Position numbers and translations under genes: made by a program. Shown piece by piece: positions 1 through 64,000 of a DNA stretch of 64,000 nucleotides (the stretch's first letter is position 1; every line of letters starts with the position of its first letter). The DNA comes from Spirodela intermedia (taxonomy: Eukaryota > Streptophyta > Magnoliopsida > Alismatales > Araceae): contig LR746278.1 in NCBI GenBank assembly GCA_902729315.2, positions 4,783,501 through 4,847,500 on the forward strand, given 5' to 3'. A model generated the notes under the pieces. It saw only the letters and a list, made by a program, of their open reading frames with translations. It did not search any database and was not told the DNA's origin.

Positions 1-1500
1 CAAACTTTGAAATTTATGTTCATGTATCTTAAGAACATGCTTCTTTTCTGCAGCTGGTGTAGAATTCTTCTAAGACCTGATATTTTCAATGATTAACATG
101 TTTCAAACATATGTCCCGATCCGAGTTATTAAATTACATATGTGTTTTGCATTTCATTCCTTAAAAATGGTGTATATAATTATCAATTTATACCATATGC
201 ATGAACATTTAGCTTCTTTGAAAATTGAATTGCTTATTCTTGAAATTTTAATATATCTTATACCATAGGCTAAAGATACTGCAAACAGTAAACATATTCT
301 AAGTAATTTTAAAAGTTATTTCGTTGACTTCTATGCATTTCTTTTTTTTCTAGTTGAGTGCTGTATAAAAACTTAATACAACTTTTGGAGGTTGATGTTC
401 GTGGTGACTATGTGAATAGGGATGTGGTCGTTAAAAATGGTGCCTTGGGAAAAGAATTAGTGAGGGAGGGTGAGGATGTATTCTTTGGTTAATCAGAGAG
501 AATAGGATATCATAGTAGATACCAATGACATGGAAATATAGTGGAACAATCCTGTTGGAATGAAGGAATCTTACTGTTAGCCATGCAATGCTTCTTGATA
601 GTCTTTAGGTGTCTGTCTATATATATTTGTTTTCGTTTCTTAAATTTTTATTACGTCCATGGGTGTAACATATTCTCTACCCGGATAAGGGCTACTGCAT
701 TTAGGCAAGACATGCTGTAATTCGCACGATGTTTTAATCTTGAACTACAAACTTTTGTTGATGTCTGTGGCTGGGTTAGAGATGTGGTGCAATTTATATT
801 TAGAGGAACTTCAACAGTATTATCTCAGAACTACCATTCTTTTTCTCATGAAATCAAACTTTATTACACACTTTGTTAACATGGTATATGATGATATGGT
901 AGTTGCAGAGAAACAGGATAATATGTGAAATGACAAAATAGGAATGCCTGTTCGAATTTTTTAAGAGTAAGTTGAAAGTAGATGTTGATGTTGGAAGAGA
1001 AATAAGCGCAGAGATGGCATGTTTTTTTCATAAATCTTTGGAAAGAAGTACTTATTTATCTCTATCAGAAGTCTGGCATCTTCACCATGGGGCATCACTT
1101 CATATAGAAGTTTCTTCTTTACGAATTTCACTCGATTTTCATCTCACTCTATTCACCTTTATTCTTTAGGCACACCCTGTTGATTTTATAAGATAGATCA
1201 ATGGCACTACATCCGGTAAATTGATATATAATTTCATGGTTACATTGGTTCCCTAGCAGTCATTTCTCCTGGCATAATATATATCCAATAACGAGAAGAA
1301 GAAATTTTATGAATCCCTTGGGATGATTGTCGTTGTGCTTATAGCATTCCATCAGAGTAGCTTAAAAAATATATGGATTATTTCCGCAATACCTATTGGA
1401 TATGACAATTTTTAAAAAAATCATTATGTTCTGAGATAGGGGCTTTCATGCAACTGTTTATAAAACTCGTAATAAAAAATGATTTTTTCTATGCTTGTAG
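1..1500 (+). other. Upstream BUB1 intron or undetected exons
   Basis: AT-rich DNA ahead of the first recognisable BUB1 exon. The BUB1 N-terminal half (TPR region, KEN and GLEBS-type motifs) is not seen here, so it presumably lies to the left of the window. Short open frames at 740-928 and 972-1169 have no recognisable similarity and no good splice context. I can call nothing else in this stretch. Confidence 0.5.
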
Positions 1501-4500
1501 TAATCCTTTGTATTTTAATATATGAAGGCGGGAAGAAATATCAGATCAAAGGCTGCTCAGGTCAGGGAGGCTTTGCTCAAGTGTTCAAAGCTTATGTAGA
1601 CAACAATCCTGAGATTGTTGTTGCACTAAAGGTTTCTGTTACCTCTACATGCAGATATATACTAATGGCGGACCAAGATTTGTCATGGTGAATCACTACT
1701 TTTTTTTTCATTTTTGCAGATACAGAAACCTGCTTTTCCTTGGGAATTCTATATGTACCGACAGCTTGACATGCGTATACCAGATAATGAAGTATGCCAT
1801 TTTCTTTTCCACATGATCTACGATTTTGAGTCAAAATATTTTGATTGCTCATGATGATTGAGTTTTATTCAGAGATCAAGCTTTGGAGTCGCTCATGGTA
1901 TTTATCTTTATTCTGACTGGAGTGTGCTTGTTACTGACTACTTGTCTCATGGAACACTTCAGGTAAAATTAAGATGGACTCCGTCATATTGTTCCAACTA
2001 TAGTACTTCGTGAGGAAGCTTCTACATATATGACAGAAAACTCCCTATGATTTTGCGTTATTCATTTCATTTTTCTTTTCAGGATGCTATAAATTCTTAT
2101 CTAGTAATGCAGAAGCACATGGAAGAAGTACTCTGCATTTTCTACACGATAGAGATGCTGCGCATACTGGAAACGCTGCATTCTGTTGGTATCATTCATG
2201 GTGACTTCAAGCCAGATAATTTGCTAATTCGCTATGTCAGGTATAGATATTCGTGTGCCTGTATTACGGCTTTCTGATCTTCAAAACATATTAAATGGTC
2301 GATTAAACTCTAATCGGAGAAGCTAGCTGGTCTTTGGAAGGAACTCGTATGTAGAGGATTCATAATAATCTGATCCTGTCAAGGATAGAAGGTCATTTCC
2401 TCAAAACGCATGAAGAGCTCCTGGCTACCAGAGCAGAAATTTTCTTACCTTGGTTTTCCAGTCAAAGCAACGTTATATCAGTGTTGTTTCCCTCAATATG
2501 AATCTGCTCAGATGGTGGATCTCTGCCAAACTATGTGTGCTACAACTTACATTCATCTATGAAGTGAAAAGTAACCACAATATGTAGCTTGAACTGTAGA
2601 AACTATCATTTACATTTAAATGGTAAAATTCTTTTGGAGAACCGGTACGTTTTGGTTGAACCAATGAACGTTTCACAAATTTCTCTGCTTTCTCAGTTTC
2701 ACCAGTACTTTTTATGCTCTAAAATTGCCAGCCTTGAAAAGATAGCCATGAACAGTGGTTAGTTATTTTTCCTCATTCCCCATTGAGTGACATTATGCTA
2801 CACGTTGACTTAAGAAGTCGTCAATGTTGCACTTCTTCCATACAGTGCTTTTGATTACGATTTAGTAATTCTGGATTTTTCTCTGGTCTCTATGTTTTGT
2901 CAAGGTTCCAGCCGTTAAGTTATGATCTCAGAACAACGGGTTTATGGGAATATAGTGCATAAAATCCAAACCCTTAAAAACCGGAATAGGCAAAGTTATT
3001 CTCATATACCTAATGTATTCTTTGTGGGGACCATAATGTTGCCACTGTCTCATCCATTCCCAATTATCTTGACATTACCTGATCTTATGAAATTTGGGTT
3101 TTCATCTGTAAGTTGGTATGCCACACGTAAATTAAGCTACAAATATCCCACTGCAAGTGTTTCTGCTGGTGCGAATTCGATCTTCACAGGTGCAAACTAT
3201 GAAGTACCAATGATCCTTTTCCATTGATTGTTCATGTCTCCTGGTTAGTGTTTAATGTTCCTGGTTTGCCAGTGACTTAGTTTTTTGCATAGATAGGTTT
3301 ATGTTTCCTATTCGTGCATATGATACCGTGCTTAGTAATTTCTGCCCCTTGTGCACAAACAGACAGGGAATATGAGCATGACATATATGCATCTAAGAGG
3401 GTAATGCCATTACCTGGTGATCAGGTATGTAGAACTGTAGTTACAGCATTCTCGAGATTTTCAATGAGTGTGATAGTTGATATAGCCATGATTGGTTACT
3501 CAAGAACAAGTCGACAATACCACTTAAAAGAGAACATGCGCTATCTATTCGAGAGCAGAAATACCTAAAGAAATTCTTCTATGTGCTAAGTGGCTGCCTC
3601 TGAAGTTCTGAAAGTTTCCTCATACATGCCTTTGAAGATCAGAATGTTACTCTTGGTGTAGCTTGGAAGTCAATGCCTAGTATCTCTATCAAGCAGTTTT
3701 CGACCAAAATCCTTGTTTCCATGCGGAGAAAAGTTTCCTCACACACGATGGCAAACTTTTCAGCATGGTCACATGCAGCAAGGCTGGAGTAATAAGGGAA
3801 GGAGGTCTGTATATAAGGGAATACACGCTTGTCTTCCATGTTGATAGAATATCAAAAGTGGAAAGTGGAAAGTGTCCAACGAAGCTTAAATCCTTCTTTG
3901 TAATCTGCACTCATCAATAGATTCTAGTTGCCTGCTAACAGCATGCAGGCTCTCTATTAAGAAGTGTAGAAAGGGTAAGACTTGTTGTTCGGAAAGGGGA
4001 AAAATGTAAGAATATTAATGTAATCAGATGAGCATATTGAATAGATGACTGTTAAAAGAGGCTATGGCTATAAATGTTGTGGTGACTCAGATACATCTTA
4101 TTTTTCTCCTAGTACTTTGTAGCTGTTGCAGACCCCCCTTTGAATGACTTGGTCTGCAACAACTAATATTTGAAAATGTGAACCATAGCTATAGGACATC
4201 TCTAATATTTGCGCTTGCAAGAAATGTAATTGATGAGTTGTCTTCATAATAAGTGGAAGTCTGTGGATGATATTAGTGTGCATTTCTTTGTTCGTGTGGA
4301 CCTTAAAATTTAATATGATTGGGACTATGATCGAATATCATAAATGTATTATCTTCCTACTTCTAGAAGTGTTTAAATAGAACGTCTAATATTATATTCC
4401 AGATGGGGAGTTGCTTTGCCCGCGGACATTCCTTCTATACTTTTCCTCATTACATAATTTATCTTGTAGATCATGAGTTTACAATTTTTTATTTATTTTC

Positions 4501-5361
4501 AGAAGTGATGAGCTCACTGATGATGGATTTCAATGCAGAACGGGATCTTGGCGTGGTCAGGTAATATTAAGTTAATACTTGGGACTTGTAGACGTTTTTA
4601 CTGGTCTCTTAACCAACAGTGTATGTCTCTTCTATGTAGGGTCTTTGTCTTGTGGACTGGGGAAGGGGCATAGACTTAAATCTCTTTCCCTCTGGTACAC
4701 AATTTGTCGGGGATTGTAGAACATCTGGTTTTCGTTGCATTGAGATGCAGGAAGATAAGCCTTGGACATTTCAGGTTCGTATCACCTAATTAAAGAATTG
4801 ATTTTCCTATACGTTTTTTTCAATACATGGTTAATTTATGCTATATAATTTTCCATAATGGGCAGGTCGATACATATGGGCTTTGTGTCATTATTCATAT
4901 GATGCTCCATGGCTCTTACATGAGCATTGAAAAGAAGGGAAATTCAGATGGGGATTATACATACCAGCCCAGATCGTCTTTGAAAAGGTATCAGATGAGT
5001 TTTACTCTGTACTTCTAGACAATGGTATTCCCTACCGAAATCAGTAACTGAAGGACTCCATTTATGTGTAACTTTACTCTTGCTTTACCTGAGACATTTT
5101 TTTATTCATTTTTGAAGACTGTATATGATGATCACCCCTTTTTGCTACACTGATTCGCTTCAAAACTTCAGGTACTGGAACGTGCCTCTGTGGGAGAATC
5201 TCTTTTCCACACTGCTTAATAGACGTTCGAATGACAATGATGTGGCAGTGCTGCAAAGTTTGAGGAAGTCCTTTGAGGATTTCATGCTTCAGAGCCCTCA
5301 GCTTGTAAAAAAGCTGAAAGAATTACTCGCCAAACAAAGGGCTTCATTATGTGCTGCCTAG
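1501..5361 (+). CDS. BUB1: Mitotic checkpoint kinase BUB1, C-terminal kinase exons (5' partial)
   Basis: BUB1 acts at kinetochores in the spindle assembly checkpoint and phosphorylates histone H2A to recruit shugoshin. Exons read: about 1501-1631, 1720-1791, 1873-1962, 2083-2240, 4503-4560, 4640-4774, 4866-4987, 5172-5361 (stop TAG). Phases agree at every junction and all junctions are GT-AG. Visible marks are a glycine-rich loop (GCSGQGGFAQVFKA), the VALK lysine, a catalytic HGDFKPDN in place of HRDLKPxN, and VDWGRG in place of DFG. All are typical of BUB1 kinases, and the plant BUBR1/MAD3-type paralogues lack this domain. The first exon boundary is uncertain, with acceptors possible at 1500 or in the GAAG just before GGKKYQI. 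The intron at 2241-4502 is 2.3 kb and contains nothing recognisable. The start codon lies outside the window. Confidence 0.93.
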
Positions 5362-7021
5362 TATCACATTTAATGCTGTCATGACTTTGATAAACAAAAG
5401 ATTTGTATAGTTTGTCCTCTGTGATCTGTCAGTGGTAATGGCTTATATTTCTAACTATAACTTGATACTCAAGATGGTGATTAGAGGATTGCTCATGATG
5501 TGTAGTAACATCTCGTAGATGCTACATCTTGTTTCTAGGAATTAGAAGTATGGTGAATGTTGTGTGGGATCAATAAATTGCATTTGTAGAGACATGTGGT
5601 TGGAGAAATATCATCAAATGATTAACAAACTGCAGTGGTCTGTGTATTGCTGAGCAATCTAGGCAGCAAATCATTTTCAACCATATTCATAATTTTAATA
5701 TTTTCAATGCGATTTCAATCTGTTTTAAAATTTTCTAGAAAATAATTTCTCAGCCATTTTCTAATTAACTCCATCTGGTGCACATTATCATGTTCTTGTC
5801 AATACATTTTGTACACATACCTAGTCTATCAAAGTGATTCCCAGTTTCCTAGTCCCACTTCTAACTTGCTTGTCATACATTGTAATGCTTTTGGTATCTA
5901 TCATTTTTATGCTGACTATTTATCCTCTGGCAACAAGTTCATATTTGATATCATAAACTTATGGGTTTTCTCTAGCGAAATGTTCCATCTTAAGTTAGGT
6001 TAGAGATGAAAATATTATTTGGTTTGTCTTTTCTTTCCAATCAATATTATTGGAAGGATGAATTGGATACTTTCAATTGTATAATATTGGAAACATCCAA
6101 CAATTGCATTACTAGTTGAATTTTATTGCTTTGTCATGCTCTTATGTTAAGTTGGTTGTTATTTTAGTGAACTTTGAAACATCAGGCAAAGTTTTAAACG
6201 AACATCAAGTTTCACTGCTAGTGCAAAGGTGTTACTAACATCTCAAGGAAAAGGGATGTCTTGAATAGTAAGGACATTGCTACATATTTATTTAGTTGAA
6301 GACTGTTGGCTATTGATAGTGATCCATTGAATTACAGCATGAGTTTTTTTTGTGTCAGCTTGGTATTCTGATTTGATGTCTTTGGTAAGGTTTATATTGT
6401 TCCAAAATGATTGCTGCTAGATGTAATTACCTTTATCTGGAAATCCTTACAAGATACCAAGATCAACGTTTAGTTTATAATAAACATTAGAGCGTCCTTT
6501 CAATGTGGAATTTAGGCCTTGAATTTAGGAAGCCTTACATGATTGAAAGTTTGTTTCAAACCTTTTTAAAGATCTAGAGCTTTGAATATGCTTCTCAAAA
6601 GTTGTTGATACAATAGCGGTATAAGAAGGATGTCCCAGAAGTATTACAAAGGGTTGATAACTGATTTTCCAAATATATTCTTTTGTAGAGGAGTTTTGCC
6701 TATTTTTGTAATGCTCTAGTCATCTAAATAACGGTCATTTTAGCTCTTGTAATTGTCATGTGCAAGTACCAATGTCTAGATCCCTATTTGCTATTATACT
6801 GTGAGTGGAAGTGAGTTTTGTGGGTGACAAGCAAGCATGTGATGCTGTCATATTTGCCTAGACTAGTTTAATGTGAGTTCAGTGTATTGAATTGCAGATC
6901 TAAGGATTCACATAAGTGTTTAAGGCATTGTAGTTAAATCTTGATCATTGTAGGATGAATTCAAAATATTTATTATACAAACACTCTTCTTTTGTTTTGA
7001 TATCCCTTTTCTTTACTTTTC

Positions 7022-7052
7022 TTTACAAGTGAGCCAACTGCTCACTTGTAAA
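7022..7052. repeat. Perfect 13-bp inverted repeat (hairpin)
   Basis: TTTACAAGTGAGC is followed by a 5-base loop (CAACT) and its exact reverse complement. This could be the collapsed end of a small foldback element or a structured RNA stem. No coding gene is near. Confidence 0.6.
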
Positions 7053-9887
7053 ATGTAAATAAAACAAAAATCGCACCCAATTATTTTCAAGTTTTCATGA
7101 AACTTTTCAGGTGTCGCCTAAAGATTATTTATTATATTTAAGTCATAAAAGAATTAATAATGTAGTGTAAAACAACTCTTTTACTATTGTGTGCATTTTG
7201 TTGCTGTTAGAACTCATTAGGCTCCAAAGCTTTATAGGAGATATGTTATTGGTTCTAATTAGGTTATAGATGAAAAAAGTGTTTACATGAAACAAAATCA
7301 AGATATTGTCCACAAGTGTTTACACTAGTCAACAATGTGTAAAAAGCCATGTCAAGGTTTTAAAATTTTTGAAGGGTGGAGTGAATATGACTAAAAGGTA
7401 TAAGGTTATGTAGTGAGAAACTTTCTTCTAGCATGTGGGCACCTTTAGTTCTCTTTTCAGGTTTCATGAATTTCCATAAACAATGGTGATAAACTTATTT
7501 GGTTTCTTAGTAAATAATTTGAATATCTTTTTATGCACTCCATGACCTTGGACATCATGTGAGTACGAAACATTCACGTCTTAGTCTTGATAAAGCATTT
7601 TAAATATTAATATTTACAATAAAATAACTTTTACATCCAAAATCTCAATCTTCCACCTTTAAAGCTCAAACTCTATCACCAAGGAAGCTTCAAATCCATT
7701 GAATTTCCAATTCTTTTGTTTTGTGCCAATTATAAAGGGGTTCCTACTAATTTTCAACTACCATCACTAAAGGTGAATGTTGGGTGAACTCAAGCTAACT
7801 TGGACATGATGTCTGTACATGATATGCCAATGTTAGGCATCTAGCATTTTGGTCTACCTAAAATTATGAATGCAAAATTAGAAGTGAAGTGACACATTTG
7901 GTATACCATCACTAAATGGAGTGTTTGCTTGTTGAAGGTTAGTGAAATTGAGGAAGGTCATTATAAGTAACAAGTAATAAATCAGTATTAAAATTATATA
8001 TTTTTGTGCTCCTCAAGAGATGTGACTCATGGCTTGGCTCGTCCCATTTGAAGTACTCATGCTTCTTCAAGTACATGCCAAAGGAACAAGCCTATGAGAA
8101 ACAACATTCAAATGCCAAAGAATATTAACACATTCTTGTATTTAAAATAATGTTGTACTCATGGCCCATCTAGAGCTGTAATCTAGTGGTGATTAATACT
8201 AGTTAATCTCCATTGGCCTCCAAGAGCCATAAATATAGAGAAAGGGATTTTAGCTCTCCTTCTTGGCCTCTTAGATCTGTGAATCTAAAGAGGATTTCTG
8301 AGTAAAATCTTGATTTTATTGGGGTACTAAAACAAATGGATAAGGTCGCTGAAGTTGTTATTTCATCCTATATTTCAATAAGATTTTAGTGGAACCTAAG
8401 GTAATTAAAGGGATGCAACTATTCGAGAAGTAGAGAACTTTTATTGTCACTCTGTCACTTTGAAATACCATTGATTACTAATTGATTTGCTCATCCTTTT
8501 TCTGCTAAGTTATTAAATTTTTTTCTCATTTTATGTTTTTATGTGATAATTTCTTTCTTTCCTTGTCTCTTCTCTTTTATTTTTTATTTATTGTCTAGTG
8601 GACTTCCAATGTAAAATATATTGTTTTGATGGTAACTTGGACACATAAAATAGATAACCTGCTTTTGATTACTAGGATTTGGCCTTTCTTTCAACGTCTT
8701 AGACTTGCGTATGTTCGGTAAACCTATATGATGCTGATCACAAACTCTTTTATGATTTTTAATTTTAGGTATGTAACTATCATGCTGCTTTACATTGCTA
8801 TATATTCTCTTATGTACTAGTATATTTCAACTATAATAGAATTAAATGTCATGTTCGAAGAAATTGAAGTTTATTTATTATGTTATTCAAGGGTTTGTTT
8901 ATCATGATTCATATATGTATATAGTCATTTACATATTTCTTTTGAGCATCTTGTGAGTCCTGCAATATGATTTTTATTTGCTTTGACATCCTTAATAGTT
9001 TTGAGGACAGCAAAATGAGTATGAGGTTAACTAGCCCTTAAAATAGTCTGATGTGGTTTTTGGGCTGACTACACTAGTAGAGTATACCTTATTACATATT
9101 ATGGGGCGATTGACTCACTATTGAATATGGATCTTTGTAATTAAATGAGGTTTACATTCATGGTTAGGAAAACACTCTAAAAGGTCATATGACAATTTCA
9201 GAATATCAAAAATACAATATATAGGAGCATGCTTCAAATATGAGAAAAATGTATAGTGTAAAATATTAATTTCACGGTAAAAAGGTTTGAATAATTTCAT
9301 GACCCTTAAAATTTTCAACAAGTTGATAATGCTACACTATGATTGATAACTTTTTTCTAGAGTTTTCATAATTATTTTTCCTATGATATTTAGCGTTTCA
9401 TTTAGAACAAGGAAAGAGTCAACTACATGATTTTTCATTATTTTTTGAGATTTTGACACAAATTAGTGGATTTATTTTTTGCCAATGGGCATGATGCGCT
9501 CCCAATGACTACTTTGGTGAAAGTGTGTCATTTTTCGTATTTTCTATTATTTATTGTGGGAGACCATTCAATATATCTCTCTTCAAGGTCAACCCATAGG
9601 TATACTCTTGAGTCTACAACTGACAATAAGTTTATTCAAAATTCCAAATACTAGGATACATGGGTTTTTCTAGTTTTCATTTTTCCAAACACCCATTGAA
9701 CACCTGCCTTTGTAAATGGAACATAAGTGGAGCCCTGCAAGGAAGAGATGATGAGCTGAAGCCAAGTCAGGATGGCCGCTGATCCAACAACGGCACAATC
9801 TATAATCATAATCAGCCCTGCCAACCAGAATTCAGCCAATTACAGAACTTCTAGTCCCCAAAAATTTCTAATTTTTCTCTCCTATAG

Positions 9888-9947
9888 GTGCCTGCGGCTA
9901 CATTACTTCATGACAGCTTGAAGGCTTGGGTAGAAGCCAAGGAGTGA
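9888..9947 (+). pseudogene. Orphan terminal-exon-like segment
   Basis: A good plant splice acceptor (pyrimidine-rich tract ending CTATAG at 9887) is followed by 19 sense codons and a TGA stop. The residues read VPAATLLHDSLKAWVEAKE. No matching upstream exon is visible, and I do not recognise the peptide. It may be the remnant of a decayed gene, or chance. Confidence 0.2.
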
Positions 9948-10436
9948 GCAGCAGCGGAGGACCTTGAGAAATCCTCCCTTCTTCATCCTGCTCTCTCCTG
10001 TAGACATGAATTGCAAATGTGATTTCCACGTTAATGGAATCATAGTTTCCCAAGCCGGGAAATGTCAAAGGCATTTAGTATGGGTTAATACATCCAACCG
10101 CCGGCGTGGTCAGCGTGGTCAGTCTGTAGCCACTGCAAGAAGATGCAGCAGCAGATAGAAGCCGGTGAGCTGTCGAACTGACATCACAAACTCGGTAAAA
10201 GATGACCGCAAAGTCGTTCGAGGTCTATAGAAGAAAGCCTTGACAGCTCCCCCACCAGATAAGCTCAGGAACAGCAAGTACGCTGACAAAAGAATCATTG
10301 AACCTCAAGGGCACTCTCGCGGACCGCCGCAAACAGCCATATTTACACAGAACAGCGTCCCCAAAGAGCTAAACTAAAGCTTGTGTATGGGCTTGTTGGA
10401 TGACCAGAGAAGCAGTATGCCACAACCTTCGCTGTA

Positions 10437-10444
<8 letters not shown>

Positions 10445-10476
<32 letters not shown>
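10445..10476. repeat. (AT)n microsatellite
   Basis: About 32 bases of alternating AT, 40 bp downstream of the PSKR-like stop codon, so probably within its 3' UTR or flank. Confidence 0.9.
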
Positions 10477-10480
<4 letters not shown>

Positions 10481-10515
10481 TAATGGAGAAGAAAAAAACC
10501 CTGCTTTTCTAGTAT

Positions 10516-13500
10516 TCAGCTGTTCCCTCCTGCACCATCCAACCATGAGACAACCTCTTCGATGGAGGGACGGCTCCGAGGATCAACACTGATGCATTTG
10601 CAGGCCGTTACGAGTACCGCTCGCAGCTGCCTCTCCAATGACTTACTCCAGATCAGGGGATCAAAGACCTGCTCCACCTTCCCCTCGGACTTCATCTGCA
10701 GGACCCACGAGACCAGGTCTCGGCTGCCCTTGGCTCTGCACACATCGACAGGCCGCCTCCCAGTGAGAAGCTCCAGCAGGACGATACCGAAGCTGTAGAC
10801 GTCCCCCTTGAGCGTGGCCGTGAGGGTCTGGGCATACTCCGGCGGGATGTAGCCCAGCGTGCCCACCAAGTCGGTGGTGACATGCGTGTCGTAGGGGCAG
10901 ATGAGCCGCGAGAGCCCGAAGTCTGCCAGGTGGGCTTCGAAGCTCTCGTCCAGGAGGATGTTGCTCGACTTCACATCTCGGTGGATGATGTTGGGATCAC
11001 AGATCGTATGGAGATAGGCCAGGCCTCTCGCCGCCCCCAGAGCAATCCTTAGCCTGGCATCCCACCGGAGGAGGGCGCCGCCGTCCACCCTCTCGTGCAG
11101 CCAGTAGTCCAGGCTCCCGTTCTCCATGTAGGAGTAGATCAGCAGCCTGTCGTGCCCAAACTTGCAGTAGCCCTTGAGGGAGACGAGGTTCTTGTGCTGG
11201 GCCCTCGAGAGGGCCTCCACCTCCGCCTGGAACTCCCGCTCCATCTGCCCACAGTCGCTCGAGAGCCTCTTGATCGCCGCCTGTGTCCCGTCGGGAAGGC
11301 TTGACTTGTAGACGAGGCCGAACCCTCCACATCCGATGATGTTCGCCTGGTCGAAGTTGTTTGTGGATCTCAAGAGGTCGGAGATGGTGAGCTCCTTGCT
11401 ACCCGAGCTGTGGAAGAAGAGCACCAGCTTAGACCCCGCCGGATCTGATGTCCTGTTCGTCCCCTCTTCCAGGCCTGCTTCGCCGGCGGGGCATCCTTCC
11501 TCCTTGCGTGACAATCGGAGCACGACGGCGGCCAAGAGACATGCGACGCCAATTCCGATGCTTATAGTTATCCCGAGCATCGCTCTCCGCCCCATCTTTG
11601 ATGGCGAGGCCGGAGGAGGGCTGGAACCCACGGCACTGCTCCGATTGCAGGGAGGTGTAGGTCCCCCACAGAGGCCCGGGTTGCCTTCGAAGCTTGAGAT
11701 TGGGAAACTGGAGAACTGCACACCGTCTGGTATCTCCCCCGACAGATTGTTGTGAGCCGCACTAAACTTCGACAGGAAGCTGAGGCTATTGAGGGATCTG
11801 GGGATCGGCCCGTGCAGCTGGTTTCTCGATAACTCCAGAATCTCCAGGTTCTGCATGCCGGAGATGCTGTCGGGAATGGTGCCGGTGATGTTGTTATTGC
11901 TCAGATCCAGCACGTGGAGCTGCTTCAGCTGCCCAAACTCCGGCAGGATGGGCCCGGTGATGCCATTGTCGTTCAGGTACAGTGCTGGGGGAAAGCTTGA
12001 GATCTGGTTGTACTGAAGAGCATTGGCCGTCTGGTTGCGCTTCACAAAGAGGGGCATCCCGATCACTGTGCCGAGAGGGGAGGCAGTTGGAGAGATGAGG
12101 CTCTTGAGGCTGGTCAGGCTCAACGGGATCGGCCCGGACAGGGAGTTGTTGGAGATGTCCAGGTAGAAGAGGCTCTCGAGGTGCCCCAGCCATGGCGGGA
12201 TGTCCCCGTGCAGGCGGTTCCAGGAGATATCGAGGACTTCCAGTTTCCGGCAGTTGGCCAGCCAGACGGGGATCCGGCCGGAGAGAGCGCAGTTGCCGAG
12301 AGCCAGGATTTTCAGGCTCTGGAAGCCGACAACGTCGGCGGGGAGCTCTTCGCCGCGGAAATTTCTGGTAAGGATGAGCGTGGTGAGGTTCCCACATCGC
12401 CGGAGTACTTTCAGAGATCCCCCCAGGTCGCTCAGGCTGTTGTTCGACAGAGAGAGAAACGAGAGAGAGAGAAGATTCCCGTAGGCGTCGGGGACGGCGC
12501 CGGTGAAGCCGTTCTTGGCGAGGCTGAGGGTTTTGAGCCAGAGGGAGCCGGCGATGCCCACCGGGAGGGGACCGGAGAAGCCGTTGGCGGCAAGGTCGAG
12601 CGAGCTGAGGCGCGTGAGTTGAGAGAAATCGAGGTCGGTGGCGGGGGTGGAGCCGCCGCCGCTGCCGAGCGAGTTGTTCCGGAGGTTGAGCTCCTCGAGG
12701 CTCAAGCACCTGGACAGAGAGGAGGGGAGCCCCCCGGAGAAGAGATTTGAATGCGCGAAGAACCGCCGGAGCTGGGTAAGGCTGTCGAAGACGTCTGGAA
12801 GGGCGCCGGAGAAGCTGTTCTCCTGGAGGGCAAGGACGCTGAGCTTTGACAATTTTCTCAGCCTCTCGGGCAGAAAACCAGAGAAACTGTTAGAAGAGAG
12901 CGACAGGCTCTCCAGAGCCGCAAGGTCGAAGAGAGAGCCTGGCAGATCGCCGGAGAAGGAGTTGTCGTCGAGGTAGAGCTCGCGGAGAACCGCCCCGCAG
13001 CCGGAGATGCCCTCGTCGGAGATCTGGCCGGAGAAACGGTTCATCGACAGATCCAGGACTTGAATGGACCCTGAGCCGAGGCAGAGGCGGCGGCCGACCG
13101 GCCCGGAGAAGGTGTTGTTGCTGACATTGAAGGTGATGAGACTGGTGAACCCGCCGAGCTCGGAGAGGTCGGTTCCATTGAAGTAATTGGACGACAGATC
13201 GATGAACCTGGCCGAGGTCAAGCCGGCGATCGCCGGACCAACGGGTCCAGACAAGGCATTGAAGCTGAGGTTGAGGAGATGCAACTGGACCAGACCGGAG
13301 AGCTCCGGTGGCAGTGCCCCGCGGAGAAAGTTGCGGGAGAGGTCGAGGTTTGCCAGCTGTTCCAGGCGACCGAGAGAACTGGAGATGAAACCGTCGAGGC
13401 CCCTGCCGGGGAGTCGAAGATCTGTGACCCTCGCCACCTCCACGGCGGCGGCGCCGCCATTGATGCCTTCTGTGCAAGTAACGCCCTCCCAGCTACAGCA

Positions 13501-13707
13501 AGAAGAAGACTCCTTGGACCAGGTGGAGGAAAGGACAGTCCACCCATTTACCAGGCTCCGGGCGAATTCCCGCAGCGCCTGCTGGTCGCCGGAATCGCAA
13601 GGGGCCAGAGTGGGGGAGGAAGAACCCACAACCGAGAAGAGGAAGAAAGCCGCGCAGCAGGCAGCCAGGGGAAAGAAAGACGCCGCCTTGTTCCTGAAAG
13701 CACCCAT
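10516..13707 (-). CDS. Phytosulfokine receptor-like LRR receptor kinase
   Basis: Single-exon gene of 1063 residues. Family role: a plasma-membrane receptor for sulfated peptide hormones (phytosulfokine/PSY type) that signals with BAK1-type co-receptors. Order seen: signal peptide (about 1-27), paired-cysteine LRR N-cap (SCCSWEGVTC), about 20 LRRs, and an island near residues 548-575 containing MPLFVKRNQTANALQYNQ, which resembles the PSKR island. Next come the final LRRs, a transmembrane helix near 707-729 and a kinase from about 785. Kinase marks are GCGGFG near 792, HRDVKSSN near 908, DFGLSR, and GTLGYIPPEY in the activation segment, so it looks like an active RD kinase. I chose the Met at 13705-13707 because it starts the signal peptide. 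The frame is open for 31 more codons upstream, to 13800. The C-terminal kinase is closer to PSKR1 than to PSYR1. Its GC content is far above that of its surroundings. Confidence 0.93.
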   Translation of the reverse strand: MGAFRNKAASFFPLAACCAAFFLFSVVGSSSPTLAPCDSGDQQALREFARSLVNGWTVLSSTWSKESSSCCSWEGVTCTEGINGGAAAVEVARVTDLRLPGRGLDGFISSSLGRLEQLANLDLSRNFLRGALPPELSGLVQLHLLNLSFNALSGPVGPAIAGLTSARFIDLSSNYFNGTDLSELGGFTSLITFNVSNNTFSGPVGRRLCLGSGSIQVLDLSMNRFSGQISDEGISGCGAVLRELYLDDNSFSGDLPGSLFDLAALESLSLSSNSFSGFLPERLRKLSKLSVLALQENSFSGALPDVFDSLTQLRRFFAHSNLFSGGLPSSLSRCLSLEELNLRNNSLGSGGGSTPATDLDFSQLTRLSSLDLAANGFSGPLPVGIAGSLWLKTLSLAKNGFTGAVPDAYGNLLSLSFLSLSNNSLSDLGGSLKVLRRCGNLTTLILTRNFRGEELPADVVGFQSLKILALGNCALSGRIPVWLANCRKLEVLDISWNRLHGDIPPWLGHLESLFYLDISNNSLSGPIPLSLTSLKSLISPTASPLGTVIGMPLFVKRNQTANALQYNQISSFPPALYLNDNGITGPILPEFGQLKQLHVLDLSNNNITGTIPDSISGMQNLEILELSRNQLHGPIPRSLNSLSFLSKFSAAHNNLSGEIPDGVQFSSFPISSFEGNPGLCGGPTPPCNRSSAVGSSPPPASPSKMGRRAMLGITISIGIGVACLLAAVVLRLSRKEEGCPAGEAGLEEGTNRTSDPAGSKLVLFFHSSGSKELTISDLLRSTNNFDQANIIGCGGFGLVYKSSLPDGTQAAIKRLSSDCGQMEREFQAEVEALSRAQHKNLVSLKGYCKFGHDRLLIYSYMENGSLDYWLHERVDGGALLRWDARLRIALGAARGLAYLHTICDPNIIHRDVKSSNILLDESFEAHLADFGLSRLICPYDTHVTTDLVGTLGYIPPEYAQTLTATLKGDVYSFGIVLLELLTGRRPVDVCRAKGSRDLVSWVLQMKSEGKVEQVFDPLIWSKSLERQLRAVLVTACKCISVDPRSRPSIEEVVSWLDGAGGNS

Positions 13708-15166
13708 TTTGCTCCGATTCTCTACACTCCGTGGCCTCTGATCGACGGTGCCATCCCCCACTCGCGCAGCCGCGTCCGCGGTCCACAAAACAAATGACAA
13801 GGATTGGGGAAAGACCAGGGTTTATCTTTCGGCGGCCGATTTAGTTGGCGCAGCCGGGAAAAAGCCGCCGGCAGGTCAAAAGGGTGGTGGAGAAAGGAAG
13901 GCGAAGGCGGCCTGGTGGATGGTGCAGGGATGGTGCAGAAGGGCCGAACTCTCCCAAAGAAGACAGGCCGGTAAAGAGACACAGAGGGATAGAAAAACAC
14001 CCTGTGGAGGAAGCAAAATCTCTCCCCTGCCAAAACAGATCCACGAGCACTCCCTTTTTACAACTCCTCCGGAGCCTCCATCCTCCTTCCCCCTGGTGTA
14101 TTCTTTCTCAGATCCTGTGCTTCCTCCAAGCTCAGTGGTTCAAGGGTTCTCTGCTCCTGATGGGGAGCAGAACCCAAAACTTTTCGCCGCTCCAATCATG
14201 GGAAGAAAAAGAAAGGAAGAAGGCAGCAGAAAAGGGTACGCCAGAAGAAAGATCACAATGCCAGTGGGAGTCCACCCTCTGCAAGAGGACGATAGGGGAG
14301 GGGGAGGCGGGTCCACCTTTGCTTCTTCCTCCCCTCCGTGTTTTCTTCCATTATTATAATTGATCTAGTCCTGCCATTAATGGGCACCGAGGGGAATGGA
14401 AAGGCCACTTGGAAGCCACCACCTTTAGCAGTTCTCAAGTCACAGGAACGATGCGTCCCTTTGTTTATTGCAGCGTGGTGGTTGGTTTCCCCGTCGTTAC
14501 CATTGTTTACCGAGGCCTCCATTATGAACCTGGCAGGGGCAGCCCAAGTGCTCCTCTGCCTAGACATTCTCCGGCCGCACCGGCAAATGGAGCGAAGAGA
14601 AAGAGGGGCTGCCTTGGCGGGGAGGTGACGGCGGCGCGCGCTGCGAGACAGACAAGTCTTGGAGTCAAAAGAGGGAAGGAAGGTTCCCGTTGGAAGGCAG
14701 GCGGTGACAATCGCCCCAAATTCACGGATCGGGGTGAGATGAGAATCGGGTGGCGGAGCGGCGGTGAGTTCCCGGGAACCGCCGGCGACGGGTCAACCTC
14801 CGCCGCGTCCGCCTGGTTCTCCGGGTCAACCTCCGCCTTTCTCCACGTGAAACCCTTCGTTCATCACCCTTCCCGACCTTTTCCTCCTGTGCCCGTCCTC
14901 CGTCCGTCCGCTCGAGTCCCCCCACAGATAAGGTCTTGGTCTTTGCTTCTTCAACCCAGCAGAAGGATATTTTAACTGCCTGGGAACCATTTCGAGAGAG
15001 ACGAGCTCGTGCCCATAAGTGGAGGATTTCCTCACTGCGGCGAGGCGAAGAGGAGGTGAGGATGGGCATGAGGGAGGCTTTAATTATGAAACCTGTATGC
15101 AACAACTTATATTTATCACGTTGACCGGCAGCCTGTTTCGAAACAATTGTTTTGATGGCAAGGTCT

Positions 15167-15192
15167 AGAGAGAGAGAGAGAGAGAGAGAGAG
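15167..15192. repeat. (GA)n microsatellite
   Basis: About 26 bases of uninterrupted AG dinucleotides in the PSKR-like upstream region. Confidence 0.9.
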
Positions 15193-15662
15193 TACCGATT
15201 CCTTTTTGCGTCATGTTCAAGCTGAGGTTGGGTGGGGTGAGCTTGGTCTTCATAGGTCTCAGATCCATGAGTGGAATCTAGTCCTGGCCATTCTTCGGGC
15301 CTAGATCATTATATCGTGTGCATATTTCATACGTCCTTTTCAAGCAAACATATGTTCTTTTGAATAAAACATATGTCTAAGGATTATGTTAATCTTCTAT
15401 CTATCCAAAAGCTAGGTGCTGTGAATGACTAGACAAAGTTTCTTTTTAAAGTAAAATTGATCAAACCTGGTGCCATTCCTGAATAGAATCGTGTTACTCT
15501 GTCGAAACCTATGAACGAAGCCATGGGATATAATCGTGCACATATAACAAATGTTAATAAAAGCTTTTGTTTCCCATTAAATAAACATGCATAGAGAGAT
15601 ATGGACATGCACAAAAAATGCGAGAATCTGTAAGATATATGAGTTGGATTTGTATAGATATC

Positions 15663-15692
15663 GAGAGAGAAAGAGAGAGAGAGAGAGAGAGA
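15663..15692. repeat. (GA)n microsatellite
   Basis: GA dinucleotide run with one interruption (GAAAGA). It forms a cluster with the neighbouring array at 15752-15855. Confidence 0.85.
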
Positions 15693-15751
15693 CGTCTGCA
15701 CATTTGCAGGTGATAGAGAGATTTATTGATGAATCGATTTATGTATTTTGC

Positions 15752-15786
15752 GTGAGAGAGAGGGAGATAGGGATAGGGGAGAGGGA

Positions 15787-15844
<58 letters not shown>

Positions 15845-15855
15845 GCGAGAGAGAC
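15752..15855. repeat. Compound (GA)n array
   Basis: About 100 bases of GA repeats, interrupted by GGGA at the left and GCGA at the right. Open frames through it on both strands are repeat artefacts. Confidence 0.9.
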
Positions 15856-17303
15856 TTATTGTTCGCGTAACACCATCGAGGGAGCGTGAGAAAGGAGTAT
15901 ATCCGTGAACTTATTGTCTGCGCGTGAGGGTCCAGTGGTGGATGCAATTGCCGGTAACTCATAAACGCCTGTATGGAGCTTGAACTCACGGGGAAGAATG
16001 TCAAAGCCATGGATATGCAAGCCGAAGATAACTTTTATTACACCAGTTGAAGGTCAATGGTGGGACCAATTAATGCGATCATAGTAGCGGAGCTCTCATT
16101 CAACCAAGAAAAGAAAAAGGAAAAATACTAGTGGGGCTTTTATTATAATAATGGCTCCACCCCATCTCGGGTTAACCATCAAAAGGTAACGGGGATGGCG
16201 AAAGAATGGGGATGTAAATGTTTTGACTTCCAGCGTTCCCTTCCTTGACGAGATGGGATGTCACTCTCACCAAAGCCGTACCATTTTTTACTTGGAGAGA
16301 TATATAAATCTGTATTTAATTATATTTCATTAATGAATAAATTAGGCTTTAGATTGAGCTTGGAAAATACTTGCTGATGCCCGGAATACTGAAATAAAAA
16401 TGTCGTCATCCTCATAAATGAAACGTACAAGACCAATCTAAGAGATGAAGAAGAACATGATACACTTATTTTGACTGAGAATTTTTGAACCATGAGATCA
16501 GGATGTTGTCATGCTATCCGTACACCTTTGACTGGGAGATGAAATAGGACTTTTCTTGCCTCTTTGACCTAATTTTGTTCTGATGTTGGCCAAATTCATA
16601 TGTGGGTAATAGTAATTTTATACCAACATAAATATTTTGTGGCAAATTGTTGGCTTGGATCATTGCTCTAAAATCTAAGACTAAGGCATTGTTACAAATT
16701 TGCTTGTGTATATCAACACTTGCTTCTATCTACTCTCTAAGAACACTACACTTTCAGTTCCACAAAACCAATTTTTTTGCAACAACAACTAATTACTAAG
16801 CTTACCTCTCTGGAAATTTCACCTAAAAATTATCTCCTCGATTCATAGCTTTAGGTGGGCCAAGGCTGATTACAAAGATCACTTATCTTAAATATTTGAA
16901 TCATGTACATAAATTCAAAGAAGATGAGGTCAAATTGCTCTTGATTTGATTTTCAATCTTTATGTCAAAAATCTATCTCACTGTTAGAGATGTCATTGAA
17001 GTGAGATTGAAGAAGATCATGTTTGGATCAAGATTTGCAACCTAAATTATTGCTACTTTGTTGTTAAACCAAGGTTCAAAGATTGCTGTAATGTGTATAT
17101 AATTTTCTTCAAAAATAGTCCAAAATAAGCTTAGATTGTAGATAAATCTAAGTTACAGCATTCCCTTTTTTTTTTGTAGTTATTCAATATTAAGTTATGA
17201 AATTAGTTAGAGATTTGAACAGTTATAAACCAATAAAAGTATCATCTAAGAGTTTGGATATCTTTATAAGATTAAGCAAATAATGAGAGCTGTTAACTAA
17301 TAA

Positions 17304-17328
17304 CATATATATATATATATATATATAC
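17304..17328. repeat. (AT)n microsatellite
   Basis: About 24 bases of alternating AT in AT-rich intergenic DNA. Confidence 0.85.
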
Positions 17329-19242
17329 GAATTAAAGGGTTTCAACGTTTCTAATAAGAATATGTTATCATTAAAATGGAATCATAAATACATCTCAAAA
17401 TAAAGTAATGAATTTGAAACCTTATCACATATAAATCACCTCAAATAAAATATGAGCATGAAGTAGACATACTTGATCTTGAATCAATATTTGACATCAC
17501 TTTAAATATTAGTGGCTTATAATATCTCAGAAATAATTTCAAGTAATATTTTAATAATATTTTAAAAATTGAACGATCATTTTACAATTCAAATTCAACC
17601 AATTACTTTTGTAGAAAAAGTGATCAGAAGCTTGGTATGAATATTTATTTCAGATCGTAGACATCTAAGATACTAAATCACGTTTCATATGAATATTTAT
17701 TTCAAATATTGGCACGAATTTAATGTTTAAATCGTTACTTTCCAGTAGTACTTTTTAAAGTTATTAGCAATTCATCAATATTACGAAAGTAATGATTTCA
17801 AGTAGGAGATTTATCATAATTTCACAATCCAAAACATTCATAGGATTCTCTTTTAGACACTTGACATCATATTGTAATCACTCAAGGAAATTGACTAATT
17901 ATTCAGTTATTGACCTCTTAGAGTTAAGAATCTTAGGGTGAAATTCTATGGAACCTAAACCCAATAATCAATGGTATGATAAAATTCTCAACATAGTGGA
18001 ACCCAAGAGCATAGATTGTATTTAGAGAATAGATGTAAGTAGGGGGTAAGACATAAGATTGTCATTCTACAAACTAAACATGAGATTGTGTGAATATAAA
18101 TAATATTATTTTTAATTTTATTGATTCTAAATTTTAAAAATAATATTATTTTCATCAATTAGGGATGTGTTCTTATTGACTGCATTTTAGGGTATTTTTT
18201 GCTTCTAAAATCCCCCTTTCCTTACCAACTAGTCACGTGTGAGATAAATAGAAGCCATTATAAAATTTGAGTTTAATCTCCACCAAAATTTGATATACTA
18301 GGGCCATAGAAAATCCATAACCTCAAGTGTTTAAATGACAGGTCAAATATTTTAGAGGCTAAATTAATGTTCTAGTCATAAGTCATCTCAATCATGGGTT
18401 AAACTATCATTTAGAAAGGAGTAAGTGTACTTTCCTTCATTCTATATCCTTCTACCTTTGTCCATCTATAATGTAGAAGCTAGAATGCTGGATCATCATA
18501 CGCTTATGAAGCCATATGATAGAAGAAAAGGATAGGAATCAATGGTTGAATGATGATTTATCCAAAAACCTATCCATTTAAAGTTTTTTTTTTTCACCAG
18601 AAGTTTGGAAACTTATAAAAAAATTATATAATTTCTGAAAATTTTCCAATAATTATTGCACATCTAGTAGTTTCTCTTGAATTATGTCTTAATAATTTTA
18701 TCAACCTATTAAATGTAACTGAGAAGAAAATGATATTAAAAAATAGCATCTTATAAGGGGAACCAAATGTTCTACAGCATGGTTGACACAACAAATATCC
18801 TCTAGAGCATTATTGACTTTGCAAGAAACCAGTTTTCTAGGGATTTGACTCGAGATTTGGGGAGTCGTGCAGTTCGTGGAAGGTGAGGCTCGTACTTAGT
18901 GCACCAATGGATGCCTTTCAATAGTTAAGCCTAACTACATAGTGAAGAGCACATATAGTAAGTATCATGTCGTCAACTGTCTATCATATATGTACCAAGA
19001 AAAGTTCATTGGCGTCTGAACACAATTCGAAATTTATGATAAATGTATTTTAAAGTATTTTTAAAAATCAGATAAATGTGGATGCCAGATTATCTCTCTC
19101 TCTGTATTTTGGGTAATATTAGACATTTTATGGTAGGCATTAATATAGTCCCTCTGCTCCGCAGTTCTCTCCGAAGGAGGGGTTCTGTTTCCGCCTTCTT
19201 CTCTTGTTGTGGTCCTCTCATTGTTCCCTCTGCTCGGCCCGG

Positions 19243-22200
19243 ATGGCAGGCAGGGGGCGCCACCGGATGGGCGGCGGCGGCGGCGGCGGCGGCGGCGCGC
19301 CTCCAAGGTCATTCCACGAGCCTGGCCTTCCTCCTTTCGGCAGGCCTGCTCACTCCGGCCTCCTTGACGACCACATGGACGGGCCCTTTCCCCGACTCGG
19401 TGGCCCTCCACTTCGGCCGCTCCACCCCGCCGTCATCGAGGAGCAGCTCGCAGCTCAGCATCAGGAGATTCAGGGTTTGCTTATTGACAACCAGCGCCTC
19501 GCTGCCACGCATGTCGCCCTCAAGCAGGAGCTCGCCGCCGCCCAGCACGAACTGCGGCGAGTGGCACACGCCGTCGGTGCTATGCATGCCAATAACGATT
19601 CTCAGCTCAGAGAGGTACTGCTGATGACGACCCTATATTTTTACATTCTCTACTTTTGAGGATACCGTCTGCCAGTGATACCTAAACCCAAAACCATCGT
19701 GCGAAGATTAAAACCTAGCTGTAAACATATATCATTGGAGAAAATTCTGGTAAAATAACTCCCCGCTTGAGGTATAGTGGAACCCTTACCGCTTGAGAGA
19801 AAATCCTCATTTGATGAAAACATTTCCGACTATAACATGAGATTTTCATTTCTTGGAAGTCTTCTTGGAGTCTTGATATCATGAGAATACCTTTCGCTTT
19901 CGTTAAACTGTTGTGGGGGAGGGACAGATTTTCATCTAAGGATTCCGCAAACCTTCCGAATGTTACCTTCTGAAGAATTTTCTTCCTTTTATCTACTAGG
20001 AGGTAGATAAGTACACCATCGTGATGGAGTTTCATTTTTGTTTCTTTTTCGAAATATAATTTTGAGTGAGAGAAGATGTATGAGAAGTCCATGAAACTGG
20101 AATCAGAGCTCAGGGTGGCTGAGGCCATGAAGGCAGAGCTCATGCAGGTTCGTGGAGACATCCAGAAGCTCAATTCGGTCAGGCAGGAGTTGACAGAGCA
20201 GGTTCAGGTTCTTAGCCAGGACGTGACCAGGGCCACTGCAGACCTTCAACAGACTCCATTGTTGAAGGCAGAAGTTGAAAACATGAAACAGGAAGTTCAG
20301 CGTGTCAGGTAAAGTGGATTTGAGCCCTTCTTATCCATTCGTTTCTCCAAAAGCATCTGTATGATATTGTGTAGTCGGTTTCTTCTCAATGCAAAGTACA
20401 TTAGTCCATGAGCTCTGGGAATGCTCAAGATACAATTTTTTTTGGAAATGAAGAACTCAAGTAAAGAAAAAAGGTTGAAAAGTTTGGACACCCATTAAAT
20501 GATTCCATTGCTGTCCTATCGAATTCTGAGGAAGGGAGAATGTACCCGTGACATGAAAGAAGCAGCTCTATCCAGAGCTTGGTTCGGATCAATCAGGGCC
20601 AGCTGGCGGCAGGCTGGCCCGGTTCATTGACATACCTGAACTGAATCTCCATAGCATTACTCTTTTCAGTAGGTGATATCGAGAAAGAGGCCGAAGTTTT
20701 GGCTAAAACCTCATTGTAGAAGCCTTCAGTTGAGGTTCCCCACTTTTGAAGACCTCATAAAATTTACCGGTGTCATCCATTTCAAACTATGATGACAAGG
20801 TCTGTGATCCAGTCTCCAAAAGGATGTGAGATCTACACCTGTGAATAGAACACTATTCCAGCACAGCAAAAAGAAGTTGTTGTCTGGTAAACCTCCAACT
20901 ACACAAGAATACTCAGAGACAACCTGAAAAGGATAATTTTATTTCTTTGTGATTTGAAAGCGAATGAAAAAAGAATCAAGAGATGGAATATCCCCTTATG
21001 TGCAACCTCCTCAATTGTTTCCCTTTTGCAATTATGGGGCTGTAAAAATCTTCATTTTAATTGTCAACTACCCTATTCAGTTGGCTATGCTATTTTTTCT
21101 GATAGGTTCATTCCCATTGGGACCGCTGCCCTGTGCTCCCTCCCAGATGCAAGGAGGTCTTCCATGTATTAGAGAAGGAAACATTTAATAATCTGATGTA
21201 TTTTCATTACTTGAGGGTAAACACCTCTGGAATTGCCATTCCATTCTTTCTTATCAATTGAGGGTCCTTAAGATCATGGGGTAAAATTGAGGAGTTTAAC
21301 AGATTTAAGCATTTTCCTTCAATTGATGATGAGGTTGAAATGGCGTCAAAATAAATTGCTGCTAAGTTTTCATACCTGGGAATTCTATTAAGTTTTCTAG
21401 CTGCTTTTGTTGAGATTCAAAGATGTATCATCCAAATGCGCTGCAAATGGAAGTCTGTCCCTTGCCAGGAACTTAACTTGGTAAATGGTCTATCTTATCC
21501 GTCTATCTTTATCCCACTTGATTTTGTCCTGCTGAATTCTTATGATGCCTGTTTGGTTGCCAGTGAGGTATTAATCGATGAGGATGTTTCAAAAGGGAAT
21601 TGCGACAGCCCAGGCCAGCTTGTCATGCTTCTTAAAATTCACTGATGGTGGTGACTGTCTCTGAAATTTCTGGGAGATTGCAAAATATTGTTAGGTTCGC
21701 TACCTGCACAGTCACTAGTCTTTCATCTAGCTCCATAGTAAGTGTTGAGGGGGATAGTGCATGGTACAAAAGTAATTGCTGTTGCCTATGGTGGCTGTAG
21801 TAGGTCTGGCTTGAACTGGAAATTTATGGATTACATGTCTAGTTCGGAATACGAGTAGGGAGATAAAGCGAGGATTGAGGAATGGATTAATGAATGTATA
21901 GAGGTGAAAAAAAGAGTTGGATATGGCTTTATGCCTGATGAAGAAGATGATGAACGACTTTATATTCTTTGCAATTTTTTTAAGCTATTAGCAAATGAAT
22001 GATGGCCCTTTGTCTTTCTTTACCAGTCCTAGTACCTATGAACCTACTTACATACCCTGACTTGTACATTAATGAACCTGTCAAGGTCCTTGGCCAGAAT
22101 AATGGTAACAAACAACTAGGTAACTTCTATACAGCCTTGAACCTGTCGTGAAATCATGAGCATATTAAAATTTGAGAATGGGGCCAGTGTCAGTTTCTCT

Positions 22201-25109
22201 GGGTGCATCTGAGCTTGGGATATTCGTGTGCTACGATAATTGTTCTGAAAGATCGTTGAAGTTGAAATTAAAATAAGAAGACGTGGGCTTTTTGCGATTT
22301 GAGGTATCTCTGAACGACTTCAACAGAAAAACTATTGATTTTTTTTCAGCGGTGGCCTGTTAGGTGTTTTCTACTTAATGTGACTGATATTTGGACGCTT
22401 AAAAACAGTGTGAAATTGTACTGACTTGGACGAGCTTAGCATTTTGTTCCATGAATCTATGGATTGAAGGATTCTACAAACGTATTCCTGCTTTGGAAAC
22501 CCTTGAGCTTCGAACTTGGTTATTATCATAGATATCTAGGATTGGAATCACAAAAATCCATTTGTCTGAGTTGGACCAGGGCAGCAAATTATGCTTGAGA
22601 TGACTAACCAGTGGGCATGTAAAAATCTTCTTTCAATATGAGTTGTAGAACTAAAGGACATGTGTCAAATTTATCTTGGACCGCTAAAGTGTTCAACAAA
22701 ATTGGTAAGCATGCTAACAAGGATATTACTACCAAGGGTTTTTCATCTAGATTTGACTAAATTTATTATGTTATTAATCTGGCTTTAGAAGGATGTTAGT
22801 AAATATTCCCCCTGGCTTTATTCTATTTACTACACTATACAGTAACCTGCATTCGTTGTCATGAGCCTATTTCTCAAAGTGGTAGCCTCACCGTATGTTT
22901 CAGAGAGCCAACCTTGCAGCAGATTGGCATGGGGTTACACAGATAAATTTGTAGTAGTGACCTTTTATCCCTGGGTATGTTGCTTCACCTCCTCGAATTT
23001 AATGGAGTCGCTCCTCTCTTGTAATCTGAACCCTTTTAAGGCACTGTAGCTAGTGCAACTTTTCGATGTAGGAAGAACAGAATCACATGCAAATCCGTAT
23101 TCCTATGTGTGTGTGATTTTCTCTTTCTCCATTTCCTCTAATTTGATGTTCTATATTTTTCGTCTCTAATTCCTACGTTGGTTGGGCTCCTGACTCTCTC
23201 CTTATTCATTGTCAAAGCATCCATCAAACGCTAAACTTCTAGGCAAAATAATCCTTTCCTGTGTTTCCCTATACCCTTGTCATCGTTGAATCTTTGGTTT
23301 GCGATTCTTCACATGACCTTCTGTGTGTTCTTGAAATTGGATAGGAAATCTAGATGACCAATTACTGACGCATATGACATGATTGTTTGCATATAACATG
23401 CCCGATGAATGCGAGGGTTTACTACCAAGGGTTTTTCATCTGGATGACCAATGACTGATGCATGAACCCTTGCCACTTATCTTTCCTTACTATGTCAACT
23501 CTGAGTGTACAATGGGTATAATCGGTTTTACCTGCACTGCAGTTGCTTTTGAACATTCTGAAATTTATTCCAGAATCCTGGGACGTTCCCCTGATGGGTG
23601 GAAAGAAAAGAAAAGGACGCACTCGCCATTATAAGCAACAAAAATGGGAAGGGTCAATTGTTTATTCGGAAGTCCTCTTTTTTGTATAGGTCTGCTATTG
23701 AGCATGAAAAGAAAGGATATGCTGACAATTTCGAGCAAGGCCATGTGATGGAGAAGAATTTGATTGCAATGGCCCGTGAGGTGGAGAAACTACGAGCAGA
23801 GGTTGCTAATGTTGAGAAGAGAGCACAACCTACGGGTACCATTAACACAGGTTCTTGGCATTTAAATTTTCTTACCTATTTTTATGGCATGCTATTATTC
23901 ACTGAAGCCTCATTTTGATTCAAGATTTGTAAATAATGCAATCAGGCTTCCGAGTTCCATATTTCCTTTGACACTGATGTACTCTTTTGTTCGACATACA
24001 TTCTACATCCTTCATCCTTTTGTTATATTACTAATTTTTTAGCGTGATTATACTTTTCTTCACAAGAAACATGTTGTGTGCATTGGTTGTTTTTTCTTAA
24101 CAATTAATTACCACGCTGGGCTTAGATTTCTTCTATTTGATTGTGCTTCAGTTATCGTTTATGCATGGATGATATGCTTGACGAAAGGTCATGACAGATG
24201 GTGTGGAAGGAAACCTCATAGTCATCCTTGGCCTTAAAACACGTTTACACATGCTAATCCTAACCTGCGCATAAGCACATACGGCAATCTGTACCCTAGG
24301 GGACATTTTGTTTTTAAAGTGGCTGTAAAAAGGGTGAATGATTGGTTCTTTTGACTGCATCTTTTTTTTTTTCTTCCTCCACAAGGCATGAAATGCTTTA
24401 AACTTTTGGAGCTCATATACCAAGAAAATTAATGAAAGTTCTTATTCTTAACAAATTCCAGCCAAGTACGAGTTTTTACACATACATATGGCTGGGAGAG
24501 TTTCTGTGCTGCTCTCTTCAGAAAAGGATTACAAAAAAAGGAAAGGAAAGCACAGTAGCAGAAAAATCAAAACTTCCTAAAAAATCTCTACTGTCCGAAG
24601 TTATGGGAAGAATATGTACTAAGCAAAGGAGACATGCTTGGTGATATATCTGTGAATTATCTGACGATTTTCATCAGTAATATTATCAGGAATCAAGAAA
24701 TTGATATTCAAGTGCCATAAAATTTTTGATGAGAAATAAAATTGTGTCTCCCTCATAGAAGTATCAAGTAATGTGCAGTCTAAATAAGGAACATCAGTTA
24801 CGTGATCAAATCAAAGAGTGGTGATGTTTTTTGCCTAATAAGGAAGTAGAATAATCTGTTATTTTAGTGATGCGATGCTTCCTGAATGGCCTACCCCAAA
24901 AAAGTGTATGTAGAGCGCAGGTAACGTCTTGATATATTGACCATCCATCATTGGATTCCATTACATTGAAAAAATTATATGGATAGCTTGTGTTTATCTG
25001 CCGCTAATCATCGCTTCTTCAGGTGCAGGCTATAGCGGCAATTACCTTAACCCCAGTTTGGCATATGGTGGGAATCCATATTCTGCAGCCTACGCCATGA
25101 ATCGCGTAT

Positions 25110-25140
<31 letters not shown>

Positions 25141-25297
25141 CTATCACTGCCCGCATCCTCCCCATAACCTGACTTCCGCTCTCTCATATGGGCATTAATA
25201 GGCTTCTGGGGCACCACCAGAAGCCGCCGACTACAACACCGCTCATGCTTCCTGGGGCGGCGCATACGATGCCCAGCGGACTCATGGCCACAGATGA
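19243..25297 (+). CDS. FLXL1: FLX-like protein 1 (coiled-coil, FLC EXPRESSOR family)
   Basis: Five exons: 19243-19614, 20076-20308, 23690-23850, 25023-25105, 25202-25297. They join in phase to 314 residues, close to the roughly 330 of Arabidopsis FLXL1. Order: a glycine-rich N-terminus (GGC-encoded run), the family block IQGLLIDNQRLAATHVALKQE, a long heptad-rich coiled coil (LYEKSMKLESELR, LTEQVQVLSQDV), the block EHEKKGYADNFE, and a Tyr/Gly/Pro-rich tail ending WGGAYDAQ...GHR. FLX acts with FRIGIDA in activating FLC. FLXL1 is a paralogue whose own role is less clear, and no enzymatic motif is present. I chose the ATG at 19243 because it begins the conserved MAGRGR-type start. Intron 2 is 3.4 kb and intron 4 contains a (CT)n run. 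The assignment rests on the whole conserved core and the tail. Confidence 0.92.
25111..25139. repeat. (CT)n microsatellite in FLXL1 intron 4
   Basis: CT dinucleotide run starting a few bases after the 5' splice site of the last, 96-bp intron. It fills about a third of that intron. Confidence 0.9.
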
Positions 25298-25380
25298 GGG
25301 AGCATGAAGAACGGGACTTTTGACAGGGGTCAAGTATCAATCTCACCTCGACTCTCGCCCCAAACCAGTCTCGGTCGCCT

Positions 25381-26475
25381 TTGTCGACACCAAGCAGTCT
25401 CTCTTCTACAAGATGGCATGGAAACGTTGACGGTCAAAGGGAGAACTCTATTGGATATAGAAAAAACCGTACACCCATCTCAGTTGATGCGTCTCACTCT
25501 GACTTGAGGAAGAGAATCCTTCCCCGCTCTAGCATACCCGTTCTCTCTGCTCCGTGGTGGAGGAACATACGGCAAATGGTTCTTCCGCTCCCAATAGTCA
25601 TCCCGGTATGTCCATCTGCTGGTCTGCTCAACCCTGCCCTCAATCTGTCGCTCCATCGAGAATCATTACTTGATCTGTTTGTGGATCCGATCCACCCACT
25701 TGGATACGAAAGCCTCGGGTGTGACATTCTCTTATGTGGATGGTCGCGCCTGTGCTCTCCACCTCCAGCAAGCTAGCTCACATGTTTGCCTCTGCTGAGT
25801 CTCTCCTCGCACATACCCGTGGCATCCCACGCTGCGCCGCACTAGGTCGAACCATCCTCCTCGCACGCCCTATGGCGTTTTACTCCTCGTTGCACGATGC
25901 GGTGCCCTCTTTAGTCGCTCTCGGATTGCGCTGCACGCCAACCCGCGTATGCCTCCGTGAACACTCCAGTGCCTCCCATTCTGCTCCGTTCGTGTTGCGT
26001 CGACGTACAATGCTGCACTACCGTCTCACTCAGTCTTCCACTGTGCTGCGCCAAGTCACACCCTCCTATGTTCGTGGGTCCAGCGGCACTCTATATCTCT
26101 TTGCGCCTTCGTATCTCCAGGCCATCCTGCGTTGTATGCTCCTGAGCCTCCAGAGCTGCGTTGCTTGTGATGTACTCCCATGTTCGCCATATCACCTTGC
26201 TCCTTCGTGTTCCCTCCCCTTCCGTTGCGTCCTACGCTGCACCATCGATGTCTCGCCCCCATCTACCTGCATGTCCCGGCTGTTCTGCACCTCGTCGCAC
26301 AGGGTATCGCCGCCGTGCTCCGCCGCGTACGTGGCTCTCGCCCAAGCTGGCCCACGCCGTGCCACACCATGCTCCCTCCTACATGTCGCGCACCAAACAA
26401 CCTCTCTTCTTCGAGACGATACAAACGCGTTGACGACCAAAGGAAGAACTCTATTGGATATGGAAAAACGTAGAT
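25381..26475. mobile_element. GC-rich insert bounded by about 85-bp direct repeats
   Basis: A segment near 25381-25472 recurs diverged at about 26386-26471. The shared core includes GTTGACG, then CAAAG.GAGAACTCTATTGG-like sequence, then GATAT.GAAAAA. The interior of about 0.9 kb is GC-rich with internally similar words such as GCTGCGCC and CTCGCAC. It has an open frame on + (25734-26477) that resembles no protein and also stays open in other frames. Terminal direct repeats suggest a TRIM-like or otherwise deleted LTR element, but I see no primer-binding site or polypurine tract. A simple 1-kb segmental duplication remnant is equally possible. Confidence 0.4.
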
Positions 26476-26816
26476 GACTTCTTGGACGGGCCCGGTAGTA
26501 GTTGCTTCCATGATCTGGCTCTTGCGGATTTATTTATGGTACTTCTTGATTGGACGGAGGTTTTTCAACCGCACGATCGCTAGTCCCGACGTGGATTCAG
26601 CGGTTTGTTGGGTGTGATTAAATAGAGGGCGGGTGCGGCCGCTCGGGCTCCGTCGCTCTTTTGGGGAGCATAGGGGACGGATGGTCCGCCCGGATGGCTG
26701 AAATCTGGGAGGAGGTTAGCGTGGACTCGGGGAGGACGATCTTCCGCGGAGAGAGGCTCAGTGGATTCCAGAGGTGAAGCGATCGACCTCGGGGAGGAGC
26801 GTCGAAGGCGACCGCC

Positions 26817-27786
26817 ATGGGGGACGGGGTGAGGGGCGGTGGCAGCAGCAGCGGGGGAGGCGGCGGTCCCAACAGGCCGGCGTGGTTGCAGCAGTATGAG
26901 CTGATTGGGAAAATCGGGGAGGGGACGTATGGACTGGTCTTCTTGGCCAAGAGTAAGCAGGCGGCCAACCGAGGTAAGTGCATCGCCATCAAGAAATTTA
27001 AGCAATCCAAGGAAGGTGACGGCGTTTCTCCCACGGCCATCCGTGAGATCATGGTTTGTACTCATTCCTCAACTCCCTTATTCGGTGGTTCCCTTTTCTT
27101 TAAGTTTCTCTTCTTGAATCCCGGAGAGAGAAGATTACCTTAGACACGCTACACTTGAGAATTACTGCTCACTCCATGGGTTGAGCGCACTTTTGGCACT
27201 TGTCCGGGAAAGAGTATTCCATTAGTGAGCTATCATGCAACCTGGGCTATCTCTAATGTTTGTCAACTCCCTCATTCGGTGGTTCCATTTTCTTTAAGTT
27301 TCTCTTCTTGAATCCCGGTGAGAGAAGATCACTTTGGACACGGTATACTCGAGAATCACTGTTCGCTCCATGTTTTGAACGCAACTTTCGGCACTTATGG
27401 AAAATAGTATTCCATTAGTGGGCTATCATGCAACCTTGGCTATCTCTAGTGTTTTTCAACTCCTTCATTCGGTGGTTCCCTTTTCTTGAAGTTAGTCTTC
27501 TTGAATCTCGGGGAGAAAATATTACCTTGGACACGGTACACTCATGAATTACTTGGCGCTCCATCTTGTGAATGCACTTTTGGCACTTCTGGGAAAGAGT
27601 CTTCCATTCGTGAGCTATCATGCAACCTCGGCTATCTCTAATGTTTTTTTGATAAACTGGCTTTATACTGTTATCTGACTAGAGTGAGAAACTACACTGT
27701 GTAAACCTTGACATCAAGTTTTTTAAGGGAATTGACATGAAAGTTTGAGAGAAGAAAAGGAAAAGGAGAGGGAAGAGGGGAGATTT

Positions 27787-27824
<38 letters not shown>

Positions 27825-30800
27825 TTACCCTTGCAAAATTTTGCATTGAAGCCTTTTATATCTGACTCCCCAGCAAGGGCAATAGTTATATAAACAACGA
27901 TAAAAGATTCCGGCTCATCAGATTGTCTTGACCCAATCATGGTTAGGATTTTTTGTTTTTGGCGTATTAAATGTGAGATTTCTCATTGGTGATCAGTTGG
28001 GTACATGAACATATTTGTCCATTGGATGTGGAGTTTTAGATAATAAATGCCGGAGTAACTCCATAAATATTCGAGTACATGCCCCTGAAAGTGGACCAAA
28101 AAGTGTCGTGGCTTGCATAGAATGTAACAGCTAATGGAGATGAAGATGGGTAATGTATGGGGTACTTGCAGAAGTCAGAAAGTAATGTACTCTTTCAGTT
28201 TAGATAGATGAGTGTTTAACATATTTTTCATCTCCTTGGTTCAGATTAATGAGCTGTTCTACAGAGGGTTCTTTTCTGAATGCACCTGTGCATCGATTTT
28301 TATTTTCTTTTAAAAAAGATAGTTATCTACTGTCTATAATTTAATCATCCTTATCTACTGTCTATAATTTAATCATCCCTTTAAACACATACCCTGCCTG
28401 GCATCCTAATTGCTGCCAATTTCACTGAGGAAAATTTCTGAAACCTTTGGTTCTAAGCTTGGGTTGAGTTTGCTTTCAACTACCAGTCACTTGGTCCTGT
28501 TTTTTCTCTCTTTTATTCTAGTCTTGTTCTAAATACGAACTTTTCTCGTGCTGCATTGTGAAATATATGCCATATAAGATTCAATTTTTCACACAGGATT
28601 TTAAATATATCACGAAAAAAAGATGGAATTTGAAATAATCACGCGAGTGGATAAAATATATTTTTTGTATAGATAGTATATTATCAGGGTTTGGTTTGAA
28701 ATGTGAATGATCAGTGTTTTGTGTTTCCTGGAAGATTATTTTTTTCAGTTCAGTTCAGTTCTCTAGATTTATATTTCTAACCTTTCACAATATTCCAGTC
28801 TCTAGATTTTTATCAGTTCTCTAGAACTTTTTTTTGACTGTTGTCTTATCATTTACATATTCTATGTAATATTGATGGAGGGTGCAACCTATCAGATGAT
28901 TTTGTCAACATTTATATTTTCCTGAGTAATATGTCTAACCTTCTTTGTGATGTTTTTTTGTGGTGCAGTTGCTTCGTGAAATTTCACATGAAAATGTCGT
29001 CAAGCTAGTGAATGTGCATATTAACCACGTTGACATGTCACTATATCTTGCATTTGACTATGCTGAGCATGACCTTTATGTACGCCAGACTATTTCCCCT
29101 CCTCAAAGGCTTTAATTTACCTTAAATACGCTGTATCCAATGGTTTTTAACTTTGTTTGTTTGTCCATGATGCTTAATTTCTGTCATTAATAGATCCAAC
29201 ATGCCTTTTCCTCAAATAATTATTAAGCAAAATTTGTTACAGCAACTCTTATTTATCAGGAACGTATTCCTCCCCCAAGAAGGGTAGTTGAGATTGTTGT
29301 AGGGTTATAGTGTTGGAAATCAGCTAGTTTGTAGATGGTCAACATAGTTTGATGCAAGAAAAGGTCTAAGCTTTTCTTATACAAATGAATATAACAGATA
29401 CGTAGTTTGAGGTGTCTATTCTTCTTGTTAGTTTCTGTGTTTTTATTCCTTGAGCTACTTTTATTATCGAAAGTCTGTGGTTTCCTCGAATGGACATCAC
29501 CCAGAACAGAGCATGAATTTCCCTTACTCTATTTTCTGCGTTGGGCTTTAATTCTGATCTTTTTATTCTCCATGAGTTTTGTGCGCCACAGATGCTTCCA
29601 TTATGTCCGAGTCATATGATTTGATTCACAGTAATCAATAAATTCCTTTCAGCTCTTTTTGTCATGTCTTATCATGAATAGAAATTTCCTCTTGAATGCC
29701 TGCATTCTTGTCGTAATTATAATTTGGGAATTGCCAGCCAGAACTTTAGTTCTCATTAGCCTGGGCTGTTTCTTAAACACGAGTTTTTCAGCGCATAATC
29801 TTTAGATGTTGGGGAATCATCTGCGTTTTTTGTGCTCTCTTGTTTGTTAACCTCTCCATAAATTTCTGTCACTTGCTGAAACAGGAAATTATCAGACACC
29901 ATAGAGAAAAGGTTAACCATCAAATTAACCAGTACACAGTTAAGTCACTTCTATGGCAACTACTAAATGGACTCAACTACCTTCACAGGTGTGATTTATA
30001 TTTTTCTGTGCCAACTTGAATGACTGTTTTTTTTGTGCTCTTAATATGGATAGTTATTGAGTTGATATATTTTGGTTTTGCACAAGTATTTTATGATTCT
30101 ACTGACCACCTCCTCTATGCCTTGCTTTTTTCTATTTCAACAGCAATTGGATCATACATCGAGACCTCAAACCATCTAATATACTGGTATAGTCCATTGA
30201 TTAGCAATTAAAATGTTATTTATGCTCGTTCAAACATCAATCATTAGAACCGTTTCATGAGCTTTGTGACGACTCAGGTTATGGGCGAAGGAGATGAACA
30301 TGGAATTGTTAAAATTGCCGATTTTGGACTTGCCAGAATATATCATGCTCCATTGAAACCCTTATCAGAAAATGGGGTAAGAGAAATTATGTTTTATGTT
30401 TGTTAATTCTCCTTGACTACTGAAATCAGATTGTCTATCATTTCCTTGTCAAGGGATCAGTTGATATTTTTTAGTTATTTTTTCGGATCTATTAATTCCA
30501 TTGCGAATTAAATACTCTCACTTTTGATCTTTAGCATACACCGTAGGAAGTGTAAGAGTTCATTTCTAGTTTCGATGGACAATAGAACTCTCGTGTTCAT
30601 TTTTCCTCTCTTAGACAGTGCATTTTCCTATATCGATTCAAGATTTTTTGGGGAGTGGTTAGTTTCTTGTATGATTGATGATTGATTGAATGTGAAATAT
30701 TAATAGGAATGCCATATAGATCTGTATTTATTTCCCCACCATGATCTTATTTGACAATGACCTGTTTTCAATGGCCTAACAAGTACTTCTGTGAGCGTTT

Positions 30801-33800
30801 TTGAAACTAAGAACCAGTGTATTCTTCAATATCTGCCTTATTCATGAACTGTTCATTGACGTCTGTTATTTTGACCCTTGTAAATAATCAATTCATCCAT
30901 TCCCCATTACTTTTTGGGGATTTCTTAATGTGCAATGATGTGTGGTGCTTACTCTGACAGGTAGTTGTGACCATTTGGTATCGTGCTCCTGAGCTGCTTC
31001 TTGGGGCAAAACACTACACAAGTGCTGTTGGTATCCTGGTGCTAAAGACAAGAATGTTTGATCTTTTGTGGATCAATCACGCATATGGCCCATTATTCAA
31101 ATTGAATACTTTTCTATATTTCAATGCAAAATTTCTTCCTTAAAATGTAATTAGATATCTGGGCGGTTGGGTGCATTTTTGCTGAGTTGCTGACGTTAAA
31201 GCCTCTATTTCAAGGGGTGGAAGTCAAAGCTGCTCAAAATCCATTTCAGGTTAGTTTCTTTTTAATGCTGAGTTTGCAGCTTTTGTTCGCCGTCATGTGG
31301 GTATACTCATTGAACGTGCCATCTGTGACAACTTTTAAACTTTTCTGTGTTTTCCAACGTGCAACCTTTTCCAGCTGGATCAACTTGACAAAATATTTAA
31401 GGTCTTAGGTATGAAATTATCTCGTTGATTTTTTGTTTGTTTAGTTTGCTATGTAAATACTCATGTTACCCGTTTTTGTACCAGGGCACCCCACACCAGA
31501 GAGGTGGCCAACTTTAGTAAATCTTCCGTACTGGCAAAATGATCAACAGCATATCCAGGGACACAAATAGTACGTTTCGTTATTTTTCTTTTAGTTTTGA
31601 TCTGATTGAGTTCGATTTTAATTTGTAAGTTTCTTCTTTCAAAGTGCAGTGATAATCCTGGCCTACATACCTATGTTCATCTGCCACCAAAGAGCCCCGC
31701 CTATGATTTACTTTCCAAGATGCTTGAGTACGCCTTCTTATGAACTTTTGCAAATCTTGTTCCTTTTATCATTTGTGGGCGTAGATTAAAAAGAGTTGTT
31801 ATTTTTCAGCTGCTTTCTCTCTCGTCATTTCAGTATCTTAACATTTTTTGCTATCACATATAAATTTAATATTTTCTCCTTTGTTGACATGTTTCAAAAA
31901 TTTAGACGTGAACTGCCTTTAACACCACACTATTTATTTCTCTGCAGATATGATCCTCGTAAGCGTATAACTGCATCCCAAGCGCTGGAGCATGAGTAAT
32001 GCTTCTGTTTTCTTCTTATGACATTACCTATATTTCTCTTGTTAAACTTTCTGGCTGCAATTGTTTTTGGATAGGATCTTCTGAAGCCTTGCTATGTTTT
32101 TATGTGGTAATTGCAATTAATTTCAAAATATCCATGCATGCTCGGATAATTACCACGAAGTTTGATGTCAACAAAAACAGTGTATTAAAACTATGCACAT
32201 TACTGGAACTAGATCCAGTTTCCGACTGGGAGGGCAGAATGAGGACACTTTGCTTGGGTCTATATTTTCACTTGGGTTTGTCTTTCTGAATAAAGGCACT
32301 TTCGTGTTTGACATGGTTGGTTATGTCATTTTATTCTGCTCTTCAGGTATTTTCGAATTGATCCGCAACCAGGGCGCAAGTAAGTTAATCTCTTCTACTT
32401 TATTTCCTTATATCTGGTTTATAGTCCATCAATCACCTTGGGTATTGAACAGTTTATTTATGAGTAGAATCTCAGGGTATATAAAGCATATATTCCTCCA
32501 CATTCTATTAATGTGATCAGATAAAATGTGTCATCAATGCTCAGTGCACTGGTACCTACCCAACCAGGAGAAAAAGTGGTGAACTACCCGGCAAGACCAG
32601 TGGACACCACTACAGATTTTGAAGGAACAGCAAGTGTCCAGTCTTCTCAACCGGTATGGCACAAATTTTGGATACTCTTCGGAGAATGCTATTCTTTCCT
32701 TGAAAAAAGTACTAATAGGAACGTAAATAATGGTGTAGATATCTAGTTGCGGCTTTGGTTTCTCGTTTCTGGAGATGAGTGTATGTTGGTGCAAGAAGAT
32801 ATATGATCAGAATAAAGTGCAGTTTTGCTTGTAATACTTATAATGCCTGTGTTTGGCATCAAAATATAGCTAATTTTATATGTCTTTGGTAACTTTCTTC
32901 TTGAAAAGCACCAACAAAGAGATGAGCAGAACAATTGTAGAGAACCAAGAGGAAGGGGCAGAATGAGAATAGAGGGCAAGGGACGAGTGGAATGAGGGAG
33001 AATGTGAAATAAAACTGAATTGACTCTTTCTCATGGCAGTCCTCTTAGGTTAAAGGGCCCCCCAAGTTACAACAGTTGGAAAAAGACTGGCTTACAACGT
33101 TTAGCTAGCTAACAAGTTTATCAATGTAGTAGTCGTTCTTCTAGCATTCTCCACATGTCACTAGATGTTCGCTCATGTAGTATTTTATTTGTTGGACTTT
33201 GGGGCTGACTATATTCAAAATCCATGAAATTTATTATGAAGAAAGATTTTGCACTAGAAAGATTTTGCTCTAGAATTCTTATAAGCATTGATAATGCTCC
33301 TTGCCCTAAAAACAGGAAAAACTGATGAAGAAATGAGCAGGAGAAGGGCCAACCCATCTCTAAGAATTGCTTATGAGCCTCAAGTCCCTTAAATATCTAA
33401 GAATGGACTTACCATATTTCTAGGCCCTTGATTGTTCCTCCCTAGGACACTCGTCTTGAATAATTTTATTAATGAACATCGCTTATGCCTCAGAACGACT
33501 GCTACACTCCATTCATGAAAAAAATCCTGTTGTTCACTGGAATTTCACACTTTCAGGCGTCATCTGGAAATGCTGTGGGAAGCATAGGGGTTGGGCCTGT
33601 TGGTAATCCCAGAGGGGTCCCTCGTCCGATGCCCATGGTGGGCATGCAGAGGATGCCAGCTTCAGGCATGACGGCCTACGGCATTCCTTCACAAGCTGAC
33701 ATGAGTGGTCTGAATCCAGGCGGAATTCCAATACAACGAGCTGCCGCTGCCCAGGCTGCTCATCAACAGGTATCTAACGTCAGCGAATCTGCAACTGACT

Positions 33801-33930
33801 GATATTTAGATACCCATTTCTCTCATCACCTAACTTGCATCTTATTCCACAGCAGTTGAGAAGAAAAGACCCTGGAATGGGAATGCAGAATCAAGGATAC
33901 CCTCCCCAGCAGAAATCAAGGCGCTTTTGA
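26817..33930 (+). CDS. CDKE1: Cyclin-dependent kinase E (CDK8 / HUA ENHANCER 3), Mediator kinase
   Basis: Exons: 26817-27053, 28969-29079, 29885-29988, 30144-30186, 30278-30376, 30961-31030, 31155-31249, 31375-31408, 31485-31569, 31650-31727, 31948-31995, 32347-32379, 32545-32653, 33557-33769, 33853-33930. They join in phase to 478 residues (the Arabidopsis protein has about 470). CDKE pairs with cyclin C in the Mediator kinase module and phosphorylates the transcription machinery in the nucleus. Seen: GEGTYGLVF loop, AIKKFKQSK, the plant CDKE SPTAIRE helix, [39 protein letters not shown], and a Gln/Met/Pro-rich C-terminal tail ending KDPGMGMQN...KSRRF. The start ATG opens MGDG as in homologues. 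Intron 1 (1.9 kb) holds tandem repeats. Intron 6 looks U12-type. The last acceptor could be 33852 or 33855, a one-Gln difference. Confidence 0.97.
27071..27650. repeat. Three-copy ~193-bp tandem repeat in CDKE intron 1
   Basis: Copies begin at about 27071, 27265 and 27458, each with AACTCC then ATTCGGTGGTTCC. Each carries a TTCTTGAATC.CGG block, a GACACGGTACACT-like block, TTTTGGCACTT and GCTATCATGCAACCT. They differ by scattered substitutions, so the duplication is not recent. The array starts only 17 bp after the exon 1 donor. Confidence 0.9.
27790..27819. repeat. (TC)n microsatellite in CDKE intron 1
   Basis: About 30 bases of TC dinucleotides downstream of the 193-bp tandem array. Confidence 0.9.
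28323..28378. repeat. Perfect 28-bp tandem duplication
   Basis: Two identical adjacent copies of a 28-bp AT-rich unit (TTATCTACTG...AATCATCC) inside CDKE intron 1. Identity suggests a recent replication-slippage event. Confidence 0.9.
31031..31154 (+). other. Candidate U12-type (minor spliceosome) intron in CDKE
   Basis: This 124-bp intron starts GTATCCTGG, matching 7 of 9 positions of the U12 donor consensus GTATCCTTT. It carries TTCCTTAAA at 31136-31144, matching 8 of 9 of the branch consensus TTCCTTRAY. The intron ends AG 10-11 bases after the branch adenosine. It interrupts the Asp codon of DIWAVGC in phase 1. Confidence 0.8.
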
Positions 33931-35035
33931 ATGATAACCTTGATGTTGGATACTCAAGCTACCTTCTCCCACTGAAAAAACTACATGGTATATACGGTGA
34001 TAGACGAAGTTGGGGTTAGCAGCCTCCTATTATAAATGCCTCGTTCCATTTTCGTAAAGTTTGATCACGCAATTAACCATGTCTACCAGCTCTGCTTTCC
34101 CCATCTGTACCATCATTATTTTATTTTTACTAACTTCAATTTCTTCCTGTGCAATTCGTTCCGCACGCTGTCTTAGCTGTCCCATTTATTGACCCTAGAA
34201 GGAAAGACTATATCTGGATACTAAGATACCTTATCCGATTTCTATTAATAATGGATAAATGCATAGCTGTGTTCCATTTGAATCAATTAGTCAGGGAAAT
34301 CTGCGGTTGGAGAAGTCTTAATCCATAAAGGTGATCAGATTCAATTCTCAGTGAGATCTCTGCTCCGCTGACCAGATTCATTTCTCTCTTGCAGGGGCTA
34401 CAACAGTTCTCATGCACCGCCATGTTTCTGTGGCTTGTCTCAAGAGCTGTACTGGAGACTCTGAGCCAGTGTGGGAACCCTGACAGCATGAGGGGATGGC
34501 TGATGACGAGGCATTGAACTATTGGCTGATATGTTGGGATTTGGGGCTGTTCCAAGTCTTCTGGTGGGCATTCCCTACATTTTGGCTGTGGCCAGGCCAG
34601 TGTAAATCGTCCCATGTGCTTCATGATATCTGTGGCTGATTCGTTAGAATCGCTCACTGAGAATTGAGGTACACCACAATATCTTAAGGGGCTGATGGTG
34701 TATGTAAACCTGATGTGTTTATGTGCCAGAAAGGATCACTTAAGGTTCATGTATTGCAAATCCAATGGAGATGAAAATTATGAACTTTCCTTCTATTTGT
34801 GAGGTTTTGAGTGCTTGTAGATTTAAGGGGCTTTTTTTCCCACAAGTTGTTGATTGAAGGGGCATCTTTTCTGATCATTGTCGATTCAAGAATCATCTAA
34901 AAAGTAATAATTGTAGATTTAAAGATAGTGAAGATTCATGTATTGTGGATTTAAGGTTCAATTTTCATTATTCCCTCATTTCAAATTTCTTGCCTTGTTG
35001 GTTCAAGGCTTGATTTTCTACCTTTTGTAACTTTG

Positions 35036-35084
<49 letters not shown>

Positions 35085-35156
35085 TATCAAGAGAGAGAGA
35101 GAGAAAGAGGTTGGAAACTTATTACAAGGCAATTGATGGTAGGCACTCAAAACTAT
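33931..35156. other. CDKE 3' UTR and intergenic DNA
   Basis: The sequence after the CDKE stop probably includes its 3' UTR for several hundred bases. A 124-codon open frame on minus (34283-34657) has no recognisable similarity and I treat it as chance. A TA microsatellite lies at 35041-35082, followed by a short GA run. Confidence 0.4.
35041..35082. repeat. (TA)n microsatellite
   Basis: About 42 bases of alternating TA followed by a GA run, about 75 bp outside the left LTR of the copia element. Confidence 0.95.
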
Positions 35157-35430
35157 TGTTTTTCTTCTAGTTCCTTCATGCCTTGAAGAATGATAAAGGT
35201 TCTTGTGGAAGGGAAAAAGAGAATTTCTATTCAACTCTCAAGGAAAAATGTACTTCAATCTTTTTTACATCAAGACAGGGTCTGTTTTTATAACAAATTT
35301 ATGGGGGAAGGTTCCAAACACAAAGCCTTACATCTAGTGACAAACATGTGATGTTCATATGCTTCTTTAAGTGAAGCACGTGATATATTCTAACTCAACA
35401 ACTGAGGTAATATTTACATAGTATTTAACA
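35157..35430 (-). repeat. Left (3') LTR of the copia element
   Basis: 274 bp on + starting TGTTTTTC and ending TTTAACA, so it begins TGTTAAAT and ends ...CA on the element strand. The adjacent purine tract on minus (CTTGAAGGGAGTG) is the polypurine tract. It aligns with 38138-38295 and then with 40321-40440. Confidence 0.8.
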
Positions 35431-38116
35431 CTCCCTTCAAGTTGGTGAGTGGATATCATTCATTCCTAACATGGAGATCACTTGTTGTAGTCAAATACTA
35501 GAGACACCCTTTATTTGTAAAACAGCTAATTGACGTTGAGTGGAGATATAGGGAATACAAATTTCTTTAAAATCAAAGTTTTTTTTGATAAAATGATTTT
35601 TGATCTCCACATGCTTTGTGTAATCATGTTGGATCAGATTGCACAGAAAATTGTTTGCAAATTTCTAGTCACAATAGAACTTTAAAAGGCCTAAAAGAAG
35701 AAATCTTTAGGTGAGTGAATAAAATCTTCACCCAAAGTAGTTTTACATATTTCATGTGCAATGCTTTAAATTATGTTTCTATACTTGAGCGAGCAATAAC
35801 AATTCATTTCTTGTTGTCCTAAGTAACTAAATTTCTTCCTATAAACATCGCAAGGGCTTAAGTTGACTAGCAATCTAAGGGAGAACTAGCATAATTAGCA
35901 TCAATATACATCTCAACTATTAATTTATCACTATGTTTGAAGAGAATGCCTTTTCTAAGAGTTTTCTTTAAGTAGTGTAACACTTGATAGGCAACATGAA
36001 GATGGAATTCAGTTGGCTGATGCGTGAACTGACTTTAGAGACTAACTACATAAGATATGTCAGGTCTAGTGTGTATAAGATAATATTAATCATCCAATAA
36101 GACATTGATACATTTCTCAATCAATAGACTACTCTCATTCACCAACACAAAGTTTGTTGTTAGGATCAAGAGGGTTGTTGGCTAATGTTGCATGCAGACT
36201 TTCCAATATCTTTTATATGATATGCCACATACTTTCATTGAGAGGTAAATATATTCTTAAAAGAATGAATCACCTCAATACTTATAAAATATTTAAGACA
36301 ACCCAAAGTCACGATATCAAATTTCTTGGTAAGGTATTTGCTCAAATTTCATTATAATCCCATCACTTCTAGTAATTTTTGAACATGGCTAAGATCCTTA
36401 TGATGTTCTAAAAAGGATCTACTTCCACAAGACAGCTTTTGTTGAATCCCTCCAAGATGTATAGCCCTCTTTCTCTAAAAATTTTAATTTTTCATCTTTG
36501 GACCTTATCAAGGATAATACAAATATTTTCATCAAAGAAGGCATGATAAGGTGTGTTCGTAACAAATTATTTTACATAAATAAGATTGGTGAAAAGCTTG
36601 GAAACATGGAGAACTTTAGTGAGGATTCCTAAAGGTTCAAGAGTGAGGTTTTCAATACTAATGACTATAAGAAGTGTGCCATCAGCAGTAGACACTTTTC
36701 AGTCACTTGAACATGAGTTGTAGATGAGGATGAAGAATGATAAATTTGTCATCTGATACGTTACTCCCAAGTCTATTACCCAACATCTAATAACATCTTG
36801 ATATAGAGCTCGAATACTAAGAGAATAACGGAACTCACCAATTTGATGAGTCATTGAGGGCAGTGAATGTTGCATTACCATCACCTTCAAATGCTCTACT
36901 TCAAGGTGACGTTTTTCTACTTCACCTAACAGAGTTGAATCAACATTTCTTAGGTTTATTTGTTCAAAGTTCTATTTGGATAAAGAATCAATTACCATAT
37001 GAACATGATTCATTGATTCTTAAAATTCCATGGTATACCATGGAATTTATAACATTACTCCATGGTATGATGGGGTTTCATATAATAAGTACATCATAGA
37101 TTATCTCTATAATCATTTATCTAGTTCTTCCCTTGCAAAGATGATGATTGATGAATCGAATATTCTATTAATTTAATGGTGTCCTAACTTGGCTAAAAAT
37201 GTTGTATGCCCCGACTCCTAAATAGACAACATCAATATTTTGACGACTCTCTTCAATTAATATGATTGATATCGCCTCATTTAGATATGGTGCCCTTTCA
37301 TTTCCTCGAATTTACTATTTGATATGATAAAAAACATGACTCAAATTGGCCAAAAGTTTAAAGATGATTTCATTCTATGAAATTCTTAAGGGAGAGATTT
37401 CATTAGGTTCTTCAATCCCAAGATCAACATAATAGTCATGCTTTTGGCATAGGGTTTTTAATTCTTCTAAGTACTCTACTGATTTTGAACCTTGAACAAT
37501 AGATTGAGATTTTATCTCCGTTTCATATGTGACTCATTATTTTTCATCAAATATTTCATGTGTATAATTCCTCATAAGTCCTTCATAGTTTTCATAAAGA
37601 AAAAATCTCTACTGATCGAGGGAATCATAGTTCCACAAATCCATGTCTTTATCAAGACATCCTCCTCTTGCCATTGTTTAAATTACTGTGACATTAGATC
37701 TAGTGTAGTCTCCTCTAGATGATGTAGCATCCCTTAGCTAGTAATAACCTCCTTAATATATTTTGACCATTGGATGAAATTATATCTAGTCAACTTAAAT
37801 TCGTAGGCATGATAGAGAGTTCAATCATTAGTCTTGATGTTATGAGATTGACATCTATAGTGGTGGTAGAGACATCACCTATTAAGGTTTCTCTTCCTTA
37901 CATATAGAAAAGACAACCAATTGAAATAGAAACAATTACATATTGAGCAGAAACATAATTCTCTTACATCTTCAAAGTAAGATAAAGAATTGTCTTGAGA
38001 AGAGGTTAAAAGAAATGAAAAAATGATGTTGATTTCCTAAGCCCTCAAGAAGAGGCTCATAGAAGCAGCATAAATCTCCTACACAAAGAGATAATATGAA
38101 AGGAGCAATCACACCT

Positions 38117-38137
38117 AGATTTGCTCTGATATCATAT
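38117..38137 (-). other. Primer-binding site of the copia element
   Basis: On minus the sequence reads TGATATCAGAGCAAATC, one change from the initiator-Met tRNA complement TGGTATCAGAGC. It lies immediately inside the right LTR. Confidence 0.7.
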
Positions 38138-38295
38138 TGATTTTATTTCAGTTCTTTTGTTTCTTGAAGAAAGATAGACCTTCTCGTGGAAGAAAAAAAT
38201 AGAATTTCTATTCAACTCCTACGGAAAAATGTCCCTCAATCTTGTTTACATCAAGATAGGGGAGATGTTATTTATAATAGATTCATAATGGAAGG
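38138..38295 (-). repeat. Right (5') LTR of the copia element, inner part
   Basis: Aligns with the first 155 bases of the left LTR, sharing blocks such as GAATTTCTATTCAACTC and TTTACATCAAGA. It breaks off after GAAGG at 38291-38295. The remaining LTR sequence resumes at 40321. Confidence 0.8.
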
Positions 38296-40320
38296 TGATG
38301 TGCACTTGTTGTTGTATTTAAATGCTCATCATCTAATAAAACGTATAATTAAAACTTTACAATATTTGAATATAAGTGTAAGCTTGAGGTTGAATACATA
38401 GAGATTAATTAATTCATTGTGAAAACTCGATCTACCTTATATGAGTAGAAATTTTAGTTTTTATTACTTTTTAAATAAAAGTAAGAAAATACCATGTATT
38501 ATAACTATTAAAGATATAAATATTTTTATATAAAATAGGTGAAGAGGAGAAAACAAAGGGTGGAAGAAAGAAGGAAGAAAAGAGAAGATTATTTATAGAG
38601 AAAATGAAGGATTTTTAAGGTAGAAGAGAGAGAGAGAAAGAGAGATGTCATGAAAGAGAGAGAGAGGAAGAGGGAGAGAGATCTCATGAGAGAGTGAGAG
38701 ATTAAGATGAATAATAAAGACAAAGAGAGAAAAATGAACAACTTATTTTTATAGTGACCATGATTCTCAAATTAATGTGTTTGAGAATTCACACACATAA
38801 CTTAGGTCAGGCGTGGATGTCTCAACCTTGTTTTCATTAATCAACCTCTAGTCTCAATCATTCACATTCAAAATAAAAAACATAACAATTATTTGTGAAA
38901 TGTCAGCAACATGAATTCTTTGAAATTTGCCTACCAAAATTAATAAAAATCAACATGAAGATGGTCTCAACTTGATCTCAGATGAGTTTTGAAAGATTTA
39001 GAAGAATAATGAAGATTATTCATCAGGTTTTGAATCTGTTCTACCTATTTCTATTAAAAAATATAGAAAAACTGAAATAATTTGACAAAAAATATAAATA
39101 AATGATGAAAATTTGAAAAAATCATTGTTCAATGTTTGTCTACCTCTTAAAAAATTAGAGGCACTTGTGTGGCCCCTTGACTTTTTTTAGACATGCCACA
39201 TCATGTCAAAAATTGTAGAAATATCATCTAGAAGTGTTACACTACTTATTAGAGAGATTCATTCGAAAAGAAGAGTTAGCTATGTTATCAATTCATTTGG
39301 GTAGAGGAGTTGACCACTCACGAGAGGCCTTGAGAGTAGTTGGGGCAAGAAAGAGTGCATTCACTAATCATTAGAGGCATTGATCACACAAAGGGAATGA
39401 GAAATAGATGTTATATTCACGATTACCATTGAGATTTTAAAGATAATAAATAATATATATTTTACTAGATGATAATTAATTATTATATTTCTATCCCTAA
39501 GATGATACATGTAAGAACTTAAGTTCTTGATATTGTGGCATTTCACTTGTCGCCAAATTAGTTGTGTATAGTCATGTGATGCATTGAGCATCATAGGATC
39601 AACCTATCATGAATTATTATTGATTGAGAACTTAAGCTCTTGTTATTGTGACACTTTGCTTGTTGTTAGATCAACCTCACCTAGTCACGTGGTGTTTTGA
39701 GTGATGTAAGATCAATTCATTGTGAACAACTATTAATTGAGAACTTACTTAAGTTTTTGATATTGTGGTGCTTCACTTAATCTCAAATTAGCCTCATCTT
39801 GTCACGTGGTGTGCTGAGTGACACAAGATCGATCCATTGCGAACTACTACCGTACGAGAGGTTTAAGTTTTAGGTATCGTGGCACTTTGCTTGTTGTGGG
39901 ATCAACCTTTTCTGGTCACATGGTGCGTTGAGCACCATAGGATTCATCTATCACAAACCTATGCCCTGAAACACATGAAAAGCTTTAGTCTTACATCAAA
40001 AATTTTAGCAGATATATCATGTATATATTATCATATTTTGTGTTTTGTTTCTTAAGTCTCAAATCCAAGTGCAAGTCATGGGCCATGGGAACGGTTGTCT
40101 AACAGCCCTTTATGATAATACAATAGTATATAATATTAAAGTAGTATATAAAGAATACTATATTTATTTATTATATATTATTTTTAAAAGAGGAAATAGA
40201 TTAACTTCTCTAACTTATAACCTTCAAAATTAACTATATAAAGCTACATTTCCTTCGACGAATTAAAATAATGAAGTAATTAAATAAAATTAAGTAAAAA
40301 CTAGTAATCAAGCATTAACA
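38296..40320. mobile_element. 2.0-kb TG...CA insertion inside the copia LTR (solo LTR candidate)
   Basis: The copia right LTR is split here. The insert begins TGATGTGCAC and ends ATTAACA. It is flanked by GAAGG (38291-38295) and AAAGG (40321-40325), a 5-bp target duplication with one mismatch. It has no coding region and contains a GA-rich stretch near 38620-38730 and a tandem array at 39515-39975. A long solo LTR is the simplest reading. The family is not recognised. Confidence 0.6.
39515..39975. repeat. Four-copy ~115-bp tandem repeat
   Basis: Copies start near 39515, 39628, 39741 and 39858. Each has GAACTTAAG-like sequence, then TATTGTGGCA, then a TCAcctag/TGGTC-type block with CACGTGGTG-like sequence, then AGGATCAACC-like sequence. 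The copies are well diverged. The array lies inside the 2.0-kb insert. Confidence 0.8.
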
Positions 40321-40440
40321 AAAGGTTATAGACACATCCTTGCATCCTATGACAAACATGTGATGTTCACATGCTTCTTTGAGTGTAGCATATGATACAC
40401 TACCTCAGCAGCTGATGTAGTACTTACATAGTATTATATT
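40321..40440 (-). repeat. Right (5') LTR of the copia element, outer part
   Basis: Resumes the LTR, sharing GACAAACATGTGATGTTCA and then TTACATAGTATT with the left LTR. The outer edge is imprecise (about 40437-40441). No clear target duplication with the left flank (ACTAT) can be fixed. Confidence 0.75.
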
Positions 40441-40496
40441 CTATGTAAATAAATTTCAACATAAAACTAAATAATTTTAAACGTGATGAAACTCTA

Positions 40497-40852
<356 letters not shown>

Positions 40853-41134
40853 ATTATGTGGGCAACATTAAGAAACATAAGAAACGAGTAGTGGCCTGGT
40901 CTTAGCATCTCACATTTTGAAAAGGTGGACTAGATATGGTAAATCCAGTGATCAAATAATAGACCCTCACAAATGTAATAAGCGGGAATTCACCTGATGT
41001 TATGCGTTCATCTTCTCGGCTTAATCTGAAGCCGATCAGAACTTGCGTCGTGAGAAAGAGCGGTTTCCGAGAGAGCCCACAAGATATTCGGATGCGCTCC
41101 AGCCCTACTGCGTCTTGCGCGCCTCCAACTCAAA

Positions 41135-44100
41135 ATGGCGGCGCCACGAGGTGTAAATCGTCCTCCTTTGCTCTGAGATTATTTTGTTATCCTTTCCTTG
41201 TCGTTTTTTGTGCAAGATATTGCGAATGATGAGAACTTGATCTTTCGCGGTACTAGTCTTAATCATTTGCTTTGCTATGGCTGCGCAGAAATTCCGGGAT
41301 TCTATTTTAATGCGGAGAAGAATCGTTACTTTCCTATCAAAGATCCAATACCTGGAAGAATCAGACGCCTCGCTCATACTGTTGCTGTCGAGGAGGCGAC
41401 ATCACCATCTTCTTCTTCTCACTCTCCTTCCTCCTCTAGAGAACACGGCAAGGCCAAGAAAGTACGCCCGAAGAATTTTCCTTTTTCGACGATTTAATAT
41501 GTTTTCTCTGGATTCAGGGGAATACGCAGTAAACGATAATTGCAGACATGGAAGGCCATGAACAATCTCTTCGTTCCCTATTCTTACGTGATTATTTTCT
41601 ACCAGGATATTTCCATTTGTTAGGGCGATGCTTGAATCATGTTCATCATGTTGTTTTGCTACAACTAGAATGATGTGCCATCATTCAGTGTTAAAATAAT
41701 TCACTTCGCATTAGATTGATCACGTGGTTTATTTTACGTATTATATTCCATTAGCTGGGTGCTGGTGATTGTCCACTATTGCTTCTTGATTAAATCTTTT
41801 GTTATGGTTTTCTTTTGATTGACCAAAGAAACGGTATCACAAATACTTGATGTTGTCTAGGGATGCCATGTGAATATCACCCACAAGGGAAAGAGAACGA
41901 GAGTCTCTGACCTCTTGCAGTTCAGAGAGCTGTATGGACGACTTCTCATGTTCAGTGGAAACAGATGCTTCTTTGAGCAAGAATGTGACAAATTGTTAGT
42001 TTCCCGATCGTTGGTATGATCTTCACTTTCTCATTCATTCAGCTCCACTTGGGTGTCCCTGAAATTTTTGGCTGCCATTTCATTAATGCATATGAGATAA
42101 AACATCTAAGTTTTGAGTCGTTAATAGCCATGGTTAAACTTCCTGTTGTTTCTAGATCATCGTGGTATAAGATATATGTTGACAACTTATGTCGCCGGTG
42201 CTTTTCTCATGAATATGGCCTCCATTTGCTTTGACACTGCACATCTCGAGGACCAAACAAACGGTTGACACCCTTCCCAAAGATGGTGTTGATCTTTTCT
42301 GGCTTCTTGACGATTATTTTTTCTTCACATCCTGATTGGTGCAACTGTTTGACTTTAAAGGTCTGTGTACATTTTACAGATCATCATTGTGTAGAAACAC
42401 TTCACACATTTTTGATGCTAGATCACGATGCCAGTTTCTGTGGTTTTCTTAAGCTTCATTACTTCTCTTATTAAATGGTGTGTATTTATTTTTCAATGGC
42501 CATCTTTCTTAAATTGAACTTTTGGTTGCTGTTTTTCATAGAAGTGGTTGTAGGTGAAGCGACCATCATAAAGAAGACAATACCTACTTTCTGATGCTTC
42601 TTTGGCCTCCAGACCATTAATTCAAGAAGTTTACTTTATATTTAAATTCACTCTGAGAAATCTTCAAAGCTGAAATAAAATACTGATTTTAAGGGTATCA
42701 CTCTTGCTCTTCGAACCCTCATTTCAACATTTAAGCTACAAGTGGATAATATCGGATGGAACAACTTGTAATTCATGCTCTGTTTAAATCTGCTTAAAAA
42801 GGAGCTCAGTAGTCTGAGTTTGAAATGGTAAATATAACAATGGAACTATAGTTAAAATAATAAAATTCTTCGAAAAACATTGACCATAATACGGCCCTGT
42901 TGAACGGTTTTTTAGCATTTTCTAGGGGATATTCAGGACAAAAGGTGACCATGTGCATTTCTTAGGTACTTGCCACATTTGTTATTGCACATCTAAGAGA
43001 TGGCCTGTCTCTGGGATGCTTTCATCTTCTGTTTCTGAAAGATATTGATAATTCGAATATTTAATTCGTGTAAACAATGTCAGGATACTTTTGGTTGTGA
43101 AATTTGTCGCTATGTTATGATTGCTTCATTTGGTTCATTCTCTGCCTTCACCGTAAAGATTTGTTAAATCGATATATCAATGGCGATGGAGATATTTTCA
43201 TGATATATACAACTTTCTGCAGGTGTGGAAATATAAGAACACAGATTTACTCTCTGACAGCGCTTTGGAACAGTTTAATGCTCCAATTCAAACACCTGAA
43301 GGTCAGAAGGAAACAGATGTTTTATTAATGGGTAGTAAGGGTGGTTCCTTTAGGTAGGAATGTCTCTATCCAGTTCTTTTGAAAGCCTCTTTTTATTATA
43401 ATTATTCAAACTTTTGGAATTTTTATTTTCCTGTACATTTTAATTTTTTTATAGTAGGCTTTATAGATAATTATTTATTATTATCTCGATCCTTGGCCAT
43501 GTCATGGCTTGCCATGCTTGATTGGCTTGCATGAATTTCTGTTTTTTCACATTATCAATCCTTGGTACACCCCAGAACGTTTTCCAAGGGATGAATTGCT
43601 TTAAAAGGGATTTGAAGTTAAGACTTGTATGATACATCCCCTTTTACTTTGAAATCTTGAACGAGGCTCTTATTTCTTGATTGTTATGGAGAATTTTGTC
43701 GATGATCTTTACAGAGAAAGTTGCCAAAATGAATAATCTGGGAAGGATAACATGCAGATATTTTGGCTCGCTTGTCCTAGTCTGTCTCGAAATTTTCTCA
43801 AGCTTGGGCTATGTCTGTGGATTTATTGCCGGAAAATGATGGAAGAAATCATTTCAAGAGGGTAGGTGGATCCTAAGGGAGTCTGAGTCGTTTTTCAGTG
43901 GATGTTTCTAAATATGATCATGAAGTCTGAGTCATTTACGGTGACGTTATATGCCAACTCCAATTCATGAAACATCGTGGAGAGTGAAATTTCTGGGTTT
44001 GTCATACTGCAGCACGTGTTTCAACAATGTATGGTGAAAGAGGACCATAAGGTTAAGGATTATTCAGGGCCTAGAGCTACTTGACCATATTCTATATTCA

Positions 44101-47100
44101 ATGGATTTGATACAATCCCGCCTAAGGGTTCATCTGGGCACAGATCTAGCACTACCCTCAACAGTTTGTGTTGCCATAACTGCTGTATCATCAGTTGTAG
44201 TCTTACATACAATATCTTACTGTAGATCCGTCACCGTTTTGAAATCTAGCTATTGAAAGAGTGACCTTTGTTGGCATCTCCATATCTGGTTTATTTGCCA
44301 GTAGGTGTGGAGTTCTCTCCGTTCTGGGTGTTAAGGTGAGAGAAGGAGCCTCTTGAAAGCTTCCGGACAACTTAGAGTTTCCTGTGGGACCCTGATTTAT
44401 TGTTCTGTTATATTATCTTTTCCTTTTGCTACTTTTCACTCTCTTTTTCTAGTTGTTTCCTTTGCTGCTATTCGGGGTCGTATCAATGGTATCAGAGCAC
44501 GGCCTGGACGCCATGGGACCTAGACCTGTTGACACTCGTCTGGACCACCTAGAGTCAGTGACTGAGGGGGTCAAGGACATCGCCAATATGGTGGACATGG
44601 TCTTTCAGTGTCTTGATAGAATGGAGGACCATCTGACGGCAGTCAAGCAATGATGCTCTATGTCGCAACATTTGGAAGAAGGAAAGCCGGATGTTAGAGG
44701 GAAGAAGTCCATGGCAAATGATGTCTCAGGTGCAAGAAAGCAAGGACAAGTGCGACCGCATGGGAACCACCTGGAATCGTCAACAAGGTTGGGACCAACT
44801 GGCTACTCCGATTCAGGCAGGAGTGGATGAAGATGAGAAATGCAAATTTCTGTAACAGAGGGATTATCTGAGGAGGAACTTCCTCTATTATCTGTAAAAG
44901 AATTGAAGACCGCTGGTAGTGTTTTTGGCCTAGAATCGAAGAGATTCTAAGGGGCAGATTTCACAAGGGCTTCAGGAAAATTTCAGGAAATATGGATTTA
45001 GTTATGGTGATCCGTATGGTCGCCCTTCATCCTATTATGAAACATTTAACATTCTGAATGAAATTTTAGATGATGATGCCAGAACATGGCATGCTAATAG
45101 GAGAATATTTCCACAGCATGAGTTTATGATGCAGAAAAGAACTCGTTACAAAATTGAATCCATCAAAAGACAAAGCTCATAAAAGATTAAGCCTGAGATG
45201 GAGCTTTAGAGAGCTGAATCTGAAATAGTACGTGGTAAATTGGAAATTCATAATCTCTTTCAGCAACCTGAGTTCTCGATTTCTGAGGGAAAGCTGGATG
45301 ATTATTTATTTGATTTTGAAGAAATCTGCAGCGAAAATGTTTTCTCTGCCAAATGCAAATCCATCGATATCTCAGCAGAGAATGAAATTATGCTGTGTCA
45401 TGGCATTCGTGATCAAGGTCTTCTGCAGAAGTGTTTGAATCCTCATGTGTCAACTGATGACACTTCCCCGGATGAGGAAGGTGGATTGTGCCATGGCTGT
45501 GATTGTAAAGTAGCTGGCATGAACGTGATTAACGAGAAACAACGAACATACCTTTCAATCAAAGACGAATGGGAGAAAGTATCCCTGGTTTTTAGCCTTA
45601 AGATGGTCAGCATGTTAATACCCGGTTGCCACCAGATAATTATGAAAATCTTTTTATGATTATTCTCCAAATGACCCTGGAGCTGAAAACACTGAAGTGG
45701 ATGAAGAGGTGAAGAAAGGATCAAGTTCTGATGAATCAGATTTCACATTCGATACTGATGATTTAAATGTTCTGAGTAATAAGGTCTCTATTGCTAATGA
45801 AGCATCAATATCCCGAATATCCCAGTATTGAAGCATGGTGGAGGAAGTGTCACAGGTCCTTTGTCTGCTAATTCTTCACTTTACTCTTTTGAGTCAGAAC
45901 TGGGCCAAGAAAATGCTATCCCACTGCCAAGTAAAATGCACCGGAAACATCTGGATTACAAGAAGTTATACAATGAAGCACACGGGAAAAAATTGCTAGA
46001 TTCTAGTGATGATGAAGAATGGGCTGATATGAGTATACTAATGAAATTGACTGTAACTGAAAAACAGCATGTAGCTGATGATTATGCTAAGTGATTACCG
46101 ACTGGTTATCTGGAGAATAAGAAACTTGTTGCATCTTCACTCGCTTGCTTGACAGAGTCAACATCAAACTTTAAATGCTATAATCCTTCAACGAAATTTG
46201 AGCAGTGCCCTCTTTTGAACATATGTTACTGCTCACTTTCAGAAGTAGAGTTATCTCAAGGAAACGACTTGGTTGTTCTTGTCTACAATTTACTTGGTTG
46301 GAATAGGGAGGGGATGTAAGTAGAATACCGGTTTTTGGCGCATCTGTGATTGTCAGGGATTCTAAAGGAAAGATTGTTGACTCTCAGCTTCCGTCAATAT
46401 GGAACATATCATTAGAAATCCGAAAAATACATGCTAAAACAAACTTTTTGGGACATTTCCCCTGGGGTCCAACCAAGGTTTTGGCTCATCTTCCGGTATC
46501 TGTATCACCTCTAGGTTTTAGTACGTACTTTATTTCAAGTGCAGAAAAATCCATTTCAAGGCAGATTTCAGGGCATCTGGTCATGTCTATAACTTATGAA
46601 AACACATGAAAGTGCAAGTGTAATAGAAGTTGGCCAAGGGAACTTGAAGCTCGTTTTTTATGAAGGAAAAATGAGCCATTACTCGAACAATAGAAACTCG
46701 GTTAATACTACTATGCATCAGTCCTATATTTATTGTTCTGGAGAGGATGAGTGTGGTGCTTATTATCAGGCCTCAGGAGCATTTTTTTTTTTCCCAAATG
46801 GTGCATTTTCAATACACCCTTTGGGACAAATACTTTTGACTATAATCCGAGGGCCAATTTTAGAGGAAGTACATCAACAAATAAATCCATGGATATATCA
46901 GATCACCAGAATCTATAAGGAAGGGAGCTTGTAGAAACCGAACTTATTGTTGGCGCCCTATTCCTGTTGACGATGAAGTGGGGAAATAAATAGTCACTCA
47001 AATTACCAGTAATGTGAGAAATGACACAACGTTTTATATTGATCCTTATGGAAGCGATTTTATCATAGGGATTCGAGATTATAGATCAGATTGGAATCTA

Positions 47101-50100
47101 GAAGTGAATAAAACCGTTGTTGAAAATTATCATCCTATTAATCTAGGAATTTATATGTAGGAGGCTCGAGTACTTGAAATGGTCAAATAGAGTTGATGCT
47201 CCATCAACGATTGGTGCATGATGATGGCCGAAGAGTTGCAGAGGCACTGAACGAGACTATTTGTGTTGATGAAGACTGCATAAGCTTAAGGATCTCAGGG
47301 AAATTTTATCTCAGAATTGATTCTCTGGAGGATGGCGCCAAGTGGTGTAGGTCGCTGGGGCAGGAGGTGTACTCTCCTCTTCTTATAGCGTTCTCAGAGC
47401 AGAATATAGCTTATTGGAGCTGCAGCTGGTAGGTTTGTTCTCGCATTGATAGTGATCCTTTTCGCTACATATGTGATGAGGGAGAAGAATAAAAGTGGAA
47501 GTGCTCCCCATACAACAAAATCCAGCTCATTCACCTTCGATGATCGAAAGCCAATGATGTCTCAAATGCAGACATTGGACTCGGAGGGTATGGGAAGGCT
47601 GACCACAAAATTCTACTGACGCGGCAACTTACTGCTATTGAGAGAGTTCAGCATGGGTCAGTGCTAAGTGGGTTTGAGTTCAAAGCTGGGATAGAACTAT
47701 CGTCAATGGTTCATTATAAGAACCTGGTTAAGCTGGTAGGTTTTCTAAATCATCTGAGATGCACATATGTTGGTCTACAAAAGTATTTTCAATGAATCCT
47801 TGAAAAGAAGCTTTTCAAGAAAGTCAGGTGTGATGCTGGATCGGCAGAGGAGCTTTCTAATTGCTGCTGGTTCAGCCAGAGGACTCATCTATCACCAAGG
47901 ATCACAGCTTACTTTGTCAGTCCAGCCACATTATCTACTGAACCCTTGCCACTTGGCTTGAAAACATGAAGCATAGATACAACGGGAAGATTTTTCACAT
48001 TTGACGCCACTTGGGGGTCAACGAGGCATATCAACGCCACTGTCCTGACTTCCACCATGAGGACAAGGTGGATCTTTCAGGGGGAGTATTGATACGGCTC
48101 CAATTTACTTTGGGTAGGAGGGGAAAAGAGTGAATGTCAGAAGTGTAGGGGGTTTTTAGCAGATGTCTAAGGGGACTCAGGACGGAAATAGGTTTCTCAA
48201 CAAGGGGAAAGGGTATGGAGTTTTTTGTGTTTTAAGGTGGAGAGAGAAAGAGCCTTTGAAAACTTGCGGACAATTGGGGTTCCTGTGGGACCCTGATTTA
48301 CCGTTCTCTATTTTATCTTTTCCTTTTGCTACTTTTCAATTGGCTGCTATTTGGGATCATATCAGGTTCCCTTTATGTTGAAGGTGGTCTCATGGACCAA
48401 TTGCCTTTGGCACTTCTGTAGTGAATTTAGTTCAAACTATGACGAAGCACCTTCAAATTTTCAGCTATACTGGGGATTTGGTTGGTGAGCAAAGCTAGTT
48501 TATCAAGAAATTGATGAACTTTCTCATGGAAGAAGTGAGCTTCTATAAAGCTGAAAACAAAACGATTATTACCATTGGGTACTTACCTGCTTATAGTCAA
48601 GGGGGCTGACACTTGAATTGAAGCTGCAGTTTTTTTTGAACTTGAGTTCTGTCCTGGTGGCTTTGGAGCCAAACTGAAGGAAGAGCAAAAATAAATTTGG
48701 TCTGGGGCAAATCGAAAAAAGAGCTTCAACCTACGTTCAAGGGAGTGACTGACCCTTGGAAACTTGGTTCTGTTAGATGTCACTGCAAGGCAGGTGAAAG
48801 GAAGAGCGGGCTGAGCATAATAGACTGAAAAGTAAGTTCAGGCTGACTTCCACACTTATCAGTCATAAACCTTGTTTGTTGTTAGATGAAACTAAAGCCA
48901 TCTCGAGGATCAATGTCGGCTCTAGTAAAGACCTATTTCCTACTTGACTTATTATGAGCATGATAATGGGTTATGTCGAAAAGGAAGGCGCTGCCTTATT
49001 CATCTTGAGCGGGTCCTGCGGTGGTTTAGTGGTTTTTGATCCCTCTGACCACGGTCTGTATCAATGTGGAGATAAGGTTTGTTAGTTTGAATCAAGCCCT
49101 TTTGTTTCATAGAAAAGAGGGACAGATCACACGAAAAAAAGCACTGGCGGGGCATTTTTAAAATACAGTATGAGCCCAGTTTGCTACATGTGAACCTTCA
49201 TGATGGTTCCAAACTTATGTCACTATGTGCCTAAGGTGTTGCTGGATCCTTCTTAGTCACTGCCTTAAGTCGGTCTGCTTATGCTGTCATAGCCTCAGTT
49301 CACCATTTGAAAGATCCTATGTGTTTTATATTCTAAGGCATTATGTTTGAACGAAATAATTTTCGGGAACTTTATAGTTACACTCCACCTAATCTGGATC
49401 TTTAATGTTCAAGTCATGCCTTTCTTAATTTTATTTCATCTTTCTAATAGGACTAAAGTCTTGACCAATTGTCTTGCCTTCACGTACAATAATTGATGAA
49501 AACGAGTTACACACAGATGGGTGATGTTGATCTCGAGCATATGATAGTCGCATCTACGTCGTCATTTGTGGTTAAACTATTTTTATTTATACTTTATAAA
49601 TGAAACTCTCTCGTTTTTCCATCTTCCCTTGGTTCTGATAGATTCCTTTTTAGTTTCTTATGTCAAGCTAAAATATTTATGCATATATATATTATTTTTT
49701 ATTTTTTTCTCCAGTCTTTATGGAGTTGGAAATCTCGGGCATCATCTTGGCTATGGATTCAATTCAACACCATGGCCTGTATTCCCCGTCAATATGAAAA
49801 GGAAGTCAGAGTGGAGCATTCCTCCTGGAAACATTTGGACTTCTGCAGGGGCATCAACTAGATTTCCTTCAAGTGTTTCTTCCATATTGAAAATCGGAGC
49901 GTATTCTCGTGGAATTGCTGATCAGAATCCTTGTCAGAATGCATTGTATCCACAATAAGTTCTACATCAATTTTTTTGCATTAGTTTTTGACATTAATTT
50001 GAGGAATATGTTATCTTTCCTTTTAAAACTCATTCTCTTTCAATAATTTCCAGTTTTCAGCTTGATTGTGATTTGCTATTGCTTAACAATATCAAAACAT

Positions 50101-53100
50101 GGTGACTACCCTTGGGTCGGGAGATCTTGGTGGATCTGTTTATTTTCTGAATTTCAACGAAGCATTGGACTTCAGTTCAAATGTTCTTGGTCACCATAGA
50201 ATTTCAAAAATTTCCTCATATGACTTTACCATATGGACGAGTGCAAGCAATTCTAGTGGGACAAAAGCAGCACTTGGTAAGCTCCAGACTAACCTTTTCG
50301 TCTTGACTATTAATTCCTATGTATATCTGGATATTATGGTGGTTTTGTGTTTAAGTGTTGAAGATTTATTTTCTTCCTATTTCTTAGATAGTGTCATTTT
50401 AAAATCTGTTGCCATCCTGCTAAACTGGAACATCCTCGAACTTTCGTACAGAACATTACAAACACATGAAATAAATGTTAAAAAGATCCTTTATTGATAC
50501 TAGGTGTAGTAGTTTTCTATAATCCATGATTTATTCGTTTATTCCACTAGCTAATTTCTAGTTTGGGACTAGTTGATCAGGGTCTGTATACCCCCTGGGC
50601 GGTTTCTTAAGTGATTTCTTAGCACTAATGGCGCGAAATCTTGTCTGACTTGTTGGTAAATCAGCAAATCCAAATCTGTTAAAATCTTGAACTATGGTTT
50701 TAGAAGATGTTAGAATTTTTATGAGATTATGCTGAATTTAACTTATATGAATTAATGTTTTGTCAAAACATGGTTTTTCAGCAGTTGGTCTGTTTCATGT
50801 TTTGGGCAATCACTGGCCATCTTTCGATCAACCACTCTAGATCAATGTTAGATCTGTATTTGTGCAAATAGATCACTTTTTCTGGAACAATTTCCATTTT
50901 TAAGAGTAAACTTGGTGTTGAAGTTCTCACCTCTCAGATATTTTTTCCACTTGCACGAGTCTGCATCTACCTACGTCTAAGTTATGATAAGGTGTATTTC
51001 TACTTTACATTCTGTATTTTTTTTTTGAGTGTACCCGTTTTTATCTCTCACCATAATATGACATATTATGGAATGTCATATTTGATACGACGTACAATGT
51101 TTTAGTTGCAATCATTTTTTCCAATGTGATGAACTTGTGATCTTATGAGGATTGGGATGCAGAATAAGATTAAATGGAGTTAATGCAATTGTTGATAATT
51201 TCAAGTTGCACTCAACCTTAGCATCTGAATTATGTTCCCATATTTTCGGATAGTATCCCAACGTTGTTAGATATAATGCCAACCAATTCAATCTCACTCC
51301 ATAATAGTGCCTGAAAATAAAACCTGGATTCTGCAACAGACCATGAGTATGGATAATATGATCGCAAACATTCTATAGTGTTTTGTTTTGATCTTGGTTC
51401 AGCTCGAGTAACCTATTAAGATGCTCCTTCGCTTGTCCATTTTAAATTAGGAAAAATATGGAAGAACAAAACCAGAAGCATCAAGTCGGAAAGACGTCTT
51501 CCCACTTGTTAACATTCAGATTCTCCTTTGTGAGTGGAAGCTATTTTTTATGCGCAATCTTTCTATGCACATTACACTTGTTTGTTAATCAACATCTTTT
51601 AGCTTTACTAGACCAATCTTTAATGCATTTGTGAAGCCTTTTATCCTGTTTTTCAGAAGTTGCAGTCGAAAGTGATTAAATATTTCGTGTAGACTTCATG
51701 TGTTATTTCGCTTTTAATATTGATGAAAATTTTGTCATCAATTCGTTGATAGCTCTAAGTTGTTGTGCCTTTTTTCTAGGGACAAACCAAGGAGCAGCCC
51801 TGTTAAATTTAGAGACTGGAAGATTATCTTGGCTTTACCGCACTAAAAGTGATATTTTCTCACAAAGATTTGACCAATCGGTACGTATCATTCTTCTTTT
51901 TAGATTCATATGTGCAGCATTATTTATTATTCATATTTAAAACTTTTATCAACTAGTTTAAGGCTGGCCATTATGTATTTTGTCTTTGTATGCTTTTGGT
52001 CTGTCATCTTAAACTATCCTTGCATGCCTGATATTAGCCAAAAGAAATGTCTTCTTTGTCCCTAGATGTTGCTCTGCAGGTGAAGTTATGATATACATGT
52101 AGTATGTATTGGATTGGAGACTAGTGAGTAAATTTGTACATGAAATTTTGTGCACTTATTTTCAACTTTCTCCAATAATTAAGGGTACCTCTATAATTTT
52201 ATTTCATCAAGGCCCTTTGGATTTTTTTGCTTCATTCATAATAACTGATTTTTTTCCAAAATTCAATTTATAAGCTGGTCAAAATTCATAAATTAGCTTG
52301 CTGATTCATCTTGGGTACAAATCTTTTCTGGTTATTCTCATCGTGTGTTTGCTGGTGATTTTTGGCATATGCTTTTGGGCGAGTCTAATTTAGGAGATGA
52401 CTTGATTACCATGCTTGATTAACTTTCTACCACTAGGATCCGGTTTTGAAATCGTAATCTTCTTCATGAATTCAATTTATAAGCTGGTCAAAATTCATTG
52501 TGCTTGTATTTTCATTTAGTATTGTTATGTTTCATATATCGGCTATATGTTTTTTTCCAATGTGTGGCAGGGAAATGTGGTCTTATGTGGGCTTAGAAAT
52601 GGGTCAATTCTAGTGGTCGACGTTCGGCAGAAGCCATCAGGATCTCGCCGGCATTTCACTTCATCTACTAGAGATCCAGTAGAATCTACTGCAGAAGGGG
52701 CAAACATGCATCAAAGAAAGCACCACAGGAATTGGATCACACGAAGACATCAGGTAGAAGTTCATTATATCATTTGTTTGTCCCTTGTTCCTTGCACCTA
52801 GGAGCACATCCATAAGATTTGCATCCTTGCTAATCTTTTAGTTTCTGATTGCAATTCCTTCTATTCTTTTGGACTGGTTTCTTGTATCTTCAAATATCCG
52901 CAGTGAGTCCTTTGGGTGAACCATGTTCTATGCCATGTATTAGGTTTAATAATGTTATGTTCGGCACCTTTCCTATCTTTCTTTGCAGCCACATTCAAAA
53001 CCTCATTTTCCTATCTAAATTTTTTCTTATTTCCTTTTTATGGGTTTGTTAAACGTCCATACTAGTCACAGGATACCATGAGGATTCTTGGTGCTAGTTT

Positions 53101-56100
53101 CATGCCATTGATGTGTAAACTGCCCATGTGATGTGGCAGACTGTCTTGTTGGACTAATGCAGATGCGATATTTTGTGTTCTAGCTAAAGGGAGATCCATC
53201 ATTCCACTGTGCTTCGATGCCCTCAGCTGTTTGCAGGTAGGTACAGCACCCTTGTTCTTCCATGAACGATCTGCGGGGCACATTTCTTACCAAATAGCAT
53301 GCGTTGTAATTTATTTGGCTCGTATGTGGCCTAAATCCTTACCATTCTCTATATATCACAGCCTGGTACCTCTACATTCCGATGAGCAGTATTTCTTCGG
53401 AAGCTCCATGGATGGATCAGTGAGTTTTCAGCTCCATCTGTTTTGCTAAATTTCTCTCATCTTGGTTGATAAAAGTAAGCATCTGCATGCTCCTTTGGGA
53501 TTTCTGAGTGGCTTCTGGTAGGACCCTGGTCCTGGACAGGAGCGGACAACAGACATATGGAAATAGAAAGGGGATGGTTGAAGATTAACAGTAGGCAATG
53601 TAGCCGGGCCCCAAAGAACCCTAGAGTTGGTGGAGAGGTCCCCTGCTCTCCCTCTGCCGCAGCTGCCCTAGAATACTCCTCGATACCCCCTTCCCCCCCA
53701 ACGACCGGAACCCTAATACCTCTTTTCCTAACAAGCCATCACTTGAAGGGATTGTTGGGTTCCTTCGAGAGTTGGTTCTAAGGCCCCTTGAGCCTCTCTT
53801 CTAGGCTGATAGTAGTTAGGCTCACTGGGGGGCTAACAGCTTCCAAACTTAATGTTCTTTTCATCATTGTTAAACTAGTCATATAGAACTTTTCATCAGG
53901 CCGTGTTTGGGACAACCATTCGCTAAGAGTCTCTTTACCTGCAACAGATCTGTTTCCTATAACTTCGTATCTGAAAGATCTATTTCCTTTAACTTAACAT
54001 CCGATTTTTTTTTCTAAGAATCCTAACTCCTTGTTCTCTTTGGGCCTGCCACATGTCTTGGACCTTGAGCAGTTACGTCAGCGTTGACATTTATTCAGTT
54101 CAGCAATTGTTTTGTTATACAAATGTCAAACATTTTTTTACGAGAGCAGTATACATAGAATACTCGTGCCTTGGGTTCCTGCTAATGTTGCTGATAAGAC
54201 TCATGAAATGTATTAAGAATTGATCATTGCTATTGTAAAATCAAATAACTATCATTTTTGTCCAATCTAAATAAGCAAGATATCTATTGATTCGTCATTC
54301 TCAAGACCTGTTCTGCGAATTAAATTTTTTTACAACCTTAGAGACTCATGTAATATCTGGAATAGTGGGCCTTTGAATGGATGCTTCACAATGATAGAAT
54401 ATTATTGCACGATCCAATTAAGACCATTTAGGATAGAGTTACGTGTATTGGGGATAAAGCAAGAAATATTAGTCTCCTTCACAAGAGCATTCCATTCTTT
54501 CTTTCTTTCATTTTCCCTCCGCATATATTTATTTTTAACGTTCTTCTCTGATTTCTGTGTGCGGCAAGTAATATAATATTATCAGTATCTCAAAAGCTGT
54601 GAAAAGCTTCACAATAGCTCAAATAATAATGATAATGTCCCTTGAAGGATTTGTTTCAACAATGAAGCTAGGAATAGCTATAAAATAAAGTTCAAGTCTC
54701 CTATTTTCCATGATGGCATTATTTATTTCACAATTATTTGAACATTTTCCAATGCTTGTTGTCAAAATTATATCTGTTTGAAGAAAATAATCAACTACCA
54801 GTGCCTTTTAGGCATCCATTTATCATGAATGACATACATGTGAGATATTATCAAAATCAATGTGATGGCTTGTTTGGGTGTTCACACTTTTTAGTCTTAT
54901 ATCAATCGTAGAGCTTTGTATCAATTTAAAAATGTAACATGCTTCTTCTAGATGAAGAAATTAGGATCTGTGACATATTGGAGAGTAATTGTTGAAAGAA
55001 AGTTATGCCAAGGATAAGAGGCAACTACTTGCATTCAAGGGAATTTCGTAACCATCCCGTGAAGAATTTTCACATATGAAGTTTGAGGAATATATTTCAA
55101 ACTTCTTCCTTCTACATGGCTACGTATTTCTTATAATTGTATGCTTCATGCGAGGATGACAAGACCTCAAAATACATCTGTGTCTGTCAAAGAGGATTGC
55201 TAATTAGGTAAAGACTAGGATTATATCGAATGCATGCGAGTAAATAGTCGTAACATATGGGAATATCAAAGAACACATTGGTAAAACATGCTTGCTCTTA
55301 CTCTCCCTATCCTGTTACTCTCTCTAGTTTCAATCATGAGGTACCCATTACCAATCTCTGAGATGTTGAAGAATTTCTGATTCAAATCCTTGTATCAGCC
55401 AAATTCAAAATCAATCTTCTGCTGCTAAGCTGCTCCCCACATTATTTACTGCTCATCATTATATTGTGATTGTACCTCAACCATCTGGTTTAAGTTAGAT
55501 AGCGGTATCCCCATTGTTGACTTTGGGTTTATCAAACAGCGAAGATGCATGAAGTGAAGGATAGTTTAAATGAGTTAAATCATTGATGAGTAGATAGCTA
55601 ACTAAGCTTGGAAAATAATGGAAGCCATACGATTTTTTCATGTGACACTCTATTATGTTTCTGATGCCAAATGTTTCGCTATGCTATCACTTACAAACCA
55701 AAAGTGGCAGCAAATTAAAATATCTACAAGGCCTAATCAAGTTCGACACGAATATTCTCTAGTTCATTTAAGACAACAACAGATTGGATGAAAAAAAAAG
55801 GCACCCACCCATTAAAAGATACCATTAAAATTATTATATGAATCACCAATGTGTTCAAATGGTAGATAGATCGAGCCATTTTCCCGTTCCTAAGCTTTCT
55901 TGCTGTCAATAACCTCAGGGATCGTCCTTGTCTGCATGATAGCAGTTGCGCTTCTTTTTGCCATGAAAGGAGTGTTCTTGAATGCCATGATGTTTCTCTG
56001 CTCTTCAGTTCTTCTTCCTCCTTCAATCACAGTGTTGTGATTCTCTCTTCACTCATCCCGTTTCCTGTATGGATCCAGATTGAGCTATTTGACCAGCGTC

Positions 56101-56633
56101 TCCTGCATAGAGGACCCGTGCAGTCGTACGAAGGGCATGCCAACTCCCACTCTCATCTGGAGCTGGGAGTAGACCCCTCTGAGGCCTTTGTATTGTCTGG
56201 TAACAATTTTATCACTAAGATGCCACTGCTTTTCTGCCTGGCATGCCGGGTGAGGATATCATAATAGGGTCTAAACCACTGCTAAATATATAATATAGGC
56301 GGAGAAGACTGCTATCTGCGGATTTGGAGCATTAAGAGCGGCAAGATGCTCTTCGCAGAAAACGTCTCAGATTCCGTCCTGAAAACAGTTTGCTGGATGC
56401 CAGGTGGGGATCAGACCGACGGTTGGAACCCTAGCCCTTTTTATGATCAGACTTTCTTCACAGTCCCTCCTCTCACAGCTCGATCCATTGTGATCGCGCG
56501 TGCCCACGCAGGGTTCCAGAGGCCGTCTGCTCATGGGCTGCATGCCGACGCGGACTTCCATGGCTGCGACCGAAGAATGGGGGGGGCATGGCTGGGGTCC
56601 AGGGAGGGGCTCTTCTACCTGAACAGAGCCTGA
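41135..56633 (+). CDS. DCAF4-like WD40 protein (CUL4-DDB1 substrate receptor candidate)
   Basis: Exons: 41135-41150, 41289-41461, 41861-42013, 43223-43353, 49715-49945, about 50101-50276, 51780-51880, 52571-52753, 53184-53236, 53362-53419, 56079-56199, 56299-56633. Total about 576 residues. A 108-bp in-frame GT...AG segment (56404-56511) in the last exon may be spliced, giving 540. The N-terminus reads MAAPREIPGFYFNAEKNRYFPI, matching the DCAF4 start (PGFYYDxEKNRYF). WD40 blades are recognisable in NVVLCGLRNGSILVVDVRQ, DEQYFFGSSMDGSIELFDQR and GGEDCYLRIWSIKSGKMLF, with a conserved end GAWLGSREGLFY. DCAF4 proteins dock to CUL4-DDB1 ubiquitin ligases; the plant role is inferred. Intron 4 (6.4 kb) hosts a retroelement. 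Intron 5 has U12-type signals, and its 3' end is the one weak junction. If that junction is wrong, the gene carries a frameshift. Confidence 0.82.
44107..44485 (+). repeat. 5' LTR of the gene-capturing retroelement
   Basis: Its last 150 or so bases match the 3' LTR closely (shared CCTGTGGGACCCTGATTTA and ATCTTTTCCTTTTGCTAC) and end CGTATCA. The left half aligns poorly with the 3' LTR and is about 75 bp longer. The start at TGATAC (44107) is therefore tentative. Confidence 0.65.
44487..44498 (+). other. Primer-binding site (initiator-Met tRNA)
   Basis: TGGTATCAGAGC, an exact 12-base match to the usual plant LTR-element primer site, one base after the 5' LTR end. Confidence 0.9.
44513..44653 (+). 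pseudogene. Gag N-terminal remnant
   Basis: ATG followed by MGPRPVDTRLDHLESVTEG and an amphipathic stretch ending in a stop after 46 codons. The pattern (RLDxLE...VDxxFxxLxxMExHL) is like the start of plant gypsy gag proteins. Confidence 0.6.
44985..45180 (+). pseudogene. Unidentified coding-like fragment inside the retroelement
   Basis: An open stretch containing KYGFSYGDPYGRPSSYYETF and ARTWHANRRIFPQHEFM, ending in a stop just before the HAT3.1-like segment. Its amino acid texture looks coding, but I do not recognise the family. It could be a fourth captured fragment or a retroelement gag segment. Confidence 0.35.
45195..46045 (+). pseudogene. Captured fragment of a HAT3.1-type PHD/homeodomain gene
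   Basis: Reads the region before the PHD finger (GKLEIHNLFQQPEF), a PHD-like stretch (SAENEIMLCHGIRDQG...PDEEGGLCHGCDCKV), the SIKDEWEKV block and the Ser/Asp-rich linker (GSSSDESDFTFDTDDL). It ends at LDYKKLYNEAHG with DSSDDEEWAD. The order matches plant HAT3.1/PRH proteins. The homeodomain itself is absent. Relative to the family, several zinc ligands are lost (Cys to Ser in FSAKC, Cys to Arg in GIRD, the His of FHQ). There is a frameshift near 45590. No introns are seen. Confidence 0.8.
46050..47405 (+). pseudogene. Captured C-terminal half of a plant alpha-mannosidase (GH38)
   Basis: Begins at TVTEKQHVADDYAK and continues through LVVLVYNLLGWNREG, VIVRDSKGKIVDSQL, SPLGFSTYFISSA, NNRNSVNTTMHQSYIY, EEVHQQINPWIYQITR and HDDGRRVAEALNETICV, ending at LLIAFSEQN. 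All lie in the family order for vacuolar/lysosomal-type alpha-mannosidases. The catalytic N-terminal domain is missing. The plant genes have many introns, yet this 1.36-kb piece has none, so it came through RNA. Several stops and frameshifts make it non-functional. Confidence 0.9.
47408..47890 (+). pseudogene. Captured fragment of an LRR receptor kinase (TM plus N-lobe)
   Basis: A transmembrane segment (LIGAAAGRFVLALIVILFAT then YVMREK) is followed by kinase N-lobe pieces: SFTFDD, GLGGYGK, VQHGSVLSGFEFK, HYKNLVKLVGF, SGVMLDRQR and SARGL. The order matches the HPCA1-like LRR VIII kinases. The fragment stops before the catalytic HRD loop and contains frameshifts and stops. No introns are seen. 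Confidence 0.8.
48037..48086 (+). pseudogene. Gypsy pol C-terminal remnant and polypurine tract
   Basis: CPDFHHEDKVDLSGG resembles the last residues of Ty3/gypsy polyproteins (FPDFHLEDKV...). It overlaps a purine-rich tract (CAGGGGGAGTA) directly before the 3' LTR. Confidence 0.6.
48090..48364 (+). repeat. 3' LTR of the gene-capturing retroelement
   Basis: 275 bp, starting TGATACGGCTCC after the polypurine tract and ending ATCATATCA, an imperfect terminal inverted repeat of the start (TGATAC/GTATCA type). Confidence 0.85.
48365..49714 (+). other. Rest of DCAF4-like intron 4 after the retroelement
   Basis: Contains several short coding-textured stretches (for example MTKHLQIFSYTGDLVG near 48440 and LSGSCGGLVVFDPSDHGLY near 49000) separated by stops. 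I cannot assign them. They may be further decayed mobile-element or captured sequence, or chance. Confidence 0.3.
49946..50100 (+). other. Candidate U12-type intron in the DCAF4-like gene with unusual 3' end
   Basis: The donor GTATCCACA matches the first six bases of the U12 consensus and is a weak U2 donor. TTGCTTAAC at 50079-50087 matches 8 of 9 of the U12 branch consensus. No AG lies between the branch and the conserved coding frame (VTTLGSGDLGGSVYFLN), and U2 acceptors farther upstream run into stops. The frame is kept only if the intron ends AT (50099-50100) or AA (50096-50097). Confidence 0.55.
55890..56048 (-). pseudogene. Unidentified coding-like fragment in DCAF4-like intron 10
   Basis: On minus, 52 open codons contain EGGRRTEEQRNIMAFKNTPF and TAIMQTRTIPEVIDSKKA, then a stop. 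The composition looks like the C-terminus of a real protein, but I do not recognise it. It lies about 30 bp from the 3' splice site of intron 10, so it may be an inserted gene fragment. Confidence 0.3.
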
Positions 56634-56894
56634 TGGGGAGCAAAGCTTTGACGGCAATGAGTTTAAAAATAGAGTTAATCTCCTTTGTGTGGGTGTTCAT
56701 CTTCTTCTCCAGATTCTCTCCAGTGCTTTAGCATCTTGGCAATGGCGATGGATGGTCAGAGCCTAGAGTTGCAACAGGCTGTAAAAATAAAGGAGTATAG
56801 ACCGTCAAAATCAGCAAGCGACGAAGGTCGCCGACGATATGGCTCCAAGAAGGCAGGAACACAAAAGAAATGGCAGCCGTTTTCCACACGTACA

Positions 56895-56916
56895 CAGAGA
56901 GAGAGAGAGAGAGAGA
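56895..56916. repeat. (GA)n microsatellite between convergent genes
   Basis: About 20 bases of GA repeats, 11 bp beyond the WRNIP1-like stop on that gene's 3' side and 260 bp after the DCAF4-like stop. Confidence 0.9.
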
Positions 56917-56926
56917 TTACAGATCT

Positions 56927-58663
56927 CTACTGCAAGCAAGAGTCGGACTGATATCTGGGCGGGGGCCATTCAAGAAATTTGTGACCCAGAAGCGAAGGAG
57001 GCAGGTAGGTCTGCGACGAACAGTTGGGATGATCGGGTGGGTAGACGTAGCCCTTCCCGTACCCAAGATCCTTCATCATCTTCGTCGGAGCGTTCCTGAG
57101 ATGCAGAGGGACTCCCTCGTTCCCCCCCGCGGACTCCTTCACGAGCCTCTGCGCTGCCTGAATGGCGCGGTACACCGCCGTCGACTTGGGCGCAAGCGCC
57201 AAGTAGGCGACGCATTGCGCCAAGTTCACGTCGCATTCTGGCATGCCGATGAAGTGGCAGGCCTGGTAACAGGCGACGGCCTGCGCCACCGCCGCCGGGT
57301 CCGCCAGCCCCACGTCCTCGCCGGCGAACCGCACCAGCCTACGGGCGATGTACAGGGGCTGCTCTCCGCCTTCCAGCATCCTCGCCAGCCAGTAGATGGA
57401 GGCGTCGGCGTCGCCGCCTCGCATGGACTTATGCAGCGCGCTGATCAGGTTGTAGTGCTCCTCCCCCGCCCGGTCATAGGCCAGGTGCTTGCTCTGCATC
57501 GCTTCTGTCGCGTCGCTGAGGGTGATCTTGAGGCCTTCGTCGGCGGGGCGGGTGGAGTTCCGGTCCAGGGCCAAGGTGGCCGCCACCTCCAAGGCATTGA
57601 GGGCGACGCGGGCGTCGCCGTCACAATGAAGCGACAGGAACTCAACGGCGTCGTCTTCGGCTAGAATGGGTGGCGTCGACTTTCTGGTGGTGTCACCGTC
57701 GCCGCCGCCGCCGCCGCCGCCGCCGCCGACACCGACGCCGGCGGCGATGCCTCTCTCAGCGTCCTCTACGGCGCGGCGGAGGAGGGTTTCGACGTGGCGA
57801 GGCTCAAGCGGGCGCAAGGTGAGGACGCGGCAGCGGGAGAGAAGAGGGGTGGTGAGGTGGAAGGAGGGGTTCTCGGTGGTGGCCCCCACGAAGACGATGC
57901 TCCCGTCCTCGATGGCCGGGAGAAAAGCGTCCTGCTGCGCCTTACTGAAGCGATGCACCTCGTCCATGAATAGCACCGTCCTCGTCGGCGCCGAGCCCAA
58001 GGAGGCCGCGCGGACCTTGAGGCGTCTCCTGGCTTCCTCGGTGGCGTCCCTGACGTCCTTGACGCTGGCGGTCACGGCGGAGAGGGAGACGAAGCGGAAG
58101 GCGGAGGAGGGGGAGGCCGCGAGCGCGCGGGCGATGGAGGTCTTGCCGGCGCCGGGAGGCCCCCAGAGGAGGAGGGAGGGGAGTCGGCCGCGGTCGAGGG
58201 CGGAGCGGATGACGGAGCCCTGGCCGAGGAGGTGGTCCTGCCCGACGACCTCGTCGACGGTGCGCGGCCGCATACGTTCCGCCAGCGGCTCAAGGGCACC
58301 ACCCGCCGTCCTTCTTCTCTGCCGCTTGCTTCCATCCAAAGGGGGCGGCGGTGGGGACGACGGTGGGGAGCGGTGGGCAGGTGCAGAGCGGGTTTTTTGG
58401 CCCTGCTGCCTCTGAGGGGCGGCGGAGGGGAAGAAGCGGTCGAGGCTGGGCTGAACGGGAGGGGACCGCTGATGGGGCGGAGGCGTGGGAGAGGCGGCGG
58501 CGGCGGCGGCGGGGGGGGGCATGGAGGAAACGGAGGGGGCAGCGACCTCCTGTTGGTGGGAGAGAATCCATTCGGTGGCTTCAACGGCGGAGGCCCCGCC
58601 GGTGGCGGCGAGAGCCTGGGCGGAGAGCTCCTCCGAGAAGCCCATACTGAGCAGATGCTCCAT
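56927..58663 (-). CDS. WRNIP1: WRNIP1/MgsA-family AAA+ ATPase
   Basis: Single-exon gene of 578 residues. The family (human WRNIP1, yeast Mgs1, bacterial RarA) acts at stalled replication forks in the nucleus. Order: a UBA-like N-terminus (MEHLLSMGFSEELSAQAL), a Pro/Ser-rich linker, RPRTVDEVVGQDHLLG, Walker A GPPGAGKTS near residue 167, Walker B VLFMDEVHRF near 230, the sensor-1 block GATTENPSF, LLSRCRVL (arginine finger region), and the RarA-type C-terminal oligomerisation domain. The last ends with the signature KDLGYGKGYVYPPDHP. Human WRNIP1 has a UBZ zinc finger at its N-terminus, whereas here a UBA-like segment is seen. A glycine run near residues 311-325 is encoded by a GCC/GGC repeat. 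GC content is very high. The start is the first Met and fits the UBA helix. Confidence 0.95.
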   Translation of the reverse strand: MEHLLSMGFSEELSAQALAATGGASAVEATEWILSHQQEVAAPSVSSMPPPAAAAAASPTPPPHQRSPPVQPSLDRFFPSAAPQRQQGQKTRSAPAHRSPPSSPPPPPLDGSKRQRRRTAGGALEPLAERMRPRTVDEVVGQDHLLGQGSVIRSALDRGRLPSLLLWGPPGAGKTSIARALAASPSSAFRFVSLSAVTASVKDVRDATEEARRRLKVRAASLGSAPTRTVLFMDEVHRFSKAQQDAFLPAIEDGSIVFVGATTENPSFHLTTPLLSRCRVLTLRPLEPRHVETLLRRAVEDAERGIAAGVGVGGGGGGGGGDGDTTRKSTPPILAEDDAVEFLSLHCDGDARVALNALEVAATLALDRNSTRPADEGLKITLSDATEAMQSKHLAYDRAGEEHYNLISALHKSMRGGDADASIYWLARMLEGGEQPLYIARRLVRFAGEDVGLADPAAVAQAVACYQACHFIGMPECDVNLAQCVAYLALAPKSTAVYRAIQAAQRLVKESAGGNEGVPLHLRNAPTKMMKDLGYGKGYVYPPDHPNCSSQTYLPPSLLGHKFLEWPPPRYQSDSCLQ

Positions 58664-59766
58664 TCGTCTGCTCTCACAGCGCCTCTCTTCGCCTGCTAAA
58701 AGTATCGTCGCAGCCCAGAAATCCTTCTAGTCTGGGAAGACAGAGGGACATGTATACATTACCATATGTATACTTGGCGAGAGCGAGAGCGAGAGCGAGA
58801 GATGTTGACTAATATAAATGATTTAGAGTAACTTATATGAATATCTTGCACTAATCTAGGAAAGGAACCCACAGTTTCATCACCCAATGCTGACTTTAAA
58901 AATAAAGATAAGATTGAAAATAACCTCCCCAACTTTATGAGGGAAATCTTTTCTTTTTCTGTAATGTTTCAATTGTACTCTGATGCATGTCTCTGATCAT
59001 GATTCTTCTATCTATGACGCCTAAATATGGTAATGCAACATTAACTGGACTATATTATTAGTGCAATAATAACATACTTGTGAATAATTTTTCTTTTTAT
59101 CTTTTTATGATTACCTATAAACATCAAGAGACAAAACCTTCCATATTTGGTAAGATATTTATTGAAGAACCCTACAAACTACACCAAACCCTACGACCCA
59201 AGGCCTATGCCCTCATTGCCCAAAGAAGCATTGATCTCGAAAAGTTAAAAATGTCATCTTTTTTTTATGCTATAGCTACTTTGGGAATTAGATAGCGGTC
59301 ACTGATAGGAGCACAAAGCATTGTGACGAGGGGAGTCTCCAACTAACCTGTGTTCATCCCAGTTCCTCAACACACGCGGGCTCTGAGAGTTGGTGGCCAA
59401 AGTTTCCACTAATAGCCCAGCCGCTTGTTATCCCACAAACACTCGCACGGCTCCCTTTGAGGGAGGAGGTTCCAAGAACCAGGGGCGAGGGGGAAGACGG
59501 AGGGAGGGTCTGAAGCTCGAACACCCGCCAAGTCGTTTGGAAGGTGTTTTTAGGGCGATTCCGAACCCGTAGTGACCAGCGACCGAGCAGTTTTGCGGGG
59601 TCCCTTGTGCATTGTTGAGACCTCACCCGTATGCCCAAAGGGTGGTCAGAGACGGACGTGAGACGGGTTCGAAAGGTTGAACGTCTGGTGGCGGCGACGT
59701 GAAGCAGGTAGCGGCGCCGCCCGGCAGTCTCCTCTCGCCTGCCGCCGCAGACCTGCCGGGTGAAAA
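58664..59766. other. Divergent promoter region, WRNIP1-like / BAC1-like
   Basis: 1.1 kb between head-to-head start codons. A short (GAGAGC)n run lies at about 58779-58801. The middle part is AT-rich, and the last 400 bases are GC-richer and probably promoter and 5' UTR of the carrier gene. Open frames near 59354-59894 on minus are not supported. Confidence 0.5.
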
Positions 59767-62700
59767 ATGGGGGATGCCGGCGACGTTTCCAAGGAATATG
59801 CTGCGGGTTTCGCTGCTGGTATCGCCACGGTCGTCACCGGCCACCCTTTCGACACTGTCAAGGTAGCCAGATGCTCCTCTGTTGTGCGTCTCATACCAAT
59901 CGCAATTATCCTAGGGAAACAAGCTGTCGTTCTTACCTATAATGCTCTTCTATTAGTATGCTGCTAGTGGCCAACGTGTTTGGAGGGGACTCCCATCTCT
60001 TAATTCCGGCCGAAGTGTGATATATTTGTCATGGCTGATAGATTGGCGTAGCCTTTCTTCCTAGAGTCTCCTAGTTTTCTTCGTGATTGCCGTGTTTTCC
60101 GTAAATGAGGCTTCAATCCCATTCTTCGCTTCATTTATGGATAATGAAGCGTGCCATTTTTTCTACAAGTATGATATCTGTGGCTCTGTGAGCTGATTAG
60201 ATGCTGATGAGCTTTCTTTCTTTTCTTCGGATAGTTCAGTGAGATGAAACCTCTCGTCAGGAGATAAAACCCAAGGGTATCTGTGTTTGTTGATTTGAAG
60301 GGTCCTACGAATGACCTTTTGTTTGATTGGTCCCTCCCATTAAGCCTCAATGGTTTATGAATTAACATTTTAAATGACGAACAGAAATTAAGTTAAAAAC
60401 TTATAGGAAGTTATTCCGTGAGCAGCCTGGAGGGCCTGCAGTGAAACTGTTTAGAACTCTTTAGACTAAAGTGGGTGGAACTTTTGCGATTTAAAATTGC
60501 TTAAGACCTCAGCTGAATTGTTGTCTTCCTTAACTGATTCTCTTCGTTAAACTGTCCTCTGTCCTTCAATTGTCTCACTTTTGCCCTAGGCCAAGTCCAT
60601 GTGTCTTGAAATACATCACGAACAGGAATAATATTTAAAGACAATATTCTGGCAACTTGGCTATTTTAGCATAAACATTACCTATTGATGATCCTCGTTC
60701 GGCTACCTCACTAGGTATTTTTTCTTTATTTTTGATTCTTTTTCATGTTGCAGAATGTTCTCATTTGCCATGATGTGTTCATTTACATGTTGCACCATTA
60801 AATGTTTTACAACTTACCTCCCTCATGCATTAGACTTTCTATTCCTGTTCCTTTAGTTTCATACCCTATCAAAGTTCATCATGGTGTCTCTCTACGTTTC
60901 TAATTATATTTTGCCTCATCTTTGTCAAAACACTTCGCAAGACCCCTTGTGTGATAAGGATGAATTTTTTCTTACTATTCAGTGTTTCATTTTGTAGAAC
61001 TTAGTCGTTGCATTGATAGACAGCTAGGACACAGATCGATCTGTGTTAAGGCTGATATTGTGAGTTGGGCTTTGCCTTACATTCAGAGGGAACTTTTTTT
61101 AATTTTCTTGTGTTCAATATTTTCTTTTCTTGCTCATTCTCTTTGGTCTTAACTTGTAGGAATTAGTGTTTTCTTTGATTCCGAATAATCAGAAGATGCA
61201 TTGAACGGCTGTTGGAATATCTCTCTTGGAGCCTCTTGTTCTTCTAGTTGAAGTTTTAAAATGAATCTCTTCCTCTGTTTGTGCCAAAATCTTCATCTCG
61301 TATCTATGATTGGTGAATCTTGCCTCATTATAGAGCACCTTCCTTTCCCGTGACTTAATCCCATCCTGTAAACTAGTGATTGTTTTCTATCTATTCTCAT
61401 CCATACACCCCATTAAAAACTCCAGGGCCAAACATTGGTTCAAAAACTATTTTCCAGTGTACTTAGGTTTCAAATACTCAGATTTTTCGCTAATCGAACA
61501 TACCTGCTTCAGATTCAAGTTTGGTTGCAGACGAGAAATGAAAGTAAAATAAGAGGATAGAAGGAATATGGACATAATAAGAAAGATGAAAAATCTGCTT
61601 CTTGAGTTCCTGCACAATTAAGCTATAATGGGAAACATGGCTCAGAAGCACTCTGGAACAAGTTCGCATCTTTTATTTGAAGCGTTAAAACAATTAGTAC
61701 AGTTTCACACAAAAAATCGGTTTGTAATTATCTACTTGATTTGTGTAAGACATTCGGTTGTCATATCATCACCGAAAAATATCCTGCTCATTCACTTGTA
61801 TCCTTGTTTTCTTTTATAATTATTTTCAATTAGAAGATTTTGTAATAAATTAAATTATTTTCTTCTTTCTTAATTCAGTGCCAGTGGAGAAAGACTCTTG
61901 AGTCACACCATCCTATGTTAACCTTGCAGAAGCGGACGTTTCTTTTATTACTTTCGCTATTTTGCCCTTGTTAGTATTCATTTTTGAGCGTTTTATTACA
62001 TTATTTTGGGATCTTTCTTTTAAACCATAAGAAGTTCCATTCGACGATTTGGTATATTGACCGATTCGACTTAATTCAATAATTTATTATTTGGTCATGT
62101 TTGATTGAAATTTGTTAGTTCTATGGAATCTACATTTGATTAACCTTTAAAAAAAAGTGGTCTCTACCTTTCAATGAAACCTTTCACGTGTAGTTATAAA
62201 ATGAAGAAAAGGATGAAGATGAATAATTATGGAGAGAGGATTGGTGAGGAAAAGGAAGATGGGATTATGAAGCTGCCTTAATCTTAGTGCTGCTGTTGTT
62301 GTTACCGTCATCACTTCACTACCTGATTCCTGTCTGTCACAGTGATAATCTTATTCTTTTCTTTTTCCGAGCATTCTTCATTCTGTCTCACTCTTCTTTC
62401 TATCTCCGACTTTTTTTTATTCAACTCCTCAGATCTGCTGCGACTGCAACAGGTTTGTTAATAGGGTTAAGGTGCATAAAGAGATAATAAAACTCCATAC
62501 TGAATAATCAAATTAATTTAGGATTACTGACAGTGGGTGATATATTACTGAATTAGAAAGGTTTATTTTGTTCACTAACTTTGGAGACCTTTATGCTTTG
62601 TTGAAGGTTGTTTTATGTCTGAATTTAAAAGCTTTCTTTGTGAGTTCCTTGTCTCTCTTCCTAAACTTCTGTTCAGGTTAAAGGCAGCCCTTGAAATTGC

Positions 62701-63512
62701 TTAAATCGTCTGAAGAGCTAGAGATAGTTGGAATCTAACTTCACGTTCTGTTTCCAATGTTAAATCTTGGTGTCTATTCTAGTTTTTAGGGGTAGCAAGT
62801 TTCTTCTTTTGTATCCTTTATGTCAATATCAATATTTACGAAAAGTCCACAAGCAGGCTTAAAGATTTTCCACAATATCAATATTCAGTAATCTTGCCAA
62901 GTATGTCAGAGGAAAGCATGCCGACCATTCTTGTTTAAGATCTTGTTAGATGAGTAGAGGAAGTTCTGATGAACGTGTGTCATTTTTTCTGCGTGTCATT
63001 CTATTCACAGGTGGTATTTCTTTTATTTTATAACAGTGCACTTGTTTCACCTTAAAAAAGAGGTCAAAGATAAACTTTTTCACCACTTCTCAAATGTGAA
63101 ATGCTCCAGAGCACTCTTTATAGTACTAGGCTGTAGAGGTTCTTTCTTTCATGCGGAAAGTCTGTGCAAAGGTTTCTTGGGTATATCTTTGCGCAGGAAT
63201 TTGAAAAATGAGTGCAAACCTGAAACATCTTAAGTAGTTTTAGCACGTTCCTCGTAACTTTTGAAGGTTAAATTTTTTTGTGATGAAGTACTATTTAGGA
63301 TAGAAATAGAGGCTGGTGTTTTAATCTTATAATTATTTTAACGAATTGCATTTCATGACACTGCAGTACAAGTACTTTGCTGGGAGTCTGATTTCTATAT
63401 TCTGTCATGATGACATGTCTATCAGGTTAAGTTGCAAGCTCATAATACTAAGGGGAAGAAGGTGTATAATAATGCTTTCCAGTGCACAGTTCGGATATTG
63501 AGCAATGAAGGG
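59767..63512 (+). CDS. BAC1-like mitochondrial basic amino acid carrier (3' partial)
   Basis: Two exons are visible: 59767-59862 (32 codons, start ATG) and 63426-63512 (29 codons), joined in phase 0, with the next donor at 63513. The joined protein begins MGDAGDVSKEYAAGFAAG and carries the carrier signature PFDTVKVKLQ at the end of transmembrane helix 1 (PxDxxK), followed by a matrix loop like that of Arabidopsis BAC1 (KVKLQxHNT...YxNxxxCxxRIL). BAC1 exchanges arginine, ornithine and related amino acids across the inner mitochondrial membrane. Intron 1 is 3.6 kb and nothing else is recognised in it. About 240 residues lie beyond the window. Another carrier of the same subfamily cannot be excluded. 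Confidence 0.85.
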
Positions 63513-64000
63513 GTAGGTTTTTGTGCTTTTATTTCATAGATATGTCAATACCATGTTTTTCGGGTTAGAATGCTCAATTTATTGTCTGTGCCTCATTCTT
63601 AGAAATTTCAAAAATAGTTCGTAGATAGTTAAGAATGGGATAATCTTTAAATTTGGAATCAGGTGGAATACCTGTTGTGACTGCTTGCATATTGTTTTCG
63701 TTCTTTTGGTGGAAGAGCTGATCCATTTTGATTTTTTTTTATTTCATTCCAATTTAACGTGCAAAAGTCAGACTGACGGTGTTCCCATCAATAAATATGT
63801 TAAATTTTAAGTTAATAATTTTTTGGTCTTTATTATAACTTCATTACTTTAGTTGGCAACTTGGTTCATCTTCCTGGAGTGGGCTTCAGTCATTCAGTCT
63901 CTCTCATTTTTTTGATGTAAATCATTGTCTCTGAATCCGTTCAGATGACCAGATTAGTTGAGCTCTTTTAAATCCAATGAAGGATTGTGACCTAGATAAT

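Follow-up and report, generated by a model that had tools for sequence, protein, structure and literature searches.

In the window (the whole stretch of 64,000 nucleotides of Spirodela intermedia DNA that was analysed), positions 44108-48364 hold a decayed, non-autonomous LTR element whose cargo consists of pieces of four host genes, in the order NRPE1 (the largest subunit of RNA polymerase V), PHD/HAT3.1-like, alpha-mannosidase and receptor kinase, all intronless and in the same sense. The reading as a Bs1-like, non-autonomous LTR element holding pieces of unrelated host genes is supported. The best explanation for the whole, to which we give a probability of about 0.8, is a non-autonomous family with a Ty3/gypsy-type pol tail, whose internal region would have been rebuilt several times from host mRNA.

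Results

The features of the element are as follows (parents are given by contig, coordinates and strand).

44108..44485, +: 5' LTR; alignable with the 3' LTR over 44318-44485 only, not over the ~210 bp outside this part
44487..44498, +: primer-binding site TGGTATCAGAGC, read in the sequence; similar in the relatives L061b and C9
44499..44876, +: putative leader, possibly gag-derived; common to copy 2, C12 and C9
44877..45173, +: NRPE1 piece, spliced; parent C4:7060300-7066800(-)
45174..46052, +: PHD-finger/homeodomain (HAT3.1-like) gene piece, spliced; parent C3:4526243-4531427(-)
46050..47402, +: GH38 alpha-mannosidase gene piece, spliced, 15 exon blocks; parent C5:5518324-5523505(-)
47403..47412, +: deletion scar; ~216 bp of copy 2 absent, including the original mannosidase/kinase junction
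47413..47905, +: receptor-like kinase gene piece, spliced, 4 exon blocks; parent C11:1047154-1048023(-)
47906..48089, +: pol-end tail and polypurine tract, the tract directly abutting the 3' LTR
48090..48364, +: 3' LTR

The first-pass annotation had described a pair of LTRs, a primer site, a gag start and a gypsy-like pol end, and these fared differently. Aligned with each other, the LTRs are related over their inner part (83% over 117 bp in one alignment, 79% over 143 aligned bp in another); the outermost ~210 bp of the 5' LTR has no counterpart in the 3' LTR. The window copy is bordered by the pentamers GGATT and GGTTC, which do not make a clean target duplication. The primer site is present, its sequence being one established to fit plant initiator-Met tRNA, and the polypurine tract was also seen. 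The gag start was not confirmed: in the C9 relative, a Pfam scan of the leader turned up nothing beyond weak matches of coiled-coil type, all under the cut-offs, and the gag of L044 is too diverged to resolve where leader and NRPE1 join. The pol end was borne out, as the tail matches five other genomic places (83-88% over about 50-60 bases), and at two of them (L039 and L041) the ORFs beside it hit integrase and chromodomain models, partly just below the Pfam cut-offs. A pol with RT, RNaseH, integrase and chromodomain is not present in the window element, only its end, and we therefore would not class this element as an autonomous Ty3/gypsy element of the chromovirus type, to which its kinship appears to run through the tail only. 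No autonomous partner with the whole LTR in common was found; pol-bearing relatives share just the tail and approximately the first dozen LTR bases. An Rfam search of the window gave nothing at gathering scores.

Each of the four donors was found with its introns on a separate contig (C4 for NRPE1, C3 for PHD, C5 for the mannosidase and C11 for the kinase), and the parental introns are absent from the copies in the block alignments. Of the three outcomes that the first reading would have counted as refuting, two (pieces neighbouring at one parental locus, and introns kept in the copies) thus did not occur; the third, unrelated LTRs, is only half countered, since the LTRs are related in the inner part alone. 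The PHD piece aligns to its parent in 7 exon blocks (78-86%), the mannosidase piece in 15 (79-94%), with 14 successive intron-free joins, and the kinase piece in 4 (75-80%). Thus the three captured genes, said at first reading to be intronless and of separate origin, were confirmed exon by exon, and a fourth, NRPE1, had been missed upstream of the PHD piece. Chance is excluded as the source of the matches, with a second copy at E=0. Among 10 window ORFs, Pfam named only mannosidase pieces (Glyco_hydro_38C just above the cut-off, Laman-like_dom below it), and the window PHD ORF, run against a protein collection, had 5 candidates, none of which matched. Names for the PHD and kinase pieces come from their parents, because the pieces themselves are too decayed for Pfam; most cargo frames contain several stops, in the window copy and copy 2 alike.

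As the first reading had anticipated, other copies exist in the genome. Copy 2 (C15:64325-68704) is near-complete, with a gene order identical to that of the window, a full LTR pair (86% identical) and a 5-bp target duplication (GATTC/GATTC), and its flanks have no match to the window flanks. A third, partial copy lies on C12. The same order, the unrelated flanks and the target duplication of copy 2 indicate that the chimera moved as a unit, and we are highly confident that it is a composite mobile element. At the mannosidase/kinase boundary (~47403-47412), copy 2 holds ~216 bp more, with more of both genes; this boundary is therefore a later deletion in the window copy.

The order in which the pieces were captured can be estimated from distances. 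Between the window and copy 2, all four cargo segments are about equally distant (K 0.166-0.197), whereas the distance from the window to the parents varies: K is 0.143 for the mannosidase, 0.186 for PHD, 0.272 for the kinase and 0.335 for NRPE1. Judged from branch lengths, the sequence of capture is NRPE1, then kinase, then PHD, then mannosidase, and the segments held in common with relatives agree with this order. The captures were thus successive, and the single replacement of gag-pol that had been proposed is not supported.

The window element belongs to a wider family, in which relatives with other cargo keep the common framework of LTR, leader and NRPE1 at one end and the tail at the other. 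The NRPE1 segment is matched at at least 13 loci (the window counted, the parent not), namely 9 from one search, with the window included, plus C9:4.62 Mb, C2:9.23 Mb, C4:2.1005 Mb and C4:2.102 Mb, both lists being lower bounds. The match to the NRPE1 parent is direct at 10 of the 13, some of these being weak (E up to 0.001); at C12 and C4:0.558 Mb it runs only through relatives, and C2:9.23 Mb, which is 98% like C9:4.62 Mb, was counted without its sequence being fetched. Approximately nine donor genes occur across the family, three of them with provisional names. The C9 element carries NRPE1, a GT-like piece, CAMTA (7 exon blocks) and a kinase tail; its pieces gave only a weak TIG match in Pfam, which led to CAMTA. 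The GT-like donor, presumably glycosyltransferase-like, matched no Pfam family. The element at C15:453k carries NRPE1, the PHD start, a WD40 gene, a CAMTA tail and the pol tail, and from this cargo set it would be a mosaic of two lineages; we take its WD40 donor to be tomosyn/Lgl-like, and a search of solved structures gave a weak F-box/WD hit alone. A further donor is, we assume, VPS13-like. Separately, the cargo of a locus on C10 matches a C1 gene, starting ~1.2 kb beyond the NRPE1 piece, and there is further cargo at the C1:2.1 Mb and C4:2.102 Mb loci.

The two ends of the captured pieces behave differently. The cargo 5' end is the first base of an exon in four of the eight cases examined (NRPE1, PHD, GT-like and CAMTA; the others being WD40, mannosidase, kinase and TPP2, with the VPS13-like join left out), and for WD40 it lies within ~3 nt of an exon start. 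With random breaks and exon blocks averaging 155 nt, four 5' ends within 1 nt have P 9e-6, a post hoc figure from eight cases in which some of the exon ends were deduced from AG sites; the NRPE1 call holds only if the upstream leader is not NRPE1. By contrast, none of six cargo 3' ends (NRPE1, PHD, mannosidase, kinase, GT-like and CAMTA, the mannosidase being the least certain) falls on an exon end. Three different cargoes (PHD, GT-like and TPP2) are joined to the identical NRPE1 base.

Discussion

The frequent start of cargo at exon starts and its end inside exons suggest read-through splicing followed by template switching, a route also put forward for oncogene capture by retroviruses. In the capture cycle that we propose, an LTR-driven transcript would read into a neighbouring gene and be spliced to a host exon, from a donor within the element or its older cargo. 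This chimeric transcript would be packaged together with ordinary element RNA, to which the reverse transcriptase would switch back mid-exon, and every such cycle would give an element with new cargo. Movement would depend on enzymes from other elements, and their supply in trans is probable. We hold the splicing step at even odds. Splicing could not be the sole route, as three pieces (mannosidase, kinase and TPP2) begin within exons, and at C15:453k the PHD sequence does not break off at a splice donor where it meets the WD40 gene.

Pure template switching, in which element RNA and several host mRNAs are packaged together and the reverse transcriptase jumps at short matches with no spliced chimeras, is a possible but somewhat doubtful alternative. 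It accounts for the joins inside exons (PHD/mannosidase, mannosidase/kinase and kinase/tail, with ~3-nt overlaps at the first two) and for the NRPE1/TPP2 join, which lies inside a TPP2 exon and shares CAA. This was the view of the first-pass annotation; the excess of exon starts and the use of one NRPE1 base by three cargoes speak against it. If LINE-type machinery had added processed pseudogenes one by one to an LTR element, these would also be intronless, but the segments, all in sense, meet each other to within a few bases, the joins show no poly-A tracts, and copies at different loci have joins in common, which makes this origin very improbable. Very improbable, too, is a segmental duplication or assembly artefact joining unrelated pieces, suggested by the abnormal 5' LTR and lack of a clean target duplication at the window copy, since the order is identical at two loci with unrelated flanks (on which ground segmental duplication was rejected) and the PHD/mannosidase join recurs at a third.

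The element can be compared with several known systems. In a review, Bs1 of maize is an LTR element that carries parts of three cellular genes and has no full pol (PMC13317346), and the window element is alike in holding several transduced gene pieces without a full pol. Here, more than one spliced cellular gene piece (four) lies between the LTRs, and the composite was mobilised as a unit, with two near-complete copies in unrelated flanks. Our case differs in having four genes in one element, and in a family of about nine donors whose members carry different sets and whose capture order is readable. Gene-capturing LTR retrotransposons of maize, rice and sorghum, as outlined in two studies, likewise carry host gene pieces between their LTRs (PMC2774510, PMC3726574). 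The maize survey counts 425 elements and no fewer than 189 captures; under its conditions, none of the elements had pieces of two or more standard nuclear genes (PMC2774510), unlike the element here with its four. Retroviral oncogene capture, as summarised in one account, requires a chimeric virus-host transcript, and for insertional activation host acceptors are described there as being spliced to viral or cryptic donors (PMC515179); our cargo, beginning at exon starts and stopping mid-exon, resembles this, in a plant LTR element whose cargo was repeatedly replaced and for which no selected product is known. BARE-2 and the long Veju elements, in the same review's outline, are also mosaics, produced when copying switched from one packaged RNA to another (PMC13317346), although their new parts are other elements or unknown DNA rather than host mRNA.

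The founding cargo, common to every family member examined, is the NRPE1 piece. Pol V is central to the pathway by which plants silence elements of this sort. It could be imagined that transcripts carrying NRPE1 act at the RNA level on NRPE1 itself (by siRNA or antisense pairing), weakening silencing, and that the family was launched by such a fragment acting as a counter-defence, an idea that we consider very unlikely.

How gene pieces enter LTR elements has so far mostly been argued from single examples. In this family, approximately nine donors occur in overlapping combinations and the intact donors are in the same genome, and the order and the breakpoints of capture can therefore be read. 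The asymmetry between 5' and 3' breakpoints makes the read-through-splicing model, familiar from retroviral oncogenes, testable in plant elements.

Composition of the element

The Bs1-like element carries intronless pieces of four host genes, in a genome of 136.5 Mb in 32 contigs (numbered C here), where the window spans C15:4783501-4847500.

Features of the element (window coordinates)
44108-48364, element
44487-44498, primer-binding site
44877-45173, NRPE1 gene piece
45174-46053, PHD gene piece, 7 blocks in local alignment to the C3 parent
46050-47402, alpha-mannosidase gene piece, 15 blocks in local alignment to the C5 parent
47413-47905, kinase gene piece, 4 blocks in local alignment to the C11 parent
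directly upstream of 48090, polypurine tract

As a DNA query, the internal region gave 43 matching pieces among 16 candidates in the genome; it matched a second copy elsewhere on C15 (copy 2, L045, C15:64325-68704) at 77% and 81% over two stretches jointly spanning nearly the whole query, and also gene exons on C3, C5 and C11. Blocks that are contiguous in the window are set apart in the parents (by 65-1142 bp at the 14 mannosidase joins), which bears out the intronless PHD, alpha-mannosidase and kinase pieces of the first-pass annotation. Many block ends, not all, have GT/AG-type borders, since it was BLAST that set the block limits. In Pfam, the parents match a PHD finger (E 1.3e-10), a Laman-like domain (E 3.3e-13) with an alpha-mannosidase middle domain (E 8.3e-9), and a protein kinase (E 7.1e-30). 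One ORF of the PHD parent contains WFENAR (homeodomain helix), and we take this gene to be HAT3.1-like.

That annotation counted three host genes, overlooking a fourth at 44877-45173. This stretch, which is not gag, matches three exon blocks of a C4 gene (75%, 71% and 76%). The long ORF of the C4 gene matches RNA polymerase V subunit 1 (8hyj_A) at E 5.6e-195, as compared to 7e-60 for Pol IV, and when the two exons concerned were searched alone, Pol V was the only match among the chains at E <0.2 (5.3e-29). Pol V proteins from other plants directly detect the NRPE1 segment, with a best E of 1e-4 in the window and copy 2 and 8e-6 in the C9 element. Between NRPE1 blocks 2 and 3, a parental coding stretch is absent from the window, copy 2 and the relative at C9:4.62 Mb (L060).

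Elsewhere in the window, a 1101-codon open frame (10519-13821, minus strand) is LRR receptor kinase-like; the captured kinase piece comes from another gene, on C11. A 599-codon open frame (56930-58726, minus strand) presumably starts with a UBA-like stretch, and a 193-bp unit is present in three tandem copies with 85% matches at 27069-27648.

LTRs and relatives

Between the two LTRs previously described, similarity is confined to an inner stretch, at 83% over 117 bp in one alignment and 79% over 143 aligned bp in another. The ~210 bp at the outer end of the 5' LTR (44108-44317) have no counterpart in the 3' LTR, nor any other genome match in a search that passed over very frequent words. Unequal pentamers (GGATT and GGTTC) border the pair. 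A simple LTR history is disfavoured: the LTR-LTR distance in the window element (0.248) exceeds the amount permitted by the window branch, and its 3' LTR is only ~68% identical to that of copy 2, below the identity of the internal region. An exchange of LTRs may have taken place. Copy 2 has an LTR pair 86% identical, is bordered by GATTC at both ends, shows no flank similarity to the window at E 0.1 (~2 kb flanks compared) and keeps ~216 bp at the mannosidase/kinase join that the window has lost. An apparent solo LTR of the copy 2 type (L058 3904-4208, C13:1.527 Mb; 83% identical to the 3' LTR of copy 2) is also bordered by GATTC at both ends, by either chance or target preference.

The family totals at least 13 loci, window included, and about nine donors, three of which we take to be glycosyltransferase, tomosyn-like and VPS13-like genes. 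The C12 locus (L049) has an LTR, leader, NRPE1 segment (recognised via the window), and PHD and mannosidase pieces including their join, and ends within mannosidase. The locus at C9:6.63 Mb (L050; LTR pair 74% identical) contains NRPE1, a glycosyltransferase-like piece, seven CAMTA blocks (77-85% to a C11 parent with IQ and TIG domains), one kinase block and the tail. At C15:453 kb (L051), the NRPE1/PHD join and PHD start are followed by a WD40 piece whose donor is on C1, then by the CAMTA tail common to C9 and a pol tail; two lineages seem to be combined in this mosaic. In L060, as in a C2 locus 98% identical to it, NRPE1 is combined with the glycosyltransferase-like piece and a C5 gene; C2:7.61 Mb has the C5 gene and NRPE1; C4:0.558 Mb has the glycosyltransferase-like piece and an NRPE1 segment recognised via relatives; and at C4:2.10 Mb TPP2 is joined to NRPE1, the TPP2 parent being on C2 (3lxu, E 3.2e-24).

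The identity of L060 and C2:9.234 Mb (98% over 1.6 kb) is far above that of other members and would reflect either recent movement or segmental duplication; a fold-back repeat there is matched in many other places. The pol-end tail at L044 (C3:4.0285 Mb) is preceded at short distance by a Retrotrans_gag ORF; the gap is too short for a full pol, and this is possibly a gag-only relative. A long tandem array (unit ~255 bp; L055 43-2234, C4:555 kb) adjoins a family fragment.

Serial capture

Kimura distances (window-parent/copy 2-parent/window-copy 2; triples solved by hand) and path to parent
NRPE1, 0.335/0.345/0.189; path 0.25
kinase, 0.272/0.299/0.166; path 0.20
PHD, 0.186/0.202/0.173; path 0.11
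mannosidase, 0.143/0.172/0.197; path 0.06

As the copy branches are alike in all four segments (window 0.07-0.09, copy 2 0.09-0.11) while the parent paths differ, we infer from these distances that the window element and copy 2 derive from a single chimera, with serial captures of NRPE1, then kinase, PHD and mannosidase, although donor constraint may vary. This order agrees with the distribution of cargo among relatives: all of them have NRPE1, the kinase tail extends to C9 and PHD to C12 and C15:453 kb, and mannosidase is confined to the window, copy 2 and C12. In the open-licence literature (subscription papers fall mostly outside this scope), we found no report of a family with comparable serial multi-gene capture, nor of an NRPE1 fragment within any LTR element.

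Several stops in the cargo frames of both copies, together with similar branch lengths across the segments, mean that nothing suggests coding selection on the cargo. An RNA-level counter-defence by the NRPE1 piece is, in our view, very improbable; what would fit it is the identity of the piece and the fact that the family members examined carry it. For Spirodela polyrhiza, undetectable NRPE1 expression and a lack of CHH methylation are reported (PMC10989885).

Breakpoints and proposed mechanism of capture

Four cargo pieces start directly after an AG acceptor: NRPE1 (TTTTCAG, then GAACTTCC), PHD (TTTTTGCAG, then CTCGG), CAMTA in C9 (TCTGTCAG, then GGAATC) and the glycosyltransferase-like piece in L060 (TTGGGCAG, then CCTGATG, the first three bases matched weakly). 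The WD40 piece starts at most about 3 nt from GCTAG/GTTTGGG, and the mannosidase, kinase and TPP2 pieces have 5' ends within exons. Thus 4/8 5' ends lie within 1 nt of an exon start (P 9e-6; 2.5e-4 for within 3 nt), these post hoc values assuming a mean block of 155 nt and exon starts that are partly inferred. At the other side, none of the six 3' ends examined falls on an exon end. The NRPE1 piece ends at GATCAAG, after which the parent continues with G-T; PHD, the glycosyltransferase-like piece and TPP2 are all joined to NRPE1 at this end. For TPP2 itself, splicing is disfavoured, as the same NRPE1 base is used, yet the start is within an exon. Splicing followed by template switching is proposed, from 5' ends often at exon starts and no examined 3' end at an exon end: an element transcript would have been spliced into host exons, and the spliced transcript would then have been rejoined to the element by template switching, of which the breakpoint pattern would be the expected trace.
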